Virus record (IMG/VR): IMGVR_UViG_3300028388_005459
Span: 1-62,349 of that record
Length of the DNA: 62,349 nt
Source of the DNA: a virus
Reading direction: 5' to 3' (one strand)
The notes under the pieces are model-generated. The model saw only the letters and a list, made by a program, of their open reading frames with translations, ran no database searches and had not been told where the DNA came from. Numbering within the stretch: the first letter of the stretch is position 1; every line of letters starts with the position of its first letter. The position numbers and the translations under genes are program-made. Shown here in pieces: positions 1-62,349 of the stretch.

Positions 1-819
1 GCGAGAGGGCTTTTCGTCTTCATCTTCCCGCTCTCGTGATCGAGAGCGAGAGGGCTTCTCGTCTTCGTCGCCGTCTTCCTTGTCGCCGGCAGCTTCGCCC
101 TCGAAAAGCGCCTTGACGTATTCGTAAGTGGGCTCCTTGACCATTTCGTCCAAAGGAAAAGCAGAGTCCATTTGCTCTTCTGTCGGGCCATCCCAATCAA
201 GGCAAGTGAAAGACTTGAACCGCAGAAATTTGGAGCCTCTGAAAGAGTCCTCCTCTGCGCGAAACTTGATCCCCACGTCCGTGATCGAGTCTTCGCCACT
301 TGCTTTCGCTTCTCCCCACGCCTCTTGCTCAAAAAAGGAATGGTTTGCGCCGAAGATCAAAATTTCTGGCTTTTTGGCCTCAAGATCAATCACGTTATAG
401 TAGACCATCGGGTTCGGGGCTGGGAAAAGACTTTTTGCCTCTTCGCGAGGCAGTGTGCTTGCGTATTCGCAGATCGGGCACGCTTTGCCAAAAGTTTTCG
501 CGCGACAAACAACACGATCACGATTTACGCCAACGTCTCGATGGAAAAACACGTGGACCTTATACCACCACTCGCCCTTCTCGAAGCTTTCCCCTTCGTC
601 GCTGTAGGCGCCGTCAATAAGGCGCCCAGAGATTTGGAACGGGATAATCGCGATTTTGTAACGAGTGTCCTTCTCGACATTGAGGAACTTGACGTCCTTT
701 TGATCAGTGAGAGAAAGGTAACGGCTTCCGCCTCCGCGTGAGACCGCGTCCTTTTCTCGTCTTTGACGCTCCCGCATGCCTTTCAACCGATCTTTCGCGC
801 TTTGCTGTTTCCTTGCCAT
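1..819 (-). CDS. gp32-like ssDNA-binding protein, N-terminal part
   Basis: This fragment probably coats single-stranded DNA during replication and recombination. The start at 819 follows AAGGAGATTTTT. It encodes 273 residues open to the window edge, with a basic N-terminus and a CPIC motif (C114, C117) resembling the zinc knuckle of phage gp32-type proteins. It ends in an acidic, Ser/Arg-punctuated linker (EDEDEKPSR repeated). The rest of the gene is at the right end (61962-62349), where the same kind of acidic linker continues into a Cys-rich tail. The two pieces join one base out of frame, so some repeat sequence is probably missing at the junction. Neighbouring RecA, UvsY-like and replisome genes fit the role. 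The family call is recognised by pattern and not by a search. Confidence 0.7.
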   Translation of the reverse strand, partial: MARKQQSAKDRLKGMRERQRREKDAVSRGGGSRYLSLTDQKDVKFLNVEKDTRYKIAIIPFQISGRLIDGAYSDEGESFEKGEWWYKVHVFFHRDVGVNRDRVVCRAKTFGKACPICEYASTLPREEAKSLFPAPNPMVYYNVIDLEAKKPEILIFGANHSFFEQEAWGEAKASGEDSITDVGIKFRAEEDSFRGSKFLRFKSFTCLDWDGPTEEQMDSAFPLDEMVKEPTYEYVKALFEGEAAGDKEDGDEDEKPSRSRSREREDEDEKPSR

Positions 820-842
820 AAAAATCTCCTTGTGTTTGGTTG

Positions 843-1022
843 TTAATGTTTCGACAGTTCGCGATTTTCAAGGACAGATTCAAACGCGACAGCTTTCACT
901 TTATGCGTGGTGCCATCAAACGTTTTGTCCTCGTCCCAATAAACGCGAACGTTTTGGATTACAATGCCCGTTTCATCGCAAACTTGCTGAACTGCTTTCA
1001 ACAAGTGTAAATGCGAATTCAT
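843..1022 (-). CDS. small hypothetical protein, 59 aa
   Basis: The ATG at 1022 follows an excellent site (GGAGGTATCATC), and the frame ends at TAA 843-845. The product begins MNSHLHLLKAVQQV and contains Tyr-Trp-Asp-Glu-Asp in the middle, with no Cys and no membrane segment. I do not recognise it. It sits between the ssDNA-binding protein and a small membrane protein in the replication operon. The strong Shine-Dalgarno sequence and tight packing are the main evidence that it is real. Confidence 0.6.
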   Translation of the reverse strand: MNSHLHLLKAVQQVCDETGIVIQNVRVYWDEDKTFDGTTHKVKAVAFESVLENRELSKH

Positions 1023-1033
1023 GATGATACCTC

Positions 1034-1168
1034 CTAGTGATATTTTTTCTTTTCCTCAAACCAAGATTTGGCAACCGCCTTCGACCACAAACGCAAGAGC
1101 GCATAGGACAAAGGCAAGAAAATCGCTAAGGAAAGAAGGATCAAAAGAAATTGTTCAGCAGGGTTCAT
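1034..1168 (-). CDS. small single-pass membrane protein, 44 aa
   Basis: The ATG at 1168 overlaps the stop of the upstream UvsY-like gene (TAATG) and follows AGAGGGGAAAA. Residues about 7-27 form one hydrophobic helix (FLLILLSLAIFLPLSYALL), followed by a basic, Trp-containing tail ending FEEKKKYH. A short, probably inner-membrane, protein co-translated with recombination genes is unexpected, and no function can be assigned. The gene is too short for usual length cut-offs. Confidence 0.6.
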   Translation of the reverse strand: MNPAEQFLLILLSLAIFLPLSYALLRLWSKAVAKSWFEEKKKYH

Positions 1169-1671
1169 TATTTTCCCCTCTTAAATTTTTCCCTCTGTTT
1201 TTTCTCGCCCTCCTTGACGGCGAGTTTGCGATTTTCAAAGCGTCGCCCGGGCTCTACGTCGACAGCCTCCGCAGGTCCGGCCCAAAATTGGCTCCTTAGA
1301 AGATCAACGGCGCCTTGCAACCCGGTTTTCTTTCTTCTCATAGCCTCCGTGAGTGCTTGAGCGTCGAGAAGCGCGCGACGCGCCTTGATTAATCGCTCTT
1401 GCCTTTCCTGGACCTCGTCGGAAGAGACAATGGCAGCGCTCACCGTCGATTCGGTCACTTTCACCAGATTGTATTCGCCGGGACGCTCGCGGATGTCAAG
1501 CTCGACTTTCGCCTTTGCGAGATCAAGCGCGGCCTTCGCCTTGTCGTATTTTTCTTGATGGGCGGCTTCGTCTTTGGCATAGTGGTAAAATTGCTGCGCG
1601 TAATTGAAACAGTCTTCATGCAGTGTCCAAGGGTCAATTCCGATGTCTCTTTTAAAATCGTGCTCACTCAT
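1168..1671 (-). CDS. UvsY-like recombination mediator
   Basis: This 167-residue protein probably helps load the RecA/UvsX recombinase onto ssDNA covered by the ssDNA-binding protein. The start is MSEHDFKRD at 1671 after AAAGGAGAATGAC. An in-frame upstream start at 1701 has no ribosome site. The layout resembles T4-type UvsY: an N-terminal acidic Leu/His segment, a long Lys/Ala-rich amphipathic helix (about residues 25-65), a second helix, and a conserved-looking end near a Gln-Phe-Trp. UvsX and the ssDNA-binding protein are encoded nearby. Similarity is by secondary-structure pattern and context, and a generic coiled-coil protein cannot be excluded. Confidence 0.5.
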   Translation of the reverse strand: MSEHDFKRDIGIDPWTLHEDCFNYAQQFYHYAKDEAAHQEKYDKAKAALDLAKAKVELDIRERPGEYNLVKVTESTVSAAIVSSDEVQERQERLIKARRALLDAQALTEAMRRKKTGLQGAVDLLRSQFWAGPAEAVDVEPGRRFENRKLAVKEGEKKQREKFKRGK

Positions 1672-1690
1672 GTCATTCTCCTTTAATCGT

Positions 1691-1717
1691 GTTATAGCCA
1701 AAAATTAAAAAAATCAA
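1691..1717 (-). promoter_or_regulatory. early promoter, TGGCTATAAC core
   Basis: The -10 element TATAAC occupies 1691-1696 and is preceded by TGGC, directly upstream of the UvsY-like gene. The region for the -35 is T-rich (TTGATT at 15 bp or TTTTGA at 17 bp). The same TGGCTATAAY core recurs before several minus-strand genes. Confidence 0.55.
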
Positions 1718-2658
1718 AAGGGGATTTGTTCGTCTTCAAGCGCTCGACGACAGCAAACAACAAGCCGATCTTTTGCCATGTCGAAAAAAGACGTTTCAGA
1801 GAAAACTTCCAAAACAATCTGCGCTTGCATGGACGGGTTGTCGTCTTTGAGAAGAACCGCGCGCATATATCCGCAGACAGCATTTTGAATACTTTTGGGG
1901 TCCTCTTTTTTCAACAGGTCCCGCACGAGAACGCGAACTTTTCCCCAGCTCTCTTTTCCAAGCAAAGCTCGACATAGATTGATTATTTCGGGAAGTTCGT
2001 CGAGAGTGTCGAATTTGTGGGTTATCATTTCGCGCTTGCTCATCCCGACGATATCGTTCAAAAGGACGAGCAACGTTCGCGGAGTCCCGTCCGCCGCATC
2101 AACGGCGCGTTTTATCGTCTTTTGTGGGATATCAATTTTCGCCTTCTCAGCCACAGAGCTTGCAAGATTTTCAAGATCCTTATCGTCGAGTTGAGATACT
2201 CGATATGTTTGGGCTCGATCTCGAAAGGTGGGCAAGAGCTTTGTTGGCTCTGTAGTGCAGCAGAAAAAGAAAACATGGGGAGGCGTATCTTCGAGACTCT
2301 TCAAAAGAGCATTCTGGAATTCTTTGTTGGTTTGATGGACCTCGTCGAGGATAAACGCCTGATTTCCAGTGTCGCTCAAAAGAGTTCGATATGGGAGGCG
2401 CTCGATCATGTCTCGCGCAGTCCCAATCCCACGATTGTCCGCCATGTCGATTTCAGTTTTGTTGCATTGGAAGGTCTCTGCCATGATTCTGGCAAGCGTC
2501 GTTTTCCCGCAGCCTTTTGGGCCATGAAAGAGATAGACTTGCGGAAGACTCTTCCCTTGCTCATAGCTTTGGATATGTCGCGTCAGAGCTTTGACCGTTG
2601 ACTCATTGCCAAAAACCTCATCAAGAGTTTTCGGCCGGTATTCAGTATGGAGTTTCAT
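1714..2658 (-). CDS. clamp loader AAA+ ATPase (DnaX/RFC-like)
   Basis: The 314-residue ATPase should load the phage sliding clamp (6859-7875) onto primed DNA. It opens with EYRPKTLDEVFGNE, the typical clamp-loader N-terminus. Walker A is GPKGCGKTT (residues 46-54), Walker B is FILDEVH near residue 105, and CCTTEP precedes a sensor-1 region. The C-terminal third is helical and less conserved, as expected for the collar domain. There is only one such gene and no separate delta subunit, so it may form a homo-oligomer or borrow host subunits. The ATG overlaps the upstream stop (TAATG). Confidence 0.85.
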   Translation of the reverse strand: MKLHTEYRPKTLDEVFGNESTVKALTRHIQSYEQGKSLPQVYLFHGPKGCGKTTLARIMAETFQCNKTEIDMADNRGIGTARDMIERLPYRTLLSDTGNQAFILDEVHQTNKEFQNALLKSLEDTPPHVFFFCCTTEPTKLLPTFRDRAQTYRVSQLDDKDLENLASSVAEKAKIDIPQKTIKRAVDAADGTPRTLLVLLNDIVGMSKREMITHKFDTLDELPEIINLCRALLGKESWGKVRVLVRDLLKKEDPKSIQNAVCGYMRAVLLKDDNPSMQAQIVLEVFSETSFFDMAKDRLVVCCRRALEDEQIPF

Positions 2659-3491
2659 TATACCCCTCCATTTTCTTTATTCGCGTTCCAATCTCGAGCC
2701 TTCACTTTAGCCCAAGTCTTCTCGATAGCGCTTTGAAAATGGATGTCGCTATATACGCAATGCCAGGCCAGCAATGCCATGATCGTTCGAACTGCGGTAA
2801 TTTTTTTGGATTCGTGATCATCGGGCCGGATTCCCTGTTCGCTCTTTAAATGCGAATGCGCGAGGCTGCCCGCTGCGATAACAAGCTGGGCGGGCAAATC
2901 GACTCGAGACAAATGGTCAAATTCTCCTGACGAGTCTTCGTCATATTTTGCCTCCAGAGCGTCGGGAGTGTCGCGAATGCAGCCAAAAAAATCGTATCCA
3001 TTGCGATTGCAATAATGGACCAGAAAGATCACGATATCTCCTACAGCGTCGATTTTTTCCTCCCTGTTCTCTTTCATGTCCGCAGAGAACAGTTCTCCAA
3101 TCTCTTCAAAGATGCCGAGCAATGGATGCCACGAAGGAGAATCGGGAAAATTCTTTTTGGCCCACGCCCGGTGCTCGACCTGAAGAGTCGTCATGGTTAA
3201 GCGCTCTGTCTTCACTTTTTCCCTTAGGAGGTTGTCTCCGCAAGAAAAGTCATGGCAACCGTGACAGTTCTGGATGCGGTAGAGTTCGCAAATCGCTTTA
3301 AAACCGCCGCTGAGGACTCTTCGATAATCATCCATCGGGATCGAGATTGTTTCCGGTTCAGAGCGTCCAACGTGGGCTGAGCAAGAGCAGCAAACCACCA
3401 TGCTCTCCACAAGCTCGAAAGTGTCTCCCTTGCAGTGTGGACATTGCATCGTCGCCTTAAACAAAGTTCGTGTTCGTTGTTTTTTCCCCAT
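2658..3491 (-). CDS. MazG-like NTP pyrophosphohydrolase with zinc ribbon
   Basis: The 277-residue protein has an N-terminal zinc ribbon (CPHC near 17-20, CCSC near 34-37) and a second Cys cluster (CHGCHDFSC). These are followed by an all-alpha MazG-type core: EEIGE and, about 13 residues on, EEKIDAVGD, the E-x-x-E and E-x-x-D metal-binding pairs. MazG proteins hydrolyse NTPs or dNTPs, and phage versions are thought to shape nucleotide or alarmone pools. It starts 8 nt after GGAGG and overlaps the clamp-loader start by 1 nt. The zinc module fused to MazG is unusual. Confidence 0.65.
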   Translation of the reverse strand: MGKKQRTRTLFKATMQCPHCKGDTFELVESMVVCCSCSAHVGRSEPETISIPMDDYRRVLSGGFKAICELYRIQNCHGCHDFSCGDNLLREKVKTERLTMTTLQVEHRAWAKKNFPDSPSWHPLLGIFEEIGELFSADMKENREEKIDAVGDIVIFLVHYCNRNGYDFFGCIRDTPDALEAKYDEDSSGEFDHLSRVDLPAQLVIAAGSLAHSHLKSEQGIRPDDHESKKITAVRTIMALLAWHCVYSDIHFQSAIEKTWAKVKARDWNANKENGGV

Positions 3492-3493
3492 CT

Positions 3494-6400
3494 TTAACCC
3501 TCCAACGTTTGAATGAAGTTTTCAACCCCTTCTCGAAAAAGGGGCAGGTTCTTTGTCTCGTTTCTCAATACTGCTGAGGGATGAATCCCCCAACAAACCC
3601 AAGCGTTAAGCCCGCTCAAATATTCTGTGGTTCCACACTTTTTCATGATGCCCCCTTTCTCTCCAGTCAGCGCCTGAAGAGGCACGTTTCCCAGCGCGAG
3701 AATGATGGGAGTGTCGAGATTCTCGATTTCTTCATCAAGCCAGCGAAAACAAGGGCTGATATGCTCGGGTTTTGGTGTCTTTGTTCGCGAAGGATAACAT
3801 CGGCAGGTGTTAGCAACATGAAAGTGTCTGCGCGCCCATCCATGGGCTTCGATTTCCTCCCAGAGTTTCTTGCCTGCCGGCCCTTTAAACGCCTTGCCTA
3901 TCTTGTCTTCCATCCGGCCAGGAGCCTCTCCCAAGATCATCGCGTTATAAATCCCCAAGTCAGTCATTATTGGCTTTCGACACTCCTCCCTCAAATCGCA
4001 CCGTTCACAAGACACCATATTGGCTCTGTAACGCCTCCTTTTTAAGGCCGGGGGTTCGATAGGGGCGGAGTCGGGAAAAGCGAAATCGAACAAGTCCCGC
4101 GCTTTCTGCGGGAGATTTCCTTCAGGATCAAACGCGTTTACTTCCAGCAGAATCTCCCGGACCTTTTTGTTTTTAATCTCTGCGCTCTTGTCGTCCTTGA
4201 AAAACCCTGCCCGCTTCGCTTGCTTAGAGACTACGCATTGGCTTGCTGTTGACTCTCCAATGCCTTTGATTTCGATGAATGGACAGACAAGCGTGTTGTC
4301 TTCAGCAGACCAAGCGAAGGGAGATGAGCGCCCAACTTTGGGCGGGAGAATCGAGAGCCCAAGCCTGCCGGCCTCTTTTAAAAGCTCGTCCTTTTGCGAT
4401 TCTCTTCCATAGCTGAGCGACGCGCAAATAAACTCCGTAGGATAATGCAGTTTGAGCCAAGCCGTCCAATAGCCAATAAGCGCGTATTCGACAGAATGCG
4501 CGCGGTTAAAACTGTAATGGGCATGGTTTTTGAGATCGTCCCAAAAGCGCTTCCCTTGCCCCAGTGTGATAAGATCGACGTTCTCCACGCCTTCTAAGAA
4601 CTTTTCTTTGTATGGTTCAAGCTCTTTTGGGTCTCGTTTTTTCGCGAGAATCTTTCGGATTTTATCTGCTTCGCTCAACGTCATACCCGCGAGCGTATGG
4701 AGGAATGTCATAACTTGCTCTTGATATACAATTAGGCCCAGAGTATCGCACGTAATCCTGTTATATTCTTCAGTCTCTCCATCCCAGCTTGCGCCGTGTC
4801 GTCTCTCAACATATTGCTCTGTTATCCCGCTATCTGCCGGACCTGGGCGGACAAGCGCGATTGCCGCAGCCATATCTTCGAAGTTTCGAGGCTTCAATTC
4901 TTGGGCAAGTTTCGTCATTGCCCAAGTTCCCCATTGAAAGACGCCAACAGTGTTTCCCTCGCTGAGCATGTCGAAAACGCGCATGTCGTTCAAAGGGAAA
5001 TGATTTGGCGCGTCTTTTGTAGAGCTTAGGCAAGGCGTGAGTTCTTCATTTTCCTCTCCTATTTTTCCAAAAAAGAAGGCATCGCTTTCAGGATGCCAAA
5101 AGAATCCTTCCCCGTGATTTCCCTCGATCAGTTCGAGACAAGCCGAAATTACGGAAAGAGTATTCAATCCCAGAATGTCAAGTTTAATCAACCCCATAAA
5201 TTCGGAATCTTCCATGTCCCAATTTATGAGAATCTCGTTTTTACGGCGACAGAGAACGCCCTTGCCAGTGTCTTCAATTTTTTCTGGAGATACGATTACT
5301 GCCGCGGCATGTTGACTCGCGTGGCGGATTTTTCCTTCCAGAACTGCGGCATGGCGAACGACGCGAGGCCATTTTTTGCGAAAGCTCTTTCCTTCTCCAT
5401 TCGCGTGATCTTCAACCGTCGTTCCCTTGTTGTCGTCCGTATATTCAATGCCTTTCGCGAATTCATCAACCTCGTCCAAAGGAACGTCGAACACGCGCGC
5501 AACGTCCCGAATAACCGCCTTCCCTTTCATTCGTCCAAATGTCGAGACGCCAGCCACGCATCCCTCTCCATAAGTCGATTCGAGATATTTTTTGACCAAG
5601 TCGCGCTTTCTGTCCTCTACGTCAATGTCGATATCTGGCCAATCAACTCGATCCGCTGAAATAAATCGCTCGAAAACAAGCCCATAACGAAGAGGGTCCA
5701 CTTGTGTAATCCCGAGACAGTATGCAACAAGAGAGCCGCCGACAGAACCCCGCCCTGGGCCAACTCGAATATTGTTCCGCCCGCACCATTCAATAAGATC
5801 AAGGACGATTAAGAAATATCGAGCGAACCCCTTTTCCTCTATAATTTTTAGTTCATGCTTTATCTGTCGGACATAATCGTCCTGTCCCATTTCATTGGGC
5901 AAGACATTTTCGAGCCCCTCCCAAACCTTTGTCTCGAGCTCCATTTGATCGACAGTCTGGACAGACTCGCTTGCCCAGCCTTTTGAATCGTGTTGAATCT
6001 TTCTTTTTATTGGAGGGGAAGGAAGAGAAATTGTCTGCTGTTTCAGTTCAAATTCTTCACAAGATTTCGCCACTTTTATCGTATTTCGCAATGCGCCTAA
6101 ATATTCGCTCTTGCCCCAAAAGCCTTGATCTTCAAAGGCGTCAACCATTTCCTTGTAGGATCGCAAATGGAGGCCGTGACATTGAAAGCGAAATCGCTCA
6201 GGATCTTTCCATCTCGCCTTCGTTTGAATGGCCATCAAAACCTCTTGACTTTCCCAATCCTCTTCAAGAATATAATGGCAGTCATTCGTCGCGAGCAAGG
6301 GCGCAAATTGCTTGACCTCATCGACCATCTTATTCACGATTTCTTGTGTCTCGAATTTGTGGGGCATAATTTCGAGATATGTAGGAATATTCGCGTCTAT

Positions 6401-6862
6401 CATTTCAAGGAAAAGGTCTGAAACGTCTTCAGACGCCCGAAGGAAAGTAGACGCGCAAGCAGTCCCGAAAATTAAGCCAGAGCTATGCTTGATATGTTCG
6501 CGAAGCATGGCCGCATCGATTCTTGGCTTATAATAAAAGCCTTCGAGATTCGCCTTTGAAAGCATCCGGCAGAGACTTTTCCATCCCTCTTCATTTTGGA
6601 CCCAAATCGTTACGTGCCCGCGAAATTCTTTTTGCTTATCGAAGCGATTGGATATTATATAGCTCTCGCAGCCAAAGATGGGGATGATCTCGTGTTCTTT
6701 ACAGGCCCTTTGAAAGCGAATATGCCCATCAATATTTCCATGATCCGTGCAGCCAAGATACTTGAAGCCAAGTTCTTGTGCGCGCTGCGCATATTCTTTT
6801 GCCGTCCCAAGCCCGTCCAAGAGCGAGTATTCTGTATGAAGATGGAGATGGCAGAAATTCAT
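3494..6862 (-). CDS. dnaE: DNA polymerase III alpha fused to family 4 UDG
   Basis: This 1122-residue replicative polymerase carries a C-terminal uracil-DNA glycosylase domain. Residues 1-250 are a PHP domain (HLHLHTEYSLLDG; CTDHGNIDG). The C-family palm has GPGRGSVGGS, PDIDID (D410, D412) and a third Asp in IKLDILG (D562). A finger and helix-hairpin-helix region follows. From about residue 945 comes a UDG of the [4Fe-4S] type: C952-x2-C955, GEAPG at 978-982, C1022 and C1038 (16 apart, the spacing of the family's iron-sulfur ligands) and a final HPSAVLRN motif. The polymerase is shorter than the roughly 1160-residue bacterial DnaE before the UDG is counted. It starts at 6862, overlapping the clamp stop (ATGA) after AAAGG. 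Confidence 0.9.
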   Translation of the reverse strand: MNFCHLHLHTEYSLLDGLGTAKEYAQRAQELGFKYLGCTDHGNIDGHIRFQRACKEHEIIPIFGCESYIISNRFDKQKEFRGHVTIWVQNEEGWKSLCRMLSKANLEGFYYKPRIDAAMLREHIKHSSGLIFGTACASTFLRASEDVSDLFLEMIDANIPTYLEIMPHKFETQEIVNKMVDEVKQFAPLLATNDCHYILEEDWESQEVLMAIQTKARWKDPERFRFQCHGLHLRSYKEMVDAFEDQGFWGKSEYLGALRNTIKVAKSCEEFELKQQTISLPSPPIKRKIQHDSKGWASESVQTVDQMELETKVWEGLENVLPNEMGQDDYVRQIKHELKIIEEKGFARYFLIVLDLIEWCGRNNIRVGPGRGSVGGSLVAYCLGITQVDPLRYGLVFERFISADRVDWPDIDIDVEDRKRDLVKKYLESTYGEGCVAGVSTFGRMKGKAVIRDVARVFDVPLDEVDEFAKGIEYTDDNKGTTVEDHANGEGKSFRKKWPRVVRHAAVLEGKIRHASQHAAAVIVSPEKIEDTGKGVLCRRKNEILINWDMEDSEFMGLIKLDILGLNTLSVISACLELIEGNHGEGFFWHPESDAFFFGKIGEENEELTPCLSSTKDAPNHFPLNDMRVFDMLSEGNTVGVFQWGTWAMTKLAQELKPRNFEDMAAAIALVRPGPADSGITEQYVERRHGASWDGETEEYNRITCDTLGLIVYQEQVMTFLHTLAGMTLSEADKIRKILAKKRDPKELEPYKEKFLEGVENVDLITLGQGKRFWDDLKNHAHYSFNRAHSVEYALIGYWTAWLKLHYPTEFICASLSYGRESQKDELLKEAGRLGLSILPPKVGRSSPFAWSAEDNTLVCPFIEIKGIGESTASQCVVSKQAKRAGFFKDDKSAEIKNKKVREILLEVNAFDPEGNLPQKARDLFDFAFPDSAPIEPPALKRRRYRANMVSCERCDLREECRKPIMTDLGIYNAMILGEAPGRMEDKIGKAFKGPAGKKLWEEIEAHGWARRHFHVANTCRCYPSRTKTPKPEHISPCFRWLDEEIENLDTPIILALGNVPLQALTGEKGGIMKKCGTTEYLSGLNAWVCWGIHPSAVLRNETKNLPLFREGVENFIQTLEG

Positions 6863-7875
6863 TTTTTTACCTTTACAACCATAGCCACAACGTGATCCCA
6901 ATTCTCGCCCTTAAGTCGAACAACATCATCCGAAAGGATCATGATCGTTCCCTTTGCAATCGCCTCTGCGAAAAACGAAGGCGAGATCAAAAAGCTAAAG
7001 CTCTCGCCTTTATAGCGCAGAGTCAAGGGCTCCTCAAACCACCCCGCAGCATTTTTTGCAGAGATGACCATTTCATCTTCGACAATTGAGACGGTTACAA
7101 AGTCGTCACTTTCGAAATCCTGCTTGCAGAAAATGGAGGCTCGAGCGAGAACGTCCGACAAGCCTTTTGGCACCACGACCCTCTTGCCTTTTATCTTTAC
7201 AAGGTGACTGATATCGGGATAAGTTGCTTGCAAAATTCGAGACGAAAAGATCGTTTCTTTGTCAGTCAAAAAGTGGACCCAACCCGCGTTCTTTTTGTCT
7301 GCGCTCATGTTTTTGATCTTATATTTTGCAAGCTGTTTCGCTGCTGTTTCCGGAAGCAAGAATTCAAAGGGCATCTTTTCTCCGCGGACTCTTGTCAACC
7401 TTACTCCATCGCATGCTTCGACAATTCCTGATCGAGTAACGTGGACACAAGTTAGCTCTGGACGATTATAATCTTGCCCGCAGGAAAATGAAGTGAAAGC
7501 AAGAGAATTGGAAAAATCTGAGGGCATTTTTTTCCAATTGTCGATATCGCTAAAGTGGTCGACGGGGAGCTTGATTTCTGGATCAAGATTGATTCCCGCC
7601 TTTCCTTTTCCCGCTCGAATTCTTAGTTCATTTCCCTTTGATTCAAACGAGATTTCGTCAGATTTGATTTTCGACAGGAACTGGAACAGAGTATCCGCGC
7701 TTACAGCGCCGTTGACTTTGCAGCCAGGCAGTGGGTGAGAAATCGCGATACGATCATTAAAGGTAATGACTGTTTCGTCAACAAACGCCACGCATGTCGT
7801 CTGTTCCAAAATTTCCTTATTCGCCAAGCCAGGCTTGACGATAGAAAGAGCCTCAACAAGAGCGTCTTTTTTCAT
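6859..7875 (-). CDS. dnaN: DNA polymerase sliding clamp (beta-like)
   Basis: The 338-residue protein has the length and three-repeat pattern of a bacterial beta clamp. It begins MKKDALVEALSIVKPGLA and has segments such as FLSKIKSDEISFESKG and LQATYPDISHLV, which match the clamp fold's repeated strands. It should tether the adjacent polymerase. It overlaps the polymerase start by 4 nt, and its own ATG overlaps the preceding stop by 4 nt, so clamp and polymerase are probably co-translated. Identification rests on pattern plus context. Confidence 0.8.
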   Translation of the reverse strand: MKKDALVEALSIVKPGLANKEILEQTTCVAFVDETVITFNDRIAISHPLPGCKVNGAVSADTLFQFLSKIKSDEISFESKGNELRIRAGKGKAGINLDPEIKLPVDHFSDIDNWKKMPSDFSNSLAFTSFSCGQDYNRPELTCVHVTRSGIVEACDGVRLTRVRGEKMPFEFLLPETAAKQLAKYKIKNMSADKKNAGWVHFLTDKETIFSSRILQATYPDISHLVKIKGKRVVVPKGLSDVLARASIFCKQDFESDDFVTVSIVEDEMVISAKNAAGWFEEPLTLRYKGESFSFLISPSFFAEAIAKGTIMILSDDVVRLKGENWDHVVAMVVKVKK

Positions 7876-8144
7876 CTTTTCGCGTCCTTTCGCTGTTTGT
7901 CCTCAATCTCTCTTTGCGCTTCCCAAAAAATCTTTTTCGCTTCGCCCCGCCCATCACGCTCGTCCATTTGAAGAGCGGGGCGCTGCTTTACGTCGCGAAA
8001 AAAATCCAGCGCCTGGCAAGGAATCGTCTGCGCGATTTTCGCTGGCATATTCTGCAAAACAAACTCCTTGCCACGTGAATTGCGAACGCTGGTTCTCTCT
8101 TGCGAATATCCTCCTGAAGCGTCATTGGCGGCGAAAAGTTTCAT
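7872..8144 (-). CDS. hypothetical protein, 90 aa
   Basis: A start after GGAGGGAGAC gives a 90-residue polar protein that begins MKLFAANDASGGY and ends in a charged helical Lys/Arg/Glu tail. It overlaps the clamp start by 4 nt and the upstream small protein by 4 nt, so it belongs to the same translational chain. I do not recognise a domain. Confidence 0.6.
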   Translation of the reverse strand: MKLFAANDASGGYSQERTSVRNSRGKEFVLQNMPAKIAQTIPCQALDFFRDVKQRPALQMDERDGRGEAKKIFWEAQREIEDKQRKDAKR

Positions 8145-8332
8145 TTTGTCTCCCTCCGTCTTTTCTTGATTTGGACAGCTTTAACCAAATTCTCTGTCCA
8201 TGGGTCTTTATAAAAAAAAGAGCCTAAACGTCGATAAGAGCCCTCGCATTTTTTGAGGGTAAAATTGGCAGCGTCAAGTTCGCTCTTAACATCTTTCATT
8301 TGCGGGAAGTTCCCCGCCAAATAAATTTTCAT
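8141..8332 (-). CDS. small protein next to DpdA, 63 aa
   Basis: The protein begins MKIYLAGNFPQMKD, reminiscent of the first strand and loop of nucleoside 2-deoxyribosyltransferase-like (Rossmann) proteins, then has YRRLGSFFYKD and a basic end. At 63 residues it is too short for a full enzyme fold. It overlaps the dpdA stop by 4 nt (ATGA), so it is translationally coupled to the DNA transglycosylase and may be an accessory to base exchange. That role is inference. Confidence 0.55.
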   Translation of the reverse strand: MKIYLAGNFPQMKDVKSELDAANFTLKKCEGSYRRLGSFFYKDPWTENLVKAVQIKKRRRETK

Positions 8333-9336
8333 ATGCCAAGCCCGCGCGTAGCACCTTCAAATCTGGCATCTTTGTAGGCGGGGAGTATTTTTTCAAAATC
8401 GATATAATACCAAATATTGAGCTCGTCTCGTCGCTTGTAATTGTTCCCCGCCCCCATTTCTTCAATTGTTTCGATAAACCTTTCTCCGGGCCGATTTGGG
8501 TCTTTTATCTTGACAAGGCGTTCATTTGCCTGGCGCTTATAGTCTGCGCTTTCCCATCGAAAAGATGATTTTCCAAATTGATATTCCTTACCCTTTTCTG
8601 CGAGATACGCATCCACAATTTCTCGCGTCGATTCGGGCAAATTTCGATAATGATCAGGATCTTTCTTTTTGTTTGGAGCGAAGAACGATTCCGCCGACAA
8701 GGTAATTTTTAGGGGCTCTTGCGTATAATCCCAGCTTCCATCTTTTGTTCGGGGGACATAAATCTGTCCATGCCGCCCGACAGTCACCCAAGATGCTGAG
8801 TCAACAGAATACCAGGGGTATCGCATCATGAGGCGGAATGAAGTGACTGCGAATCCATGAAACTTGACGATAGGCCGCCCATTTCTGTCGGTGACCCAAG
8901 ACATGCAGTTGTCGAGCCATGATCTCTTTTCCGCTGTCGTCTTGTCATTCGCGGGAGAAAGCCCGATATACTCGAACAAGTCAAGCATTTTTTCAAGCCA
9001 CTTAAAATTTTCGCCTTGATGGAATACGGGAATTAACTGATTTTTAGGAATCCCTGCGTCGACCATGCGCATAAGATTCTTCCATCCCTGTTTTGCCGCA
9101 GCTTCTATTATTTGTGGAGTCTCGGGATTGTATGGATGGGGTGAAACGCCTCGACTCTGACTTGTCGATCCACGATTTGTCGCTGCGCTTGGGATTACGT
9201 CGAGATTGACGAAATAATCCACAACATCGAGTCGATCAAGGCAGTATGAAATGTAATCGTCAAGCAAGATTTCGGCGCCAATATTCCAAGCAGAAAATGC
9301 CCCCGAATCCATAATCAATTCGATCTCTCTTGCCAC
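8329..9336 (-). CDS. dpdA: DpdA-like 7-deazaguanine DNA transglycosylase
   Basis: The 335-residue protein resembles phage DpdA, a tRNA-guanine-transglycosylase relative that swaps guanine in DNA for a 7-deazaguanine base. Visible features are MDSGAFSAW near the N-terminus (candidate catalytic Asp), FVNLDVIP (second Asp strand), PVFHQGENFKWL and VKFHGFAVTS, consistent with the TIM-barrel TGT core. I chose the GTG at 9336 because it follows AAAGGAG. The longer frame to a TTG at 9387 would run through the promoter TGGCTATAAT. A full set of preQ0/preQ1 synthesis genes lies just upstream, which supports a role in DNA modification over tRNA modification. Confidence 0.8.
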   Translation of the reverse strand: MAREIELIMDSGAFSAWNIGAEILLDDYISYCLDRLDVVDYFVNLDVIPSAATNRGSTSQSRGVSPHPYNPETPQIIEAAAKQGWKNLMRMVDAGIPKNQLIPVFHQGENFKWLEKMLDLFEYIGLSPANDKTTAEKRSWLDNCMSWVTDRNGRPIVKFHGFAVTSFRLMMRYPWYSVDSASWVTVGRHGQIYVPRTKDGSWDYTQEPLKITLSAESFFAPNKKKDPDHYRNLPESTREIVDAYLAEKGKEYQFGKSSFRWESADYKRQANERLVKIKDPNRPGERFIETIEEMGAGNNYKRRDELNIWYYIDFEKILPAYKDARFEGATRGLGI

Positions 9337-9370
9337 GATTTCTCCTTTCTTTGGGCTTGACTTTTTCTGC

Positions 9371-9398
9371 ATTATAGCCAAGCCCAAAGAAAGCGCAA
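9371..9398 (-). promoter_or_regulatory. promoter for dpdA, TTGCGC-16-TATAAT
   Basis: The -10 TATAAT is at 9371-9376 with TGGC before it, and TTGCGC at 9393-9398 is 16 bp upstream. It lies between queF and dpdA, so dpdA has its own promoter within the cassette. Confidence 0.65.
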
Positions 9399-9402
9399 AA
9401 AA

Positions 9403-9846
9403 TTATTCTGCCGCAACCGGATTTTTTGTATGCTCAGCCACAACAGTGATGAAAGTCCCGCCGCGGGCGTTGAATTTTCCTTCAACCTTCATCCATCGAG
9501 GAAGAGAGACATAAACCAAATCGCCCAAGATTTTGTTAACGATTTTTTCCATGAAGGCACCGTGCTGTCGATACGCGAAAAAATAAAGTTTAAGACTTTT
9601 GGATTCGATGCAATGTCGAAAAGGAATATACGTGATCTTGATTTCCCCAAAATCGGGTTGCCCGGTTTTCGGGCAAAGTGAAGTGAATTCGGGAAACGCG
9701 ATTTCAACAGTATATTTCGCATTCGGGCCCTCATGATGGTGGGGGCTGGGAAACACTTCGAGCATGTCGGGAGATGGCAAGGTGAGTTGATATTCTGTCT
9801 TCTCCGCGCCAAGTTTCGTCAATCCAGAAACGTTATTTTCAGACAT
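9403..9846 (-). CDS. queF: QueF, NADPH-dependent preQ0 reductase
   Basis: This enzyme reduces the nitrile of 7-cyano-7-deazaguanine (preQ0) to the aminomethyl group of preQ1. The 147-residue length fits the unimodular type. TSLCPKTGQPDFG contains the nucleophilic Cys that forms the thioimide with substrate. IESKSLKLY is the QueF signature motif that binds NADPH, and its presence argues against the archaeal amidinotransferase QueF-L. The start at 9846 follows GGAGGAAAT. It lies downstream of folE in the 7-deazaguanine cassette, so preQ1 is the predicted end product. Confidence 0.9.
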   Translation of the reverse strand: MSENNVSGLTKLGAEKTEYQLTLPSPDMLEVFPSPHHHEGPNAKYTVEIAFPEFTSLCPKTGQPDFGEIKITYIPFRHCIESKSLKLYFFAYRQHGAFMEKIVNKILGDLVYVSLPRWMKVEGKFNARGGTFITVVAEHTKNPVAAE

Positions 9847-9874
9847 ATTTCCTCCTGAAGGTTTGCGCCCGTTC

Positions 9875-10441
9875 TTATTGCCGCCGACCAATCAGGCTGA
9901 GAAACTCGTTTCTTGCCGTCGGGTCGGTCATAAACTCGCCCTGTAGGGACGACGTTACCATGATTGAATTCTGTTTTGACACTCCCCGCATTCGCATGCA
10001 AAGGTGCTGAGCCTCGACAACGCATGCCGCCCCTCGCGGCCCGAGATAGTCCATAAGCGTATCTGTCACTTGAGTTGTAAGCCTCTCCTGAATCTGCAAG
10101 CGACGGGAAAAAGCGTCGACAATGCGCGCGAGCTTTGAAGTCCCAAGGATTCTGCCATTTGGGATATACGCGACATGCGCGACACCAAAAAATGGGAGCA
10201 TGTGGTGTTCACAAGTCGAAAATACTTCAATGTCGCGCACAAGGACGAGTTCGTCATACCCGGAACTGTCGAACGTCTTCATGAGGCCAGAGATTGAGAC
10301 GCGATACCCAGAAAAGATTTCATCGCACCACGCGCGACGCATGCGCTCTGGCGTCCCTTTTAGCCCTTCCCGATCAGGATCTTCGCCAATCGATTCGATC
10401 AACGAGCGGACCCCCGCGTCAAAACGTCTCTCGTCCATCAT
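9875..10441 (-). CDS. folE: GTP cyclohydrolase I
   Basis: It converts GTP to 7,8-dihydroneopterin triphosphate, the first step to preQ0. The 188-residue protein shows the family core [18 protein letters not shown] (zinc Cys and His), [18 protein letters not shown] and the third zinc ligand region [10 protein letters not shown], with ENRERLT-like sequence replaced by QERLTTQV. It is complete at family length. Its ATG overlaps the queC stop by 4 nt. In this context it feeds queD, queE and queC rather than folate synthesis. Confidence 0.93.
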
Positions 10442-11133
10442 AATCGCATTGTCCTTTCCATTAAGGGGTCAGCATACCCCGCCTCCAAAAACCCGTTCAT
10501 GCGCAGCTTACAAGCGGGACATTCGAGGCATGGAGGCACGACGCCATTATAGCAAGTGTGCGAATGAGCAAGCGCTTCCCATGCCGGGTATCCTTGCGCG
10601 TCGAGTTCTTTGGCAAGCTGGACAGTCTCTGCCTTTGTCATATACATAAGGGGGGTGTGAATCGTGATTTCTTTGGCGAGAGCGAGAGACAAGGCGACCT
10701 GAGTGGCTTTGATGGTGTTGTCTCTGCAATCTGGGTATCCGGAAAAATCGGTCTGACATACGCCAGTGACGATGTTTGAGATATCGTGCTTATAAGCGTA
10801 TGCTGCGGCGAAGGTTAAAAGAGCGACATTGCGGCCAGGAAGAAACGAGGCGGGCAGGCTACCGACGCGATGCGCCGAAGAAATGTCACCGTCCCGTTGC
10901 ACCATTAACGAGTCTCCAATTTGGCTGAAAATCGTTCCCGCGTCGAGTTCCACGTGATACGCTTTCGCAAGCGCGGCGATAGTTTCTGCCGCCTCCATCT
11001 CCACGACATGCCGTTGGCCGTAATGCAGATTCAAGGAAACGATAGGCCCCTCAAATTCGCGTTTCGCCCAGAACAAACATGTCGTGGAGTCCTGTCCTCC
11101 AGATAGGAGGACGAGAGCTCCACTTCGCTTCAT
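10438..11133 (-). CDS. queC: QueC, preQ0 synthase
   Basis: The ATP-dependent enzyme converts 7-carboxy-7-deazaguanine plus ammonia to preQ0. The 231-residue protein has the PP-loop [12 protein letters not shown] at residues about 8-19 and the C-terminal zinc cluster [18 protein letters not shown]. There is no N-terminal glutamine amidotransferase-like (Gat) extension of the type linked to 2'-deoxyarchaeosine in other phages. The start at 11133 follows AAGGAG. Longer in-frame starts upstream lack a ribosome site. Confidence 0.93.
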
Positions 11134-11146
11134 GATCTGCTCCTTT

Positions 11147-11962
11147 TTAGAAGGTGATTTTGCCGTCGGAGGTTTTATGCGCGACTTTGCCAAATTTCGA
11201 GTATTTCGGGTTGAGAGAATCAGAAACGACGGTGCCAACGGTGGAGGGCGTTTCTTCCGGAAACTTCTCAATCACTTTCGCGACGAGATCCTTCCGGGTA
11301 TGCTCTCCCTCTTCGATCAGCGCCTTGATATAGTCGTTTCGATCAGACTTTCGGGCGCGACGAGTGCCGATATTTTCGCCCTTGCTCTTGCTCTTGCCTT
11401 TGCCTTTGCCGGCGCCCTTGCTCTTGCTCTTGCCCCTGCCGGCGCTGTCGTCTTCGCCCGAGGAGGCGTTCGTCGTCGATTCGACTTCGACTTTGACGCC
11501 CAAGACCTTGCGCAGGCTCGAAGGGACCTTCTTGCCCATTTGCGCAGCGACTTCCTTCAAAGCTGTTTGCGCGTCCTCGCTCAGGGTCTCCAAATCGTCT
11601 TCCGCCATGAATTTCTGGATGAAAGTGTCGAGATGGGACTTGATCTGCGCTTCCGCTTGTTTTTGATCCTCGAGTTTCCGGCTCTCGGGCTCGACGGTCA
11701 GGTTGGGTTCGATTTTGAAGGCCTTTGAAAGCTCGTCGGCGACCTTGTTCAAGCGCTTAACATTGTCCATAACGGCCTTCAGAGACGGCTTGCTTGCCTT
11801 CGCGCTGTTGTTGCTGCCATTCTCGGCCGGAGCGCTGTTTTTCGTCTTGTTTTTGGCGGTGTTGGTGGTTTGGCTCTTGCCCTTGCTCTGACTCTTGGTG
11901 CTGTTGTTGGTGGTTTGGCTCTTGCTCTTGCCTTTGTTCGTGTTGGTGGTTTGCTTCGCCAT
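11147..11962 (-). CDS. Lys/Ser-rich histone-like protein with wHTH-like end
   Basis: The 271-residue protein begins with about 45 residues of low-complexity Lys/Thr/Ser/Asn repeats. A helical acidic middle follows (about 60-150), then a second GKSKSKGAGKGKGKSKSK tract near 180-200. The last 65 residues look like a winged-helix module (DYIKALIEEGEHTRKDLVAK...TVGTVVSDSL...DGKITF). Such composition fits a non-specific DNA-binding or compaction protein, like eukaryotic H1-like tails. It has its own promoter (12008-12036) and interrupts the queE-queC gene order. The function is inferred only. Confidence 0.55.
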   Translation of the reverse strand: MAKQTTNTNKGKSKSQTTNNSTKSQSKGKSQTTNTAKNKTKNSAPAENGSNNSAKASKPSLKAVMDNVKRLNKVADELSKAFKIEPNLTVEPESRKLEDQKQAEAQIKSHLDTFIQKFMAEDDLETLSEDAQTALKEVAAQMGKKVPSSLRKVLGVKVEVESTTNASSGEDDSAGRGKSKSKGAGKGKGKSKSKGENIGTRRARKSDRNDYIKALIEEGEHTRKDLVAKVIEKFPEETPSTVGTVVSDSLNPKYSKFGKVAHKTSDGKITF

Positions 11963-12007
11963 TTTGTTTTCCTCCTTGTGTTGTGTGCGTTTTCGATCTT
12001 GGAAAAC

Positions 12008-12036
12008 ATTATAGCCAGATTTGGAGAATTTTGCAA
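12008..12036 (-). promoter_or_regulatory. promoter TTGCAA-17-TATAAT
   Basis: TTGCAA at 12031-12036 and TATAAT at 12008-12013 are 17 bp apart, with the recurring TGGC just before the -10. It is the best match to sigma70 among the TGGCTATAAY family and precedes the histone-like gene and, beyond it, queC, folE and queF. Confidence 0.75.
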
Positions 12037-12053
12037 GGGCTTTTTGGAAAAAA

Positions 12054-12800
12054 TTATGGAAAATTTATTCTCTTGTGAATTTGGACATTTAGAACCACGT
12101 CCGCAAGCCTCGAGCTTGCCCGCATCCAAGAAAACAGCTTTTGAGGCCCCAAATGGATGGGTGAAAACGCGAATCGTGGAAAAGAGCGCTGCCCAAGCTC
12201 GTTTTTGATGAGATCAAGCGCCTCGACAGCGCTATAAAAAGATTCCTGATCCCAGACCGGAATCTTGACCCAGTCCCCCTTCTCTCCATCAAGAATGTCC
12301 CATGTCGATTGAGCCCAGGGCAATGGAGCGTCTGTTTTATAGTCCACAATCAAGGACAAATTTTCCGCGCGCTCTTTGAGAACCTCCTTCAGCGTGGCGT
12401 TAAGCTCAACAGTGCCATTTGTTTCGATTGAAATATGGAACGGCGAGGACCTTTCGTCCTTGATTTGCTCTTGACTGTCGAGAGTGCGGTAAGTGACGCG
12501 AAGCGGGAGCTTTTCCAAAAGATCAAAAAGGCCCTCTTGTTGCATGAAGGGCTCTCCCCCCGTAATTGTCGCCTTTACGGTTCGCAGTTCAGCGACGACA
12601 TTATAAACGGAGGTGACGTAGCGCGACAGAGAATCCCGATTTTTGGCGTAGGGAGAATCGCAGTAAAAGCAATCGAGATTGCACCCGAAGAACCGGATAA
12701 ATGTCGATTGAGTTCCTTGCCCTTGGGGATTGACTTCTCCGTCAATCGAAACGAAAGGGGGTTCAGCGAGCACTAATGCGCCACAAGTTTCTGCTTCCAT
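12054..12800 (-). CDS. queE: QueE, 7-carboxy-7-deazaguanine synthase
   Basis: This radical SAM enzyme rearranges 6-carboxytetrahydropterin to 7-carboxy-7-deazaguanine. The 248-residue protein has FVSIDGEVNPQGQGTQSTF followed by FFGCNLDCFYCDS, the CxxxCxxC cluster motif of the family. TITGGEPFMQQEGL is the SAM-binding GGEP motif. The start at 12800 follows AAGGAG. It is separated from queD by only 1 nt, as expected for a pathway operon. Confidence 0.93.
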   Translation of the reverse strand: MEAETCGALVLAEPPFVSIDGEVNPQGQGTQSTFIRFFGCNLDCFYCDSPYAKNRDSLSRYVTSVYNVVAELRTVKATITGGEPFMQQEGLFDLLEKLPLRVTYRTLDSQEQIKDERSSPFHISIETNGTVELNATLKEVLKERAENLSLIVDYKTDAPLPWAQSTWDILDGEKGDWVKIPVWDQESFYSAVEALDLIKNELGQRSFPRFAFSPIHLGPQKLFSWMRASSRLADVVLNVQIHKRINFP

Positions 12801-12801
12801 A

Positions 12802-13203
12802 TTAGTTCTCCTTGATCCACTCTGCATAGCTTGTTGGTGTTTCGTAGAGTCGAACACCAAGAAGCCTTGCACTTGTAAAAGACAACACGGGAATCAGTTC
12901 GTCCCGAATCCACAGCACCATCCGCTCAGCAGTCGGCGAGACAACGTCGAAGGGCGGAATCGAGTTTATCAACTGATGATCGAGTTTGGTTTTGATCGCG
13001 TCTTCCATGATCTGTTTTAGATGCCCAAAATCCACAAGCATTCCAGTTGACGGATCAATTCGACCGCGCATGGCGATTTGAAGCCGGTAAGTATGTCCAT
13101 GAAGGTTGCTGCACTTGCCCTCGTGTTTTGGCAGATAATGCGCAGCGTCGAAAGTGATTTCCTTTACGACTACCACAATATCTCTATCAATCGGCGGACT
13201 CAT
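12802..13203 (-). CDS. queD: QueD, 6-carboxytetrahydropterin synthase
   Basis: It converts dihydroneopterin triphosphate to 6-carboxy-5,6,7,8-tetrahydropterin. The 133-residue protein has the family zinc site FDAAHYL...CSNLHGHTY (three His and a catalytic Cys), then DFGHLK and LDHQLIN, then a C-terminal ETPTSYAEW. It starts after AAGGAGATTATAG and overlaps the helicase gene end by 17 nt. Confidence 0.93.
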   Translation of the reverse strand: MSPPIDRDIVVVVKEITFDAAHYLPKHEGKCSNLHGHTYRLQIAMRGRIDPSTGMLVDFGHLKQIMEDAIKTKLDHQLINSIPPFDVVSPTAERMVLWIRDELIPVLSFTSARLLGVRLYETPTSYAEWIKEN

Positions 13204-14455
13204 CTATAATCTCCTTCCATTTGATGGCTTTTTTGCTTCCACTAAGCTCGACCTTAAACCGGTCGAGATTTGCTCCCGGCGCGATATTTCGCGCTTTAAC
13301 ATAGTCGATCCATATGCCTCCTCCTTTCTTGTCTCTGCTCAGCGACAGAATAACGTCCATCGGGTCGTCGTGAGCGCTCGTTCCTCGCTGCTGTCGCTTG
13401 TTTTTTCCTGAATGGTGGATTAAAATTATTGCCAGCCCCAAATGTCGTAAAGAGATTAGCCATTGATTAATAGGGTCCCATTCCTTTTTGTCGTTCTCGT
13501 CTCGTCCTGGCGTTAGCGCGCTCAGATTGTCGAGGATTACGGTTTTTATTCGTGGGCGAGACGCGATGAATTCATAGATGGATTCTCGCCATTCTGGCTT
13601 GGTAATGTCGATTTGGCAACGGCTTGTTCTCGCTATTCTGTTGGCAGACAAGATGGTCAATGGTGAGCGCGTCCTTTCTTTTCCATGCGCGCCTTCGAGC
13701 GCTTTCAAGCGCTCTTTCAAATCCCACTCTCCCATCTCTCCATCAATATAGAGCGCTCCCGAAGGCTCCTTAACTTCCCACGGTCCGATTTCTGCCTTTT
13801 CCCACTCGTCGCGAGTCAGCATGACCGCAATTGAGAGCGCGAGCCATGTTTTACCAATTCCCGGCTCAGCGAATATCATATTCAGAGACGCGAGATTGAG
13901 CCAAGGGCGAATCAGTCTTTTTGGGACTGACGAGTCTTCCTGGACAAAGCGCGAGCCCAAAACCGCCGATTTTTGGATTTCAGTGATGAGCCCTTGGTCA
14001 GAGATAAGCTCAATGTTTTTTAGCGTCTCTTCTGCTTTGTCGTATTCGCCTGCCTTCGCATATTCTTCAGCGAGTAAGGACGCGATTTCGATTTGTCTTT
14101 TGCGGAAATATTCCGTCGCCCGCTGGATCTCGAAATCTGGATCAAAATCATTTTCCTCTTGTTCATAATTCGCGCTCAGGGCGGCTAAAATCTTTTCTAT
14201 GGCGTCGAAATCATTTTTTGGTATTTTGGATTGGGTTTGACGAGATTCCCATATCGCCTCGATTTTGCGTCTCGGAGCTTCGGAATGTTTCTGCCAATGC
14301 GCGAAGCACCAATCAACAAGCATTCGGATATGTCGACTCTCGATAAACTCCTGGCGATGGATACGATAGTATTTCGTCAGGAAATCATCAGAGACGATAC
14401 ACCCGATTGCAATTTTCGATTCTGCAATAACCCAATCGGGCTTATTTAATTTCAT
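13187..14455 (-). CDS. RepA/DnaB-like replicative helicase
   Basis: The 422-residue protein has an N-terminal helical domain (about 1-150) similar in plan to DnaB N-terminal domains, and a RecA-like ATPase of the RepA type. Walker A is AEPGIGKTW; ALYIDGEMG is an H1a-like strand; VILDNLSAL is Walker B; IILIHHSGKNKRQQRGTSAHDD is the region ending with the helicase motif that contacts DNA. It should unwind the fork with the nearby primase. It overlaps the upstream gene by 4 nt. Confidence 0.75.
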   Translation of the reverse strand: MKLNKPDWVIAESKIAIGCIVSDDFLTKYYRIHRQEFIESRHIRMLVDWCFAHWQKHSEAPRRKIEAIWESRQTQSKIPKNDFDAIEKILAALSANYEQEENDFDPDFEIQRATEYFRKRQIEIASLLAEEYAKAGEYDKAEETLKNIELISDQGLITEIQKSAVLGSRFVQEDSSVPKRLIRPWLNLASLNMIFAEPGIGKTWLALSIAVMLTRDEWEKAEIGPWEVKEPSGALYIDGEMGEWDLKERLKALEGAHGKERTRSPLTILSANRIARTSRCQIDITKPEWRESIYEFIASRPRIKTVILDNLSALTPGRDENDKKEWDPINQWLISLRHLGLAIILIHHSGKNKRQQRGTSAHDDPMDVILSLSRDKKGGGIWIDYVKARNIAPGANLDRFKVELSGSKKAIKWKEIIDESAD

Positions 14456-14874
14456 GTTTTCGATTCAGCTTTGCGGGCAGCTTTTTCAGCTTTGGACAAA
14501 GAGGGCGAAGGAATAATGGGGACTAAAAATCGTCTATTTCCCGCTTTGGTGACGCGAAAACTTTTCTTGGGTCCGGTGACGTTATCCTCTGTTTTTCTTT
14601 CTACAGTCACCATTTGATTTTTAGCAAGGTCGAGACGATTTAACAGCCCGATGACCGGATCAGCATCGAGCTCCGGAGGAGACTCTTTCTTTTTCCCGTC
14701 TTCATACCCATGCCCCCAGAAATGATATCCAGCGGTCGTATATAAATATTCAAGCAGATTTCTGCCAACAACGAGCTTTTGTCCCGCCGCTTCCAAATCA
14801 CGTTCAAGCGCGTTCAAAAGCCCATCGATCCACGCATAATGTTCTTCGGGACTTGTCGATTTCATGTTGGACAT
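14452..14874 (-). CDS. hypothetical protein between initiator and helicase
   Basis: The 140-residue protein starts at 14874 after AGGAGGCATT. It has a helical N-terminus (HYAWIDGLLNALERDLEAAG) and a Lys/Ala-rich C-terminus. I do not recognise it. Its position between a replication-initiator-like gene and the helicase, with a 4-nt overlap into the helicase, makes a helicase-loader role possible, but no AAA+ motif is present. Confidence 0.5.
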   Translation of the reverse strand: MSNMKSTSPEEHYAWIDGLLNALERDLEAAGQKLVVGRNLLEYLYTTAGYHFWGHGYEDGKKKESPPELDADPVIGLLNRLDLAKNQMVTVERKTEDNVTGPKKSFRVTKAGNRRFLVPIIPSPSLSKAEKAARKAESKT

Positions 14875-14892
14875 AATGCCTCCTTTAATGTC

Positions 14893-14921
14893 GTTATAGC
14901 CAACGTTGCGATTTCTAAAAA
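14893..14921 (-). promoter_or_regulatory. early promoter, TGGCTATAAC core
   Basis: TATAAC at 14893-14898 is preceded by TTGGC and lies 19 nt upstream of the start at 14874. The -35 region is only T-rich (TTTTTA at 17 bp). It belongs to the recurring TGGCTATAAY family. Confidence 0.55.
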
Positions 14922-16334
14922 TTATCCCGGCCAATCAAGCTCGATCTCGACTCCGAAAAAACCTCCTCGCAATGAGTCGAGAAATTTCTTCCAGGAATGG
15001 TGTCGAGGACCAAGCGCGTTTACGCTCACCGTTATTTCCTCAAGATCGCGATTTTCCTCATTCCATTGGAGGTATTCTTTTGTGATCAATTCTGGTTCAA
15101 AATTGTTCAGATATGAGCGAAAATCCCTATAATCTTTATCCACTTTTCCTTTCTCTCGACAGTATTTATCTGCCCATTCACACCACTCCATAATATCGAT
15201 TACAACGCGATAGAGACGTTGAAGCGTCGAGTTCTTTGGGCTTGAATCTGTCAAGCACTTTTTAAGGTCTTCGGTTACTTTTGGATTTGGGTCTTCGAGA
15301 ATCTGCAAGTCGCGAATATCCTCCTCCGCAGCGACCTTAAGAAACAAGCTCGTTAGCCCGCTTGGGTGATGGGGATTAAAAAGTGCCTTCGAAAGATCAA
15401 TTGGACTATTCCAATTTAGGTTCGCTATCTCTCGTAAAACTTCCTTGATTTCATCTTGCTTCCATTTCTTTTTGATAATAGAAATGGGGATTCTATGCGC
15501 TTTAGAGAAAGCGCGAAGCGCTTCATTTGAATGGGCGTATTCACCTGATTGGAGCTGGTTTATTCTTCTAATGATTGACTTATATGTTTTCGTTTTTGGG
15601 TTTGTATGTCGAATAATATTTTGTCGTGAATTTGTTTTCGAATGTAAGCTATTCCAGAATTCAATTATGGGATGCAATTCGATTGTTTTTTTATCTCGAT
15701 TTTCAAGACCGGATAATTGAGCGCCCCATTCCGGGGCGCTTTGATATGTATTATACGAAGTATAATATATATCAAATAAAGGGATACTACGCACGTCCGT
15801 GCGTAGTATTTTTCCGGTTGTATTTTCGGACACTTGCAGATTTGCTTGATTTTTACTAAGCACGTCCGTGCGTAGTATTTTTCCGGTTGTATTTTCGGAC
15901 ACTTGCAGATTTGCTTGATTTTTAGCATCCCTAACTTGGAGAACTTTATTCTCAAGGCTGTTGTCGTGATTGATAGCAATTCTTCGATATTTTGATTGCC
16001 CATTCATAACGATAATCAAGCCCGCAGACTTTAATATTTCGAGATGTTTTACGACCGCTCTTGTCTTAAGTCCAATCATTTTTCCAAGATAATTGTTCGA
16101 AGCCGTGCAGTTTTGCGAAGGAATGTCGAGTTGATTAATGGCGGCGAGAAGAAGGAGGGAGGTTTTGGGCAGGTTGCTATGCAGCCAGAAGATTGGGACG
16201 GTTAAATATTTGGACAGATTTTGTGGAGGGATGTTTGGATCTCTTGTTTGCGCGTTGTCTCTTTGATCAGAGAAAGATTTGCCTTCTCCATCCATTCTGT
16301 TTTTCATTTTACGGAACTTATCATCCAATGGCAT
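14922..16334 (-). CDS. replication initiator-like protein with internal repeat
   Basis: The 470-residue protein has an N-terminal winged-helix region (about 45-120: SLLLLAAINQLD...NNYLGKMIGLKTRAVVKHLEILKSAGLI), as in phage replication initiators of the lambda O/DnaD-like type. A tandem 23-residue repeat follows (KNQANLQVSENTTGKILRTDV twice), then a long helical C-terminus. The repeat DNA holds a 26-bp palindrome, so the gene may contain its own origin, as O proteins do. It starts after GGAGGTTGAACG, downstream of primase and upstream of the helicase. The assignment rests on context and the winged helix. Confidence 0.55.
   Translation of the reverse strand: MPLDDKFRKMKNRMDGEGKSFSDQRDNAQTRDPNIPPQNLSKYLTVPIFWLHSNLPKTSLLLLAAINQLDIPSQNCTASNNYLGKMIGLKTRAVVKHLEILKSAGLIIVMNGQSKYRRIAINHDNSLENKVLQVRDAKNQANLQVSENTTGKILRTDVLSKNQANLQVSENTTGKILRTDVRSIPLFDIYYTSYNTYQSAPEWGAQLSGLENRDKKTIELHPIIEFWNSLHSKTNSRQNIIRHTNPKTKTYKSIIRRINQLQSGEYAHSNEALRAFSKAHRIPISIIKKKWKQDEIKEVLREIANLNWNSPIDLSKALFNPHHPSGLTSLFLKVAAEEDIRDLQILEDPNPKVTEDLKKCLTDSSPKNSTLQRLYRVVIDIMEWCEWADKYCREKGKVDKDYRDFRSYLNNFEPELITKEYLQWNEENRDLEEITVSVNALGPRHHSWKKFLDSLRGGFFGVEIELDWPG
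15784..15809. repeat. 26-bp near-perfect palindrome, candidate iteron
   Basis: Two 12-bp arms (ATACTACGCACG and its exact complement) flank a TC centre. A second copy with imperfect arms lies 69 bp to the right, beginning near 15853. It sits inside the initiator-like gene. It could be an initiator-binding site or an operator. Confidence 0.6.
15791..15925. repeat. two 66-bp direct repeats, period 69 bp
   Basis: The copies at 15791-15856 and 15860-15925 are nearly identical, start with GCACGTCCGTGCGTAG and encode the 23-residue protein repeat in frame. The near-identity at synonymous positions indicates recent duplication or selection on the DNA itself. Confidence 0.85.
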
Positions 16335-16365
16335 CGTTCAACCTCCGTGCAAAGGTTAAATTGGA

Positions 16366-16407
16366 GCCCTCAACAGGCACGACCCATTATTAATGGCTGT
16401 TGAGGGC
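16366..16407. repeat. 11-bp inverted repeat with inner hairpin
   Basis: GCCCTCAACAG (16366-16376) pairs perfectly with 16397-16407. The 20-nt loop contains a second small hairpin (CCATT-ATT-AATGG). It is in the untranslated leader of the initiator-like gene. No U-run follows on either strand, so a simple terminator is unlikely. A leader regulatory structure or origin element is possible. Confidence 0.7.
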
Positions 16408-16455
16408 CGGGAACTTTCCCACTCCGATCGGCCAAATCAGAGCCCCTCTATCTTG

Positions 16456-16484
16456 CTTTTAAACGCGTTTTAATGACCTGTCAA
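16456..16484 (-). promoter_or_regulatory. promoter TTGACA-17-TAAAAG
   Basis: A perfect -35 (16479-16484) overlaps the primase stop codon. The -10 at 16456-16461 matches 4 of 6. The transcript would begin near 16449 and carry the hairpin leader of the initiator-like gene. Confidence 0.6.
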
Positions 16485-17389
16485 GTGCTTTCTAAAAGCT
16501 CTTTGACGATTAAAGCAGCCTCATGAGGCTTTAGCTCTGCTGGATCTGCGGCATCCCATTCCCATTCCGGGACAAACGCCTCTGTCCCAAATAAAGAGAC
16601 TTCTCCAGCGAGTCTATATGCCTTCTTTTGCGCTTCCTCCTCAGGGTCAAAAAGAACGAAAACCTGATCAAACTTCTCCGCCAACAATAGCGCTTGCTCT
16701 GGAGAATACGAGATTCCGAATGTCGCGACAGCACCCGGCCCGAGTCTCCAGGCGTCAAATATGCCCTCGACGACAATGGCTTTGCGCTTTCTCGCGTTGT
16801 CGAGCCCATAGAGAATTTTTTGGTGAGGAATAGACTCTTCGCCTTTGGGGCAAGCGATATATGGCAAGTCTGCAAGCCCTGTTATGTCTCGCGATTGCCA
16901 GCTTACAAGAGTGTTATTGTAGCGTATCGGGATGATGATTCGCCAAGGGAGGGACTGGACGCGCTTTGTAGCGAGAGGATCCCACAACCTCTCGATTTCT
17001 GCCACGTCCAGCCCCCGTTTCGTCAAGTATTCTCTATGACGTTTTCCCATGGCTCCGGCGCCCTTCGGGAGGAAAGGAGAGAAAGTCCCGTCCGGTCGCC
17101 GAAAGTCCTTTTCTTCGTCGCGCGATATTCCCGCGATTGAGTGTTTCTTGATTAATATTTTGGCATCTTGATAGCTGCAATTTGCAAGCGCTGCCACAAC
17201 ACGAATGTTGGATTTGTAGCCACAGCGCCAGCAGTTGAAGATTCCTGCTGAGAGATTATACCCAAGATGGATACCCGGGTCGCCAGTGCAGAATGGGCAT
17301 TCGATATTCACCCAGCCGCGACTTTGTTGCTTGCCGCGACCGGGCGAAATACCAAGCTCGAGAAACAAGGATTCAATGTCCAGTATCAT
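16481..17389 (-). CDS. DnaG-type primase (zinc finger plus Toprim)
   Basis: The 302-residue primase has an N-terminal zinc ribbon (CPFC near 31-34 and CWRC near 53-56) and a Toprim domain with IVVEGIFDAWRL and VFVLFDPEEEAQ, the acidic metal-binding motifs. It lacks a helicase-binding domain, so it is about half the length of bacterial DnaG. It should make RNA primers at the fork with the helicase at 13187-14455. Its ATG overlaps the upstream stop by 4 nt. Confidence 0.85.
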   Translation of the reverse strand: MILDIESLFLELGISPGRGKQQSRGWVNIECPFCTGDPGIHLGYNLSAGIFNCWRCGYKSNIRVVAALANCSYQDAKILIKKHSIAGISRDEEKDFRRPDGTFSPFLPKGAGAMGKRHREYLTKRGLDVAEIERLWDPLATKRVQSLPWRIIIPIRYNNTLVSWQSRDITGLADLPYIACPKGEESIPHQKILYGLDNARKRKAIVVEGIFDAWRLGPGAVATFGISYSPEQALLLAEKFDQVFVLFDPEEEAQKKAYRLAGEVSLFGTEAFVPEWEWDAADPAELKPHEAALIVKELLEST

Positions 17390-17679
17390 CCTCGAATCCT
17401 CGCAATGTCGAGATTGGCGACCAGCCCCTCGACTTTTTTGCCGCTGAGCAACTGAACTGTCGCTCGGCGCTTGCCTTCGCGCAGTAGATACGCCGGGCGG
17501 CGCATCCCTTTATACGTGATCTCGACCAGGGGATTATTTCTGTTGACGCGGCGGCGGCGTAGTTCGTTGTTTATTCTGTCGTAGATCGCGCGAGATTGGC
17601 GCGTGTTGTCCTTTTCAAGTTGCCCCATCATTGACATTAGAAATACGGTCGTATATTGTTGGGGATTAAAGCGGCTCAT
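17386..17679 (-). CDS. basic hypothetical protein, 97 aa
   Basis: The protein is rich in Arg and Asn (NELRRRRVNRNNP) with a small beta-rich C-terminal half (YLLREGKRRATVQLLSGKKVEGLV). It is coupled by 4-nt overlaps to the SNF2 helicase upstream and primase downstream. It is probably a nucleic-acid-binding protein by charge. I do not recognise a family. Confidence 0.55.
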   Translation of the reverse strand: MSRFNPQQYTTVFLMSMMGQLEKDNTRQSRAIYDRINNELRRRRVNRNNPLVEITYKGMRRPAYLLREGKRRATVQLLSGKKVEGLVANLDIARIRG

Positions 17680-19379
17680 ATTCCCTCCATTCCTTTTATG
17701 CGATTGTGGAGTTGGTTAATTATGCCTAATAACGCGTCCTCTGTTGCTGTCTCTTTTATCTCTGCATCCAGCAAATGATCGATTACCTCCCGTTTTTTGT
17801 TGATGGCGGTTAAAATAGATTCGTCCAACGTTCCTTCGCTGACGAGATACCAAGCCGTAACGCTGTTTTTCTGCCCGATCCTATGCGTCCTGTCTTCTGC
17901 TTGCTCGAGTTCGCTAGGCGTCCACGGGAACTCGACAAAGGCCACGTTATTTGCCGCGAACAGGTCAATTCCAACGCCCGCGGCTCTTATCGTCCCGATG
18001 AAAAGCTGAGCTTTAGGGTCGGTTTGAAATTTTTTCGTGGCCGCATGTCTTTGATCTTGCGGCGTTCTGCCATCGATCTTGACGGCAACGTCCTTGAATT
18101 CGGACAATAAAACGTCAACCACGCTTTTGTGGATTGCGAACACCACGAGCTTCTCGCCAGATTCCAGAAAGTTGCGAATCCATTTGATTGCTGAGTCTTT
18201 TTTGCAGTCAAAAGAGAGGCGGCGGAGAGAATTGATTTTGGTTAGAGTCTCTGCGCGCAATGCGCCGACGACTCTTTTTTCCAGCTCCTCTCCTTCGAAA
18301 TTGTCCACGAGCCAAGAAATAAAATCTTGACTTGCGGTCTCGTATTGTTTCCACGCCTCTGAGTCGACCTTGAAGGTGACTTTTGCCCGCTGTTTTGCAG
18401 GCAAATCTTTCAACACTTCCTCCTTGCGTCGGCGGATCATAACGCCCGAATTCAGGATCAAATTCAACTCATCCAGATTACTCGCGCCACTAAAATCCCA
18501 CCCCCAATACCCTTTTTTGGCATCGCAGTATCTGCGCGCATAGTCGAAAAATCTGGGGAAAAGATCGGGCCTCGTGATGTTTAGCAAATTGAAAAATTCT
18601 ACCGGGCGATTCTCGACAGGGGTCCCGGTCAAAGGGATTACATACTTGCAACGACGCGCAATCGCCTTCGCCGCTCGTGTTCTTTGGGCTTTGGAATTCT
18701 TGATATAATGCGCCTCGTCAAGGATAATGGTTTTGGGCTTAAATTGCTTCAGAATATAATCCTTCCATGCCTCCAGAATGTCGTAATTTATGATCAATAT
18801 TGTTGGGGCTTTTTTCGCGTTAAATGCGATTTCTCGCGACGCGTTCGAAAGCGCCTTTCTTGACGTTCCGGTGGCGAGATATACCGCCTCAGTTTTGTTA
18901 AGCCAGACCTTACAGTGTTCGAGCCAGTTTTGTTTGACGACAGCGGGCACGACAATCAGCGCGGGACGGGCATGGCTGTTTTTCGCTTTCAGCCAAGCGA
19001 GACTCTGGACTGTTTTGCCTAGCCCCGGGACGTCGGCAAGAACCGCCCTGCCATTATAGCTCTCAATCTCTTGAACGCCAATCTTTTGGAAGTCGCGCAG
19101 CCCCGCTGGCATTTTGAATGATCTTTTCGCGCGCTCTCGCTCTCGCTTTTGTTCTGCCATCCAATTTTCCAGCTCCGGAGTTGGATCAAAGCCGAGAGAC
19201 AGGACTTTTTCTGCGGCTTCGATATCGCGCGGGAGCTCCCAGGCTTTCAGCGAAGAGATATATTTCCGTCCGGGAATTTGCTTGATTGCCTCTCTCGTCT
19301 CGTCAAAACGTGGGTCGCCATATGGGAATCGAAACAAAACCAAGATTCGATCTTTTCCGAGACGCGCTTGCTTTTGCAT
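17676..19379 (-). CDS. SNF2-family helicase with HARP-like N-terminus
   Basis: The 567-residue protein has an N-terminal HARP-like segment (GRKYISSLKAWELP, residues about 36-49), as in SMARCAL1-type annealing helicases. The two-lobed SNF2 motor shows VLADVPGLGKTVQS (motif I), IILDEAHYIKN (motif II, DEAH), PLTGTPVENRP (motif III) and EQAEDRTHRIGQ (motif VI). Such enzymes translocate on double-stranded DNA and remodel forks or displace proteins. A fork-repair role in phage replication is inferred. Confidence 0.88.
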   Translation of the reverse strand: MQKQARLGKDRILVLFRFPYGDPRFDETREAIKQIPGRKYISSLKAWELPRDIEAAEKVLSLGFDPTPELENWMAEQKRERERAKRSFKMPAGLRDFQKIGVQEIESYNGRAVLADVPGLGKTVQSLAWLKAKNSHARPALIVVPAVVKQNWLEHCKVWLNKTEAVYLATGTSRKALSNASREIAFNAKKAPTILIINYDILEAWKDYILKQFKPKTIILDEAHYIKNSKAQRTRAAKAIARRCKYVIPLTGTPVENRPVEFFNLLNITRPDLFPRFFDYARRYCDAKKGYWGWDFSGASNLDELNLILNSGVMIRRRKEEVLKDLPAKQRAKVTFKVDSEAWKQYETASQDFISWLVDNFEGEELEKRVVGALRAETLTKINSLRRLSFDCKKDSAIKWIRNFLESGEKLVVFAIHKSVVDVLLSEFKDVAVKIDGRTPQDQRHAATKKFQTDPKAQLFIGTIRAAGVGIDLFAANNVAFVEFPWTPSELEQAEDRTHRIGQKNSVTAWYLVSEGTLDESILTAINKKREVIDHLLDAEIKETATEDALLGIINQLHNRIKGMEGI

Positions 19380-19402
19380 TCTGGCCTCCTTATATCGATT
19401 CT

Positions 19403-19427
19403 CAGAGGCGGAACGAGTCCGCCCCTG
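19403..19427. other. intergenic G+C hairpin upstream of SNF2 gene
   Basis: Ten-bp arms (one mismatch) surround a 5-nt loop (CTCGT in the RNA). It lies between the DUF932-like stop and the SNF2 ribosome site. No U-run follows in the transcript. Similar hairpins occur at 21578, 21922 and 56037. Confidence 0.6.
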
Positions 19428-19445
19428 GTAAGTATGGGGTTTGGG

Positions 19446-20255
19446 TTAAATCGCGTCTCTCAACCGGGTTTCCAGTTGAATGCGTCGATTTTCTGACTGC
19501 ACTTCGTGCGAGATAAATTGGGTGACGAGGTTGAAGAGATTCCACTTGCTGAGTGTGCGCAGTCTCATGTCTTCAATGGTCAGGTTCGAATCGATTTCAA
19601 CCAGATCGCCTAAGCGGGACTCTGCGCGTTGCCCAAACCCAAGCGACCCGACCATTGACTCGTAATCGTCGGGCGTGGCGGCGGTATCTTGCCATTGCCG
19701 CCAAATCCCGAGCTCGTCCTGGAAAAGATCAATAGCGTTGTCGAGATGCCCTCGGAGTTCTTGCGCGTCGAATTCGCCCAAGTGTTTTTTGCGATAGCTC
19801 CCGAATCTTCGCCCGACAACTGCGCCGTTGGAGCAGACGAGACGAAAAGCGCCAAAGACCACGACGGCGGGCCAGCTTGTGTCGTAGCTATTGAAAACAT
19901 GAAGGGAGGGCGCGACAAAGTCCCCCGTCCCAACCTCGTCGATGGCGTCAGGGAAACGAACCCGCAAGGACATTTTCGCGCTGTCAGGGCTTAACCAAAG
20001 CTCATTGTTTTGTCGTCCCCAATCACCGGGAATTGACGAGAAAACATGGTCGATCAAGTCTTCATGGCGGATCAGTTCATATCCAGGAGATACGAAGCTG
20101 TAATGTTGGCCAGAATCGACATTTACAACCGCCCTCCGGTTGATGGGGGCGGCATTCGCGCCTTGCACTTCGTAGCTAATGGGGAGAATGTCGACTTCAG
20201 GGAAACGCGCGCTTTCGAGTGTCTGCGCTCCGGGACGGATATAACGAGTAAACAT
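19446..20255 (-). CDS. DUF932-like protein
   Basis: The 269-residue protein resembles the DUF932 family found in phages and plasmids: a central FNSYDTSWPAVVVFGAFRLVCSNGAVVG and a C-terminal helical part. The family's function is unknown. The tight clustering with DNA metabolism genes and its own promoter (20298-20326) suggest an early role. Confidence 0.65.
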   Translation of the reverse strand: MFTRYIRPGAQTLESARFPEVDILPISYEVQGANAAPINRRAVVNVDSGQHYSFVSPGYELIRHEDLIDHVFSSIPGDWGRQNNELWLSPDSAKMSLRVRFPDAIDEVGTGDFVAPSLHVFNSYDTSWPAVVVFGAFRLVCSNGAVVGRRFGSYRKKHLGEFDAQELRGHLDNAIDLFQDELGIWRQWQDTAATPDDYESMVGSLGFGQRAESRLGDLVEIDSNLTIEDMRLRTLSKWNLFNLVTQFISHEVQSENRRIQLETRLRDAI

Positions 20256-20297
20256 GATGAACGACTCCTTTCCTTTGTTTTGTGGGATTTAGAAAGA

Positions 20298-20326
20298 ATA
20301 ATAGCCAAAGCCGGAGAAAATATCAA
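20298..20326 (-). promoter_or_regulatory. promoter TTGATA-17-TATTAT
   Basis: TTGATA (20321-20326) and TATTAT (20298-20303) are 17 bp apart, with TTGGC before the -10. It precedes the DUF932-like gene and belongs to the TGGCTATAAY family with one change. Confidence 0.65.
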
Positions 20327-20760
20327 ATGCGCGCTTTCGCAGCGCATTCTGGTCCGATGCCTTGCAGGACACTTTCAGGCACGGTCAACAACCGGCCGCA
20401 TCGACAACAGCGCTCAGCGTGGAAAAAATCGACGGTGCTTGGGATCTTTCCTTGTGTCGAGAGATTATACCAGAACCAATTGAATGCGCTCAGCGAAGGC
20501 GCGTCTTTGGAGATTGTTTTGTTGGTGGCTTCAAAAGTGCCATCGCCATTGATAAACCCGAGAGACGTATAGGAATAGTTGTTGTGAGGCCCCGACAACA
20601 CGCCAACAAACCAGGTATTTTGATACACCCGCGCGCGTCTTACTCGATATGTAAGGCGCTTGCTCGTCTTTTTGCTGACCAGAGTAAAATAAGCGTTTCC
20701 AGCCAAGATGAACGTCTTTGGATCAATCTGCGGCGTTATGTCTGGATATAGTGGCTCCAT
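20323..20760 (-). CDS. DUF6011-like zinc protein, 145 aa
   Basis: The C-terminal CCRCGRLLTVPESVLQGIGPEC is a four-Cys/Ser zinc motif of the kind seen in DUF6011 phage proteins. The N-terminal part contains GPHNNYSYTSLGFI. The start at 20760 follows GAGAGGAAC. Function is unknown. Confidence 0.65.
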   Translation of the reverse strand: MEPLYPDITPQIDPKTFILAGNAYFTLVSKKTSKRLTYRVRRARVYQNTWFVGVLSGPHNNYSYTSLGFINGDGTFEATNKTISKDAPSLSAFNWFWYNLSTQGKIPSTVDFFHAERCCRCGRLLTVPESVLQGIGPECAAKARI

Positions 20761-20941
20761 TTTGTTCCTCTCTTTCTTCGTCTTGCTGCAAGTGCTGCCT
20801 CCATTCCTTGCAGCCACGACATTCGTCTTCCTTCTCGCATCGAGTAAAACAGACAAGCACCTTGACTCGACGCTTGAGGCGAGAGCAAGCGAGATAAACA
20901 TTAGGGATGATTTCGCTCGTCGCTGTTCTTCGTCGGATCAT
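20723..20941 (-). CDS. Cys-rich small protein, 72 aa
   Basis: The ATG at 20941 overlaps the stop of the sigma-like gene (ATGA). A Cys cluster (CFTRCEKEDECRGC) resembles a small zinc module, followed by a polar Gln/Glu tail. It overlaps the next gene by 38 nt. I do not recognise a family. Confidence 0.5.
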   Translation of the reverse strand: MIRRRTATSEIIPNVYLACSRLKRRVKVLVCFTRCEKEDECRGCKEWRQHLQQDEEREEQNGATISRHNAAD

Positions 20942-21381
20942 GAGAACACCACCTTTAGCTCTCGAAACGCGCGCCAGATCGCTTCCCATTTCCACCCCAA
21001 GCGATGCAAATGATGGCCGAGTTTCGTTTTCGTTAGCTCGAAGTCATATGGAAGCGACAATGTTAGCAGCGCGATTTCTCGCGCCTCGTTGCTAAGTTGG
21101 TCGAAAAGGTCGACGAGACGAGTATTGGGATCCTCGCTCGACCATTCGAAGTCGACAGAGAGTGTGTGAGTATGCGCGCGCCAGACATGGTGTTGAAAGT
21201 AGAAAAACAGCCAAGTTTGAAATTTCGCGCCCTTGCTCTCTTTGAATGTCGCTTTCGCCTCGAAAAATGCGAGTTTAGCGCAAGAGAGCGCCTCCTCAAA
21301 CTCGACACCTTTCAAGGCGGCGGTTCGTTTCGCCTCGCGATGAATCAGCCCTCTATAATCCTCATAGTTGATCTCCTTCAT
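20938..21381 (-). CDS. sigma-factor-like protein
   Basis: The 147-residue protein resembles sigma70 region 2: GLIHREAKRTAALKGVEFEEALSCAKLAFFEAKATF followed by ESKGAKFQTWLFFYFQHHV, matching the pattern of a helix, then a G-x-K-F-x-T-W/Y motif used in core binding and -10 recognition. A second helical half (ALLTLSLPYDFELTKTKLGHHLHRLGWKWEAIWRAFRELK) could be region 4. The start at 21381 follows GGAGC. It may redirect host RNA polymerase to the late promoter. The match is by eye. Confidence 0.5.
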   Translation of the reverse strand: MKEINYEDYRGLIHREAKRTAALKGVEFEEALSCAKLAFFEAKATFKESKGAKFQTWLFFYFQHHVWRAHTHTLSVDFEWSSEDPNTRLVDLFDQLSNEAREIALLTLSLPYDFELTKTKLGHHLHRLGWKWEAIWRAFRELKVVFS

Positions 21382-21560
21382 ACGTAAGCTCCTTGTTCGT
21401 GGAGGTTTTGACGTTTTGCGGCAAGCGCCTCGTCTCTGATGATTTGGTGGCGACCTTCGCATATGCAGTAAGGACAGAATATGGCGCCCGAGACGACAAA
21501 GGAATGTCGCGGGTCAATCGCGCGCCCGCATTCTGAGCATATCCAAATGCGTTTCTCCAT
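21378..21560 (-). CDS. zinc-ribbon protein, 60 aa
   Basis: CSECG and CPYCIC give two paired-Cys knuckles (a treble-clef or ribbon fold), with a short basic helical tail. It overlaps the sigma-like gene start by 4 nt, so the two are translationally coupled. Such small zinc proteins often bind RNA polymerase or nucleic acid. No precise role can be given. Confidence 0.6.
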   Translation of the reverse strand: MEKRIWICSECGRAIDPRHSFVVSGAIFCPYCICEGRHQIIRDEALAAKRQNLHEQGAYV

Positions 21561-21577
21561 TTCCTTCTCCTATGTAT

Positions 21578-21598
21578 GGGGCGAGACGAGCCCGCCCC
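21578..21598. other. intergenic G+C hairpin
   Basis: GGGGCG and CGCCCC flank a 9-nt loop containing CTCGTC on the transcript. It lies between two small early genes, about 20 nt upstream of a start codon. Confidence 0.5.
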
Positions 21599-21605
21599 CG
21601 ACAGA

Positions 21606-21899
21606 TTATCCGTTGTTGCGGCGCTCGATTTCGTCGTGCAAATCTTGCGGCTCGATCTCGGGCCAATCTTCCTGAGCTACCATTCTGATGGGGTTCTCGT
21701 CAGAGTCGACCTCCCAAATTTCCATGTTTGCCCAAGAAATGTCGATTTCGCCGTGACTATCAACGTGGAGCTCAGCGTCCACGACCGCAGAGAATAAGTG
21801 TGGGCAGACATTTCCTGTCCACAAAATTTCGCGGGTTCCATCGTTACGGCGAGAATTGCCGCTTCGTTCAAAAGCTTGATAGCGTTTGTTTTCGCTCAT
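21606..21899 (-). CDS. acidic hypothetical protein, 97 aa
   Basis: The protein has MSENKRYQAFERSGNS at its start, then a beta-like ILWTGNVCPHLFSAV and a very acidic C-terminal half (EVDSDENPIRMVAQEDWPEIEP). It is preceded by a G+C hairpin and AAAGGAGAGACTG. Its position near the start of the early transcript and its DNA-mimic-like acidity fit a host-takeover protein, which is only inference. Confidence 0.55.
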   Translation of the reverse strand: MSENKRYQAFERSGNSRRNDGTREILWTGNVCPHLFSAVVDAELHVDSHGEIDISWANMEIWEVDSDENPIRMVAQEDWPEIEPQDLHDEIERRNNG

Positions 21900-21921
21900 G
21901 TCAGTCTCTCCTTTCAGAGTG

Positions 21922-21945
21922 TCGGGGCGGATTCAACCGCCCCGA
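21922..21945. other. intergenic 9-bp perfect hairpin
   Basis: TCGGGGCGG and its exact complement flank ATTCAA. It lies between the first and second genes of the early transcript, immediately upstream of a ribosome site, and has no following U-run. Confidence 0.65.
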
Positions 21946-21951
21946 TTAGTG

Positions 21952-22203
21952 TTATTCGTCGTCCTCGTCGTCGCCTTCAGCCGGCAACACGGTAACGATG
22001 TGGTGTGGCTCGTTGTCGGCGTCCGTAAACGCTTCGACGCAGTCACCGCCACCGTCGCCTTGATCGACGACGACATAGCCGGCTTCGCGCGCCTTTTGCT
22101 TCGCGTTTTCGATTCCAACCACGGGTTCGAGCTCCTCGATTTTGGTCATGTAGTCTTCTCCAACCTCGAGAACGTGTACGGAATAGGCTTTTTGATCGGT
22201 CAT
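21952..22203 (-). CDS. first gene of the leftward transcript, acidic, 83 aa
   Basis: The protein starts after AGAAGGGAGAAGAAC, contains an alternating strand/helix pattern (YSVHVLEVGEDYMTKIEELEP...ENAKQKAREAGYVVVDQ) and ends in a poly-acidic tail (EGDDEDDE). It is the first gene downstream of the strong promoter at 22528-22556. Early position and acidity suggest a host-interaction protein. No family is recognised. Confidence 0.6.
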   Translation of the reverse strand: MTDQKAYSVHVLEVGEDYMTKIEELEPVVGIENAKQKAREAGYVVVDQGDGGGDCVEAFTDADNEPHHIVTVLPAEGDDEDDE

Positions 22204-22527
22204 TGTTCTTCTCCCTTCTTTTGTGTGGGTTTTGTTTGGTCTGTCTCGTCAGTAACGGGCGACCATCTCCGTTAGACCGCAGTGTCTGCGGTTTCGACTC
22301 TCATTTCCGCCTTTCGCCTGCTTGGAGGTAGATTATCTCTCATCTACGTGCCCGGCGCGATGGTCCGGGGCTTCTCGCCAGCTCGATCTACGGGCGGGGG
22401 AGGCTTTTGTCGAGAGCGCCTTGCCTTCTCTCTTGCCGGCTCCGGGAAGGTGATTTTATCGCTACCCTCTGACTCCCGTTCCGACCTGGTTTTGAAAGAG
22501 CGTCGATTCGTCGTGAATCTGGTTAAT
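22204..22527 (-). other. structured 5' leader of the early transcript
   Basis: About 320 nt separate the early promoter from the first gene and I see no convincing gene in it. It contains a perfect 6-bp hairpin (CCGCAG-ACA-CTGCGG in the transcript) followed by another (TAACGG...CCGTTA), and several G+C-rich runs. It may be an untranslated regulatory leader or a small RNA. Confidence 0.45.
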
Positions 22528-22556
22528 ACTATAACGCCGCTTTCAAGTATTGTCAA
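22528..22556 (-). promoter_or_regulatory. strong early promoter TTGACA-17-TATAGT
   Basis: A consensus -35 (22551-22556) and a 5-of-6 -10 (22528-22533) have optimal 17-bp spacing. Three CTTGA words recur every 10 bp over the -35 region, and A/T-rich DNA lies upstream. This is the best sigma70 promoter in the window and is suited to immediate-early expression of the leftward block by host polymerase. Confidence 0.85.
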
Positions 22557-22645
22557 GCGTTTTCAAGCGCTGAACCAAAAAAAATTTTTCCGCTTAAAAT
22601 GCCTTGATTGCTACGAAAATTGGAATCTGGTAAAAATCTGGCAAA

Positions 22646-22673
22646 AAAAATTTCAAAATTTTTTGAAATTTTT
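22646..22673. repeat. A/T-rich 13-bp inverted repeat in divergent region
   Basis: AAAAATTTCAAAA and its complement flank a TT. It lies between the leftward promoter and the rightward late start region, just upstream of TATACT at 22678. It could be an operator, or on the plus strand a structure at the start of the late transcript. Confidence 0.65.
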
Positions 22674-22677
22674 CCGA

Positions 22678-22683
22678 TATACT
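22678..22683 (+). promoter_or_regulatory. candidate late -10 element without -35
   Basis: TATACT stands about 100 bp upstream of the first rightward gene. No -35-like hexamer occurs 16-18 bp upstream, where the A/T inverted repeat lies instead. This would fit activation by a phage factor, perhaps the sigma-like protein at 20938-21381. Confidence 0.35.
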
Positions 22684-22740
22684 CGCATCCAATACGATGG
22701 CGTAGGCTCGACGATGGCAGAGAGCCAAAGGAGTTTAACC

Positions 22741-22746
22741 ATGTAG
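22741..22746 (+). other. start-stop codon pair after a strong ribosome site
   Basis: AAAGGAGTTTAACC is followed directly by ATG TAG. The pair sits in the loop of a small inverted repeat (GTTTAA...TTAAAC). A minimal ORF like this can act in translational control of the leader. It may also be chance. Confidence 0.3.
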
Positions 22747-22782
22747 TTCTTTAAACCCCGAAGCGATGGAAGAGAACGAAAG

Positions 22783-23034
22783 ATGGTGTTTGAAGTCGAC
22801 AGCGCGTGGCAGAGACTAAGCGAAAACGATAAGGTCTTGATCGAAAGATGGATGAATAGCTCTGTCAAGATAAAAGCCGCTTGCCCCTGGCACAATGTCA
22901 GAGACCGCATTGATTGCGAATCCCTTCCTTGTCGCGAATTGTTCCCCGAAATGATGGAAACAGACTATCGCTGCCCGTGCAATGCGCTTGGCATCGATTC
23001 TGTTATGGGGAGAGTGAGGGAGAAACTGCAATGA
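22783..23034 (+). CDS. Cys-containing hypothetical protein, 83 aa
   Basis: This is the first rightward gene. It has a helical N-terminus (VFEVDSAWQRLSENDKVLIERWM), then six Cys (CPWH, CESLPC, CPC) that could bind zinc or a cluster. It overlaps the methyltransferase start by 4 nt. No family is recognised. Confidence 0.6.
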   Translation: MVFEVDSAWQRLSENDKVLIERWMNSSVKIKAACPWHNVRDRIDCESLPCRELFPEMMETDYRCPCNALGIDSVMGRVREKLQ

Positions 23035-23795
23035 TGGGCGAAGCCGCCAACGCCGCCATGAAAGAAAAGAGGGCGAGAGAGCACGCCAAAACCAATACTG
23101 TGGCGGTTGATTTGGTGGATTTCGTCATTGACGCTATTTTTCCCTTTCTATATGACGCGACAGAGATACTGGATATTGGATGCGGAGCAGGCAGAAATAC
23201 GCTGTCAATTGCGCAGAAACTCCCGGATGGCGCCCGAATTCAGGCAATCGATATTTCGCTGGAGGCGATTTATACATTGCAGATGCAGAGCGCCTTCCAA
23301 TTTGCAAACGTAAATGCCGGCGTTATGGACATGGACGAGATCCCGCAGAGCTTTGCCCACAAGCGATACGACGCCATCATCAGCTTATACGCCATCCACT
23401 ATTCGCGAGATATGGCCGATCTACTGAGGCGTTTGCGTAGTCTGCTCTCGCCTGGCGGGGTTGTTTTTATCTGTGGACATGGCGCCGGCACAAATCAAGA
23501 ACTGATTGATATCGCCAATCTGCCCTCAGTGAAGGATTTTTTCCTTCCCTCTCATCGAAAAGCGCTTGAAGACACCTACTCCATCTCGCTCTCTTATCGA
23601 CTCGAAAACAAGGCGCGATTTCGCAAAGCAGACCAGTTTCTGAGTTGGTATCGACACCATGAGCTATTCGACGACGAAGCTTTGCCCTGCATCAAAACCG
23701 CAGTTGAAAAAGAGATCAGGCGGAAAGGGCACTTCGAGCTAACCAAGAATACTCAAGGCGTCGCGCTCATAGCAGAAGGAGAAACAACAAGATGA
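23031..23795 (+). CDS. class I SAM-dependent methyltransferase
   Basis: The 254-residue protein has the glycine-rich motif I ILDIGCGAGRNTL near residue 40, an acidic residue ending strand 2 (IQAIDISLEAI), and DAIISLYAIHYS as motif IV. It resembles small-molecule or tRNA-type methyltransferases (Methyltransf_11/25 pattern) and lacks the DPPY/NPPY motif of DNA amino-methyltransferases. The substrate cannot be read from sequence. The start at 23031 overlaps the preceding stop (ATGA). A longer frame upstream is not needed. Confidence 0.75.
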   Translation: MMGEAANAAMKEKRAREHAKTNTVAVDLVDFVIDAIFPFLYDATEILDIGCGAGRNTLSIAQKLPDGARIQAIDISLEAIYTLQMQSAFQFANVNAGVMDMDEIPQSFAHKRYDAIISLYAIHYSRDMADLLRRLRSLLSPGGVVFICGHGAGTNQELIDIANLPSVKDFFLPSHRKALEDTYSISLSYRLENKARFRKADQFLSWYRHHELFDDEALPCIKTAVEKEIRRKGHFELTKNTQGVALIAEGETTR

Positions 23796-23944
23796 TCACC
23801 ATCCAATACCTCTGCCAAACCTGTAGGCGCTATGTCAATACTAAAGAGGAGGGACTTGTTTGCAAAGAGTGTGGAACAGAGATCATCCAGAGGCCAATCA
23901 AGAGTCTCTCAGCGAGTGGAATGCTATTGACGAATATGAACTGA
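23792..23944 (+). CDS. zinc-ribbon protein, 50 aa
   Basis: The ATG overlaps the methyltransferase stop (ATGA). Two CxxC pairs (C8/C11 and C24/C27) form a rubredoxin-like knuckle pattern, followed by a Ser/Leu tail. It overlaps another small frame at 23860-24036. It is too short for usual cut-offs. Confidence 0.5.
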   Translation: MITIQYLCQTCRRYVNTKEEGLVCKECGTEIIQRPIKSLSASGMLLTNMN

Positions 23945-24036
23945 AGCCAGATTTTTTAAGAAAGAGATGGAAAGCGAAGCAATGGTGGCGAAAAGATTTG
24001 GAAAAGAAATTCGAGAAAGGATGGCTTACATTATAG
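23860..24036 (+). CDS. Trp-rich small protein, 58 aa
   Basis: A TTG start lies 6-7 nt after AGAGGAGGG. The frame reads with a natural composition (SEWNAIDEYELKPDFLRKRW, then KQWWRKDLEKKFEKG), which argues that it is translated. It overlaps the zinc-ribbon frame by 85 nt. Either both are genes, or a frameshift joins the zinc ribbon to this tail. Confidence 0.4.
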   Translation: MQRVWNRDHPEANQESLSEWNAIDEYELKPDFLRKRWKAKQWWRKDLEKKFEKGWLTL

Positions 24037-24055
24037 GTAAGTAAATGGTGACCAG

Positions 24056-24478
24056 ATGGCGAAGATGATAAAGAGACACAAATATACCAAAGCGCAGGTC
24101 AAAAGAGCGATTGACGGGTCCGGTGGGAACAAGGCAGAGATATGCAGAAGGTTAGGGACGACTCGTAAGACGCTGTTGGAGTATTTCGACAAGTTCCCTG
24201 AGCTCCTCGCGTATTTTCAGGAAGAGGAAGAAAAGATAGGCGATTTGTGTGAGTCGGAAATCGTGAAGAAGCTCCGGGAAGGCAACGTCAAGATGCTTAT
24301 CTTCTACGCCAAAACCAAACTGCGCCATCGCGGTTATGTCGAGTTCCGCCAGATCGACGCGAACTTGAGCGAAAACGCCACTCGTCGTCGCGCTGTGGAG
24401 GACTCTGAAAAGGCGGTTGGTGAGGTTGAGGCTGCGAGCGCGTATTTCGAGCTTGTCAAGACAGGGAGCGACTCTTGA
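24056..24478 (+). CDS. terS: terminase small subunit
   Basis: The 140-residue protein begins with a helix-turn-helix (QVKRAIDGSGGNKAEICRRLGTTRKTLLEYF), followed by a long helix (FQEEEEKIGDLCESEIVKKLREGN) and FYAKTKLRHRGYVE, the usual pattern of HTH-type small terminases that recognise the packaging site. It is followed by a coiled-coil protein and the large terminase. Confidence 0.75.
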   Translation: MAKMIKRHKYTKAQVKRAIDGSGGNKAEICRRLGTTRKTLLEYFDKFPELLAYFQEEEEKIGDLCESEIVKKLREGNVKMLIFYAKTKLRHRGYVEFRQIDANLSENATRRRAVEDSEKAVGEVEAASAYFELVKTGSDS

Positions 24479-24678
24479 CCAATGGGCCAGGACATGAACT
24501 CAGTTTGCTGTTAGCGACAGCGGAAACAGGCCTGCGTATCGCTCTTGAACAGTGGGACAAGGAAGCGAGAGAGCTACGAGAGCAGATCGAAAAGCTCAAG
24601 GCGATGAATCGAGAGCTTGAGGCTCAGTTGAGGAATCGAGAGATCGTGGAACAATGGGAATCAAGACGCCAACAGTAA
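24475..24678 (+). CDS. coiled-coil protein between terminase subunits, 67 aa
   Basis: A TTG start overlaps the terS stop (TTGA). Residues about 15-65 form a heptad-rich helix (LRIALEQWDKEARELREQIEKL continuing to LEAQLRN). It overlaps the terL start by 25 nt. It may be a packaging accessory. No family is recognised. Confidence 0.5.
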   Translation: MTNGPGHELSLLLATAETGLRIALEQWDKEARELREQIEKLKAMNRELEAQLRNREIVEQWESRRQQ

Positions 24679-26264
24679 TGACAGCGAAGAGCGAGACTCC
24701 GCCTCGCCCAGAGATCGACTGGAAAGATCCAGATTACTCCGAAATCTGGAATTGGAGAGGCGATTTGCTGCGCAAGATGCGCAAGAGCAGAGCAGCGCTT
24801 GACGCGGTCAATGTCTACTACAAACGAAACCCCGTCGATTGGATCAATGACTGGATTAATGCGTATGATCCTCGACGTTCTGCACAAGGGAAGTCGGCGA
24901 CCGTTCCATTCGTGCTTTGGCCGCGACAGGTCGAGCTTGTGCATTGGCTGGTTGGTCTGATTCGGCGCGAAGAGGATGGGCTTATTGAAAAGAGTCGCGA
25001 GGAGGGCGCCTCGTTCCTTTGCTCAGCGCTTGCGCTTCACCACTGGCGCTTTTTCTCGGGCTTCAAGGCTGGGTTTGGGAGTCGTAAAGAATCGCTTGTT
25101 GATCGCAAGGGAGATATGGACTCCATATTTGAGAAGATACGCCATATGCTGACCGGGCTGCCCGAAGAGATGTTGCCAGTAGGGTTTGATCTTGATCGCC
25201 ATGCGAATCACTTGAAGATACGAAACCCGGAGAACGGCTCTTCGATCACGGGAGAGGGTGGCGACAATATCGGGCGTGGCGGTCGAAACACGGTTTACTT
25301 TCTCGACGAGTCAGCTTTTCTGGAGCACTCCCAGCTTGTCGATGCTGCGCTTTCGCAGAATACGAAAGTGAGAATCGACCTTTCGACTCCCAACGGGGTT
25401 GGAAACTCGTTTTACCGCCGACGATTCGAGTTACTACAGCCTCATCAGATATTCGAGCTTGACTGGCGCCACGATCCTCGCAAGAGCAAAGAATGGTATG
25501 AGGCAGAGTGCAAGCGAATCGGAGACCCGATTATTGTGGCGCGGGAACTTGATCGCGACTATGACGCGGGAGCGCAAGGGATCGTCTGTCCGGGCGAGTG
25601 GGTGCGCTCTGCCATCGATTTCGATTTTGCCGCATATGGTCTCAGTCAACCGACGGGCAGAATTGAGGCGGGGCTGGATGTTGCAGATGGAGGCCCAGAC
25701 ACCAACGCTCTCGTTATTCGTCAAGGCCCAAAGATATTATATATCGAAGAGTGGCCAGAAGGAGATACGAGCCAGACGACTCAGCGCGCGCTTAGCGCTT
25801 GCAAGCGATGGGGAGTTGACATTCTGCGCTATGACTCGATTGGTGTTGGCGCGGGCGTCAGAGGGGAACTCAATCGCCTGAAGAAAGCGGGCAGAGTCCC
25901 ATTTAAAGTCGTGGGTGTGAACGTGGGCAAGCTCCCGTCTCTTAGTCTGTTTTTCAGTAAGCCAGCAAGAGAGATTTTCAAGAACGCGAGGGCGGAGCTT
26001 TGGTGGAGACTCAGAGCGCGATTCGAGCACACCCACGCTGTCGCGGAGAAGCGAGAGAAACCAGATATTGAAAGGCTGATTTCGATCCCGGAGGACTTGT
26101 CGCTGGTGGCGGAAATCTCAGCGCCACAATACGATTTTACCAACAATGGACTTATCATAATCGAATCGAAAAAGCATATGCGAGAGCAACGAGGGATCAA
26201 TTCTCCAAACAAGGCAGACGCCGTTTGTCTCGCTTTCGCTCGAACAAACATCATCCGGCTATGA
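24654..26264 (+). CDS. terL: terminase large subunit
   Basis: This is the packaging motor and nuclease. The 536-residue protein has an N-terminal ATPase with a deviant Walker A (EKSREEGASFL), Walker B VYFLDESAFL and coupling motif DLSTPNG. The RNase H-like nuclease has Asp residues in AGLDVADGGPDT, RYDSIGVGAG and NKADAVCLAF. The order and length are typical of terminase_6-type proteins. Confidence 0.9.
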   Translation: MGIKTPTVMTAKSETPPRPEIDWKDPDYSEIWNWRGDLLRKMRKSRAALDAVNVYYKRNPVDWINDWINAYDPRRSAQGKSATVPFVLWPRQVELVHWLVGLIRREEDGLIEKSREEGASFLCSALALHHWRFFSGFKAGFGSRKESLVDRKGDMDSIFEKIRHMLTGLPEEMLPVGFDLDRHANHLKIRNPENGSSITGEGGDNIGRGGRNTVYFLDESAFLEHSQLVDAALSQNTKVRIDLSTPNGVGNSFYRRRFELLQPHQIFELDWRHDPRKSKEWYEAECKRIGDPIIVARELDRDYDAGAQGIVCPGEWVRSAIDFDFAAYGLSQPTGRIEAGLDVADGGPDTNALVIRQGPKILYIEEWPEGDTSQTTQRALSACKRWGVDILRYDSIGVGAGVRGELNRLKKAGRVPFKVVGVNVGKLPSLSLFFSKPAREIFKNARAELWWRLRARFEHTHAVAEKREKPDIERLISIPEDLSLVAEISAPQYDFTNNGLIIIESKKHMREQRGINSPNKADAVCLAFARTNIIRL

Positions 26265-26275
26265 GGGACTACTAA

Positions 26276-27772
26276 ATGGTCGACGACGACAAGACAAAGC
26301 AAGAGACGAAGCAAGAGACGAAGGTGAACAGATCGATCCCTTCCCATTTCGCCGTGCGCTCGATCACGCGACGAGATTGGGAGAATCGTGGCGGTCTCGC
26401 TTATGGTGATCATCGCGATTTATACGAGACGCTCGGGTGGATAAGAGATCCCTCATATCGAGACTATTACGACATGTTCGAGCGAAACGCTGTTGCGGCT
26501 CGTGTTGTCGAAGCCAAGCCCGACGAGAGTTGGGGCGAGCACCCGCAAGTGGTCGAGGCGGGCGAGAGCGCGGAAGGAAAACAAACAGAATTCGAGACGC
26601 GATGGAACAATATCGTCCTTGACTTGAACGTGTTCGACTACCTCGCCCGTCTCGACACTTTGGCCGGCATCGGGACGTATGGCGTGCTTGTGCTGGGCTT
26701 CAGCGACGCGCAATCAGTGGAGGACTACGCCCAGCCAGTGACAGGCTCGGCGGAGCTGCTGTATCTCGCGGTATATGACGAAGAGCAAGCGAAGATCCAA
26801 ACCTATTTTGACGATTTCACGGACCCGAGATACGGGATGCCGCAGACCTATCAAATCGTGCCTGATCTCCATCATGGACTGTCAGACAACGCGCGCTCTC
26901 AGACTGCCTTTTATGTCCACGCCGACCGGATTCTGCATTTTTCAGACAATAGGCTGACAAGTGACGTATTCGGGACGCCTCGCTTACAGGCAGTATATAA
27001 CGTGCTGATGGGGATCGAATTTATCTATGGCGCAGCGCCTGAAGGATATTGGCGACAAGCGTATCCCGGCCTTATGTTCTCCATCGATCCTCAACTGGCG
27101 ATTGCAGCAGAAGGTGACGACTCGTTGGATATTACCGACTTCCAGGACCATCTTGACAAATATGTCCACGGGATGCAGAGATTCCTGGTTGGGACGGGGA
27201 TCACGCCCGAAACTCTGCAATCTGGTTTGATCGAGCCCGGTGCCTTTATGGACACGATGCTAAAGATGGTATCCGTCGCCACAAGGATTCCGAAACGCAT
27301 TCTTGAGGGGTCTGAGCGCGGCGAGCTTGCGAGTAGTCAAGACGAGCGGGGTTGGCTGTCTTATATCGCGCGGCGTCGCGAAAAGTTCCTTACGCCATTC
27401 TGCATTCGTCGCCTTATTGATCGACTCATCAAATTTCAAGCGCTTCCCACTCCTCCTGAAGGCTATCGAGTCGAGTGGCCGGATCCTTTCGCGCCCTCCG
27501 ACAAAGAGCTTGCGGAAACGGCTAAGATTCGCGCGGAAGCATTGTCCGCCTTCGCAACTTCCGGCGCAGAATTATTTTACAGCACCAGCCGTTTCCTGCG
27601 CGATTTGGGCCTGTCTGAAGACGAGATCGAGGAAGAGCGCGAGCGCGCTGAAGAAATGATTGCGCAGGAAGAGCGCGAAATGGCTGAAGCTGCGCAGAGA
27701 GAGGAAGAGACTGAGGAAGAGACTGAGGAAGAGACTGAGGAAGAGACTGAGGAGGAAGAGGGCGAAGAATGA
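26276..27772 (+). CDS. portal protein (DUF1073-like)
   Basis: The 498-residue protein lies directly after terL and matches DUF1073-type portals: RDPSYRDYYDMFERNAVAARVVEAKP near residue 60, then DTLAGIGTYGVLVLGF, and MVSVATRIPKRILEGSERGELASSQDE, a conserved portal segment. It forms the dodecameric DNA gate at one capsid vertex. The C-terminus is an acidic repeat of EETEE units coded by a 12-bp tandem repeat (27711-27757). Confidence 0.88.
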   Translation: MVDDDKTKQETKQETKVNRSIPSHFAVRSITRRDWENRGGLAYGDHRDLYETLGWIRDPSYRDYYDMFERNAVAARVVEAKPDESWGEHPQVVEAGESAEGKQTEFETRWNNIVLDLNVFDYLARLDTLAGIGTYGVLVLGFSDAQSVEDYAQPVTGSAELLYLAVYDEEQAKIQTYFDDFTDPRYGMPQTYQIVPDLHHGLSDNARSQTAFYVHADRILHFSDNRLTSDVFGTPRLQAVYNVLMGIEFIYGAAPEGYWRQAYPGLMFSIDPQLAIAAEGDDSLDITDFQDHLDKYVHGMQRFLVGTGITPETLQSGLIEPGAFMDTMLKMVSVATRIPKRILEGSERGELASSQDERGWLSYIARRREKFLTPFCIRRLIDRLIKFQALPTPPEGYRVEWPDPFAPSDKELAETAKIRAEALSAFATSGAELFYSTSRFLRDLGLSEDEIEEERERAEEMIAQEEREMAEAAQREEETEEETEEETEEETEEEEGEE

Positions 27773-28032
27773 CACTGGATATGTTTTGTATGGAGCTTGG
27801 AGCGCTTTCTCGAGAAATCAAAAAGCTGGAGCGTAAGTGGAGCGTGCGCATTATGCGAGACTCGAGAGGGCGGCTCTCTTATCACCACAAAACGCAAGCG
27901 AAAGAAAAGAGACGATGCCAAGAACAAATCGCGCTATCAAACAATCAGACCCGCGCCCCCCTTTCTGGCGCGAAAACGCAGGCGTCGGAAGCGATTATGG
28001 ATCAGAGCTATACCGGCGGAGGGCATGTTTAA
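27769..28032 (+). CDS. hypothetical protein after portal, 87 aa
   Basis: The ATG overlaps the portal stop (ATGA), and a helical, Lys-rich N-terminal half (GALSREIKKLERKWSVRI) follows. It overlaps the next gene in a different frame by 118 nt, so only its first part is likely under protein-level selection. No family is recognised. Confidence 0.4.
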   Translation: MTLDMFCMELGALSREIKKLERKWSVRIMRDSRGRLSYHHKTQAKEKRRCQEQIALSNNQTRAPLSGAKTQASEAIMDQSYTGGGHV

Positions 28033-28688
28033 CGAGAGTCGATCCAGACCCTCCGCCCGAGAATAGCAGAGTTTGGATCATAGGAGGAGGCCCGAGTCTC
28101 GCTAAAATGGCTGGATGCTTTGAAAATGTCCACGTTTCCTTTCGACCCTTTATTATTGGAGAGTTCTTGTCTCCAATCCGGGACGATCTTGTGATTGCGG
28201 TCAACGAGTCGTGGCGCATCGCTGATTGGGTCGATATCACTTTTTGGGGCGATTGTCGATGGGGCAAGCGCGCGATTCTCAGAAAGGAATTTCTCGATCA
28301 TCCCAGCCTCAAGGTAACATGCTGTCATATCCCAGAGAATGTCCCCGCGGGCGCGATTATGTTGGGGAGGACGAAACAAGTGGAGCCTCGCCTTGATTTC
28401 GCATATTGGAATTCGAACGCGGGCGCGAGCGCGCTTGTCTTGGGCGCTTGTCTCGCTCGGCAGGTGATCCTTTTGGGATTCGACATGAAGCGGAAGGGGC
28501 CGGACAATAATTGGCACCGTTATCACGGACGTTCTCCAAAGACGAGCGCTTATCTGACCTACAAACAGGACTTTTACGAAATCGAGGATGCTTTGCAGAA
28601 ATGGCCCTGGGCCGTTGACGTTATCAATGCCACGCCAAAATCAGCGTTGCGCGCCTTCCGCAGCGTCGACTATAAGGATTTGATTTGA
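27915..28688 (+). CDS. DUF115/Maf-like putative glycosyltransferase, first copy
   Basis: The 257-residue protein has VWIIGGGPSLAKM near residue 45, the glycine-rich motif of DUF115/Maf-type proteins (relatives of sialyltransferases), then VIAVNESWRIADWVDITFWGD and NAGASALVLGACLARQVILLGFDM. I chose MPRTNRA at 27915. Related proteins transfer nonulosonic or other sugars. Here the gene sits between portal and MuF, and a paralogue is at 34576-35280. Substrate and target are unknown. Confidence 0.6.
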   Translation: MPRTNRAIKQSDPRPPFWRENAGVGSDYGSELYRRRACLTRVDPDPPPENSRVWIIGGGPSLAKMAGCFENVHVSFRPFIIGEFLSPIRDDLVIAVNESWRIADWVDITFWGDCRWGKRAILRKEFLDHPSLKVTCCHIPENVPAGAIMLGRTKQVEPRLDFAYWNSNAGASALVLGACLARQVILLGFDMKRKGPDNNWHRYHGRSPKTSAYLTYKQDFYEIEDALQKWPWAVDVINATPKSALRAFRSVDYKDLI

Positions 28689-30475
28689 GCCAATGCGCGT
28701 GCCATATCGCTGTCAATCAGGCAGCAGCCCACAACGTCGCGCTTAATTACGACCCGACGCGCACCATAACCTTGCGTCGGCGTTGGTCTCAGGATATGGC
28801 GGGCAGATTCATTCGCGTTCGCGCCGCAGTTAGAGAGGCTGTGGTCGACAATGACGTATTGGGACTGACAGACAGCCGCCTCCCCATCAATGTCGTTTCG
28901 CGCAATCAGCAGCTTGAAATCCCAGGATTCAAGGCGTATGACTTCCCGAGGGCGAGCGAGAAGGTCGACGCGTTTATGTCCTGGCTCCGCGAGATGGCAA
29001 ATAAAGAGATCATGGGCGAGGCAGCGTGGGAGGCTGGACGTCGAACAGGAGAGAGGCGCTTGCTTCGCTCTGCGGATCAGCGCTGGACTGACGTATATGT
29101 CAGGACTGCTTACCAGCGAGGAATCGCGCACGGAAGACGAGAACTGAACAAGGTTGGGATCCCAGTCCCTGCCAAAGACCAGGATATTCGAGCCGCGTTT
29201 AATCAACCGTTCCATGCTGAGCGTGTGGGCTTGCTGTATTCTCGGGTTTTTACGGACTTGAGGGGCGTTACAGACGCGATGGCTCAGCAAATGTCCCGAG
29301 TGTTGGCACAAGGACTCGCTGAAGGTATTAACCCGCGTCAGATGGCGCGGAATCTGAGCGGGCGCGTTGACAAGATCGGGATCACAAGGGCAAGGACGAT
29401 TGCAAGGACGGAAACGATTCGCGCCCAAGCCGAAGCCGCCATAAACGAGTATGAGGCGGCGGGCATCGATCAGATCGATCTTAAGGTGGAGTGGGCAACG
29501 GCGGGCTTTAATGTCTGTCCTATTTGCATAAGACTTGCTGGGCGAGGACCATATACGACGCGAGAGATCAGAGGCATGATCCCTGCCCACCCCAATTGTC
29601 GCTGCGCTCCCATTCCTCACACTCGAGGGATACGAGAGCAGACGCGAGAGCGCTTGCAAGAAGCGCAACCAGCGCCCAAGCCGAAGCCGAAGCCGAAGCC
29701 AGCGCCTACGGCGCCTCAAGTCCCGCAGAGAGTAAGGGGAGAAGTGACGGCGCAGATCGCGAGGGCGGATCTCGCGAGGCTTAATACCTACGGCGATATT
29801 GAAAAATATCTGAACGACTATATCCCAAGTGAGTATCCCATAAAAGGGAAGAGATTCAAACTTGGCGCAGATATGGGGATTATAAACGCGCGCAGAATCT
29901 CCACCGAAATATTCGATCTTAACGACAACTTTCCCGAATTCACGCGCACACTCAAAGGGATTGACTTTACGAAGGCGACAAAGACAAGCGAGGGAAAACA
30001 GGCGTTCGGAATGTATTACGGCGGCAAGCAGAAAATGAGTATCCACGTGGACTATTTTACCAAAAAGAAGCTGAGCGCGAAAAAGCATGGCGTCAAGGTA
30101 GGCTGGTCAGTTTACTGTCCAGATTCGGATTTGTGGCGATACACTCTAAATCACGAGTTTGGACACCATGTTGATCGAATGTTGGGCCTGAATGCCAAAC
30201 ATTACAGATATCGGGACTGGATAATTGACAATAAGGGAGGCAAGATTGTCAGCGAATATGCCTCCACAAGGTCTGCGGAAACTTTTGCCGAGCTTTTCGC
30301 GTCAATGCGCGTTTCGGGAGACATGAAGGGCCCGGCGGTGGATGATTTCGTTCACTATCTTTCTTTTGTGCGGCGAGTGATGAATGAGGGCTTGGAAGTG
30401 TCGGTTGCAGAATACAGAGACCAGCTTCGCCCCTTGCTCGAGAAATTAGGGATGAAAGAGAAAGCGGGATTTTAG
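28685..30475 (+). CDS. MuF head protein fused to zinc metalloprotease domain
   Basis: Residues about 1-325 are a phage Mu F-like minor head protein, with the conserved TRARTIARTETIRAQ and VCPICIRLAGRGPYT...HPNCRCAPIP core. A PKPKPKPKP linker near 332 leads to a C-terminal domain with NHEFGHHVD (HExxH at 490-494) and, 40 residues on, ETFAELFASM, a likely third zinc ligand. MuF proteins carrying C-terminal enzyme domains are known as phage-delivered effector or toxin fusions. The TTG start overlaps the previous stop and follows AAGGA. Confidence 0.8.
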   Translation: MSQCACHIAVNQAAAHNVALNYDPTRTITLRRRWSQDMAGRFIRVRAAVREAVVDNDVLGLTDSRLPINVVSRNQQLEIPGFKAYDFPRASEKVDAFMSWLREMANKEIMGEAAWEAGRRTGERRLLRSADQRWTDVYVRTAYQRGIAHGRRELNKVGIPVPAKDQDIRAAFNQPFHAERVGLLYSRVFTDLRGVTDAMAQQMSRVLAQGLAEGINPRQMARNLSGRVDKIGITRARTIARTETIRAQAEAAINEYEAAGIDQIDLKVEWATAGFNVCPICIRLAGRGPYTTREIRGMIPAHPNCRCAPIPHTRGIREQTRERLQEAQPAPKPKPKPKPAPTAPQVPQRVRGEVTAQIARADLARLNTYGDIEKYLNDYIPSEYPIKGKRFKLGADMGIINARRISTEIFDLNDNFPEFTRTLKGIDFTKATKTSEGKQAFGMYYGGKQKMSIHVDYFTKKKLSAKKHGVKVGWSVYCPDSDLWRYTLNHEFGHHVDRMLGLNAKHYRYRDWIIDNKGGKIVSEYASTRSAETFAELFASMRVSGDMKGPAVDDFVHYLSFVRRVMNEGLEVSVAEYRDQLRPLLEKLGMKEKAGF

Positions 30476-30486
30476 GAGGAAACAAG

Positions 30487-30732
30487 ATGGAACCTATCCA
30501 ACCAATTTGCAGCTTTTGCGAGCACAAACGACGAGGGACTTTTTGCGATGCTTTTCCGGACGGGATTCCGGAGGACATTCTGCTTTCTGAAGTGTTGCAT
30601 ACTGAGCCAATCGAGGGAGACTCGGGAATCGTCTTCAGGCCCGAAATGCCTCTGCCCGATTGGTATCAAGATTTTTTGACGCCCGAACAGCTTGGCGTGC
30701 TGAGTCGAGTTGAAGGGGCGCTGGAGGAGTAA
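30487..30732 (+). CDS. hypothetical protein with Cys knuckle, 81 aa
   Basis: The N-terminus has CSFCEHKRRGTFCDAFPDGIP, then an acidic stretch GDSGIVFRPE. This is a recognisable type of small protein in phage head modules but its function is not known to me. It starts after AGGAGGAAACAAG, and a strong Shine-Dalgarno for the next gene lies at its end. Confidence 0.6.
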   Translation: MEPIQPICSFCEHKRRGTFCDAFPDGIPEDILLSEVLHTEPIEGDSGIVFRPEMPLPDWYQDFLTPEQLGVLSRVEGALEE

Positions 30733-30733
30733 C

Positions 30734-32494
30734 ATGCCTTTGCCTGTCCCGAGACGAGGAGAGAGCGGCGCAGAATTTTTGGATCGCTGTATGGGCTCGT
30801 CAACTATGGCCAGCGAGTTTCCAGACGAAAGCCAGCGGGCGGCCGTGTGTCATAGTCAGCTTTCGCAGCAGAGCGCAAGCGCGAAATTTGGCTGCTATCA
30901 TTCGCGCTCTATCGCTCAACCGCGACAAGAGAACTACCAACAGCGCCCCCATCTTGTCGCGCCTGTCGTCTTGCTGACTGAAGGAGTCCATCACTCAGTC
31001 AACATGGGGCGCATTCTGCACACTCGAGAAGAATTGCAGAGGTTTCCTGGCGCGTGGAATGGGCGCCCGGTGACAGTTCACCATCCAACAGATTCCGCCT
31101 CAGCGAGTCCCGCCACGCTGGAGCAAGTGCAAATCGGGACTCTCTTTGGCGTCCACTATACAGACGAAAATGGGCCTCCGCGTCTCGTTGGCGAGATTTG
31201 GGTGGACATTAACAAAGCAGCGAAGCAAGCGCCAGGCTTGCTCGACGCTTTGCAAGGTGGAGAGCGAGTGGAAGTGTCTACGGGCGTTTTTCACGACAGG
31301 CTGCCACACAACGGAGTCTGGAACGAAGAGGCTTACGAGTCGATAGCAGAAGGATACCGCCCCGACCATCTCGCTCTCTTGCCTGGCGCTCGAGGGGCTT
31401 GCAGTTGGGAGGACGGATGCGGGACTCCGCGACTAAACGAAGAAGGAGGAGAAGTGACAAAGAAAAATAGCCAGCCCGAGACTTCGCAGAGCGAAGATCA
31501 AGGCGAGGGGCAGAGCGCGACGAAGGATGGTCTTTTGGCCAAACTTCGAAAGGCGCTTGGCTGGAGCCCGCCGGAGCCAGATGAGAATATGAGCGCTTTT
31601 AAGACGCTCATGGCGGAAATGTCTCCGGCGGTTATCAATGCAGAACCCGAATATTCTGGCCTGGCAAACGCGATTCAGCGGTCCTTAGATCGCATGGATC
31701 GAGAAGGAAAGCTGCACTTTCTTGAGGCGCTGTATGAAGATTTTTACGTCTATCGCGTCGCGACGCCTGATGGCGAGTTTTATTTCAAGCAGACTTACAG
31801 CGTAACAGACAACGGATTTGCGAACACTGGGGACCCGGTCCCCGTGACGAAGCAAGTAACGTGGCTCGAGCCCGAGCTTGGACAGCAGAGGGAAGGAGCC
31901 CAATACAAAGAAGGAGAAGAGACTATGGACGTTAAGGAGATGGTCGACAAGATCATTGCCAATAGCAATGGCCTTTTTGGCAACGAAGATCGCGAGCACT
32001 TGGCGCAGCTTTGCCCTGACACTCTCAAGGGGAAGCTGGCAGCGCTGGAAGGCGCTGACGAGAGCGCGCCCGACAACAACAACGACGACAACCCGGCCGA
32101 CGAGGGCGCCGACGACGAAGGAGGAAAGAAGGCCGCCGCGCCTGCGCAAATGTCCGAAGAGGAATATCTGCAATCTCTTCCGCCGCGCGTCGCTGCTGCG
32201 CTCAATAAGAGTCTCGAAGAAGAAAAGCGCCGCCGCGCTCAGTTGATCACTCATCTGGAAAACGCGCCGGCTTGCAATCTCTCTCGAGATCAGCTTGAGG
32301 CTCTTGACGAGACCGCGCTTTACGCCATGTTTACTATGGCGTATCCCGTGAATCAAGACGAGCCGCAGCTTCCCCCCGCCAACTACGCGCTGCGCGGGGG
32401 CGGCGGCGGGCAGCGCGATGACAATGTTCCGGTCCTGAATCTCGATGAAGATTATGATCGAGTGTTCGGGCCGAAGAAAAGGGAGGATGCCTAA
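30734..32494 (+). CDS. prohead protease/scaffold-like protein (DUF2213)
   Basis: The 586-residue protein has a DUF2213-like N-terminal half (ILHTREELQRFPGAWNGRPVTVHHP...VGEIWVDINKA...VEVSTG...PDHLALLPGARGACSWEDGCG), a fold related to prohead proteases. An acidic, disordered, helical C-terminus follows, typical of scaffolds. It should shape the procapsid. The start at 30734 follows GGAGGAGTAAC. Upstream in-frame starts overlap the previous gene. Confidence 0.72.
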   Translation: MPLPVPRRGESGAEFLDRCMGSSTMASEFPDESQRAAVCHSQLSQQSASAKFGCYHSRSIAQPRQENYQQRPHLVAPVVLLTEGVHHSVNMGRILHTREELQRFPGAWNGRPVTVHHPTDSASASPATLEQVQIGTLFGVHYTDENGPPRLVGEIWVDINKAAKQAPGLLDALQGGERVEVSTGVFHDRLPHNGVWNEEAYESIAEGYRPDHLALLPGARGACSWEDGCGTPRLNEEGGEVTKKNSQPETSQSEDQGEGQSATKDGLLAKLRKALGWSPPEPDENMSAFKTLMAEMSPAVINAEPEYSGLANAIQRSLDRMDREGKLHFLEALYEDFYVYRVATPDGEFYFKQTYSVTDNGFANTGDPVPVTKQVTWLEPELGQQREGAQYKEGEETMDVKEMVDKIIANSNGLFGNEDREHLAQLCPDTLKGKLAALEGADESAPDNNNDDNPADEGADDEGGKKAAAPAQMSEEEYLQSLPPRVAAALNKSLEEEKRRRAQLITHLENAPACNLSRDQLEALDETALYAMFTMAYPVNQDEPQLPPANYALRGGGGGQRDDNVPVLNLDEDYDRVFGPKKREDA

Positions 32495-32973
32495 TGGCTC
32501 GAAACAAGGTTATCGTTCGCGGCGGGGAGGGAGGCAAGCGCAACTTTATTGTTGGCGCTCAGGTCTACCCCGGAGAACTGGTTGAAATCTACAACGACAG
32601 CGGGACGCTGAAGATCAAGCCGCATAGCGGCGCTGAGCAGCCCGCGGTCAAAGCGTTCGTTCTCGAAGACCGGAACGAAGGTCGAACGGTCGACGACGCG
32701 ATTGCTGTTGGCGAGCTGGCGGAAGTCTATTTCGCTCTGCCCGGCGACGCGATTCAGGCCCGCATCTCGAACGGCCAGGACGTCACCATCGGGAACAAGG
32801 TCGAATCCGCGGGAGATGGTCGCTTGCAAGCGTTTACGGCGGATACTTGGGCGTCGGCCGATACGGGCACGATTTATCCCCAGGTCATTGTCGGCCAGGC
32901 GGAAGCGACAGTCACCATGTCCGGCTCGAGCGGCGAGGACCCGGATGGGTTCTGCATCATCACTATTTGGTAA
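32494..32973 (+). CDS. head decoration/stabilisation protein
   Basis: The 159-residue beta-rich protein contains ALPGDAIQARISNGQDVTIGNKVESAGDGRLQ, the pattern of small capsid proteins (DUF2190-like) that sit beside the major capsid gene. It overlaps the scaffold stop by 1 nt and lies 12 nt before the capsid gene. It is probably a capsid surface or cement protein. Confidence 0.6.
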   Translation: MARNKVIVRGGEGGKRNFIVGAQVYPGELVEIYNDSGTLKIKPHSGAEQPAVKAFVLEDRNEGRTVDDAIAVGELAEVYFALPGDAIQARISNGQDVTIGNKVESAGDGRLQAFTADTWASADTGTIYPQVIVGQAEATVTMSGSSGEDPDGFCIITIW

Positions 32974-32985
32974 GGAGGATTTAGC

Positions 32986-34095
32986 ATGTCTTTAGAACTT
33001 GGCTTCATGTCAGCAGATCCCGGCGGGGGATTCTCTTATTCTGGCAATATCGCTAAGCGATTGCTGGAGACGGATTTCAATGTCCACACTTTGCGCCCGT
33101 TTTCTTACAACGGTTCGAGCTATATTAAGGCCGTCGACAAGAAGACGGGCAAATATAAAGCGCAGCGGATTGCTCAGAATGCGGCGACGCTGCGCCACGA
33201 GGAATGGAAGGAATACGACCGCGCCGTTGTCGAAGTGTCGCGCCAGCGGCTTCGTCTCGCGGGTGACTTGATGGATGCGGGACTCGTCTATAATCTGGGC
33301 GACGCCTTCGGGACTCTGAACTTGTTCTGGGAATCGATGAGCGATATTGGGGCGGCGACCGTATCGAAATCGGCCCGGATTATGATGCAGCAAGATCAGC
33401 CCGAAGTGACTGAGCACAACTTGCCCATCCCGATCATCTCTTATGGATTCGAGCTGGACGCGCGCACCTTGCGGGCTTCTCGCAAGATGGGCAACCCGCT
33501 CGATACGACGATGGTCCGCTACGCTACGAGGAAAGTGATTGAGGCCGTCGAGAACATGGTGATTGACGGGAAAGATCCCGACGACAACACCATCAAATTC
33601 AAGAACGGCACGGTCTATGGGTATACGACAGACCCGAACGTCAACACCGTAACCCTCAGCGAGAATTGGGACGCCAGCGGGAAGACAGGGAAAGAGATCG
33701 TTACCGAAGTTCTCGATCTCGTCCAATCTTCCATTGACGCTCGACACTATGGCCCGTGGTGGCTGTATGTCCCGACGGCGTATCAAACGAAGCTGGATGA
33801 AGACTACAGCGACAACAAGGGCAGCAACACGATCCGCCAGCGAATCGAAGCCATCGACGGTCTGGGCGCCGGATCCGTCCGTGTCGCGGACTTTCTGCCC
33901 GACGACACCGTCTGTCTCATCGAGCGCAACGCTGAAGTGAATCAGATGGTCGTCGGCTTCCTGCCCCGAATGGTGGAATGGAGCACTTACGGCGGTAGCG
34001 AAGCGCTGATGACTCAGTATGCCGTGATCGCGGTCATGGTCCCGCGCATTCGAGGCGATTTTAACAATCGCTCCGGCAACGTCGTGTTGTCGTAA
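32986..34095 (+). CDS. major capsid protein
   Basis: The 369-residue protein follows scaffold and decoration genes. Features such as LFWESMSDIGAATVSKSA, a helix-strand pattern consistent with the HK97 fold, and a C-terminal MTQYAVIAVMVPRIRGDFNNRSGNVVL match encapsulin-like or DUF2184-type capsids. It begins after AAGGAGGATTTAGC, a strong site fitting high expression. No cleaved delta domain is visible, as expected when scaffold is separate. Confidence 0.8.
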   Translation: MSLELGFMSADPGGGFSYSGNIAKRLLETDFNVHTLRPFSYNGSSYIKAVDKKTGKYKAQRIAQNAATLRHEEWKEYDRAVVEVSRQRLRLAGDLMDAGLVYNLGDAFGTLNLFWESMSDIGAATVSKSARIMMQQDQPEVTEHNLPIPIISYGFELDARTLRASRKMGNPLDTTMVRYATRKVIEAVENMVIDGKDPDDNTIKFKNGTVYGYTTDPNVNTVTLSENWDASGKTGKEIVTEVLDLVQSSIDARHYGPWWLYVPTAYQTKLDEDYSDNKGSNTIRQRIEAIDGLGAGSVRVADFLPDDTVCLIERNAEVNQMVVGFLPRMVEWSTYGGSEALMTQYAVIAVMVPRIRGDFNNRSGNVVLS

Positions 34096-34136
34096 GACGA
34101 CAGACCACTTGCCGAGAAGACAGAAAGGAAAAGGAA

Positions 34137-34574
34137 ATGAGCGACAGTGACAAGATTGAAGTCAGAATCAAGCCGGGATTCGGCCCCCACAAGCATGCGG
34201 GTCGAATTTACCGGCCAGGCGATACTCTCACGGTCGACAGGGCAGAATTGATGGTCCTTGAGGGTGATTCGTGGAAATTCAAACCGCCCTACGCCAGCAA
34301 GTTCGATCTCGTCAGAGGAGAGACGACAGAGCCCGAGCCTACAAGGGTCGCTGTCTTTAATCTGCAACCGACTGGCGGGGGATATTATAACATCTACAAC
34401 GCCAATGACGTCGCGCTCTTTCCGAAGCACAAACGATGGGCTGAAGCGAGCGCGATTTATGAGAATCTGACCGGTGAGGAGGCTTCGAGGGATGAAATCG
34501 ACGGCACCGGACAGAGCGAGCCCGAAACTGAAACTGAAACTGAAACTCCCGATCCTTACGAGGAAGGGGAATAA
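34137..34574 (+). CDS. head-associated hypothetical protein, 145 aa
   Basis: The protein has a small beta domain (VRIKPGFGPHKHAGRIYRPGDTLTVDRAELMVL), then YYNIYNANDVALFP and an acidic tail with ETETETET coded by tandem ACTGAA repeats. It lies between capsid and sugar-modification genes. It could be a head-completion or decoration protein. Confidence 0.5.
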   Translation: MSDSDKIEVRIKPGFGPHKHAGRIYRPGDTLTVDRAELMVLEGDSWKFKPPYASKFDLVRGETTEPEPTRVAVFNLQPTGGGYYNIYNANDVALFPKHKRWAEASAIYENLTGEEASRDEIDGTGQSEPETETETETPDPYEEGE

Positions 34575-34575
34575 G

Positions 34576-35280
34576 ATGCCGACCGCCGCCTATTGGGAGC
34601 CAGTGCCTCTCTTTCGTGGTGAGACTGTCTTTTTGATAGGCGGCGGCCCGAGCTTGCGCAAGCGCGCGGGCATTGACGAGAAAGAAAAGAATCGAGACAG
34701 AATTTACGAGGCAGTGTCTGATTCGTTGGCGCCCATTCATGATCGAGCAGTGATCGGGATCAATAGCGCATATCGTCTGGGCAATTGGGTGAACGTTCTC
34801 GCTTTTGGAGATCAGGCATGGTGGCAGAAATGGAGAAAAGATATTGCAGAGAGATATACTGGCATTGTCGTAACATCTTGGGCAAATCTCAATGTTGGAT
34901 TTGGCTTTGCTAAGGTGATGAAGCGCGTTAATCGGGGATTTTATCGAGACGGGTTGTCCCTTGGGTGGAATGCTTGCACCGGAAACATGGCAATCAATCT
35001 CGCTGTCCAGCTTGGAGCGACGAGAGTGGTTTTGATCGGGTATGATGGAGGAGTGTCGGGCTCGTGGGCAAACTGGCATAATGACAACCCGCAGAGTTTC
35101 CGCCCCCATCCTCCCAAAGATCAAGAAAATGTCAATGCGCGATATCTGAGGTTTTTGGCGTCTGCGCGCGATGTAGTAAAAGGCTGCGATAGAGAAAGAG
35201 TTGAAGTCATTGCCGCAGAACCAACCGCCTATCGATTTTGGGAGACAGTCCCCTTTGAGGATGCGACAAATGGTTTCTAA
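34576..35280 (+). CDS. DUF115/Maf-like putative glycosyltransferase, second copy
   Basis: The 234-residue protein shares with the copy at 27915 the motif FLIGGGPSLRKR, then VIGINSAYRLGNWVNVLAFGD and NAINLAVQLGATRVVLIGYDGG. It starts the five-gene cassette of apparent sugar-modifying enzymes. It may transfer a sugar to a virion protein or to a host glycan. The start at 34576 is 2 nt from the previous stop, after GAGGAAGGGG. Confidence 0.6.
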   Translation: MPTAAYWEPVPLFRGETVFLIGGGPSLRKRAGIDEKEKNRDRIYEAVSDSLAPIHDRAVIGINSAYRLGNWVNVLAFGDQAWWQKWRKDIAERYTGIVVTSWANLNVGFGFAKVMKRVNRGFYRDGLSLGWNACTGNMAINLAVQLGATRVVLIGYDGGVSGSWANWHNDNPQSFRPHPPKDQENVNARYLRFLASARDVVKGCDRERVEVIAAEPTAYRFWETVPFEDATNGF

Positions 35281-35785
35281 CGCGTTTTTTTTGACTGCCG
35301 GCCCTCTCACCAGAGAACTGCCTACGATTGCAGTTGTGAGCCAAGCTCAGATTCTGAGCGACGGTTTGACGATCATCATTGGCGCGGGGTGGGAGAGACG
35401 CAAAGAGGAATATGAATATTATAAGCAAGCAAGCGCTCGATTCGCTCAATTGTCAGAGCGCGCAGGCGAGGGGTCTTTTCTTGTGCGGCGCGACGTTTGC
35501 GCAATCGGGACAAACTCTGTCGTCCTGTCGACGAGCATTTCCCCATCCGCAAGAATCGGGTCTCATTGTTGGATTGAATATGGCGTTACGATTGGAGCGC
35601 GCGCGCAGATCGGGAATTGCGTTAAAATCTGCGCGGGCGCGATTATAGGTGAAGGGATTCGCATTGGTGATGGATGCGTAATCGATCAAGGAGCCAACGT
35701 CAGGGCATTTGTCGGCGAAAACGCGCTTGTCGTTGGGAACCCGGGGCGATTCGTTAGATCGATTCAGAGAGGAAAAAATGGTTAA
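35270..35785 (+). CDS. hexapeptide acyltransferase-like protein, first
   Basis: The 171-residue protein has an N-terminal non-repetitive part and, from about 85, hexapeptide turns of a left-handed beta helix (ARIGSHCWIEYGVTIGARA, IIGEGIRIGDGCVID) ending VVGNPGRFVR. The family acetylates sugars or amino sugars. It overlaps the preceding gene by 11 nt and the next acyltransferase by 8 nt. The N-terminal part lacks a recognised nucleotide-sugar motif. Confidence 0.65.
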   Translation: MVSNAFFLTAGPLTRELPTIAVVSQAQILSDGLTIIIGAGWERRKEEYEYYKQASARFAQLSERAGEGSFLVRRDVCAIGTNSVVLSTSISPSARIGSHCWIEYGVTIGARAQIGNCVKICAGAIIGEGIRIGDGCVIDQGANVRAFVGENALVVGNPGRFVRSIQRGKNG

Positions 35786-36356
35786 ATATCTCTATGGAAA
35801 AGACGCGCATTGTGGCTTGAACACGGAGATATCTCCGTCCGCCGCTATCGCTCCATCTGCAAGATTGGGGTCCTATTGCGTTGTCGGCAATAACGTCGTT
35901 ATTGATGAGAATGTCGTTATTGGCGATGGAGTGAAGATTTGGCACAACACTATCGTGAGGAATGATGTCAAGATCGGTGACGGAGTGACGCTTGGGAACG
36001 CTGTCTTGATCGAGCAGGGCACGAGAATCGGCGAATGGACGACAATCCAGAGCCAGTGCCATATCACGGGGTGGGCGCTTATCGAGTCGAAATGCTATTT
36101 TGGCCCGGCGGCGTGCTGCATAAACGAAACGCATATTGCAGCGCATGGCCGCTGTCAGAAAAACATTCGCGGACCTTATATCCGTCACGGCGCGAGAGTC
36201 GGCGCGCGCTCGGTTATTTTGCCGGGAGTGACGATTGGCATCAATGCGTATCTTGGCGCGGGCGCTGTCGCTACAAAAGACGTTCCAGACACTCAGATTT
36301 GGGTTGGGAATCCCGCAAAATATTTGCGAGACGTTCCCCCCGCTGAGCGAGTTTAA
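35778..36356 (+). CDS. hexapeptide acetyltransferase-like protein, second
   Basis: The 192-residue protein is almost wholly left-handed beta helix (ARLGSYCVVGNNVVIDENVV, IGDGVKIWHNTIVRNDVKIG) with the loop IRHGARVGARSVILPGVTIG and IWVGNPAKYLR at the end. This matches WbbJ/WlbB-type amino-sugar N-acetyltransferases. The His after GPYI-RH could be catalytic. It is the middle of the sugar cassette. Confidence 0.72.
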   Translation: MVKYLYGKDAHCGLNTEISPSAAIAPSARLGSYCVVGNNVVIDENVVIGDGVKIWHNTIVRNDVKIGDGVTLGNAVLIEQGTRIGEWTTIQSQCHITGWALIESKCYFGPAACCINETHIAAHGRCQKNIRGPYIRHGARVGARSVILPGVTIGINAYLGAGAVATKDVPDTQIWVGNPAKYLRDVPPAERV

Positions 36357-36381
36357 GCGAGACTTGCGGAAGGAAAAAGAA

Positions 36382-37047
36382 ATGGAAAAAATCAACATTA
36401 CATGCGTTTACAAAACTGGCGGCGATTATGACGCGCGCTATGTCGAAGCGCTTACCCATCAAATGGAAGCGATTGGAGCATATCGCGTTGCGCGTCTTGT
36501 CTGCTTGACTGATGACCGATCGATTTTCAAAATGCCAGGAGTGACGGCGATTGAACTTGAAAATGGGTGGCCGGGCTGGTGGAGTGTGCCTGAGGTTTAT
36601 CGAGTGACAGGGCCGACGATGGTGGTTGGTCTCGATCATGTCTTTCTCACTCCAATTGATCATTTCGCAGCCACCATTTTCTCGCTCGAGCAGAGCGATT
36701 TTGTCATGATGCGGGCGTTTGCGAAGAAACGTCTTTGGGCCAGCGGGATCATGGCGTGGAATGGAGACTGGCGCTGGCTGTATGATCGTTTTGATTACGA
36801 CGAGTGGAAAGATCATGAAGGCGGAGAGCAAGATTACACCCGCGATACGCTGATGGCGCTGGCTTATCGCGGAGAGGTTCAATTGCTGCCTGCCCAGCGC
36901 TGGCTTAGGCTCGTCAGCTATAAAAAGCATGTTCGAGGGAACCCAGCGATTATGGATGATGCAGATATGATCTTGTTCCACGGGCTCCCTCGTCCACACC
37001 AAGTCAAAGAGAAATGGGTGAAGAAGGCATGGCTCGGTCAGAGATAG
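36382..37047 (+). CDS. GT-A-like glycosyltransferase
   Basis: The 221-residue protein begins INITCVYKTGGDYDARYVEALTHQ and has VVGLDHVFLTPIDHF near residue 90, where a DxD-like acidic site would bind metal and nucleotide sugar. Later MAWNGDWRWLYDRF and MILFHGLPRPHQV resemble acceptor and C-terminal motifs of small phage and bacterial hexosyltransferases. The start at 36382 follows GGAAGGAAAAAG. Confidence 0.6.
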   Translation: MEKINITCVYKTGGDYDARYVEALTHQMEAIGAYRVARLVCLTDDRSIFKMPGVTAIELENGWPGWWSVPEVYRVTGPTMVVGLDHVFLTPIDHFAATIFSLEQSDFVMMRAFAKKRLWASGIMAWNGDWRWLYDRFDYDEWKDHEGGEQDYTRDTLMALAYRGEVQLLPAQRWLRLVSYKKHVRGNPAIMDDADMILFHGLPRPHQVKEKWVKKAWLGQR

Positions 37048-37049
37048 AC

Positions 37050-37718
37050 ATGAAAATAGAGGATGGAATCTTCATCACCGGTCCAGCGAGGAGCCGGACT
37101 TCTATGACGACAGAATTCATTTACTCGGCGGGCGCTTGGGGCGGGGACATTTTGCTTGCTAAAAGTCGCGAGAATCCGCGCGGATTTTTCGAGAATCTCG
37201 CCATTCGTCAGAATGTATCCAAGCCATTCTTGAAGCGGCATGGATTCGACCCGATGGGGCAGAATCCCCTCCCCGATCGAGACGCGATTGCTAAATGGAA
37301 AAATGATCTCGCCCTTCATCGAGAGATTCGCCAAAAAGTCTTCTCAATTCTCATTGATCAGGGATATAGCGGCGGCCCGTGGTTCTACAAAGGCGCGAAA
37401 ATGATCCTCATGTGGCCGGTGTGGAGATACGCTTTCCCGAATGCGAAGTGGATCTATGTCTGGCGAAACGAATTGCAGATTATCCAATCGTGCCTGCGCA
37501 CAAGATTCATGAAGGCTTATAAAGATGCAGAAGGCTGGAGGGGTTGGATTGCAGTTCATCAGCGGCGGCTTGCTGAGCTAATGTCAAGTGGAATTGATGT
37601 CCATCAATTCGATAGTGATTTGGCAGTTCAGGGAGATTATAATGAAGTTAGAAAGATGATACGCTTTTGTGGACTAAATATTGACGAATCGAAAATTGAC
37701 GAGATTATTATAAGGTAA
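37050..37718 (+). CDS. sulfotransferase-like P-loop protein
   Basis: The 222-residue protein begins with FITGPARSRTSMTTEFI, a 5'-phosphosulfate-binding-loop-like motif. Residues about 130-145 read FPNAKWIYVWRNELQIIQSC, resembling the 3'-phosphate-binding strand and helix of PAPS-dependent sulfotransferases. It may add sulfate to the product of the neighbouring enzymes. The exact start is uncertain: 37014, 37029 and 37050 are possible, and 37050 avoids overlap. Confidence 0.5.
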   Translation: MKIEDGIFITGPARSRTSMTTEFIYSAGAWGGDILLAKSRENPRGFFENLAIRQNVSKPFLKRHGFDPMGQNPLPDRDAIAKWKNDLALHREIRQKVFSILIDQGYSGGPWFYKGAKMILMWPVWRYAFPNAKWIYVWRNELQIIQSCLRTRFMKAYKDAEGWRGWIAVHQRRLAELMSSGIDVHQFDSDLAVQGDYNEVRKMIRFCGLNIDESKIDEIIIR

Positions 37719-37730
37719 GGAGAAAGCGAG

Positions 37731-38099
37731 ATGGCGCGAGTGACAACGGACGAGGTTAAAGAGATTTTCAAAACGAGCCTGACGAACCTTAGCGCGTTCA
37801 TCACGGTGGCCAATCTCGTGGTGGAAAACAATCTCGCAAGCTCAGGGTATAGCGACGAGACGAAAAAAGAGATCGAGCGCTGGCTGGCGGCTCATTTCGC
37901 CTCTGTACGCTCTCCGACTCTCCGGTCCTATTCGTTGGGAGACGCGAGTGAGGCATATTCTCGCGGCAAGCTGGGCATCGGGCTCAGCTTTACAGAATTC
38001 GGACAGCAGGTCCGAATGCTCGATCACAAAGGGATTTTGAGCAGAATTGGGCAGCCTATCGCGCGCTTGCGCGTGATGACTCATTCGGTGGACGATTGA
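37731..38099 (+). CDS. head-tail connector protein
   Basis: The 122-residue helical protein (VTTDEVKEIFKTSLTNLSAFITVANLVV...ETKKEIERWLAAHF) occupies the first connector position, where HK97 gp6/SPP1 gp15-type adaptors are found. It starts after AAGGAGAAAGCG. Family assignment is by position and helical pattern. Confidence 0.55.
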   Translation: MARVTTDEVKEIFKTSLTNLSAFITVANLVVENNLASSGYSDETKKEIERWLAAHFASVRSPTLRSYSLGDASEAYSRGKLGIGLSFTEFGQQVRMLDHKGILSRIGQPIARLRVMTHSVDD

Positions 38100-38443
38100 T
38101 GAATATCTCTGACTATCTAAACCAGAAAGCTGTTTATTGGGGAGCGCCAACAAAAGGGCAGTGGGGCACGACGTTTGCAGACCCGATTGAGATCGATTGC
38201 CGTTGGCAATTCGTGATGCAGCAGTTTATTGACCCCTCGACAGGCAAGGCGCATGTCAGCCGAGCCATCGTATACTGCAATCAGGATTTGGACCTTGATG
38301 GGTATCTTTGGCCTGGTGAACTGTCAGAGCTTGACAGCGGGATTGATAGCCCGATTGATTTGGCTGAGGCCCATCGAATTCGTTCCTGGGAAAAGACGCC
38401 AGATTTGAAAGCAGAGCAGTTTTTAAGGAAGGCGATATTATGA
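38099..38443 (+). CDS. head-closure protein
   Basis: The 114-residue beta-rich protein (QKAVYWGAPTKGQWGTTFADPIEIDCRWQ) fits the head stopper position (SPP1 gp16-like). Its ATG overlaps the preceding stop (TGATG), and it overlaps the next gene by 4 nt. Confidence 0.6.
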   Translation: MNISDYLNQKAVYWGAPTKGQWGTTFADPIEIDCRWQFVMQQFIDPSTGKAHVSRAIVYCNQDLDLDGYLWPGELSELDSGIDSPIDLAEAHRIRSWEKTPDLKAEQFLRKAIL

Positions 38444-38811
38444 AGGTGGCGGGAAACGTTGACGGGTTCGAGAAGATCATGAGGAAGTTAAATCAGCATG
38501 TCAACAAGATTGAAAAAAGAACGCCGCAAGGGGTTTTTATGGCTTGTCAACTCGTCAAGGGCGAAAGCCAGAAGCTCTGCCCTGTCGATACTGGTAACTT
38601 GATCAACTCTGCATACGTCGACATACGACAAACAACAGAGGGCAGAGTTATTGGCGAGGTTGGGTATACAGCAGCGTATGCAGCATTTGTCCATGAAAAT
38701 GTAACTGCGCACTTTCAAAAGCCGACAGCAGAGCCGAAGTTTCTCGAGAAAGCGATTACCCGGAATGGAAAAGAGATACTTAGGACAATCGCGGCGTGGT
38801 CGAAAGTATGA
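38440..38811 (+). CDS. HK97 gp10-like neck/tail completion protein
   Basis: The 123-residue protein shows the gp10-family pattern: a long N-terminal helix, LCPVDTGNLINSAYVDI (a hallmark PVDTGxLxxS motif) and YAAFVHENVTAHFQKPTAEPKFLEKA. It works at the head-tail junction. Confidence 0.75.
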   Translation: MKVAGNVDGFEKIMRKLNQHVNKIEKRTPQGVFMACQLVKGESQKLCPVDTGNLINSAYVDIRQTTEGRVIGEVGYTAAYAAFVHENVTAHFQKPTAEPKFLEKAITRNGKEILRTIAAWSKV

Positions 38812-39215
38812 ACACTCCATCAAAGGACATAATGGCAATACTCGTCGACGCCGGGATTGCGTCTGCTGTCGCGAATAATGATTGGTTTGTGGTGGGAGAA
38901 GATTTTCCCATCACGCCAGATCGAGCGATTCGAGTTATGATCAGCGGAGGAAACGCGCCTGCGCTAAATCTCGATGGTGATGTTACATACGATCAACCCA
39001 CCGTCCAAGTGATGGTCAGGGGCAAAAGAGAGGATCGCCAAGCCGCTGAAGAGAAAGCCAGAGCGATTCGAGACGAGTTGCATGGGCTCAGAGACGAGGC
39101 GTGGGGAGGATCTCGATATATACAGATTTGGGCCCGCGGAGACATATTGGCTGCGGGACAAGACGAGAAAGAGCGACCATTTTATTCGGTCAATTTTTTA
39201 CTCTGGAGAAGATAA
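38808..39215 (+). CDS. tail terminator/minor tail protein
   Basis: The 135-residue protein starts at 38808 by ATGA overlap. It has an alpha-beta pattern with PTVQVMVRGKREDRQAAEEKARAIRDEL, typical of tail-terminator proteins in this slot (gpU-like or minor capsid Ne1-like), and it precedes the tail tube gene. Confidence 0.65.
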   Translation: MNTPSKDIMAILVDAGIASAVANNDWFVVGEDFPITPDRAIRVMISGGNAPALNLDGDVTYDQPTVQVMVRGKREDRQAAEEKARAIRDELHGLRDEAWGGSRYIQIWARGDILAAGQDEKERPFYSVNFLLWRR

Positions 39216-39227
39216 TAGGAGGCAGGC

Positions 39228-39656
39228 ATGTCAAATGCTCAGTCAGGTGTTGGTGTAAGTTTTAAGAAAGGCGACGGGACCTCGAACGAGTCCTTCACCG
39301 CCATCGCTGAAGTGAAAAACCTTAACGGCCCCTCAATGTCGAGAGGCACCATTGATGTTACGAATCTCGATAGCACCGGCGGCTATCGCGAGTTCATCAC
39401 GGCGTTTCGCGACGGCGGTGAATGCTCCATGACCATGAACTTTACCCGCGCGGGGTATGACGATCTCAAAACGGATTTCGATTCCGAAGACTCGGTGAAT
39501 TATCAGATTTCGATTCCGTCCCCGAACGCCATGACGCTCGAATTTACGGGGTATATTACGAACCTCGCCGGGCCCAACGCGACGCCGGACGGTGCGATTG
39601 AAGCCGAAGTCACCATTAAAATCGACGGCGAAATCACCTGGTCCAGCGGCGCGTAA
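39228..39656 (+). CDS. major tail tube protein
   Basis: The 142-residue protein matches the lambda gpV-type tube: an N-terminal GVSFKKGDGTSNESFTAIAEVKNL, DVTNLDSTGGYREFITAFRDGGECSMTMNF and a beta-strand end DGAIEAEVTIKIDGEI. It follows the terminator and precedes the frameshifted chaperones. It has a strong ribosome site, GGAGGCAGGC. Confidence 0.8.
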   Translation: MSNAQSGVGVSFKKGDGTSNESFTAIAEVKNLNGPSMSRGTIDVTNLDSTGGYREFITAFRDGGECSMTMNFTRAGYDDLKTDFDSEDSVNYQISIPSPNAMTLEFTGYITNLAGPNATPDGAIEAEVTIKIDGEITWSSGA

Positions 39657-39693
39657 AAGCGACTCGCGCTTAATCGAGAGAAAGGAATAGGAA

Positions 39694-40059
39694 ATGGCGA
39701 TTCTAACCAAAGACCAAGCCAAGCAAGCGTGCCCGCGCCTCAAAACGAAGGTCGTTTCGGTCCCGGAATTAGGAGAGGGGGCAGAAATCATCTTGCGAGA
39801 GATGACCGCAGCAGATCGGGATTTATTCGACGCGGAAATTTATCAAGAGAAAGAGGATGGGACTTTTCGCATTGAGCGAATCGGGATGAAAAGGAAGATG
39901 GTTCGCTATTGCGCTGTCGACGAGAATGGCGAGCAGCTATGGACGAGAGAGGAAATTGGCGCTCTCCCCAATAATCTCGTCCTTCGACTCTTTCTTGCTG
40001 CTACGGAACTCAATCAGGATGCTGATGAGGATGGGCTTGAGGAAGAGGAAAAAAACTGA
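39694..40059 (+). CDS. tail assembly chaperone, first frame
   Basis: The 121-residue protein occupies the lambda gpG position: AEIILREMTAADRDLFDAE and WTREEIGALPNNLVLRLFLAATELN, then an acidic tail. At its end A AAA AAC precedes the stop TGA, giving a canonical -1 slippery site. Part of translation would continue into 40056-40451, making a longer chaperone used to recruit the tape measure. Confidence 0.75.
   Translation: MAILTKDQAKQACPRLKTKVVSVPELGEGAEIILREMTAADRDLFDAEIYQEKEDGTFRIERIGMKRKMVRYCAVDENGEQLWTREEIGALPNNLVLRLFLAATELNQDADEDGLEEEEKN
40050..40056 (+). promoter_or_regulatory. -1 programmed frameshift site A AAA AAC
   Basis: The heptamer is in register with the upstream frame (gaa AAA AAC tga). 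After slipping, reading continues CTG AAG CGG CGG CCA ATG into the second frame, which is open back to the site. This is the usual position for the G/GT-type shift before a tape measure gene. Confidence 0.8.
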
Positions 40060-40451
40060 AGCGGCGGCCAATGCTCTTGTTCGCTCATCGTCTCGCTTTG
40101 CAAGTGGGCGAGCCGGACGTTGGTCGCCTTTTGACGACGCTAAGCACAAGCCAGATGAGGGCGTGGATGGCATACTATCGACTCGAGCCATTTGGATCAT
40201 ACCCAATATTTTGGAGCGCAGCGAGGATCTGTCTTGCAGTTGTGAGCGTTGCGCAATCATGGGCAGGGAAGCGACCAACTGCGAGACTCGAAGATTTCCT
40301 CCCCAAATTTGGGACAAGAAAGAAATCTCCCAAAGAGCTTGGGGCGGAGATCGCGTCTGTTTTCAAAGAGGCGGGAGCAGTCCATGTCCCGAAGAGCGAG
40401 CGCGCGAAACGGCGGCGCGAGCGCAGAGCTAAAAAGAAAGGCAAGGAATAA
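40056..40451 (+). CDS. tail assembly chaperone, frameshift extension
   Basis: The segment would be made as the C-terminal part of a fusion with the 39694 protein, about 131 residues. It contains MRAWMAYYRLEPFGSYP, a helical middle and a strongly basic end (KSERAKRRRERRAKKKGKE). An internal ATG at 40071 has no good ribosome site, favouring expression by frameshift. It overlaps the tape measure start by 1 nt. Confidence 0.7.
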   Translation: MKRRPMLLFAHRLALQVGEPDVGRLLTTLSTSQMRAWMAYYRLEPFGSYPIFWSAARICLAVVSVAQSWAGKRPTARLEDFLPKFGTRKKSPKELGAEIASVFKEAGAVHVPKSERAKRRRERRAKKKGKE

Positions 40452-43400
40452 TGGCAGATCAAAGCCTCGGGACACTCAGCGCTCAAATAGGCGCCAACAC
40501 GACAGCACTTAAGCGGGCTGAAAGAGAGGTCCGTAATCTGACCTCGCGCATGGAGCGCGAAATGAATCAGATGGCGAAGACCGGCACGCGTTCGACAGGC
40601 GCCGTAGGTGCTGGCTGGTCGAAGATGGCCAAGGGAGTCGCGGGCGCTGCTGGGGCTTTTTTCTCTGTTACTCTGGCGATTCAAGCAACGAACCGGGCTT
40701 TGCAAGAATCGATCCGCTTGTATGCAGCCTTCGAAAAAGAAATGAAGGTTGTTCAAGTGACGTCTCAGGCCACGGGCGCAGAGATGGAGCGCATGACGAC
40801 GCTTGCCCGCGAAATGGGACGCACAACTGAATTTACGGGGACCCAGTCGGCTGAGGCTCTGCGCTTTTTGTCGATGGCAGGGTTGACAGCGAGCGAATCA
40901 ATGGAAGCTCTGCCACAAATGCTCGATCTTGCAACGGCGGGGTCTATTGGGCTGGGAGAAGCTGCGGACATTGCCACAAATATTCTCAGCCAAATGGGCA
41001 TGGAAGTTTCAGAGCTTTCGGATGTCTCTGATACTCTTGTGGCGGTGCAGGCAAGCGCGAATACGAATATCCTTGAAGCGGCGCAGGCGTTTGTCTACGC
41101 CGGAACGATGGCAAAGAAATTTAACACCGACGTTACGGAGCTCTCAGCCATGATCGGCATCATGGCAAACAACGGGATCAAAGCGAGCATGGCGGGCACG
41201 ACATTGCGCCAAGCGATGATGGACTTGCTTGATCCGTCGGATAAAGCCGCCGCGATTCTTGATCGCTACGGCATTAATGTTACGAAGGCGGACGGGTCGA
41301 TTCGTGATTTTATTGATATCCTTTACGATCTTGCGGACGCGAATCTTAATGCTACAGAGACCATCCAGCTTTTTGGAGCGCGAGGGCAAAATATCAGTTT
41401 AGTTCTCGATGAAGGACGCGAAGGGATCAGGCGCTATGTCGCAGAGTTGCGCAGCATGGATGGGATGGCAGAGCAGGCAGCAGATACGATCCGCGATAGC
41501 TTGTGGGGGCAACTTAAGGCGCTCGAGTCTGCGGCGCAATCTGTCGGACTCGCTTTGGGGGAGGAGCTCGAGGGCGGCTTGGTTGACGTTATCGATGCCG
41601 GCATCCGCCTGCTAAATCATATCGAGTCTGAATTGATTCCCCAGTTCGGATCTCTTGGGAGCGCGATTTCGGATGTTGTCGAGACTGCAGACACTTTAAT
41701 CTCCGCATTTAGGGGGATAAAGCAATGGGGAGATAAAGTCCAGCCAGATTGGATGGACGAGATTCTCCACGCCGACACAAAAGGGCTTGATCGTCTTGTG
41801 GGTCTGATTCAGAAAGGCGCGCAAGCGACAGGGTTATGGGTTGGGACTGGCGGAGAATTGGGAGGGATTCGTCCTACGTGGACGAAATGGCATCGACAAC
41901 AAAGGCGCGAAGGCTTACGCGAGATGCACCCGACGCAAGGCCGCTGGGCGACAGAGACAGAGACAGAGGGTCCGGGAGGCATTGGTGGCAGACTCGAGTC
42001 TGAGCATTCGATTGAAAGGGAAGTTGAGAAGCTGAAGACGCAATGGGAGGCTGCCGCCGCAGAGATAGAAGGAGATATTGCGGAGGACGTGAAGAAGGCG
42101 ACAACAAGCGCGGCGCAGTTGCGCTTGGAGCAATATGACAAAGAGATTGAGAAGATGCAGGATTCTGTGGAGTTCATGCGCGCCACAGAATCCCAAAAAC
42201 AGAATATCATGGCGATGATGGCGAAGAAAAGAAAAAAACTCGCTGAGCAAGCGCAAGAGGAAGAGACAGGAACGGGAGGTGGCGGCGGAGCAGATTTGGT
42301 TGAAGAGCAGCAGCAGAGAAACAAGGAAATTCTGCGCCTCCAGAAGAGCTTGACGGGAGACATAAAGCGACAGACAATGGAGCGGCTTGAGTATAAGCTT
42401 TGGGCGTTTGATCAGGAAAAGAAAGCCATTAAAGAATCGGAAGCTTATTATGTCGCGTCCGCTGATACCAAGGCGGAAATTGACAGCCTGCTATCGGACA
42501 AGCGGCTACAAATTGAGAAACAAATAAACGACGAGATCAAAGAAGAGCGCCAAAAACTATACGACCACGTTTCGCGCATGGGCATGACTTCGGTTGAACG
42601 CATGCAGTCAAATCTTGACGGTATGCGCGATAAAATTATGGAGACATTTGGCCCTGACAGCGAAGTCATGAACATGTTCAAGAATTTCCAGGAGATCGAG
42701 CTTGATATTACCGGGTATCTTGGCAGACAGCAAGAATACGATGCCAAGCTTGATTATTTGGAAGATTATATTACTCAGCGCTACGAAATGTTGGAAAAGG
42801 CCGAAGGGGGTGAGCGGCGACTTATCAAAAATCATTTGGGGGCGCTCGAACAAGAGTATCGTAATATTCGGATCGCCGAGTTAGAAATGAATACTGATAT
42901 TATGTCCGGCATTGAGCGCGCCGCATTGAAAATGCGCAACGAATGGGAAGACGCCGCCACTTCGGTTGAAAATATGATGAACAGTCTTGCCGGACACATG
43001 ACCGACGCGATTGTTGATTTTGTGGATACCGGCACATTTGAGTTTGAAAAATTCGCGCGTTCGGTGCTTAAGGATCTTATGCGGATTGCTACTCAAAAAC
43101 TGGTAGTCGCGGCTATTTCCACTGCCACCAGCCTGATTGGTATTGCCGACGGCGCGGCGTTTTCCGGCGGTGGTGGCAACATGATTCAGGCCTACGGAGA
43201 TGGCGGGGCTTTCACTAATACCGTGGTCGATAAGCCGACGATGTTTCGATATGGCGGCGGACTCGGCGTCATGGGAGAAGCAGGCCCAGAAGCCATTATG
43301 CCTCTCCAGCGTGGACCGGATGGCAAGCTGGGCGTGTCGGCCCAGGGTGGTGGACAGCAACGTCCTGTTATTGATGGCCGATTTGTTTTTCAGTTTGACC

Positions 43401-43504
43401 GTGAAAACCTTGTCGGCGACTACCTGACGACGCCGGAAGGTGGACGTGCGCTGGTTAAAGCCGTGCGCGAAAACGGCGAAGAAATTAGGGCGGTGTTGCA
43501 ATAA
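40451..43504 (+). CDS. tape measure protein
   Basis: The 1017-residue protein sets tail length. It begins with a coiled coil (LKRAEREVRNLTSRMEREM), has a hydrophobic segment (GVAGAAGAFFSVTLAIQA) and the TP901-1-type core (LAREMGRTTEFTGTQSAEALRFLSMAG), then long helices, and ends with GAAFSGGGGNMIQAYGDGGAF and GEAGPEAIMPLQRGPDGKLG, typical of tape measure C-termini. By eye the DNA word usage changes within the last quarter, near 42.8 kb. Confidence 0.88.
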   Translation: MADQSLGTLSAQIGANTTALKRAEREVRNLTSRMEREMNQMAKTGTRSTGAVGAGWSKMAKGVAGAAGAFFSVTLAIQATNRALQESIRLYAAFEKEMKVVQVTSQATGAEMERMTTLAREMGRTTEFTGTQSAEALRFLSMAGLTASESMEALPQMLDLATAGSIGLGEAADIATNILSQMGMEVSELSDVSDTLVAVQASANTNILEAAQAFVYAGTMAKKFNTDVTELSAMIGIMANNGIKASMAGTTLRQAMMDLLDPSDKAAAILDRYGINVTKADGSIRDFIDILYDLADANLNATETIQLFGARGQNISLVLDEGREGIRRYVAELRSMDGMAEQAADTIRDSLWGQLKALESAAQSVGLALGEELEGGLVDVIDAGIRLLNHIESELIPQFGSLGSAISDVVETADTLISAFRGIKQWGDKVQPDWMDEILHADTKGLDRLVGLIQKGAQATGLWVGTGGELGGIRPTWTKWHRQQRREGLREMHPTQGRWATETETEGPGGIGGRLESEHSIEREVEKLKTQWEAAAAEIEGDIAEDVKKATTSAAQLRLEQYDKEIEKMQDSVEFMRATESQKQNIMAMMAKKRKKLAEQAQEEETGTGGGGGADLVEEQQQRNKEILRLQKSLTGDIKRQTMERLEYKLWAFDQEKKAIKESEAYYVASADTKAEIDSLLSDKRLQIEKQINDEIKEERQKLYDHVSRMGMTSVERMQSNLDGMRDKIMETFGPDSEVMNMFKNFQEIELDITGYLGRQQEYDAKLDYLEDYITQRYEMLEKAEGGERRLIKNHLGALEQEYRNIRIAELEMNTDIMSGIERAALKMRNEWEDAATSVENMMNSLAGHMTDAIVDFVDTGTFEFEKFARSVLKDLMRIATQKLVVAAISTATSLIGIADGAAFSGGGGNMIQAYGDGGAFTNTVVDKPTMFRYGGGLGVMGEAGPEAIMPLQRGPDGKLGVSAQGGGQQRPVIDGRFVFQFDRENLVGDYLTTPEGGRALVKAVRENGEEIRAVLQ

Positions 43505-43716
43505 TGTTACCGTCAATCAGAGCTGGGTCCTTGCCGGCATGGCTTGAGAGCCGAAATATAGAAGCCCAGTTGATTCATAGCGCCTGGTTGCGGAAAATAC
43601 CGGCGCTTAATGACCTTGCCATTGCACTGGATGAGCGGCAATTTGAGCGATCAAGGTCATACACACTTTGCACGCCGATGGACATGATAAACAGAAAATC
43701 AGGGAATAGGTTTTAA
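43504..43716 (+). CDS. hypothetical protein after tape measure, 70 aa
   Basis: The ATG overlaps the tape measure stop by 1 nt. The protein has LPAWLESRNIEAQLIHSAWLRKIPALNDLAIALDE and a basic end. No family is recognised. It is probably a tail-tip component or chaperone by position. Confidence 0.5.
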   Translation: MLPSIRAGSLPAWLESRNIEAQLIHSAWLRKIPALNDLAIALDERQFERSRSYTLCTPMDMINRKSGNRF

Positions 43717-43719
43717 CAC

Positions 43720-45438
43720 ATGTCCATCGATTATATTGCCGTCACCATCCCTTTTCAGCCTGTTGCGTCAATAAGCGAAACCCTGGAATGGCGGACTGAC
43801 GTTATTACAAGCCGAAACGGAAATGAGCAACGGGTGCAGTTGAGAGATCATCCGCGTAGGTTTCTCGAATATACTTATTGGTTTTCCGATCCATACCACC
43901 AAAGCATGTTTGATTCTATCATTTATCGGTGGCGCGGGAAGTTATATGGCGTCCCGATATGGAGCCAAGTCCGGACATTTGACGGGCCGTTGTCAAGTGG
44001 TAGCGGGTCGATAACATGCGATACAACAAATTCGGAAATTGTCAACGGCGGCATTGTTATTATCTGGCAGGATAACGACACATATGAAATCCGTAATGTT
44101 GACACTAAGACCGATTCTTCGATTACACTACGAGATGCCACGACGGTGGCCTTCACCGCGTCAACATTGCATATAGCTCCGGTTACTTCCTGCACGATTA
44201 GCCGCATGGCTGAACAGTCAATATATACTCACAATGCCGGGTCGACAGAGATAAGGTTTGAAACAACCGCATTGCCGGAAGATCCGACCGGAACAGCCCC
44301 AACTCAATACAACAGCATGGACCTTTTTACCGATTTTTATCTGACTGGCCAAGGATCAAAGGCGACACTTCAGCATCAGGTAGAGCGGGTTGACAACAAG
44401 TCTGGTGCTTTCGAATTATATCGAAACAAGCTGATACCGGATGTAACGTATTTGTTTGATGGGCTGTATTCGGGCCGGTCGGATATTTGGCAGTTTCGGT
44501 ATTGGTTGTATCGTCGCAAGGGGCGACTTGTCCCTTTTTACGCGCCGACGTGGCGCAAAGATATTTCATTGTATAGCTCAATTGGGGCGGCTGACACGAC
44601 GATACAGATCAAGCCGATTGGTTGGGAAAAAAGCTACGAAGATGATCATAGGAAATATTTGTTGTTTCGATGGCAGAACAAAACCAACATCGTTCGTGAA
44701 ATAACGGGCGTTGCGACTTCGGCAAATTATGAAACACTAACCATTGATTCATCTCTCGGATTAGCGGGCGGCGCGGATGATTTTCGCTCTATTTCGGTTT
44801 TGCGGATGTGTCGGTTGGGCGCCGACCGGATCATTATGACTTACCCAAAAGCCGATATTATGAAAACGAGTTTCCCGATCATTGAAGTTATCGACCAAGA
44901 TGCTTTCGACGATCCAAACGCGCCGGGCTGGGATGGTGATGGCGCGGTCGCTTACTTGTGGTATAAAATCGAGGGGCTTGGTATTCAGGTTCCGGATTTA
45001 TCTTCATATTACATCATCAAAGTTCCGATTATTCAAATGAGAACCGATCCGGCCGAATGGCGATGGTATGAGCCGCACGATATGAGTGGCGGCACAGTTC
45101 ATGTCTCTCGGGAAGTCGGTTCTTATGAAGGCGAAAAGGCGGCCGATGATGACCAGTGGACTTTTTGGTCCACGGGAGGAACTGTAGCACAAAATACTGA
45201 ATGGTGGGCATATGAGTTTGCTTCGGCCACCGTGATCAGAGAAATAAGAATAAATGGTAGTGGTGGCATTGCCGGAGTTGTTCCGTATATGTTCACGAAT
45301 TTTACAGTCAAGGCCAGCAATGATTCTACTACTGGACTTGATGGAACATGGACGACTTTGAAAACTGGCTTGCAACCGAATGGTTGGGTAGACAAGCAAA
45401 TAGAATCAAACTATTTCATCATACAAGGTGATGTATGA
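43720..45438 (+). CDS. distal tail/minor tail protein with discoidin-like end
   Basis: The 572-residue protein has an N-terminal half like distal tail components (ISETLEWRTDVITSRNGNEQRVQLRDHPRRFLEYTYWF) and a second similar beta domain. A C-terminal 130-residue F5/8 type C (discoidin-like) domain reads DDQWTFWSTGGTVAQNTEWW...IREIRINGS...TVKASND. The last could bind host glycans. It overlaps the next gene by 4 nt. Confidence 0.65.
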   Translation: MSIDYIAVTIPFQPVASISETLEWRTDVITSRNGNEQRVQLRDHPRRFLEYTYWFSDPYHQSMFDSIIYRWRGKLYGVPIWSQVRTFDGPLSSGSGSITCDTTNSEIVNGGIVIIWQDNDTYEIRNVDTKTDSSITLRDATTVAFTASTLHIAPVTSCTISRMAEQSIYTHNAGSTEIRFETTALPEDPTGTAPTQYNSMDLFTDFYLTGQGSKATLQHQVERVDNKSGAFELYRNKLIPDVTYLFDGLYSGRSDIWQFRYWLYRRKGRLVPFYAPTWRKDISLYSSIGAADTTIQIKPIGWEKSYEDDHRKYLLFRWQNKTNIVREITGVATSANYETLTIDSSLGLAGGADDFRSISVLRMCRLGADRIIMTYPKADIMKTSFPIIEVIDQDAFDDPNAPGWDGDGAVAYLWYKIEGLGIQVPDLSSYYIIKVPIIQMRTDPAEWRWYEPHDMSGGTVHVSREVGSYEGEKAADDDQWTFWSTGGTVAQNTEWWAYEFASATVIREIRINGSGGIAGVVPYMFTNFTVKASNDSTTGLDGTWTTLKTGLQPNGWVDKQIESNYFIIQGDV

Positions 45439-46271
45439 CATATTCCGACTATGAAATAAGTCCATATTCGAGCAACCCGACCGAGCTTTTTCACTTTGCT
45501 GGTTCTCAAGATTGGAGATATTCTTCGTCCGATTCAGACGTGACTTATGACGGAGAAACATATACAGCGATACCGATAAGACGCGGGCGGATTCAACAGT
45601 CAAACGAGATGCCAAAATCTGAAATTGAAATTCGTGTTCCGCGAAACAATCCAATGATAGGCGAGCTTGTTTATGGGCTGCCGGAACAGGCTATATCGCT
45701 TACAATATACCGCGTTCAATCGTCTTTTAGTATTGTCCTTTGGAAAGGACGTCTTATGTCCAGGACTTACGATGGCGAAGAGGCGGTGTTGAAGTGTGTC
45801 CCCATTTTTTCGAGCTTGAAGCGCCCGGCGATCAGGCGAAGATATCAAACCAATTGCCCGTATACCCTTTACGATTTGCGGTCATGTCGGGTTGTCAAGG
45901 GTGACTTTGAGGAGGCGGAATCGATATCTGATATTTCGGAAAACGGGTTAACGCTTACTGTCCCTGGGGCTGATTTTTTGGACTGGGGTTACCTGACCGG
46001 CGGGTGGATGTCTGTAACGGCATTAGGTATTGAGCGAATGATTTATGAGCACATAGGGACCACCGTTCGACTTGCTCGTCCTGTGGATTTTGACTACTCG
46101 GTTTATTCGGCCAAATTTTATCCCGGATGCAACCACACGCTGGGTCAATGTCATGATAGATTTGACAACGCCGCCAACTTTGGTGGCTTCCCGGTAATAC
46201 CAAATCGGAACCCATTTGGCTCTGGCGGCCTTCAGCCAAATTCGCCGAATCCGACTGTCAACAACCGCTAA
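45435..46271 (+). CDS. DUF2163-like tail hub protein, possible Fe-S
   Basis: The 278-residue protein has an N-terminal half like DUF2163 (YTAIPIRRGRIQQSNEMPKSEIEIRVPRN) and a C-terminal BR0599-like domain with CNHTLGQCHDRFDNAANFGGFP. Four Cys (TNC, SC, GC, QC) are arranged as in lambda gpL-type tail-hub proteins that bind a 4Fe-4S cluster. The role as part of the tail baseplate is from family knowledge. Confidence 0.72.
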   Translation: MTYSDYEISPYSSNPTELFHFAGSQDWRYSSSDSDVTYDGETYTAIPIRRGRIQQSNEMPKSEIEIRVPRNNPMIGELVYGLPEQAISLTIYRVQSSFSIVLWKGRLMSRTYDGEEAVLKCVPIFSSLKRPAIRRRYQTNCPYTLYDLRSCRVVKGDFEEAESISDISENGLTLTVPGADFLDWGYLTGGWMSVTALGIERMIYEHIGTTVRLARPVDFDYSVYSAKFYPGCNHTLGQCHDRFDNAANFGGFPVIPNRNPFGSGGLQPNSPNPTVNNR

Positions 46272-46283
46272 GGAGTATTTGTT

Positions 46284-46535
46284 ATGGGATACTTGACTTT
46301 GATTTTTTACCTTGTCGTTTTGTTGGTCTCGGTTGTCCTTTACTTGGCGATGCCGAAGCCGAAGCCAAATTTCAACCAGGGGACCCCGCCGCCAGCAAAA
46401 GAGGTTGAGGTGCCTACGGTTTCGCAGTCTGCCATTATCCCGGTGGTTTTTGGGTCTGTTTGGCTGAATCACCCGAATGTTGTTTGGTATGGCAATGTTG
46501 GCGTGACGCCAATTATGAAGCAAGTTTGTTGGTAG
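46284..46535 (+). CDS. tail tip segment with membrane-like helix, 83 aa
   Basis: The N-terminus is strongly hydrophobic (YLTLIFYLVVLLVSVVLYLA), followed by a Pro/Lys linker and PTVSQSAIIPVVFGSVWLNHPNVVWYG, the beginning of the gpJ-like tail-tip domain. Here it is a separate gene, the first of three that together look like one tail-tip protein (46284, 46719, 47165). Confidence 0.6.
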   Translation: MGYLTLIFYLVVLLVSVVLYLAMPKPKPNFNQGTPPPAKEVEVPTVSQSAIIPVVFGSVWLNHPNVVWYGNVGVTPIMKQVCW

Positions 46536-46537
46536 GA

Positions 46538-46726
46538 ATGCGCGTTTACTCGAAAGATTTACGACAAGCCTTGTATTGCAACAAGGGCGCGCGGAAATGG
46601 TTTGAGCGTCACGGGCTTGATTGGGCAGACTTTATCAAAAACGGAGTTGATATCAGCGAAATAGAACATATCGACGATTCCATGATGCAAAAAATAGTCG
46701 AAAACGTGAGGGCGAAAAATGGGTAA
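46538..46726 (+). CDS. small tail-module protein, 62 aa
   Basis: The protein RVYSKDLRQALYCNKGARKWFERHGLDWADFIKNG resembles a conserved small protein found within tail-tip gene clusters of Mu- and GTA-related phages. It overlaps the next gene by 8 nt. Function is unknown. Confidence 0.6.
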   Translation: MRVYSKDLRQALYCNKGARKWFERHGLDWADFIKNGVDISEIEHIDDSMMQKIVENVRAKNG

Positions 46727-47168
46727 AAAAGGCCAAGGCGGATGCGAAACTGAAGTTTCCGGGTATTGGTATTCAATGGGGATGCACCTCGTTTTATGCC
46801 ATGGCCCGATTGATTCTATTGTTGGAATTGAGGCTGGCGATGAGGGATTTTACACAACGAACATGCAAAACCTTATTGATACAACTATTGAACGTCCTGG
46901 CCTTTTCGGGGGTGAAAGAAAAGAGGGTGGGATAAGCGGGAATTTTATTTTTTTAGGTGGCGGATACACTCAAACATGCCCGGATTATTTGTCTGACGCC
47001 ATGCGTCTATCCACTGACCCGCCAGCTTTTCGCGGTGTTGCTTCAATCGTTTTCCATGGTTACGTATCGGCGAACAACCCGTATATCAAGCCCTGGCATG
47101 TAAAAGTTAGGCGCACAAATTGCGAATGGTATCCGGAAAAGGCGTCTATTGATTCGAGGGATGCATGA
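46719..47168 (+). CDS. tail tip middle segment, 149 aa
   Basis: The sequence CETEVSGYWYSMGMHLVLCHGPIDSIVGIEAG, then GLFGGERKEGGISG and ANNPYIKPWHVKVRR matches the middle of gpJ-like tail proteins that are usually longer. It ends by 4-nt overlap with 47165. Five Cys are present. Confidence 0.65.
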   Translation: MGKKGQGGCETEVSGYWYSMGMHLVLCHGPIDSIVGIEAGDEGFYTTNMQNLIDTTIERPGLFGGERKEGGISGNFIFLGGGYTQTCPDYLSDAMRLSTDPPAFRGVASIVFHGYVSANNPYIKPWHVKVRRTNCEWYPEKASIDSRDA

Positions 47169-49051
47169 TACTTTTTTCCATATTTCTTGTTTTTGTTTTA
47201 TATGCAATGATCAGCGGCGGTGGCGGCGTTGGCATACCGTATACCGAAGATCGCAATCCGGCGCATATCATTTATGAGGTGTTGACGGCTCCGGTTGTTG
47301 CGCTTGACGGGGATATAGTTGTTGGATGGGGGGCGGGTTATACTGCAAGCGATTTGGACTTGGATTCTTTCGAGTCGGCCGCAGATACGCTTTATTCTGA
47401 GTATTTTGGGTTAAGCATTGCATGGGAGGCAGAAAACCAAACAGCCGAAGACTTTATCACGGAAATATTGCGCCATATTGATGGATCATTGTATATGGAT
47501 CAATCGACTGGGAAACTTGTTTTGAAATTGGTGCGAGATGACTACACCGTCGGCGACTTGACCGTCTTTGATGAAAATTCAATTATAGAAATAAGAGATT
47601 ACAATGAACAGTTGCTACACGATACGATCAATGAAATTACAGTAACATATAACGACCAGGTTCTGAACAAAGAGCGATCTTTTACCGTTCAGGATATTGC
47701 GCTCCAAAACGTAATTGGTGTTGTTTCGCAAACTAACCATTATCCTGGAATTTCAACCCCACAATTGGCGGCGAAGGTTGCGCTTCGAGATTTGAAACAA
47801 CTTAGCAGCCGACTGATCAAAATGACGGCCATTGTCAACCGGACCGGATACAACGTGAAAATGAATGATGTTGTCGTTTTGCGGTATCCAGATTACGGCA
47901 TTGTATCGGCGTTGTTCCGGGTCGGACGCGTTGATTACGGTGAGCTATTGGACGGACGGGTGCGCCTGGAATTGATCACTGACGTATTCGGCGTTGAGGA
48001 GTCGGTTTATGCGGCTCCGGATGATGACACGGAATGGGAAGATCCGCTAAACGAGCCCGACAATTGCCCGCAAGAAACAATGGTTGAAGCTACGTATTTT
48101 GAGCTTGTAGAAAAGTTTTCGCAAGATGAAGTTGATTCTTACGATGACGATGACGGCATGGCCAATATTCTCGGCAGCAAGCCAAGCTCTGATGCTTCTT
48201 CCATCCAGCTATATACTGACGAAACAGGCTCGTATACGGAAAAGGGAAACATGCGGTTTACCCCGTGGACTTCGCTTTCTTCTGATATTGGCCGAGACGA
48301 TACTTTTATTGATATCACTGGGACGACGTATTTTGACCTGGTATATCCTTTAACAGTCGAAAATCACCTTGCTTATATTGGTGATGAGCTCGTTTGGGTT
48401 GTTGATTATACTGATGACCAAATTCAAGTCAAGCGTGGCGTATTTGATACCGTGGCGTCCGAACACTTGTCTGGCACGAGTGTATGGTTTTTTGAGTCAT
48501 ATAGGCGTTTATACACGGAGGTTTTTTCAAGCGGAGAATCATTTAACGCCAAACTATTGCCGGAAACGCCACGCGGGGTGTTAGAAGTTGCTTCGGCTTT
48601 TGCAATATCTCTTACTTTTGATAGCAGAATGATTCGACCCTTGCCGCCCGGCAAGCTACGGATTAATACAGATAAATATCCGGATTATATCACGGGTTCT
48701 TTGACCGTGGCATGGGCGCACCGTGACAGAACCCAACAGCTAAGCCGGACGGTGACCGAGCAGGATGATGGCAACGTTGGCCCTGAAACTGGCACGACTT
48801 ATACCTTAACGATTTATGACGAAAACGACACTCAAATAAAACAATATACCGGCCTGAGCGGAACCTCTCAAGTGTATTACGTGGATGATGAAATAACCGA
48901 CTTCGGCCATGCAGATAGCAGGCCAAGCGAGAGCTTGCGAATCGAACTAAAATCGGTTCGTGATGGATACGATTCCTGGTCAGAATGGGGTTATACTATC
49001 GCCGAATGCCGTGGCTACGGCATGTTTTATGGGGAATATTATGGGGAATAG
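47165..49051 (+). CDS. tail tip (gpJ-like) C-terminal segment
   Basis: The 628-residue protein begins with a hydrophobic stretch (ILFSIFLVFVLYAMISGGGG), then NPAHIIYEVLT, which in full-length relatives directly follows the region coded by 46719. SIAWEAENQTAEDFITEILRHIDGSLYMD and KLVLKLVRDDYTVGDLTVFDE are the conserved phage-tail_3-like core. A fibronectin-like end (TVAWAHRDRTQQLSRTV) follows. It is a host-recognition candidate. Confidence 0.7.
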   Translation: MILFSIFLVFVLYAMISGGGGVGIPYTEDRNPAHIIYEVLTAPVVALDGDIVVGWGAGYTASDLDLDSFESAADTLYSEYFGLSIAWEAENQTAEDFITEILRHIDGSLYMDQSTGKLVLKLVRDDYTVGDLTVFDENSIIEIRDYNEQLLHDTINEITVTYNDQVLNKERSFTVQDIALQNVIGVVSQTNHYPGISTPQLAAKVALRDLKQLSSRLIKMTAIVNRTGYNVKMNDVVVLRYPDYGIVSALFRVGRVDYGELLDGRVRLELITDVFGVEESVYAAPDDDTEWEDPLNEPDNCPQETMVEATYFELVEKFSQDEVDSYDDDDGMANILGSKPSSDASSIQLYTDETGSYTEKGNMRFTPWTSLSSDIGRDDTFIDITGTTYFDLVYPLTVENHLAYIGDELVWVVDYTDDQIQVKRGVFDTVASEHLSGTSVWFFESYRRLYTEVFSSGESFNAKLLPETPRGVLEVASAFAISLTFDSRMIRPLPPGKLRINTDKYPDYITGSLTVAWAHRDRTQQLSRTVTEQDDGNVGPETGTTYTLTIYDENDTQIKQYTGLSGTSQVYYVDDEITDFGHADSRPSESLRIELKSVRDGYDSWSEWGYTIAECRGYGMFYGEYYGE

Positions 49052-49063
49052 GAGTACACAATA

Positions 49064-49444
49064 ATGGCTACTTTACCTAAGTTGGGCGTCAAAGCGTATT
49101 GGGAATATCGCGCTTCCGGCTGGAAAGACGATATGGACGGCAACCTGTTGATGTTTGATTGTATTATCCAGCTTGCCGCCGAAGACAAAGACTTGACTTC
49201 GCCGCCAGGAACTCCATCTGTCGGCGACACTTATATTGTCGGCGATTCTGCTACGGGCGATTGGTCCGGGCACGATGATAAAATTGCCGTTTACGTTAAT
49301 CAATATGACAGTAGCGGAAGCGTTACCGGTCAAACCTGGCAATTTTATACCCCGCAGGAGGGGTGGATTTGTTGGGTGAAAGACGAAAAGACTCACTATT
49401 ACTATGACCCCGACACGAGCGGCGGCCCTTGGCACTTACTGTAA
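49064..49444 (+). CDS. DUF2793-like tail fibre protein
   Basis: The 126-residue protein has LLMFDCIIQLAAEDKDLTSPPGTPSVGDTYIVGDSATGDWSGHDDKIAVY and WICWVKDE, the DUF2793 pattern seen in tail fibre modules. It starts 12 nt after the tail-tip gene. Confidence 0.7.
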   Translation: MATLPKLGVKAYWEYRASGWKDDMDGNLLMFDCIIQLAAEDKDLTSPPGTPSVGDTYIVGDSATGDWSGHDDKIAVYVNQYDSSGSVTGQTWQFYTPQEGWICWVKDEKTHYYYDPDTSGGPWHLL

Positions 49445-49461
49445 AATAAGGAGATTGCATC

Positions 49462-49764
49462 ATGGCTCATGTTAGAAAAAGTTTTGACGGGAACAATCAG
49501 AAGTCAGCTCCGGTTTTCGCCCACGACGGACGCGCGTCAATCTCGATTTATGGAAGCGGGTGGAGCGCGACGGTTGCCGTTCAGCGGCATTTGGAATACG
49601 GCGGCGGCGGGAAACCGGCGAGCGATGACGCTAATTGGCGGACGATTGACAGCTATACCGAAAATCAAGAGCTTAACGCTTTTCAGGCCACGCCGTGTTG
49701 GTATCGACTGGCGACAACCGCCCATAGTAGCGGGACCGTCGGCGGCGAGATCAGGACTAACTAA
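49462..49764 (+). CDS. small tail module protein, 100 aa
   Basis: The beta-rich protein (FAHDGRASISIYGSGWSATVAVQRHLEYGGG) could be a tail fibre or fibre-tip attachment subunit. The start follows AAGGAGATTGCATC. Family is unknown to me. Confidence 0.5.
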   Translation: MAHVRKSFDGNNQKSAPVFAHDGRASISIYGSGWSATVAVQRHLEYGGGGKPASDDANWRTIDSYTENQELNAFQATPCWYRLATTAHSSGTVGGEIRTN

Positions 49765-49776
49765 AGGAGGCCTCTA

Positions 49777-51093
49777 ATGGGTCAAAATGTATTGAAAAAT
49801 CCGTTTAGCGGCGGATCGAGCCTCCCGGATTACGGGGCCGCCGACGACGGCAAGGCTCTGATGGTCCAGGTCGACGGGTCGGTGGCTTGGGAATTGCCCC
49901 CCGGCGCGGCCGGGGGCGAAGCCACCACGTTTGAAGTGCTCGACGGCCACGGGGACGTTGGATCGGGCGCGGACCAGGTGGCGGTCGGCAACCACGACCA
50001 CAGCGGAGTGTATGAACCGGCCGACGCCACCATCCTGAAGGAAGCGGATATTGGAACGGGCGCGAGCGAAGTTGCGGCGGGCGACCACACCCATGCCAAT
50101 CTGCACTCGCACACCAATAAGACCACCTTGGATGCCATCCCCGACCACTCCGGAGCTTCAGACGGGCAGATTATCGCGGTCCAGGCCGATGGATCTCTGG
50201 CGTTTGAAGATCAAACCGGAGCCGGCGGAGGTGAGGCCACCACGTTTGAAGTGTTGGATTCTAACGGCGATGTAGGAACCGGGTCCGCTCAAGTCGCACA
50301 AGGCGACCATAGTCACGACGCTACCTATGCTCCTATCGCTAAGGGCGTCACCAATGGAGACAGTCACGACCACAGCGGAGGCGACGGCGCGCAGATAGCG
50401 CACACCAGCTTGGGTAGCGTTGGCGCTGACGACCACCACAACAGACAACACGCGCTTGGGGCAGTGGCTGATCACACTTCGGCTACCCTGGCCCAGCTTA
50501 ACGCCCTGGTTTCGGATGCCACGCTGGATGATTCCAGCGACAGCCGCACCCCGAGTAGCCACGGCAACGAGGCGCATGCCTCCACTTTTATTACATCGGG
50601 GGGCGTGACATACGAAAATCTGAACGCCAACAGCGATATTGGGTTGGGCGCGAGCCAGGTGCCTGAGGGCGACAAGGTTCTGGCGCTTGCTGGCGGAACA
50701 ATGGGCGGCAACCTCAATCTCGCTGACAATGATTTGGTCCGCGCCAATCTGAAAGATACGAGCCACGAAACTCAAAGTGTTTCATCGTCTTCCGGCTCCC
50801 TTTCCATCGACCTAACCAACGGCAATGTCGCCACCACCACCTTGACCGAAAACGTGACCAGCTTTTCGGTGTCCAACTGGCCCGCAAGTGGTGATTACGG
50901 CGAACTTCTGATTATTTTGACTCAGGATTCAACCGCCCGAACCGTTGACTGGAGTGGCGCTGGAACGAGCGTCGATTACCACACCAGCGATGGAAACGCT
51001 CCTGACATATCTACGACAGATGAAGTGTATGCGGTTCTCCTTTTCACCATGGACGCGGGCTCTAACGTCCATATTATGGCGAGTAAACAATGA
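49777..51093 (+). CDS. tail fibre with HxH repeats
   Basis: The 438-residue protein has repeated units ending with His-x-His (VGNHDHSGVYEPADA, AGDHTHANLHSHTN, QGDHSHDATYAPIAKG, GDSHDHSGGDGAQIAH), the metal-binding repeats of phage fibres that hold iron or other ions along a trimer. EATTFEVLD is repeated at residues about 46 and 146. The C-terminus is beta-rich. It overlaps the kelch gene by 4 nt. Confidence 0.78.
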   Translation: MGQNVLKNPFSGGSSLPDYGAADDGKALMVQVDGSVAWELPPGAAGGEATTFEVLDGHGDVGSGADQVAVGNHDHSGVYEPADATILKEADIGTGASEVAAGDHTHANLHSHTNKTTLDAIPDHSGASDGQIIAVQADGSLAFEDQTGAGGGEATTFEVLDSNGDVGTGSAQVAQGDHSHDATYAPIAKGVTNGDSHDHSGGDGAQIAHTSLGSVGADDHHNRQHALGAVADHTSATLAQLNALVSDATLDDSSDSRTPSSHGNEAHASTFITSGGVTYENLNANSDIGLGASQVPEGDKVLALAGGTMGGNLNLADNDLVRANLKDTSHETQSVSSSSGSLSIDLTNGNVATTTLTENVTSFSVSNWPASGDYGELLIILTQDSTARTVDWSGAGTSVDYHTSDGNAPDISTTDEVYAVLLFTMDAGSNVHIMASKQ

Positions 51094-51686
51094 GCATGTT
51101 AATCAAATCGTTATTGATAGCGCAATTGTCTGGTGGCGTCGGTTTAGTTGGCTACGTTTATGGTGGGTATGGCGGTGGTGATCTCCAAGATTGTGATGCT
51201 TATGACCCCGATACTTGGACCAACAAAACCAATATGCCATCACCGGGGAGACATGCTTTAGCTGCGTCAACGATAGAAAATGTTGGCTACGTTTATGGTG
51301 GGTATGGCGGTGGTGCTCTCCAAGATTGTGATGCTTATGACCCGGATACTTGGACCAACAAAACCGACATGCCTACTCCGGAGAGAAATAGTTTAGCTGC
51401 GTCAACGATAGAAAATGTTGGCTACGTTTATGGTGGGACGGACGGTAGTTATCTTCAAGATTGTGACGCTTATGACCCCGATACTTGGACCAACAAAACC
51501 GACATGCCTACTCCGGAGAGACAGTTTTTAGCCGCATCAACAATAGAAAATGTCGGTTATGTTTATGGGGGTCAAAATAGTAGTAGTTTTCTTCAAGATT
51601 GTGACGCTTATGCTCCAGATACCTGGACCAACAAAACCGACATGCCTACTCCGGCGAGATACTATTCAGCCGCATCAACGATATAA
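51090..51686 (+). CDS. kelch-repeat protein, possible receptor-binding
   Basis: After a short hydrophobic start (LIKSLLIAQLSGGVGLV), the protein has four near-identical 45-residue kelch repeats (GYVYGGYGGG...DAYDPDTWTNKTDMP...LAASTIENV). The DNA repeats are 135 bp with high identity. Four blades are fewer than the usual 6-7 of a closed propeller, so several chains may combine or the repeat number may vary. Its place after the fibre suggests a tail-tip adhesin. Confidence 0.75.
   Translation: MSMLIKSLLIAQLSGGVGLVGYVYGGYGGGDLQDCDAYDPDTWTNKTNMPSPGRHALAASTIENVGYVYGGYGGGALQDCDAYDPDTWTNKTDMPTPERNSLAASTIENVGYVYGGTDGSYLQDCDAYDPDTWTNKTDMPTPERQFLAASTIENVGYVYGGQNSSSFLQDCDAYAPDTWTNKTDMPTPARYYSAASTI
51147..51686 (+). 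repeat. four 135-bp tandem repeats
   Basis: The units start near GGCTACGTTTATGGTGG at about 51149, 51281, 51420 and 51556 and encode the kelch blades. They share long identical stretches (for example CCAACAAAACCGACATGCC), so copy number could change by recombination. Confidence 0.8.
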
Positions 51687-51696
51687 AGGAGAACAA

Positions 51697-52359
51697 ATGA
51701 ATCACGATTTACATGCGCTTTTATCAGACCATCAAACCGGCATGTCAAGTTTCCAAGACGATTACCTCGTGACTGTTCGTGACGGCGGAACGCTTTACGG
51801 CCAGTATAAGCAATCCCTCCGTGAATTGTATAAACGTTTACGCGGATTGATTGATGAAATTTATGGAGAAAACGGTATAAAAAGGCTGGAACAAAAGATC
51901 GAAAGCCCAACAGATACAATTGAAGAAACCCATGCAAACCTTTTACTTGACCAAGCGAGGTTTCATGCGCAAAACACGTATCGGGAATTTATTAGGTTTT
52001 GGCAACAGGCATCGGCCTTGAAAGATCAGATCGGCGAATTAACGCCGGAGAAACGACGGCAACTTGACGAAGAAATGTGGATATATCGAATCAAGGAAAT
52101 GGCGGCGATAAACTACATGCAATACGGACGGTTGCAAAACAACACTATCGGGTTTTTATCGTCCATGCCACAGCGGATACGGGAGGAATTGTATCCGCAA
52201 ATCTTGAAACCTGAAAACCACCAGAAACTCATAGATGAATACATGAACCGCCCTTTGGATCATGTCGAATATGAGGAATTGCCGTTGCCTGAAACGGTGA
52301 CAATCCCACAAATTGAAAATACGATAAAGGAGGCACAAAAATGTCTAATCACTGCTTAG
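51697..52359 (+). CDS. fibre-associated hypothetical protein, 220 aa
   Basis: The helical protein (HQTGMSSFQDDYLVTVRDGGTLYGQYKQSLRELYKRLRGLIDEIYG) starts at 51697 after AAGGAGAAC. It lies between the kelch protein and small tail-end genes. It may be a tail fibre chaperone or structural protein. No family is recognised. Confidence 0.5.
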   Translation: MNHDLHALLSDHQTGMSSFQDDYLVTVRDGGTLYGQYKQSLRELYKRLRGLIDEIYGENGIKRLEQKIESPTDTIEETHANLLLDQARFHAQNTYREFIRFWQQASALKDQIGELTPEKRRQLDEEMWIYRIKEMAAINYMQYGRLQNNTIGFLSSMPQRIREELYPQILKPENHQKLIDEYMNRPLDHVEYEELPLPETVTIPQIENTIKEAQKCLITA

Positions 52360-52754
52360 TTGAAAACGGTCAAATCAAAAAATACCCCGGTCCTTTGCCG
52401 AAGAATTGGGGTCATGTTTCGAATTTGAAGGCCTTGTCTGATACCGAACTCAAGAAACAAGGGTGGTTGCCGGTTGAGGATGTTATCGACGATTGGAACC
52501 CCAAAACTCATCAGATTGGAGACCCGACATATGAAATTCTGGCTGACAAAGTGATTCGACGGCGGCGGGCGGAACCGCTTCCCGGGCCAAGCCCCGAGGC
52601 GGTGTTGGAAGAAACTGACACTAAAATGATCCGGGTCATTGAGGACTTGTTCGACGCGCTGAAGGCCAAAGGCGTGCTGGCGGACGGTGACCTGCCCAAG
52701 GAGGCGGTGGACCGGATCGAGAAGCGGAAGGCGGCGCGGGAAAATCTTGAATGA
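52341..52754 (+). CDS. tail-end hypothetical protein, 137 aa
   Basis: The protein has ENGQIKKYPGPLPKNWGHVSNLKALSDTELKKQGWLPVEDV, a pattern of small phage tail-fibre-associated proteins, then a charged C-terminal helix. It overlaps both neighbours (19 nt and 4 nt). Confidence 0.55.
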   Translation: MSNHCLVENGQIKKYPGPLPKNWGHVSNLKALSDTELKKQGWLPVEDVIDDWNPKTHQIGDPTYEILADKVIRRRRAEPLPGPSPEAVLEETDTKMIRVIEDLFDALKAKGVLADGDLPKEAVDRIEKRKAARENLE

Positions 52755-53275
52755 TCGATTCCGGGAGTATTTTCTTATCCGCCGCATTGGCACTCATAAG
52801 CGGGCTCGTTATGTTCTGGCTGAAGAGCATATCGGCCCGCATGAAAAAAATGGAGGAATCGATAACAACCCTACAAATGAAGATTCAAGACACTCCAGTA
52901 GGAGAAGAGAAATGTAATCTATATCGTCGGCAATGTATTCGCGACTTTGAAGCACGGGAGGCCGCAATGGACGAGCAAGTGACCCAGATCGAGCGCCGGC
53001 TTGAGGAGGGGAATACGGAAATGGGGCGCTTAGCGACAAGCATAACTGCGCTGACACAAGAGTTGCGCGAACAGCGGGAAATAAATCGAATACAGCGAAG
53101 CGCAATGGAACAAACACACAAGGTGTCGATGCAGAGAGATTTGGTCCTCGTCCAGCGGGTAGAACATGCCCTGAAATTGCAGGGCATTAAAGACTCCGCG
53201 TTGAAACAATGGAAGGAGACTCTCGAGCAAGCAATCAATCAAGACTTGACAAAAGGGCATATAAATGGGGTTTAA
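52751..53275 (+). CDS. membrane-anchored coiled-coil protein, 174 aa
   Basis: One N-terminal transmembrane helix (SIFLSAALALISGLVMFWL) is followed by a long coiled coil (MKKMEESITTLQMKIQ, AMDEQVTQIERRLEEGNTEM, TQELREQREINRIQ). It starts by ATGA overlap. Placed before the lysis genes, it may serve in lysis timing or in superinfection exclusion. Neither role is shown. Confidence 0.6.
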   Translation: MIDSGSIFLSAALALISGLVMFWLKSISARMKKMEESITTLQMKIQDTPVGEEKCNLYRRQCIRDFEAREAAMDEQVTQIERRLEEGNTEMGRLATSITALTQELREQREINRIQRSAMEQTHKVSMQRDLVLVQRVEHALKLQGIKDSALKQWKETLEQAINQDLTKGHINGV

Positions 53276-53792
53276 GGAATTTTATCATTACAAAATTTTT
53301 CTTCCGGTGTCTTCGTTTTTGCATAACGTTTTTTTCTGGATTTTTCACCCGCACAAACTTTGCCAGACCTTAAGGGTCAAAAAGATGATTGAGGAGACAG
53401 CGGTCAGATATCGTCCAGAATCAAATTTGCGTATTGTTTTTGTTCGCGAAGAAATCAGAAGATGGAACCCAATAAGAGACAAAGTTGGCGATTGGCGGCC
53501 GTGGGTTATTACTTTTCTCGCGCGCGGGCGCAAGGACGATTGTGATGGGGCTGCAATATTTGGCAAATGGCTTTTCGAGTTGATAGGGTATGAGGCAGAT
53601 ATTTATTCTCTCATGAGCGAGAGCGGAAGCCACGCCATAGCAGTGACGAGAGCAACAAGCGGCGTGCGATATCTTGTCACAAATAACGAGCTTCTCCGGA
53701 TTCCAGATCGACATTTAAGCGACTGGAAAGGCTGGGCTAAGAGATTATGGTCCCCGCACGTTGTGTATCAAAAGATTATTAAAACAAACTGA
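53265..53792 (+). CDS. transglutaminase/NlpC-like cysteine peptidase
   Basis: The 175-residue protein has a hydrophobic N-terminal region, DDCDGAAIFGKWLF (candidate nucleophile Cys) and SGSHAIAVT (candidate His), as in transglutaminase-like cysteine peptidases. It may cleave peptidoglycan peptides or host protein. It sits just upstream of the endolysin. Confidence 0.6.
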   Translation: MGFKEFYHYKIFLPVSSFLHNVFFWIFHPHKLCQTLRVKKMIEETAVRYRPESNLRIVFVREEIRRWNPIRDKVGDWRPWVITFLARGRKDDCDGAAIFGKWLFELIGYEADIYSLMSESGSHAIAVTRATSGVRYLVTNNELLRIPDRHLSDWKGWAKRLWSPHVVYQKIIKTN

Positions 53793-53811
53793 AACGCAAG
53801 GAGGAAGGAAA

Positions 53812-54363
53812 ATGATGGCAACAGAAATTTATCCGGAATGGTTTAATGAAGCGTTTGACGAGTTGATTGGTATCGAAGGAGGATATGTCAATCACTCCAA
53901 CGATCCTGGTGGCGCGACAAACTGGGGGATCACTCAGCGCGTTTGTGACGAGCATTTCCCAGATCAAGACGTTAAAGACCTGACCCTGTCCCAAGCGAAA
54001 TCGATATATTGGGACGACTACTGGACGAAGATGAATCTTGACCAACTCGAGAGCAAGGCCCTCGCTCTCGAGCTTTTCGAGATGGGCGTAAACATCGGGA
54101 CGGCTCGCGCAATCATTTTCACCCAGAAGGCATGCAACTTTCTTTCTGGAAGCAAGGGGAGGAACAAAATCGCAGTTGATGGCGTTCTTGGCCCGCGAAC
54201 AAAGGCAGAGCTATCTTTTTGGACAAAGAACAATCTAAAGGCTATTTATCGAGCAATCAACGGCCTCCAGTTTATGCACTACTATAAACTGGTAACAGAG
54301 ACAGAGTGGGCCTACCCTTTTGGCGCGGGCTGGATGCTGAGAGTATGGGGGAAAAATGTCTGA
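53812..54363 (+). CDS. endolysin, GH108 family
   Basis: The 183-residue enzyme has the GH108 motif GIEGGYVNHSNDPGGATNWGIT (catalytic Glu in IEGGY) and a C-terminal PG_binding_3-like part with VDGVLGPRTKAEL. It degrades peptidoglycan glycan strands. The start at 53812 follows AAGGAGGAAGGAAA. No signal peptide is visible, so the holin is needed for release. Confidence 0.88.
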   Translation: MMATEIYPEWFNEAFDELIGIEGGYVNHSNDPGGATNWGITQRVCDEHFPDQDVKDLTLSQAKSIYWDDYWTKMNLDQLESKALALELFEMGVNIGTARAIIFTQKACNFLSGSKGRNKIAVDGVLGPRTKAELSFWTKNNLKAIYRAINGLQFMHYYKLVTETEWAYPFGAGWMLRVWGKNV

Positions 54364-54679
54364 AGAAAAACAGGTCAAGATTCAGCCCGTCAAGCGCAAG
54401 CTGTCGAATCTGTGGACTGACGAAAAGGGGCTTCTCTCGCAATCCAAGATCATGCTTTGGATTACATGGTTCTCGTTTTTGAGCGCAGTTCTTGGAGTCA
54501 CGGCGCGCTCTCTGATTTCGAACTGGAATATTAAGCCTGTCGCTGCTGCTGTCGTTTTGGGCGGGCTTTTTGGCTTGTTGGGTCTCTGCCTTTTCAATCG
54601 CCACGATAGTCGCGCATTCACCATCAAAGCGTCAGCCCAAGGCGCAGAGATAACGGTGGGGGCTGAGGAGGAGAAGTGA
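54356..54679 (+). CDS. holin-like protein, two membrane helices
   Basis: The 107-residue protein has two hydrophobic helices (MLWITWFSFLSAVLGVTA and AAAVVLGGLFGLLGLCLF) with a charged N-terminus and an acidic C-terminus. Position after the endolysin (8-nt overlap) and before the spanins fits a holin. Confidence 0.75.
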   Translation: MSEEKQVKIQPVKRKLSNLWTDEKGLLSQSKIMLWITWFSFLSAVLGVTARSLISNWNIKPVAAAVVLGGLFGLLGLCLFNRHDSRAFTIKASAQGAEITVGAEEEK

Positions 54680-54680
54680 G

Positions 54681-54983
54681 ATGGGATTGGACATGATGCT
54701 ATATGCAGTAATCGCCGCCATCGTCATTGGTGGCGGAGTTGGCGGGTGGCTTAGCTATAAGATTCAGTCCGGGCGAGTTGAGCGCGCGCGGCGGCAGAGA
54801 AACCATGCCATCACGCTTGCGAAAGAACTTCGCCGACGCCTTGAGAGACGAGAGCGCGCCGACGAGATCAAAACAGAGGGAGAAAAAAATGAAGCGAGGA
54901 TTTTGGAGGAGGATGATTACGACAGTATTGGCGCTCGTCTTGACGATGCTTTTGGTGAGCGCGTGCGCAAACAAGACGGATGA
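54681..54983 (+). CDS. inner-membrane spanin
   Basis: The 100-residue protein has an N-terminal transmembrane helix (LYAVIAAIVIGGGVGGWLSY) and a long charged periplasmic coil (RQRNHAITLAKELRRRLERRERADE). It overlaps the lipoprotein gene at 54889-55188 in another frame, the Rz/Rz1 arrangement. Confidence 0.8.
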   Translation: MGLDMMLYAVIAAIVIGGGVGGWLSYKIQSGRVERARRQRNHAITLAKELRRRLERRERADEIKTEGEKNEARILEEDDYDSIGARLDDAFGERVRKQDG

Positions 54984-55188
54984 GCCTTGCCAGCCAATAT
55001 CTCTGCCTCCATCTCCTACTTTGATCGACATTGGGGAGTGGGAGCGAGATAAAGAGGCGGGGCTTTATTGTCTCGACAAAGACCAGGCCAAAAAGTTCTT
55101 GATAAACCTCAACCGCCTCAAAACGCATATATCGATTCTGAGAGCGCTTTGTGGGCCAACTCCGGCTGAGCCCTCTCCGGAGGAATAA
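54889..55188 (+). CDS. outer-membrane spanin lipoprotein
   Basis: The 99-residue protein starts at 54889 after GAGGGAG inside the inner spanin gene. Its signal peptide ends in LLVSAC, a lipobox with Cys for lipid attachment, followed by a Pro-rich mature part. Together with the inner spanin it fuses the inner and outer membranes, so the host has an outer membrane. Confidence 0.82.
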   Translation: MKRGFWRRMITTVLALVLTMLLVSACANKTDEPCQPISLPPSPTLIDIGEWERDKEAGLYCLDKDQAKKFLINLNRLKTHISILRALCGPTPAEPSPEE

Positions 55189-55201
55189 AATCGCGTCTCC
55201 G

Positions 55202-55444
55202 TCAAGGTTTGGCGTCATATTGAGCGCGAATTAATCGGCTGAGCCTCGCCTTTAGCTCGAGGCGCATTCCGTCTGCTCCTTCTGCTCTTCGATAGCGCTT
55301 TATCCTTCTGCGCACCCGCGCGCCCTGCTTTTGGTTTCGCAGTTCTTTGAGCATGGATTCTGTAGGGAAATTGAGATCCCAATGCCCGCTCGTCGCTTTG
55401 CAATTCTCGATTTGATTTCGAAACCAGGATTCAAAAGTTTTCAT
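55202..55444 (-). CDS. basic hypothetical protein, 80 aa
   Basis: This is the last gene of the leftward block, convergent with the spanin gene 14 bp away. It has WFRNQIENCKATSGHWDLNFP and an Arg-rich tail (KQGARVRRRIKRYRRAEG). It may bind nucleic acid. I saw no hairpin terminator in the 14-bp gap. Confidence 0.5.
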   Translation of the reverse strand: MKTFESWFRNQIENCKATSGHWDLNFPTESMLKELRNQKQGARVRRRIKRYRRAEGADGMRLELKARLSRLIRAQYDAKP

Positions 55445-55674
55445 TTCATCTCCTCGGGTTTGGCGGGTCTTTTAGCGTTGATCATGGTGACAAAACTTTT
55501 GGATATCTCTGCCAACGCGTCTTCTCTTCCCTTTAGAAACCCTTGTTGTTCAACGCAATCGCAGGGCTCAATGAGAAGATCGATATATGGGGTTGTGTCG
55601 TCAACGTTCGCCTTCAAAGTCTCGCCACAATTTTGACAACGGACCGTGAACTTTACTTCCATCACTTCTGGCAT
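55441..55674 (-). CDS. small zinc-binding protein, 77 aa
   Basis: Paired Cys in VRCQNCGETLKANVDDTTPYIDLLIEPCDC suggest a zinc knuckle, with a helical C-terminus. The start at 55674 follows AAAGGA. A second start at 55662 couples to the upstream stop (TGATG). No role is known. Confidence 0.55.
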   Translation of the reverse strand: MPEVMEVKFTVRCQNCGETLKANVDDTTPYIDLLIEPCDCVEQQGFLKGREDALAEISKSFVTMINAKRPAKPEEMK

Positions 55675-56009
55675 TCGCTATTTCCTTTGATGTTAAGTCT
55701 TTCATATGGGCGAAGATTTTCCTCGCTCCTTATGGCATAATAATCAGCGACGACGCGCCTCAATTCGATTTTGACTCCCTTAACTCCGAGAGCTAAGCAA
55801 GGACAAATATGCGTTCCTAAGCCGGGCAAATCAGGGAAAAGAGTTCGACAAACGTGGCATTTTGTTGCGCGAAAAAAATAATTATTCCCATCCCAATCGT
55901 CATAAAAAGAGTGAAAAGGACACCGGTCTTTATCGATATTCGCCCGATATCCCCATCTCAGTATCCTCCTCATAATTTCGTGGTTTTGAATTATTTCATC
56001 ACGCGTCAT
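55662..56009 (-). CDS. Cys-rich hypothetical protein, 115 aa
   Basis: The protein has MTRDEIIQNHEIMRRILRWGYRANIDKDRCPFHSFYDDW and CHVCRTLF, THICPCLA, giving five Cys and two His that could bind zinc, then an acidic/basic end. It starts 28 nt downstream of a G+C hairpin. No family is recognised. Confidence 0.5.
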   Translation of the reverse strand: MTRDEIIQNHEIMRRILRWGYRANIDKDRCPFHSFYDDWDGNNYFFRATKCHVCRTLFPDLPGLGTHICPCLALGVKGVKIELRRVVADYYAIRSEENLRPYERLNIKGNSECQK

Positions 56010-56036
56010 TATATTTCACCCCTATTTCTTGAAAAT

Positions 56037-56064
56037 GATCGGGGGCCGACGAAAGCCCCCGATC
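56037..56064. other. 10-bp perfect G+C hairpin
   Basis: GATCGGGGGC and its complement flank an 8-nt loop. In the leftward transcript it is followed by ATTTTC, so weak termination or mRNA processing is possible. It separates two small genes. Confidence 0.65.
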
Positions 56065-56087
56065 TGCCACAGATTAACCCCGTAGGG

Positions 56088-56183
56088 TTAGCATTCTCTC
56101 TTACATTCGGCGGAATTTCTTTTTTTGCAGCTTACGCCGGCCCGCTCGTCGCGCTGCAATAAAAAGAGCGTCAAGACTTTCAT
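56088..56183 (-). CDS. very small Cys-containing peptide, 31 aa
   Basis: The ATG at 56183 follows AAAGGAGAAGCA and is preceded by a promoter of the TGGCTATAAY family at 56213. The peptide starts with MKVLTLFLL and has three Cys near its end (SCKKRNSAECKREC). It may be a small regulator or a leader peptide. Evidence is limited to signals. Confidence 0.4.
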   Translation of the reverse strand: MKVLTLFLLQRDERAGVSCKKRNSAECKREC

Positions 56184-56212
56184 TGCTTCTCCTTTCTTTG
56201 CTCTTGCTACTA

Positions 56213-56240
56213 TTTATAGCCAGAATCTTTAAAACCCAAA
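56213..56240 (-). promoter_or_regulatory. early promoter, TGGCTATAAA core
   Basis: TATAAA at 56213-56218 with CTGGC before it stands about 30 bp upstream of the 31-residue ORF. The -35 region is TTTTGG or TTGGGT with imperfect spacing. It is one of the repeated early promoters. Confidence 0.5.
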
Positions 56241-56241
56241 A

Positions 56242-56853
56242 TTAGGCAATTTTGCTTATCTGCCCAACCTTTTCAACTCGAATTGTGTTGTCTGCATTTT
56301 CCAAAAGCGACTCGCTATGGGTGACCATTATGACCTGGATGCCTAGCTCTTGACTTATTTCCTTGACCATTGCAGACGCGAGCGGTTGTAGATTCGCAGA
56401 AAGAAAGCGGAAGGGTTCGTCAAGGACGATTATTGGGCGAGTCTTTGGCCCTGAAAGATTCCAGAGAGCAACTCTTGCCGCAAAGGCGGCAATGTCGACA
56501 GCTCCTCCCCCAGAGGATGCCATAGGATCGAGCTTTTTCCCATTTGGATGAATAAACCAAATATCTGCCTCCGTTTTCCCTCGTCTTGTCACAAAATCAA
56601 TCTCGAATTCGTAGGCATCATTCTCGAAGACAATGCCAAGCGCAGTAGTGACAAGCGCATTGACGTTTATCTTGAATTGGTTTTGGGTTTCTTGCGCGAC
56701 TTTTTGAATAATGATCTGCGCTTTTGTGGTATAATCGATCTCGGTTTCAAGCTCCGCAATCGTTTCTTCGTGCCGGAAAATTTGATCGTCAAGCGCGTTT
56801 CGTCGCCCAATCATTTGGTCCAGTTTTGTTCGCGCGTTTCTAATGGGGAACAT
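56242..56853 (-). CDS. SbcC/Rad50-like ATPase, C-terminal half
   Basis: The 203-residue protein begins with a helical coil (LDQMIGRRNALDDQIFRHEETIAELETEID), then the ABC C-terminal lobe: SSGGGAVDIAAFAARVALW (signature), PIIVLDEPFRFLS (Walker B with catalytic Glu) and VIMVTHSESLLENAD (H-loop). It lacks Walker A, which lies in the separate gene at 59104-60018. The two would have to assemble into one ATPase head for the SbcD-like nuclease. Confidence 0.82.
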   Translation of the reverse strand: MFPIRNARTKLDQMIGRRNALDDQIFRHEETIAELETEIDYTTKAQIIIQKVAQETQNQFKINVNALVTTALGIVFENDAYEFEIDFVTRRGKTEADIWFIHPNGKKLDPMASSGGGAVDIAAFAARVALWNLSGPKTRPIIVLDEPFRFLSANLQPLASAMVKEISQELGIQVIMVTHSESLLENADNTIRVEKVGQISKIA

Positions 56854-57112
56854 TTGTGGATGCGCTTTCGACGCTTTCGTATTTTTTGAGCCGCCCCTTC
56901 AATTCTTGATTTTCCGCAGCGAGCCCGATGGTGAGGTAAATGGTATGCTCAAACGAGTCAAAAAACCCCAAAATGTTTTGAAGAAAAGCGAGCATAGGCG
57001 GGTTGTTTCGATTTTTTTGGGTGGCGCGCTCGATCTTTTTCTTTGCCGTCGAAATGTCGACGCGAAGGTTACGGAGCCGGTCTTGCAGCGCTTTATCCGC
57101 AGGGTTCATCAT
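56840..57112 (-). CDS. coiled-coil protein beside split SbcC, 90 aa
   Basis: The protein has LQDRLRNLRVDISTAKKKIERATQKN, then a short hydrophobic-turn region and QELKGRLKKYE. Coupled by overlap to the C-terminal SbcC half (14 nt) and to the next coil upstream (4 nt), it may supply arm segments of the split ATPase. Confidence 0.5.
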   Translation of the reverse strand: MMNPADKALQDRLRNLRVDISTAKKKIERATQKNRNNPPMLAFLQNILGFFDSFEHTIYLTIGLAAENQELKGRLKKYESVESASTNVPH

Positions 57113-57366
57113 TGGCCTCCTATTTGGGGGAAAGTCTTTTGAAAAGTCTCCATTGATTTTTTGAGCTTTTTTCGCTTTCTTGCAAGCTCTGCCTCAAGTT
57201 TTGCCACCATATCTTCGGCGGTTTTTGATCCTTTTGTTTTTTCCATAAGCATCTCGTTAATATTCTCGAGCCGCCCATCAAGTTGATCGATTTCTTTTTG
57301 TTTGGAGGTAATTTGTTTTTGGATTCGCGCTACCTTCTGGACCAAATTCGTGTTGTCGCTTTTCAT
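57109..57366 (-). CDS. coiled-coil protein, 85 aa
   Basis: This is nearly one continuous coiled coil (VARIQKQITSKQKEIDQLDGRLENINEML, then AEDMVAKLEAELARKRKKLKKSMETF). It starts after AAGGAGTTGAGCGAAG and overlaps the next gene by 4 nt. Composition and location suggest that it belongs to the SbcC-like complex. Confidence 0.55.
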   Translation of the reverse strand: MKSDNTNLVQKVARIQKQITSKQKEIDQLDGRLENINEMLMEKTKGSKTAEDMVAKLEAELARKRKKLKKSMETFQKTFPQIGGQ

Positions 57367-57496
57367 CTTCGCTCAACTCCTTCCACGCTGGGCACCCTCG
57401 GCATTGCTTATACCTCCAGCGTCGTATATTGATAACACTATGCCAGCATTCGCGCTCGGGTTCGCGCGGGCAAGATATTTGTTTATCCTCAGTCAA
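57278..57496 (-). CDS. Cys-rich small protein, TTG start, 72 aa
   Basis: The frame contains CPREPERECWHSVINIRRWRYKQCRGCPAWKEL, a natural-looking Cys pattern, then a helical SEDEKRQHEF. A TTG at 57496 overlaps the stop of the upstream gene by 8 nt. It overlaps the coiled-coil gene by 89 nt in another frame. It may instead be joined to the upstream protein by a frameshift. Confidence 0.4.
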   Translation of the reverse strand: MTEDKQISCPREPERECWHSVINIRRWRYKQCRGCPAWKELSEDEKRQHEFGPEGSANPKTNYLQTKRNRST

Positions 57497-57689
57497 AATC
57501 AATTGAGAATGCGCAACAGATGCTAAAAATCGCGCAATTTTCCGTGCTGCATTCTCGCTCAATTGCCTGGCATTTATATATGGTGTCAACGTCGAAGTCG
57601 TCTGGAAGGGGAGTTTTGTAATCTTCATATCGCCAAGGGCAATTTTCCATAAACTCTTCAAAAACCGTCATAAAATCTTTTTCTGCCAT
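57489..57689 (-). CDS. Cys-containing small protein, 66 aa
   Basis: The ATG at 57689 follows AAGGAGAAAAAAC. The protein has MAEKDFMTVFEEFMENCPWRYEDYK and, near its end, CQAIERECSTENCAIFSICC. The Cys pattern continues in the next frame (57278-57496), as if the two were one Cys-rich domain. A promoter lies 24 bp upstream. Confidence 0.5.
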   Translation of the reverse strand: MAEKDFMTVFEEFMENCPWRYEDYKTPLPDDFDVDTIYKCQAIERECSTENCAIFSICCAFSIDFD

Positions 57690-57712
57690 TGTTTTTTCTC
57701 CTTTCGTCTTTC

Positions 57713-57741
57713 GTTATAGCCAGAAATGCGAGAATCAAAAA
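57713..57741 (-). promoter_or_regulatory. early promoter, TGGCTATAAC core
   Basis: TATAAC at 57713-57718 with CTGGC before it, 24 bp upstream of the start at 57689. The -35 is weak (TTTTTG at 17 bp). The 57720-57897 stretch upstream has no convincing gene. Confidence 0.5.
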
Positions 57742-57897
57742 GGGTGGCCGCTCTCGATCTTTTGAAGATCAAGACTTGCGTCTTTTGGCAACCTGCATTG
57801 AGGGGGCAGCTTTTCGCTTCACGACACAACACCACAACGAGTTGGAGCCAGAAAAGCTGCGATTGCAATTACCCAAAAGAACGGCCATAAATCAAGC

Positions 57898-58197
57898 TCA
57901 GCTTGCTGAGCGAGTTTCCGCTTTGTTTTCTCTGTCAAGATATGATTGCCAGAGGTCCTCTCCTTCTGACAATGCGTTTTCATCTTTTTGGAAGGCAAGG
58001 ATTCCGATCTTGATTCGCGTCCCATTGAGGCTGGGATTTTCGTTGTCGTCAAGCATTAATGCCGGCTCTGATTGAAGCTCAACAAAGCCTAGCCTAAAAG
58101 AGGGTTCTTCGGTTAAAATACTCCCGATAAGTTCGATGAGGCTTGTTGCCTCTTTTGGTGTTAATTCTGTTTTGTAAAAAGGTGCAGGCAACAGCAT
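57898..58197 (-). CDS. hypothetical protein, 99 aa
   Basis: The protein has YKTELTPKEATSLIELIGSILTEEPSFRLGFVEL, then LDDNENPSLNGTRIKIGILAF and a helical acidic end. It starts after GGAGGTGGAAG, 10 nt downstream of the SbcD-like gene. No family is recognised. Confidence 0.5.
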   Translation of the reverse strand: MLLPAPFYKTELTPKEATSLIELIGSILTEEPSFRLGFVELQSEPALMLDDNENPSLNGTRIKIGILAFQKDENALSEGEDLWQSYLDRENKAETRSAS

Positions 58198-58207
58198 CTT
58201 CCACCTC

Positions 58208-59107
58208 CTAGAGTTCTGCTTGCTCTACTGCTTGCCAGATTTTGTTGGCGATTGGCTTTTCAATCTTGTTCGTCGTAATATGCGCTTCAAGATTGCGTTC
58301 AAAAGAGATTTTCCCTCCTCGCCCTTTTTTGATTTGATCGATATAAGCAGCGAATTTTTCCTTTTTCTGTTTTTCCTTTTCCTCCTCCTCTTTCGAGACA
58401 AAGACGCTTTCTGAAGGAGCAATTTTGAGGAAAATTCTTTTGTATTCCTTCGTCTTTGTATTATAGCAGACAACGGAGGGCTTGTGATCTCTTTGATCGA
58501 TTCTCATCCGCATAAGGCTCCCGGGGCTGATAAGCGTTGTTTTGCCAATCTTTTTTTCAAACGATTCATGGTTGTCACCCACCACAATCAGTTCATATCC
58601 TCTATTTTTTTGAATAAATGAACGCGCAAGACTCGCGCCTTTCATGTCTGTTTTTTCCGCGGTCACAAGCCGGTGGCAGACGAGAATTGAACTTGAGGAG
58701 TTCTTGGGAAAATCTTCTCCATAGTCGACGAAATCAATCCCGATTTTTTGAAAATGCGCGCGCGCGGTCTCACTTCCATGAACGCGTCTTGCTGCTGACA
58801 AAACCCCCAAGGGAGAGTCCTCCCAATTTGACGCGTTATTTCCTGGCAAATCGTGTTGCCCGGCGATAGAATAGACCCTGACTTCTGGGTATTCAAAATT
58901 CAAGATATAGAGCACGTTTCTTACAAGCCAATGTCTTGGCGCATCAGAATGAAAAAAGTCGCCTGCCACAATCAAAGGCGCGCTTTTTTCTTGACAAAGG
59001 TCAAGAATTTGAGAAACCTTGCTCCATTGCGCACGTAAATAATCGTCAATGCGCTTTCGTGGCGCGCTTTGTCGAATATGCAAATCAGCGGCGAAAACGA
59101 TATTCAT
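58208..59107 (-). CDS. SbcD/Mre11-like nuclease
   Basis: The 299-residue calcineurin-like phosphoesterase has FAADLHIRQ (metal Asp-His), LIVAGDFFHSD, AGQHDLPGNN and LVVGDNHE and ISPGSLMRM motifs of the SbcD/Mre11 family. It should process ends together with the split SbcC ATPase. The gene overlaps the N-terminal SbcC half by 4 nt, so they are co-translated. Confidence 0.88.
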   Translation of the reverse strand: MNIVFAADLHIRQSAPRKRIDDYLRAQWSKVSQILDLCQEKSAPLIVAGDFFHSDAPRHWLVRNVLYILNFEYPEVRVYSIAGQHDLPGNNASNWEDSPLGVLSAARRVHGSETARAHFQKIGIDFVDYGEDFPKNSSSSILVCHRLVTAEKTDMKGASLARSFIQKNRGYELIVVGDNHESFEKKIGKTTLISPGSLMRMRIDQRDHKPSVVCYNTKTKEYKRIFLKIAPSESVFVSKEEEEKEKQKKEKFAAYIDQIKKGRGGKISFERNLEAHITTNKIEKPIANKIWQAVEQAEL

Positions 59108-60018
59108 TTTTTTATTCCTTGCCCGCAGAGGGGACAGATGTTTGGCATCGTCTTTTTTAAGGTCTCTTCAAGGTCGACGCGCTCCTCTACAAGCGCTTCC
59201 CTCTGCTGCCTCAGGTCTGCGCTCTTGTCGATCAAAGACGATAGCTCGTCAAGGCCTTTCTCGAGATTTTCGATTTCCTTGATCTGGTTTTCGATGGTGT
59301 TGAGCGCGCTTTTCGCATTCGTCAAATCATCTTGGTCAAGTTGCTCTCTTTTCTCCAGCAGCGCTTGCTTATGGTCAAGCAACCCTTGCAGTTCGCTTTG
59401 TTGAGATTCAAGCGCCCTTATTTCTCGGTCGAGATTTTCGATGGCACTAAACGCGCCCTCTGCCTCGTCAAGATATTTAAGCTCGTTCCTTTCCTCTTTG
59501 AGCTCGTCAAGGCTTTCTTTTTTGTCCATGAGCTTTGATTTTAATCTTCTCGAAGCTCGGGAAATATTTGTCAGTGAGCTATCGGCTTTGTCGAGATTCG
59601 CAGCCTCATTTATTTCTTTGGCTGCGGCCGGAGGGCTCAGGCTGACGAGGAAAGGAGAGTCGAATTGAAATTGGAAATTGATTGAGTTTAGGTTAACGAA
59701 CTTTTCAACGTCGGCGGGTATATTCGCGCCCTTCCAACTCTTTTCTCCCTCTTCCGTTTTCAAGGAAAATTGATTAACTTTTCCTTTCTCTTTTGTAACG
59801 ACTCCATCATCAAATTCGATGGTTATTTTCGATTGTTTTTCGCGAGCGTGAATATAAGCGTCTCCACTCGGGCGCCCGAATTGAATCAGTCTGAGCGCTT
59901 TTAGTATCGAGCTTTTGCCAGAATCACTCGCTCCGACAATCGCGTTTACGCCCGGGCCCAATTCAATGCTCGAATTAACATGGCTTTCAAACCCTTGGAG
60001 ATGAATTGTCCTGATCAT
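59104..60018 (-). CDS. SbcC/Rad50-like ATPase, N-terminal half
   Basis: The 304-residue protein begins with IHLQGFESHVNSSIELGPGVNAIVGASDSGKSS (Walker A), continues with FDSPFLVSLSPP (Q-loop region) and a long coiled coil, and stops in NICPLCGQGIKK, the CxxC zinc hook. Normal SbcC would go on through the second arm and C-terminal lobe. Those parts are missing here and the C-lobe is coded at 56242-56853. It overlaps the membrane protein upstream by 4 nt. Confidence 0.85.
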   Translation of the reverse strand: MIRTIHLQGFESHVNSSIELGPGVNAIVGASDSGKSSILKALRLIQFGRPSGDAYIHAREKQSKITIEFDDGVVTKEKGKVNQFSLKTEEGEKSWKGANIPADVEKFVNLNSINFQFQFDSPFLVSLSPPAAAKEINEAANLDKADSSLTNISRASRRLKSKLMDKKESLDELKEERNELKYLDEAEGAFSAIENLDREIRALESQQSELQGLLDHKQALLEKREQLDQDDLTNAKSALNTIENQIKEIENLEKGLDELSSLIDKSADLRQQREALVEERVDLEETLKKTMPNICPLCGQGIKK

Positions 60019-60176
60019 TTTTTATCAATCTCGACAAGCGACCACAAGGAAATCGCGACAATAGAAATCCCCGCTAAATTGAGGTATGGGAAAAGAGATC
60101 CATTGCTTATCGAGATCGCAAGACCCAGCGAGATCAAGCCCCCGATTGAAAGGTATCTTATTCGTCGTCCCTGCAT
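60015..60176 (-). CDS. small membrane protein, two helices, 53 aa
   Basis: The ATG at 60176 follows TGGAGGAAAT, and TGA overlaps the next ATG. Two hydrophobic segments (LSIGGLISLGLAISIS and LNLAGISIVAISLWSLV) are separated by a short loop. It lies between nuclease and SbcC-like genes. Function is unknown, and the gene is too short for usual cut-offs. Confidence 0.55.
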   Translation of the reverse strand: MQGRRIRYLSIGGLISLGLAISISNGSLFPYLNLAGISIVAISLWSLVEIDKK

Positions 60177-60640
60177 ATTTCCTCCATTTTTTCGTCAATG
60201 ACTTCCTGAACTGTCCCTTGAAATTCATGCGCTCGTGCGCCACCTAACGCGATATCGTAAATGGCGAAAAAAATTTCAGCTTCGAGCAGCACGAATCTTG
60301 ATTTGAATCTTTTGGTTTTTAAGAATACAAGCCAAAATGGAAAGCGACTTTTCTTGGCGTTGTCTCTTGCTTGACGTATCGCAGCTTGCCAACCAATATG
60401 CTCCCCGCTCTTGCATTCGATCCCAAATGGGAAGGCCTCTCGCGCCGCTCCGCGCAGAATAATGTCCACGCCCGTCTGCGCTCCGGGACGAGATTCAATA
60501 TCCTCATCCTTGCCACAAGAGATCCCGGTGATTTGGGATATTCTCTGCGCCGTCCATTGCTGAAGCTCCCTTCCTTTTGTTTTCGCAGAGGCAACAGAGA
60601 TACGCTGGCGCGCTCGTTTTTTCCCGTCGTTTCTCTGCAT
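60158..60640 (-). CDS. PD-(D/E)XK nuclease, resolvase-like
   Basis: The 160-residue protein has KGRELQQWTAQRISQITG, then IESRPGAQTGVDIILRG and FGIECKSGEHIGWQAAIRQA, giving the E...D...ExK pattern of PD-(D/E)XK or VRR-NUC-like Holliday-junction nucleases. The start at 60640 follows AAAGG, 2 nt after the RecA stop. It probably resolves recombination intermediates. Confidence 0.72.
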   Translation of the reverse strand: MQRNDGKKRARQRISVASAKTKGRELQQWTAQRISQITGISCGKDEDIESRPGAQTGVDIILRGAAREAFPFGIECKSGEHIGWQAAIRQARDNAKKSRFPFWLVFLKTKRFKSRFVLLEAEIFFAIYDIALGGARAHEFQGTVQEVIDEKMEEICRDDE

Positions 60641-60641
60641 G

Positions 60642-61715
60642 CTAAAACCTTTTTTTCCTGCGGGGTTTAAAGGCAAGCTCGATCTCTTCCCAAAGGTCAA
60701 TGACTGTTTCTCGGAGATCGCTTTCTAAATCATTTTTTTCGACAGTCTCGATTGCCTTAGATAGCGTCCCGCCTAGCTTGTCGTGCCCAAGAGCAAAGCC
60801 TCCAGTCAAGCGCTTGAGGAACTTCAGATTCTCCGAAATGTCGTCAACGCCGTAATCAAAGCGAATAGAGACGGGCGCCTCACGGTAAGGCTTCCCAACG
60901 GATGATTTTACCACCTCAATTTCAAATTCCGTGCCAACTGTTTTCTTTACTGTATGTCCGCGAATCGTTTTTTCCTCTTGTTTCTTTTTCATCCAGTTGA
61001 TTTCGAGCCGCAAACTGAATTGATGCAGCGCAGCAGTAGAGGTCCCCGCCGCCTTCGTCTTTTTCGCCCACGGAAGAGTCGTCATATTTGCTCGTATCTG
61101 GTTCGAACAGACAGCGAGAATGGATTCAGATCGTATCAGCGGCGCGGTCCGGCGTATCTGCTCCGTGAAAACTGCGGCGCGTCTCGCGCCAGAATAGCCG
61201 CCTTCTGTATCGGGCTCGTCGAGGCTGGCAAGAGAGTCGATCAGCGCGACGCGGAAAGGGGCGTCTTCTCTTTTCCATCCCTCTCTTAAGTGCTTGAAAG
61301 AGTCGAAAATTGAATTGGTTGATTTTACGGGGTTCTGAGGGTATTCAACTCCTTTGTCTTTATGCGGGATCTTGAATCCAAAAGTCTTGGCGAATGGGGG
61401 GTCAAGTCGCCATTCTGTATCATTATACCAGACTTCAGCGTTTTCTCGCTGCGCTTGTCCTGCGATTTGCAGTAGCAAGACTGTTTTGCCTGCGCCCGGA
61501 GGCCCGAATATTTCTGCCATGATCCCCATCGGGAGACCGCCGCCCCGAATTCTTTCTCCGGAGATTGCGAGATCGAGCAACGTGGAGCCGGTAGACATTA
61601 CATAAGAAAAATCTCCATCGTATTGGATTTGCGTCTCTTCCTCTGTCCATTTTTCAAGTTGTTTGATGCTTGACTTCTCGCTTTGCGCGGGCTTTTTGCT
61701 ATCTCCTCTTTTCAT
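60642..61715 (-). CDS. RecA/UvsX-like recombinase
   Basis: The 357-residue recombinase has STLLDLAISGERIRGGGLPMG, Walker A FGPPGAGKTVLL, VWYNDTEWRLD, ALIDSLASLDEPDTEGGYS (Walker B) and AVCSNQIRANMTTLPWAKKTKAAG for loop 2. It catalyses strand exchange with the UvsY-like mediator. The start at 61715 follows AAAGGG. An upstream start at 61745 has a weak site. Confidence 0.88.
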   Translation of the reverse strand: MKRGDSKKPAQSEKSSIKQLEKWTEEETQIQYDGDFSYVMSTGSTLLDLAISGERIRGGGLPMGIMAEIFGPPGAGKTVLLLQIAGQAQRENAEVWYNDTEWRLDPPFAKTFGFKIPHKDKGVEYPQNPVKSTNSIFDSFKHLREGWKREDAPFRVALIDSLASLDEPDTEGGYSGARRAAVFTEQIRRTAPLIRSESILAVCSNQIRANMTTLPWAKKTKAAGTSTAALHQFSLRLEINWMKKKQEEKTIRGHTVKKTVGTEFEIEVVKSSVGKPYREAPVSIRFDYGVDDISENLKFLKRLTGGFALGHDKLGGTLSKAIETVEKNDLESDLRETVIDLWEEIELAFKPRRKKRF

Positions 61716-61962
61716 TCTTGACCCTTTCTGCCTGCCATCTTTCAAGCAATCTGAGCGCCTGTTCGTCTCGCTCTCGTAGGCCTTTGAGCGCGACGAGCCA
61801 GCGCTTGTGATCGATATAATATGGAGAGGTTAACCCAGTCCCCGCCATCTTTCTGCCCAATCGATATTTTTTTGACCAGGCCAGAACAGTCTGCCGAGTC
61901 ATGGGGAACCCCCACGACTCGGCAATTTCCACGGCCTCTTTGGTCGTGATAAGACGGTCCAT
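61699..61962 (-). CDS. MerR/excisionase-like HTH protein, 87 aa
   Basis: The protein has LITTKEAVEIAESWGFPMTRQTVLAWSKKYRLGRKMAG, the winged-helix pattern of MerR/excisionase-type DNA-binding domains, and a helical basic C-terminus. The start at 61962 overlaps the stop of the ssDNA-binding protein (TGATG). It may regulate the early block. No integrase is present for an excisionase role. Confidence 0.65.
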   Translation of the reverse strand: MDRLITTKEAVEIAESWGFPMTRQTVLAWSKKYRLGRKMAGTGLTSPYYIDHKRWLVALKGLRERDEQALRLLERWQAERVKNEKRR

Positions 61963-62349
61963 CACGCGCCTTTTTCGATCTTGTCTTTTTCGATGGCGCA
62001 GGCCTCGAACGTTTCTTCAGGGCAGGTTTGGCATTCTTCGTATTCATTGCAATCATGGCCAAATTTGTAGCCCGCCGGGCATTCTCCGCCGCTGTCGCTG
62101 TCGCTGTCGCTGTCGTCGTCTTGATTGAGATCAAGAGCCTTTGTGAGTTCTTCGACCAGGAACGTTTTGCGTTTGCGCTTTGTCTCGATCCCGAAATCCT
62201 CCGCGAGCGCTTTCAGGGCGGGGAGGTTCAGCTCCTCGAGTTCTGCCACCGACTTTGGCAAATCGTCGTCTTCGTTGTTGGCGTCGTCTTCGTTGTTGGC
62301 GTCGTCTTCGTTGTTGGCGTCGTCTTCGTTGTTGGCGTCGTCTTCGTTG
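61962..62349 (-). CDS. gp32-like ssDNA-binding protein, C-terminal part
   Basis: The frame is open to the window edge, where six-residue NNEDDA repeats (18 bp each) form an acidic linker. A helical SAP-like segment follows (LEELNLPALKALAEDFGIETKRKRK), then a poly-Asp/Ser tract, and GGECPAGYKFGHDCNEYEECQTCPEETFEAC ends the chain, like the tails of several phage ssDNA-binding proteins. It completes the gene at 1-819 across the circular junction. Confidence 0.65.
   Translation of the reverse strand, partial: NEDDANNEDDANNEDDANNEDDANNEDDDLPKSVAELEELNLPALKALAEDFGIETKRKRKTFLVEELTKALDLNQDDDSDSDSDSGGECPAGYKFGHDCNEYEECQTCPEETFEACAIEKDKIEKGA
62275..62349. repeat. 18-bp tandem repeats at right window end
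   Basis: GTTGGCGTCGTCTTCGTT-type units repeat to the last base and encode NNEDDA. The window probably ends here because assembly could not pass the repeat. Confidence 0.85.

Follow-up and report, generated by a model that had tools for sequence, protein, structure and literature searches.

The 62,349-nt stretch of viral DNA analyzed here, referred to as the window, carries a gene whose product is a C-family, DnaE-type DNA polymerase fused to a family-4-like iron-sulfur (Fe-S) uracil-DNA glycosylase (UDG). The feature is real and conserved, and the architecture itself is already known. What is new, judging from the residues of the UDG domains, is that such fusions exist in two states, near-intact in the group of sequences to which the window belongs and decayed in a set of isolate phages and in the IMG/VR contigs L053 and L060. 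The gene and its parts are located as follows:

3494..6862, minus strand: whole gene, DnaE-type Pol III alpha with C-terminal UDG (single ORF, Pfam, NCBIfam, structure model)
6365..6850, minus strand: PHP domain, residues 5-166 (Pfam, E-value 1e-33)
5168..5941, minus strand: Pol III alpha palm/thumb (DNA_pol3_alpha), residues 308-565 (Pfam, E-value 5e-79)
4580..5011, minus strand: fingers domain, residues 618-761 (Pfam, E-value 3e-41)
4124..4360, minus strand: HhH region, residues 835-913 (Pfam HHH_6, E-value 3e-4, slightly under cutoff)
4088..4102, minus strand: possible sliding-clamp-binding peptide ARDLF, residues 921-925 (inspection of an alignment of 30 rows)
3497..4009, minus strand: Fe-S UDG domain, residues 952-1122 (Pfam, PDB matches, residue table, fold match)

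The coordinates and residue numbers given in the first-pass annotation of this DNA were correct, the gene being on the minus strand. Its ORF runs unbroken from an ATG at position 6862 down to 3494 and encodes 1122 amino acids followed by a stop codon, in the domain order PHP, palm/thumb and fingers of Pol III, HhH and Fe-S UDG. No stop or frameshift separates the two parts. Relatives were gathered by scanning viral contigs twice and by searching with a profile in six frames, and the continuous fusion was found in 24 further IMG/VR contigs, in addition to one frameshifted copy (L006). This recurrence is a strong argument against an assembly error, and a chance joining of ORFs was rejected on the same ground.

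The first-pass annotation had proposed a C-family polymerase followed by a UDG, and both profile searches and structure modeling agreed with it. The N-terminal part scored 733.9 bits with the NCBIfam DnaE model TIGR00594 (cutoff 434.35), and the catalytic palm aspartates D410, D412, and D562 are present and invariant in 30 aligned polymerases. The C-terminal part matched the Pfam UDG family PF03167 at residues 974-1110 with an E-value of 6e-26 and a score of 91.7 bits (cutoff 24.3). An AlphaFold model built from 30 phage sequences reached a pLDDT of 86.9 and a pTM of 0.77. In Foldseek comparisons the body of the model matched the DnaE crystal structures of Taq, Mtb, and E. coli (E-value 8e-65 to 2hpi), matches that also back the HhH region, while the tail matched the family-4 UDGs of Thermus, Thermotoga, and Sulfolobus (1ui1, E-value 4e-9; 1l9g, E-value 1e-8). 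The OB and tau-binding C-terminal (CTD) domains, which are typical for DnaE1 but not universal, gave no Pfam or NCBIfam match past residue 913 of the window polymerase, and the UDG domain occupies their usual site. The ARDLF peptide lies at the place of the internal clamp motif of DnaE, with the variants QSYF, KDLF, KELF, and KEYF in relatives, and may possibly bind a sliding clamp.

Most of the residues expected of an active family-4 UDG are found in the window. The Fe-S cysteines are C952, C955, C1022, and C1038, the last pair being 16 residues apart. Motif 1 reads GEAPGRMED and includes both E979 (E41) and E985 (E47), the uracil pocket is made up of E979, A980, E985, F992, and N1018, and motif 2, HPSAVLRN, holds the catalytic H1094, equivalent to H155. 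At motif 3, on the other hand, the water-positioning asparagine of Thermus thermophilus (Tth) UDGa, N89, is replaced by T1027. Thus, the first-pass statement that all recognizable UDG features are present held for GEAPG, the four spaced cysteines, and HPSAVLRN, but not for the N89 position. As the loop around N89 is equally long in the window and in Tth UDGa, a misalignment at this position is unlikely. Searches with the window UDG sequence returned the PDB entries 1ui0 (1e-18) and 1l9g (7e-18). NCBIfam lists three UDG models for the window protein, each under its curated cutoff, and the family-4 model TIGR00758 reached 81.2 bits against 125.3. UdgX, whose hallmarks are a GEQPG motif and a KRRIH loop with a covalent histidine (PMC10359453), was also considered as an identity and rejected, since the window has GEAPG instead and shows no KRRIH loop insertion in the alignment.

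The same pattern was seen across the 21 window-type fusions. All four cysteines are retained in every one of them, N80 and H155 in 20 each, E47 in 19, and E41 and F54 in 18 each, while 18 of the 21 have Ser or Thr at the N89 position, as against Asn in 19 of 22 sampled free UDGs. In Tth UDGa, k2/Km drops more than 2000-fold in H155S and only about 7-fold in N89A (PMC5387724), so a threonine at this position need not kill the activity. The UDG of the window group is therefore probably a retained, if slower, glycosylase, as far as its residues tell. The degenerate set consists of the isolate phages SSU5, nickie, hairong, and Rhizobium V1VFA-S and of the contigs L053 and L060. The catalytic histidine is lost in all six, and the cysteines are mostly lost. 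The UDG fold is still detectable after this decay, with an hhalign E-value of 5.5e-21 for the set as a whole.

Among isolate phages, this architecture occurs, with a UDG over the Pfam cutoff, in the Pseudomonas phages nickie and hairong and in Rhizobium phage V1VFA-S. Salmonella phage SSU5 shares it as well, with a UDG under the Pfam cutoff that was recovered by profile comparison (E-value 9e-9 for SSU5 alone). In GenBank all four fusions are labeled only 'DNA polymerase III alpha', and enterobacterial plasmids often carry SSU5-like polymerases, with 757 records at an identity of at least 60%. Other relatives (L007, L024, L032-L038, and L040) end directly past the HhH region and lack the UDG. 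No nucleotide similarity was found between the window and phage records. A scan of genome contigs for bacterial chromosomal DnaE-UDG proteins showed no fusion among the best 80 loci listed, and rare bacterial cases may exist.

The first-pass annotation knew of no C-family example of such a fusion; one had been described in 2013. Timinskas et al. (PMC3919608) reported DnaE homologs, from certain strains of Y. pestis and S. enterica, in which OB and CTD are replaced by a PF03167 UDG. They devoted a single sentence and one figure to this 'DnaEX' UDG variant, which they treated as an extra polymerase of bacterial genomes. No further paper on a C-family polymerase-UDG was found in the open-licence full-text literature, and the fusion goes unmentioned in a survey of bacterial polymerases from 2026 (PMC12926913). 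The window protein agrees with the 2013 definition in having C-family PHP, Pol3, and HhH domains and a PF03167 UDG in place of OB and CTD. When SSU5 is taken as an inferred stand-in for the Salmonella type, it differs in that the UDG and PHP of SSU5 are decayed, whereas both look intact in the window. Similarly, the polymerases of nickie, hairong, and V1VFA-S share with it the domain order, a C-terminal UDG over the Pfam cutoff, and the phage DnaE clade, but in these phages the catalytic histidine is replaced, the Fe-S cysteines are largely lost, and the PHP ligands are lost.

More distant likenesses are found outside the C family. As the first-pass annotation had pointed out, UDG fusions with A-family phage polymerases are known, for example in Pseudomonas phage PaBG; like the window protein, these (PaBG and MW202455/L010) combine a phage replicative polymerase with a family-4-type UDG, but the polymerase family is unrelated, the UDG is N-terminal, and it belongs to a separate UDG lineage that keeps N89. 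The free family-4 UDGs (Tth UDGa, 1ui0; T. maritima TM0511) resemble the window UDG in about 30% identity, the fold, the Fe-S ligands, and motifs 1 and 2, while the latter differs in being joined to a polymerase, in the change of N89 to Thr, and in scoring under the curated family-4 cutoff. Vaccinia D4 likewise places a UDG fold inside a viral replicase (PMC3946371), but it is a family-1 UDG and a separate subunit, linked via A20 to a B-family polymerase.

What was a one-sentence curiosity in 2013 thus becomes a defined and widespread lineage of phage replicases with two UDG states, one group having a probably competent uracil-removing domain and the others a decayed one. With both states occurring in nature, one can ask what a glycosylase is for in a replicase, the options being excision, sensing, and DNA binding. 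The lineage also shows that phage and plasmid entries annotated as 'DNA polymerase III alpha' conceal a second domain. If the UDG is active, the window protein would unite proofreading and uracil removal in a single C-family replicase chain.

In a quick tree of the polymerase core, the UDG-bearing phage enzymes and their UDG-less relatives form one clade with an SH-aLRT of 95, and the same clade was recovered in a careful mixture-model tree with a support of 90/89. The presence or absence of the UDG requires five changes on the larger polymerase tree set, a number compatible with one gain and four losses. In a tree of the UDG domains, a branch with 93% bootstrap support separates all C-family fusion UDGs from the A-family fusion UDGs and the free UDGs. 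One ancient fusion in the phage DnaE clade, followed by at least four losses, is the likely history from these trees; because the degenerate sequences are long-branched, the single origin is likely but short of proof.

The PHP domain of the window enzyme also looks intact. All nine metal-ligand positions are occupied (H7, H9, D16, H41, E66, H83, C136, D194, and H196, the last two sitting slightly past the end of the Pfam PHP match). These nine residues correspond to those that bind the proofreading trinuclear zinc center of Mtb DnaE1, a center that has been likened to endonuclease IV (PMC5636811). This correspondence suggests 3'-5' proofreading by the PHP site, so that the window enzyme may proofread on its own. 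By analogy, the site could conceivably also process abasic sites. The ligands are intact in nearly all relatives and are lost in SSU5, nickie, hairong, and Rhizobium.

The polymerase belongs to a minus-strand replication block in the order clamp, polymerase-UDG, MazG-like protein, clamp loader, and small protein:

6859..7875, minus strand: sliding clamp, polymerase processivity factor (phrog_947, E-value 1e-34)
2658..3491, minus strand: MazG-like nucleotide pyrophosphatase, directly downstream of the polymerase (phrog_715, E-value 2e-7)
1714..2658, minus strand: clamp loader ATPase (phrog_5846, E-value 1e-59)
1168..1701, minus strand: small conserved protein downstream, possibly a UvsY-like recombination mediator (occurrence near the polymerase in most relatives)

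The stop codon of the clamp gene overlaps the start of the polymerase gene, and many IMG/VR relatives have clamp and loader genes on either side of the polymerase.

The explanation that we lean towards, and consider somewhat probable, is that the gene encodes the phage's own proofreading replicase with a tethered, likely slow UDG that excises uracil near the fork. Coupling of uracil removal to the fork, as proposed in the first-pass annotation, is in our reading of the sequences the most likely purpose of the fusion. In this reading, the family-4-like Fe-S UDG stands in place of the OB and tau-binding domains at the C-terminus, the PHP site would proofread, and the phage clamp and clamp loader would replace tethering by the host tau. 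The UDG would recognize uracil in DNA close to the fork and excise it. The rate would probably be low, given that Thr stands here in place of the water-positioning Asn of Tth UDGa. The location of the gene in a clamp/polymerase/MazG-like/clamp-loader cluster speaks for a replicase. PF00692 dUTPase, Thy1, thymidylate synthase, and a second PF03167 UDG were all looked for in the window record and none was found; we count the lack of another UDG and of a dUTPase in favor of this explanation. Against it, harm could result if uracil were cut out of a template that is single-stranded at the fork, the change at N89 is almost clade-wide, and the window UDG stays under the NCBIfam family-4 cutoff. At least four losses of the UDG, together with its decay in the SSU5/nickie/Rhizobium and L053/L060 lines, show that not all members need excision.

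It is rather unlikely, yet deserves weight as the main rival, that the UDG fold has chiefly a non-catalytic role, binding DNA or aiding processivity in place of the lost OB domain, with excision being secondary. Such a role has a precedent in vaccinia D4/A20, which serve in the poxvirus polymerase holoenzyme (PMC3946371, PMC10253040). It is in line with the position of the UDG at the site of OB, with the replacement of the water-positioning Asn in most window-group members, and with the survival of the fold through catalytic decay in the six degenerate sequences. However, the near-full conservation of E41, E47, N80, H155, and the four cysteines in the window group is unexpected for a mere binding fold. 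Moreover, the phage encodes its own clamp, and several relatives stop directly after the HhH region with nothing substituted.

We regard as improbable a UDG that acts as a read-ahead sensor, binding template uracil and stalling the polymerase without excising. Archaeal B-family polymerases read ahead for uracil in this manner via their own uracil pocket, and the recognition residues E41, E47, F54, and N80 are better kept in the window group than the water-positioning Asn. The leaving-group histidine, which is needed more for catalysis than for binding, is nevertheless kept in 20 of 21, and we know of no UDG fusion with evidence of read-ahead.

A self-contained base-excision repair replicase, in which the UDG would remove uracil, the PHP would cut the abasic site, and the polymerase would refill, seems to us similarly doubtful. 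The PHP of bacterial PolX is AP-endonucleolytic. Intact PHP ligands go together with intact UDG residues in the window group, and the SSU5/nickie/Rhizobium group has lost the two sets alike. L053 and L060, however, keep the PHP with a decayed UDG, which makes the pairing suggestive only. Finally, a recent or accidental gene joining without joint function, which would suit the patchiness of the trait, with several close relatives lacking the UDG, and the independent adjacency of a free family-4 UDG and dnaE in contig L174, is very improbable and largely refuted by conservation, as the fusion is old and was kept across deep divergence (the 93% bootstrap branch and the 90/89 clade support).

A set of 7-deazaguanine genes is located upstream at 8329-13203 on the minus strand of the window, encoding DpdA-like, QueF-like, FolE, QueC, radical-SAM (probably QueE), and QueD-like PTPS proteins. 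The first-pass annotation had tentatively tied the UDG to 7-deazaguanine DNA. This tie was not supported, as QueC occurs in 8 of the 17 searched records with a UDG and in all three UDG-less relatives; several records are fragments, and the absence of QueC is thus weak evidence. A PF00692 dUTPase over the cutoff was present in one of 20 records searched, L053 (G036, 114562 bases), in which the fused UDG is decayed.

At the UDG junction, a strong Shine-Dalgarno-like AAGGAGG (4030-4050, minus strand) precedes the in-frame ATG of M949 by 15 nt. An internal start giving a free UDG was rejected, the spacing being long and relatives having no comparable start. The small protein at 1168-1701 stands beside the polymerase in most relatives, including the Rhizobium and nickie phages; in two relatives it matches the UvsY-like phrog_231, and the window copy matches families of unknown function only. 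In L174, an Acidobacteria MAG, the free family-4 UDG (2066-2929) lies directly upstream of dnaE (3194-6817) on the same strand, a possible parallel to the fusion. The UDG-less polymerase of L007 (5986-9567) contains a long insert after the LEGTIKAC... region with HN at its end, after which the frame resumes; this insert appears to be an intein.

Follow-up and report, generated by a model that had tools for sequence, protein, structure and literature searches.

The uncultured phage genome analysed here encodes an ordinary pathway to a modified guanine, and its novelty lies in the architecture of the DNA-modifying enzyme. Sequence comparisons point to a split, circularly permuted transglycosylase (DpdA) with detachable modules, because relatives of the enzyme carry the segment absent from its front fused to the C-terminus, as a separate downstream ORF, or as up to seven paralogues. 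The window, meaning the whole stretch of DNA under analysis, comprises 62,349 bp (IMG/VR virus record IMGVR_UViG_3300028388_005459) and is siphovirus-like, and its genes include those for terminase, portal, head and tail tape measure. Among phage records, its first 25 kb had no close relative at the DNA level.

A minus-strand operon running from position 13,203 to 8,141 encodes, in this order, QueD, QueE, a Lys-rich protein, QueC, FolE, QueF, DpdA and a 63-aa ORF, with a GC content of 49% compared with 50% in the remainder. All six pathway genes that the first-pass annotation had placed here (folE, queD, queE, queC, queF and dpdA) were recovered with Pfam or PHROGs scores far beyond chance, so that the gene set known from Streptococcus phage Dp-1 is encoded together in the window. 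The 133-aa QueD (6-carboxytetrahydropterin synthase; 12802..13203, minus strand) matched the Pfam PTPS family (7e-38) and a QueD-like PHROG (5e-24) and has a GGAG Shine-Dalgarno sequence. QueE (radical SAM 7-carboxy-7-deazaguanine synthase; 12054..12800, minus strand), whose likely start by Shine-Dalgarno is ATG 12800, matched Pfam Radical_SAM (7e-10) and a QueE-like PHROG (1e-22), and the cysteine motif CNLDCFYC could be read from its sequence. Between QueE and QueC lies a Lys/Ser-rich protein of 271 aa (11147..11962, minus strand) with no match in Pfam or PHROG, the C-terminal 81 aa of which form a conserved domain kept in 14 related loci, mostly within the same kind of cluster. FolE (GTP cyclohydrolase I, 188 aa; 9875..10441, minus strand) matched Pfam GTP_cyclohydroI (1.7e-71).

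QueC (preQ0 synthase; 10438..11133, minus strand; Pfam QueC 6e-63), with a likely start at ATG 11133 by Shine-Dalgarno, was compared with the canonical QueC signature of Libby et al., consisting of SGGxDS, YxQxHxxE, VPxRN, YPDC and the zinc cysteines (PMC13329287). The window protein carries this signature with one conservative change (V to L), LPGRN in place of VPxRN. It has no glutamine amidotransferase domain of the kind found in Gat-QueC archaeosine synthases; Pfam showed QueC and a weak Asn_synthase overlap only, in agreement with the first-pass annotation, which had described a QueC free of any Gat extension. Two members of the cluster, the Lys-rich protein and the 63-aa ORF past DpdA, were absent from that annotation. 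Downstream, the 63-aa ORF is followed by a 90-aa ORF, a DNA clamp-like gene and DnaE; the gene adjoining DnaE, without a Pfam match, is read as a DnaN-like clamp from its position and from homologues in related loci.

DpdA (8329..9336, minus strand), probably starting at GTG 9336 with an AGGAG Shine-Dalgarno sequence, matched the PHROG of queuine tRNA-ribosyltransferase (2.8e-43), and a sequence search against the PDB gave no matches. Both catalytic Asp motifs, DSGA and SxDSxxW, are present (as DSGAFSAW and SVDSASW), and DSGA together with the S and D of SxD was invariant across 37 homologues. Canonical phage DpdAs have a segment of ~50 residues ahead of DSGAFSAW, with the consensus MK(I/L)Y(F/L)AG...(N/R)RL.S(F/Y), and the start of the window DpdA lies only ~8 codons ahead of this motif. 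Because its match to the PHROG profile begins only at position 50, compared with position 8 for the canonical DpdA of locus L021, the predicted protein lacks the N-terminal part of the transglycosylase barrel. The window DpdA thus does not contain the full set of eight strands in a single polypeptide with strands 1 and 2 leading, and appears to be a catalytic core of the back six. The first-pass annotation had taken DpdA as an ordinary intact enzyme, a description that did not hold, as it lacks the first part of the barrel, which is apparently encoded in the adjoining ORF.

That ORF (8141..8332, minus strand; MKIYLAGNFPQMK...YRRLGSFFYKD, in full MKIYLAGNFPQMKDVKSELDAANFTLKKCEGSYRRLGSFFYKD) overlaps the stop of dpdA by ATGA and, by homology, encodes the putative missing front segment of DpdA as a detached strand1-helix1-strand2 module. 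Its 63-aa product is similar to the C-terminal extension of the L033 DpdA (phmmer, 7e-5) and to an independent ORF lying downstream of dpdA in L044 (2e-5), and its region scored 8.8 bits with a model of the canonical DpdA N-terminal segment, for which the control maximum was 6.2. Taken alone, the window module is a weak match (E 0.31 over all ORFs), and its assignment rests on position and relatives. The DpdA modules had no Pfam or PHROGs match, and tblastn with two of them, that of the window and one of another class, returned no homologues in 50,697 phage records of cultured phages. We consider that the 63-aa protein probably completes DpdA.

To survey this arrangement, 80 viral and 17 genome loci obtained with a split-type alignment query were pooled with the QueF loci, yielding 144 non-redundant DpdA loci, in 41 of which DpdA begins at the DSGA motif. 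Of the 41 motif-starting DpdA genes, 24 gave 8 bits or more at their 3′ end with a profile trained solely on canonical N-terminal segments, whereas no such score came from 246 control regions of those loci (Mann-Whitney P = 3e-15). When the loci were read singly, the segment was fused to the DpdA C-terminus in L022, L027, L029, L031, L033, L094, L124, L144, L152, L157, L166, L169 and L170, at least 10 of the surveyed DpdAs being permuted single chains (for example L022, L027, L031, L033, L124, L144, L152, L157 and L169). It was encoded downstream, by an ORF overlapping dpdA or close to it, in the window and in L003, L016, L019, L032, L044, L056, L074, L076, L100, L105, L107, L140, L141, L143, L150, L153, L175, L177 and L182, and upstream of dpdA in L106 and L115; no module was found by eye in L110 and L190, nor in L108 and L151, which lie at contig edges. 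At least three modules occur within 1.6 kb of dpdA in 31 of the 144 loci, with a maximum of seven (L096), and some DpdAs in such multi-module loci retain an N-terminal segment; elsewhere in the same loci there were only 11 module matches. The modules look conserved rather than debris because they fall into recurring classes, judged by eye, such as ASTAPGNE, ATWLxExxQG, AGTPGIxxRE and AGNFPQMK. A comparison of the module profile with that of the N-terminal segments gave a probability of 98% (E 1.2e-13), a value that is partly circular, some members having been chosen by motif. In the part of the literature searched, we found no report of a split or permuted DpdA.

For two fused, permuted DpdAs, AlphaFold gave confident models of the core, with a mean pLDDT of 79 for L169 and 78 for L033; the C-terminal module of both, which few alignment rows cover, reached a pLDDT of about 30-50, and its placement in the barrel is unsupported by the models. 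Residues 1-294 of the L169 model aligned with residues 96-365 of tRNA-guanine transglycosylase (TGT) and 89-410 of the solved DpdA from the bacterial Dpd system (PDB 7ui4) with a Z of about 13, suggesting that the last six strands form the same barrel in all three. According to this model, about 90 residues at the front are absent from the L169 core, a part that we read as barrel strands 1 and 2, and the Asp of DSGA (residue 7 of L169) would fall on TGT Asp102. In 7ui4 and the TGTs, strands 1 and 2 precede the catalytic Asp motif in one chain, whereas here they would lie behind the motif or on a separate protein. From homology and gene order we infer that the module would fill the place of these two strands.

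Taking these observations together, we propose that FolE, QueD, QueE and QueC, followed by QueF, would convert GTP to preQ1, in an order and by a chemistry drawn from known families and Dp-1, that DpdA would then swap guanines in phage DNA for preQ1 to give dPreQ1, and that dPreQ1 may protect the phage genome from restriction. The last six strands of the barrel, and with them both catalytic Asp motifs, would come from the main DpdA protein, and the first two from the 63-aa product made directly after it, the two pieces presumably assembling into one active barrel. The proposal as a whole, an operon that places dPreQ1 in phage DNA through a two-piece, circularly permuted DpdA, seems to us likely on balance. 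The absence of the first barrel segment from the DpdA protein would also suit a truncated, inactive remnant, with a cluster that merely boosts queuosine in host tRNA. We regard this as highly improbable, given that the short DpdA is widespread (41/144 loci), that its DSGA, HGF and SxDS motifs are invariant across phages, that the missing segment is encoded adjacent to nearly all short DpdAs, and that the limited set of proteins scanned included no queA, queG or queH. The 63-aa protein and its relatives could instead have a common origin with the DpdA front and act as free-standing small proteins, such as regulators, host-enzyme inhibitors or DNA-site adaptors, that leave the barrel uncompleted. 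The several paralogues around one dpdA in 31/144 loci, up to seven, would fit such proteins, as would those multi-module DpdAs that still have their N-terminal segment, but segment-less DpdAs have the segment fused C-terminally or in an overlapping ORF, as expected of a needed part, making a free-standing role rather unlikely.

Such a two-piece, permuted DpdA would amount to a TIM barrel that nature has divided between strands 2 and 3 and put together in another order, an arrangement that many phages would share, whether fused, as separate ORFs or with several module copies. Should the modules assemble with the core, they would offer a ready experimental system for the tolerance of a barrel to permutation, and possibly a route to retargeting DNA base exchange. 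The multi-copy loci led us to the further, doubtful idea that the strand1-strand2 modules are exchangeable: a single DpdA core might be closed by any one of those encoded around it, and the module used would determine the DNA target or the preferred base. The window would be the one-module form.

QueF (9403..9846, minus strand), with a likely start at position 9846 by Shine-Dalgarno, was identified as a unimodular preQ0 reductase (Pfam 1.2e-28), which aligns with B. subtilis QueF structures along most of its length (residues 17-151; 5e-34; PDB 4f8b). The family is defined by Cys55, Asp62, Glu97 and the NADPH motif E(S/L)K(S/A)hK, and Cys99, which some members lack, is not needed for activity (PMC5372742). 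All of the defining features occur in the window protein, namely SLCPKTGQPD, the Glu of FMEK and IESKSLK, as the first-pass annotation had stated for the catalytic Cys motif and ESKSLK. The window protein differs from the B. subtilis enzyme, with which it shares the catalytic Cys, Asp and Glu and the NADPH motif, in that the back-door Cys99 is absent and the active-site His preceding the substrate-binding Glu97 is replaced by Met. At this site, 87 QueF ORFs of the fetched loci carried His in 54 cases, Met in 25, Tyr in 5 and Gln in 1, with 2 intein-bearing copies unscored, and all 25 Met forms fell within one group of 26 in the QueF tree, together with one Tyr form (support 89/88). As a single-sequence query against viral contigs, the window QueF gave no matches, whereas an alignment query did.

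Met at the His site is also cellular: it is carried by many of the QueFs that matched most closely in 297 genomes belonging to a single phylum. In ten such genomes the one QueF matched was of the Met type, QueA was present in 10/10, and DpdA had no match. QueA acts on preQ1-tRNA, and since the only QueF matched in these ten QueA-bearing genomes is Met-type, the Met-type QueF probably still makes preQ1. The view of the His-to-Met change as a phage-only shift of chemistry was dropped, the same variant being present in cellular genomes with QueA. QueF-like archaeosine synthases are marked by the loss of the NADPH-binding motif, and ESKSLK is intact in the window QueF.

The Met-type QueF might nevertheless act as an amidotransferase or stop at the thioimide, leaving archaeosine (dG+) or the amide dADG in the DNA rather than dPreQ1. 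QueF and QueF-L have a common thioimide path (PMC5485725), replacement of the active-site His could alter the reaction, and HVTV-1 DNA contains traces of dG+ and dADG beside dPreQ1 (PMC6884629). Against this stand the intact NADPH-binding motif, the ten genomes that pair QueA, which needs preQ1, with a Met variant as their sole QueF match, and the DNA of Dp-1, in which dPreQ1 was measured and no dG+ (PMC6884629); we judge such a product improbable. dPreQ1 as the main product is a prediction that we hold with some confidence, and no enzyme decorating preQ1 further (formyl, methyl) was seen among the scanned proteins near the cluster. The first-pass annotation had concluded that the predicted modification is "therefore" preQ1, not preQ0 or archaeosine. 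That the DNA carries preQ1, and not archaeosine or preQ0 only, is the best-supported reading, given the QueF motifs, the lack of Gat and the Dp-1 precedent, and is right in substance, but the word is too strong, because the active-site His is replaced and QueF and QueF-L are poorly separable: Hutinet et al. treat phages with QueF or QueF-L plus DpdA as a group, and sequence alone separates the two poorly (PMC6884629).

The six-gene pathway is a further example of a known phage system; the first-pass annotation had called phage 7-deazaguanine DNA modification established. The pathway is not new, because the same set of six genes is present in Dp-1, in which dPreQ1 was measured, and 38 public loci have all six; by its gene set, the uncultured lineage joins the few known dPreQ1 makers. 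Among the fetched loci (IMG/VR and phage records), QueF occurred with DpdA in 66, and all six genes in those 38; the order from the AAA protein to DnaN/DnaE was the same as in the window in ~20 of them. Phage records matching QueF numbered 25, compared with 178 for DpdA, which fits the earlier remark that most known cases are without a true QueF. The Dp-1 cluster (queFCDE-folE-dpdA) holds the same six functions in one block, but its gene order differs from that of the window, it adds a QueT transporter, its QueF has His where the window has Met, and its DpdA retains the front segment that the window DpdA lacks. In the Nanhaivirus phages vB_DshS-R5C and Pan1 the order QueD ... QueC-FolE-QueF ... 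DpdA matches the window, but their QueF has His and their DpdA has a long N-terminal region ahead of DSGA. Two loci (L079 and L090) contain a single DpdA-QueF fusion ORF, and in Streptococcus phage Dp-1 an annotated DnaN lies close to the cluster.

In two of the related loci, L079 (6174–7739) and L090 (4941–6524), the DNA transglycosylase DpdA and the preQ0 reductase QueF were contained in one open reading frame, a fusion that, judging from sequence, would tie predicted preQ1 formation to its predicted insertion into DNA. The QueF gene of the related loci L064 and L065 (6939–8384 in both) carried an intein immediately before the catalytic cysteine, reading SSL, the intein (CVSGDTLMD...VVLHN) and then CPKTGQPD, with the QueF outside the intein being of the Met-type, in which methionine replaces the active-site histidine. 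In L166 (4938–6875), an intein-like insertion appears to split DpdA, which retained at its C-terminus the front module, a segment homologous to the canonical DpdA N-terminus. In contrast to most loci, where modules lie near dpdA, L162 contained four module-like matches at ~8200–8560, 3.4–3.8 kb distant from dpdA.

Within the preQ1 operon of the window, a family search returned no match for the centrally located Lys/Ser-rich protein (11147–11962), whose 80-aa C-terminal domain was conserved and present in 14 related loci. Likewise, no family match was obtained for the 90-aa ORF (7872–8144) that follows the 63-aa ORF downstream of dpdA; an ORF with ND-GG...MPAK directly 3′ of dpdA in L106 looks similar to it. 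Further downstream, the window encoded a DNA polymerase III alpha fused to a C-terminal uracil-DNA glycosylase (UDG) domain (3494–6901). Many related loci had UDG-like ORFs after DnaN, and some of these sat in long ORFs that lacked the DnaE part.

Follow-up and report, generated by a model that had tools for sequence, protein, structure and literature searches.

A split SbcC/Rad50 with an Mre11-type nuclease and a small predicted helical-hairpin subunit in phages

Introduction

Rad50 and SMC-like proteins are usually single chains. Their two arms must match in length, hence the arm is hard to dissect. SbcCD and T4 gp46/gp47 process DNA ends for recombination and recombination-dependent replication. 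Cellular Rad50-Mre11/SbcCD (P. furiosus, E. coli) has the same head motifs and fold, the same CxxC hook and the same Mre11-type partner nuclease as the phage genes described here. T4 gp46/gp47 is also a phage-encoded SbcC/SbcD used in recombination, and it matched our profile of the front half of the phage protein weakly (8.9e-5). In contrast to the phage version, gp46 is one chain with both arms, carries its CxxC mid-protein (residue 288 of 560) and has no 47-residue repeat.

The two halves of the phage version are catalogued separately, the front half (N) as PHROG 16465 ("exonuclease") and the back half (C) as PHROG 15167 ("ATPase"); neither their pairing nor the small subunit that we call S is recorded. 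In a jumbo-phage review, the passages on SbcC and SbcD treat them as two partners and mention no split (PMC7824862). In a literature search that covered mostly titles and abstracts, with subscription journals largely outside it, we found no description of a naturally split SbcC/Rad50, of S or of the 47-residue repeat. Here we describe such a split locus and its relatives.

Results

Gene layout of the window

The window (IMG/VR record IMGVR_UViG_3300028388_005459, 62,349 nucleotides, analysed over its whole length) is a tailed-phage record that encodes DNA polymerase, clamp, helicase, terminase, head and tape-measure proteins. We observed that its minus strand carries, in order, a RecA/UvsX-like recombinase gene (60642-61745; PF00154, 1.7e-21), a RusA/Holliday-resolvase-like gene (60158-60700), a 53-residue ORF (60015-60176), N (59104-60018, 304 aa), the SbcD/Mre11-type nuclease gene D (58208-59107, 299 aa), four short ORFs and C (56242-56853, 203 aa). 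The recombinase gene lies upstream of N in the same direction, a conserved context. The initial annotation had placed SbcD and two short coiled-coil genes between the halves; SbcD is there, but the short ORFs number four.

Two of these ORFs, both between D and S (57898-58197 and 57489-57689), have a relative elsewhere only in locus L015. The third is S (57109-57366, 85 aa), which has S-family matches in other loci and an alignment of 71 sequences. In a single-sequence comparison with every ORF in the loci, it matched best the S genes of L015 (3.8e-14), L019 (1.8e-12) and L061. The fourth (56840-57112) overlaps both S and C, and a sequence comparison against the ORFs of all loci gave no relative. 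We rejected it as a second arm piece, since it is private to the window phage, and it is probably not a core part. Of the four, only S belongs to a widely conserved family.

The two halves carry complementary Rad50 motifs

The division of SbcC/Rad50 into N- and C-terminal genes, first proposed from the window alone, was borne out by motifs and by PHROG and Rad50 profile matches. N matched PF13476 (8e-15) and PHROG 16465 (8e-42). An alignment of 70 N sequences contains Walker A, the Q-loop, the N-lobe, the arm and a C-terminal zinc-hook CxxC, and the family profile built from it found Rad50 as its best solved-structure match (3aux, 2.2e-15). As the initial annotation had it, the window N has Walker A (GASDSGKS, residues 29-36), an arm and a terminal CxxC. 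The protein ends in CPLCGQGIKK, with the CPLC hook (residues 295-298; 59125-59136) 10 residues before the stop. A search of IMG/VR with the single N sequence gave no matches.

C matched PHROG 15167 (4.5e-32) and consists of a ~45-residue arm helix, the signature, Walker B, the D-loop and the H-loop. The signature, Walker B (IIVLDEP, to residue 147) and H-loop (TH, 178-179) claimed for this gene are all present, but the signature is degenerate (SSGGGAVD). Across the C family alignments, GGGxxD in place of LSGGE is usual. The C family profile (54 sequences) gave Rad50 chain 3qkr_B as its best solved-structure match (1.1e-15).

Walker A was present in 68/68 complete N proteins and absent from every C. 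CxxC stood 6-26 residues before the N stop in 66/68 complete loci, so the break falls directly after the zinc hook; the N of Microbacterium phage Magritte has no CxxC. Compared with cellular Rad50, the phage version has two genes with the break directly after the hook, an extra subunit S and a GGG signature. It is homologous to Rad50/SbcC by sequence and fold and a variant by architecture, the lobes not lying in one polypeptide.

The split module is widespread in uncultivated phages

We searched IMG/VR with C. The single protein gave 10 relatives and a profile gave 453, of which 80 loci were returned for study. Profiles of N, D, S and C were run over the ORFs called in every locus, and 81 distinct loci were examined. 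The gene order was N-D-S-C in 68, N-S-C-D in 2 (Bacillus phage vB_BboS-125 and L031) and N-D-C in 2. The remaining loci were mostly cut by contig ends; one (L088) had C without an identifiable partner on its fragment. In L055 and the fragment L064 we detected no S near C; the L055 genome has S elsewhere (1e-14). The halves were separate genes in all 70 complete loci. The initial annotation had suggested looking for the same split in related phages, and it was found in these 70 distinct loci with N, D, S and C. Pairwise distances of N, D, S and C correlated across loci (Mantel r 0.66-0.85), a correlation that shared inheritance would also give. We conclude that the split Rad50-Mre11 is real and that uncultivated phages carry it widely.

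The module is rare among cultured phages. A tblastn search of 50,697 records with C gave vB_BboS-125 (two records), Magritte, Tunturiibacter phage Tunturi_5 and Microcystis phage Mvi-JY20. In vB_BboS-125, gp32 and gp35 belong to the PHROG 16465/15167 families and D is unannotated (L001, 9250-10230). Mvi-JY20 has N-D-S-C at 87.2-90.1 kb, with all four genes annotated as hypothetical. In BFVD, the close accessions A0A516LLJ2 (193 aa) and A0A516LLJ5 (338 aa) resemble the C half and the N half.

D and its recombination context

The window D overlaps N by ATGA. It matched calcineurin-like phosphoesterases (PF00149, 3.2e-8), and its family profile matched Mre11 (1ii7, 1.2e-12). Among 76 family members, the metal motifs were kept as DxH in 70, GD in 74, G[NQ]HD in 73 and G[DH]xH in 74. 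The last of these reads GDxH in 56/76, whereas cellular Mre11 has GHxH. D also reaches beyond the nuclease core.

A RecA-like gene lay 0.4-4.2 kb upstream of N in 61/67 loci with sufficient flank. Such a neighbour is the usual setting of phage recombination. A complex of N, D, S and C would most likely process DNA ends for recombination and recombination-dependent replication.

The halves are predicted to form one head in trans

Magritte is circularly permuted (PMC11663251). Its genes are at 93.8 kb (N), 119.7 kb (D), 127.2 kb (S) and 0.3 kb (C), and the order is thus kept while they are spread over ~40 kb. Tunturi_5 encodes C on the plus strand at 19 kb, far from N (127 kb) and D (125 kb), which are both on the minus strand. 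With genes tens of kb apart, the halves must work in trans in these two phages, and the separate conservation of unlinked partners speaks for assembly of the complex in trans.

We modelled the halves jointly from L026 (1027-4443), whose N, S and C share a reading frame, with stops read as glycine. The out-of-frame D region served as a long linker, and natural rows came from 92 other sequences. AlphaFold gave this joined chain pLDDT values of mostly 92-98 in both head lobes, 80-90 in most of S and below 50 in most of the linker. With the chains artificially joined in this way, the N and C lobes superposed on the Rad50 head 3qkt_B over 298/319 residues (2.8 Å, Z 28.3) and on 4ncj_A over 291/311 residues (2.8 Å). 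Solved Rad50 heads with separate N and C chains (1f2t A/B, 1ii8 A/B and 3qkr) indicate that a two-chain head is physically workable, although these are laboratory constructs of a naturally single-chain protein. That N and C form one ABC-type Rad50 head in trans, as the initial annotation proposed, is well supported by the split in 70 loci, the unlinked halves and the joint AlphaFold model.

The N arm is built of 47-residue repeats

Arm lengths in N were quantised in steps of ~47 residues, at ~147 residues in 13 proteins, ~194 in 53, ~241 in 3 and 298 in vB_BboS-125, with 2-5 repeat copies. The window has the short form (residues 146-294; 59137-59583), a canonical first helix followed by two 47-residue repeats. 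Mean self-similarity over 70 sequences peaked at lag 47 (z 28.8) and lag 94 (z 14.3) and fell below zero at heptad lags (42 and 49). Lag 47 was the top lag in 40/70 individual sequences. As controls, an SMC arm gave heptad multiples and T4 gp46 gave nothing strong. Hydrophobic profiles of the repeat units correlated at 0.76-0.90, and units within one protein were 19% identical, versus 8.5% when rotated. The lengths of S and C were independent of the length of N (Spearman −0.13 and 0.04).

Cellular Rad50 differs in its arms. In the phage version the descending arm is cut to about one 45-residue helix, and the ascending arm consists of 47-residue repeats in N. The ascending arm was helical in our models, the descending part amounted to about one helix in C, and S may fill in. 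A second AlphaFold model, of the arm with S, had a continuous helix of 102 residues in the distal arm, spanning two units. Zigzag (antiparallel) packing of 47-residue helices is disfavoured, because a change of one unit would flip the direction of the zigzag, and with it the hook between tip and head, and because of this 102-residue helix. We infer that the N arm past its first helix is an extended, kinked rod of 47-residue units. Foldseek found no match to the model of arm and S in the PDB, and a VIA search with it gave just two weak matches (Z 5.1).

S is a predicted helical hairpin

S has ~75-86 residues in most loci (~80), with the pattern LLxLKxxIExAK...LxG...L...LK...gCxs.eEA..L. Both AlphaFold predictions gave two helices of ~32-40 residues with a four-residue turn, and we predict that S is a helical-hairpin subunit. 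Searches of Pfam, PHROGs and the PDB found no convincing relative of S, with weak coiled-coil type matches only. S is not related to the T4 neighbours 46.1 and 46.2.

In the second model, pLDDT was 95-98 for S and also for the arm segment just ahead of the hook, which suggests that S contacts this distal segment. Partial distance correlation pointed weakly to the first (proximal) arm helix, in conflict with the model confidence, and distance correlations across loci did not place S. We give the packing of S on the N arm about an even chance. The initial annotation had arm segments supplied as small proteins; S fits that description as a conserved partner and predicted hairpin, but 56840-57112, private to the window phage, does not. 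S is also not simply the missing descending arm, because its length is constant while the N arm varies by 47-residue units.

It is possible, though we doubt it, that S acts away from the arm, as a chaperone, regulatory or DNA-binding hairpin, and that each single helix of N pairs with an arm from the other protomer. We detected no similarity of S to N arms (hhalign probability 14.6%), which leaves descent of S from a piece of the N arm unsupported, and the one hydrophobic stripe on each N helix would fit N-N pairing. However, phages whose genes are dispersed still have S as well as N, D and C, and the confidence of S climbs to the values given above when it is modelled with the N arm.

We consider it unlikely that the arm is modular in the sense that several S hairpins tile it, one per 47-residue unit of N, with a three-helix bundle at each, so that repeat number would tune arm length and S would be a generic clamp protein. 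The stepwise growth of N at constant S and C, the one hydrophobic pattern shared by the repeat units, the fit of the S helices to one unit and the free arm of C, about one unit long, are all consistent with such tiling. Yet each model included a single S, and distance correlations gave no coevolution signal that picks out the repeat units. If tiling were true, S would be interchangeable and arm length would evolve by adding repeats in one gene only.

Discussion

The split, the position of the hook, the repeat, the conserved partners and the gene context are demonstrated at the level of sequence. Decaying phage genomes often contain split genes, but here 70 distinct loci on many contigs share the break point just after the hook, have their motifs intact and keep the same partners, and it is highly improbable that the halves are remnants of an SbcC fragmented by frameshift, insertion or assembly error and lacking a joint function. 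A frameshift that, once corrected, would give one long SbcC is excluded, with D lying between the halves and dozens of independent contigs showing the split. Split inteins are one way to separate the halves of a gene, yet rejoining by protein trans-splicing or by ribosomal frameshifting has almost nothing to recommend it here, as N stops 6-26 residues past CxxC, too short for an intein half, and N and C are parted by D, by tens of kb or by opposite strands.

We think it likely that the module is a split SbcCD (Rad50-Mre11) that works in trans, with S as a subunit. In this proposal, the Walker A-bearing N-lobe, the ascending arm and the zinc hook at its end would come from N; the signature, Walker B, the H-loop and a single arm helix would come from C. 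The two proteins would together make a single ATPase head, two heads would sandwich ATP, and D would bind the heads. Two hooks may share a zinc ion and so dimerise the complex, as in Rad50-Mre11, and the number of 47-residue units would set the length of the arm. The S hairpin may pack on the arm and replace helical mass lost with the descending arm. Together with the neighbouring RecA/UvsX-like recombinase, the complex would most likely carry out DNA-end resection or clipping, as T4 gp46/47 do.

A Rad50 that is split by nature in many phages would demonstrate that head, arm and hook can be encoded piecemeal. With arm lengths that vary in whole 47-residue steps, these phages would offer a natural ruler for the role of arm length in DNA tethering. 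Recognition of the module also gives a name to an undescribed family, S, and suggests what hundreds of phage genes now called hypothetical may do.

Sequence features of the split SbcC/Rad50 locus

We observed helical 47-residue repeats in tandem in the arm of N, the front half of the split SbcC/Rad50 (window 59137-59583), and in all N sequences of the 70-sequence alignment A10. The copy number of these repeats differs from phage to phage. The N arm is thus not a heptad-periodic coiled coil.

In Microbacterium phage Magritte, the N half encoded by gene 155 (L002 6001-7053) lacks a terminal CxxC, and the zinc hook may therefore have been lost or replaced. Two further loci carry CPIHKC (L005 4841-5905) or CPFYNVIC (L052 4325-5392) instead of CxxC, both with longer hook spacing. 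The signature of C, the back half, reads SSGFGVVD or SSGYGAVD in loci L055, L064 and L088 versus SSGGGxVD.

The window also contains a cysteine-rich ORF of 66 residues (57489-57689), shared with locus L015 only (8.9e-24), and an apparently membrane-spanning 53-residue ORF (60015-60176) that overlaps the N start.

The gene for D, the SbcD/Mre11-type nuclease, is intact in Bacillus phage vB_BboS-125 (L001 9250-10230; about 22.4-23.4 kb in the record), yet lacks annotation in the public record. Across 76 loci, the last metal motif of D was GDxH in 56 and GHxH in 18. In GDxH a metal ligand is replaced, which is unusual for Mre11.
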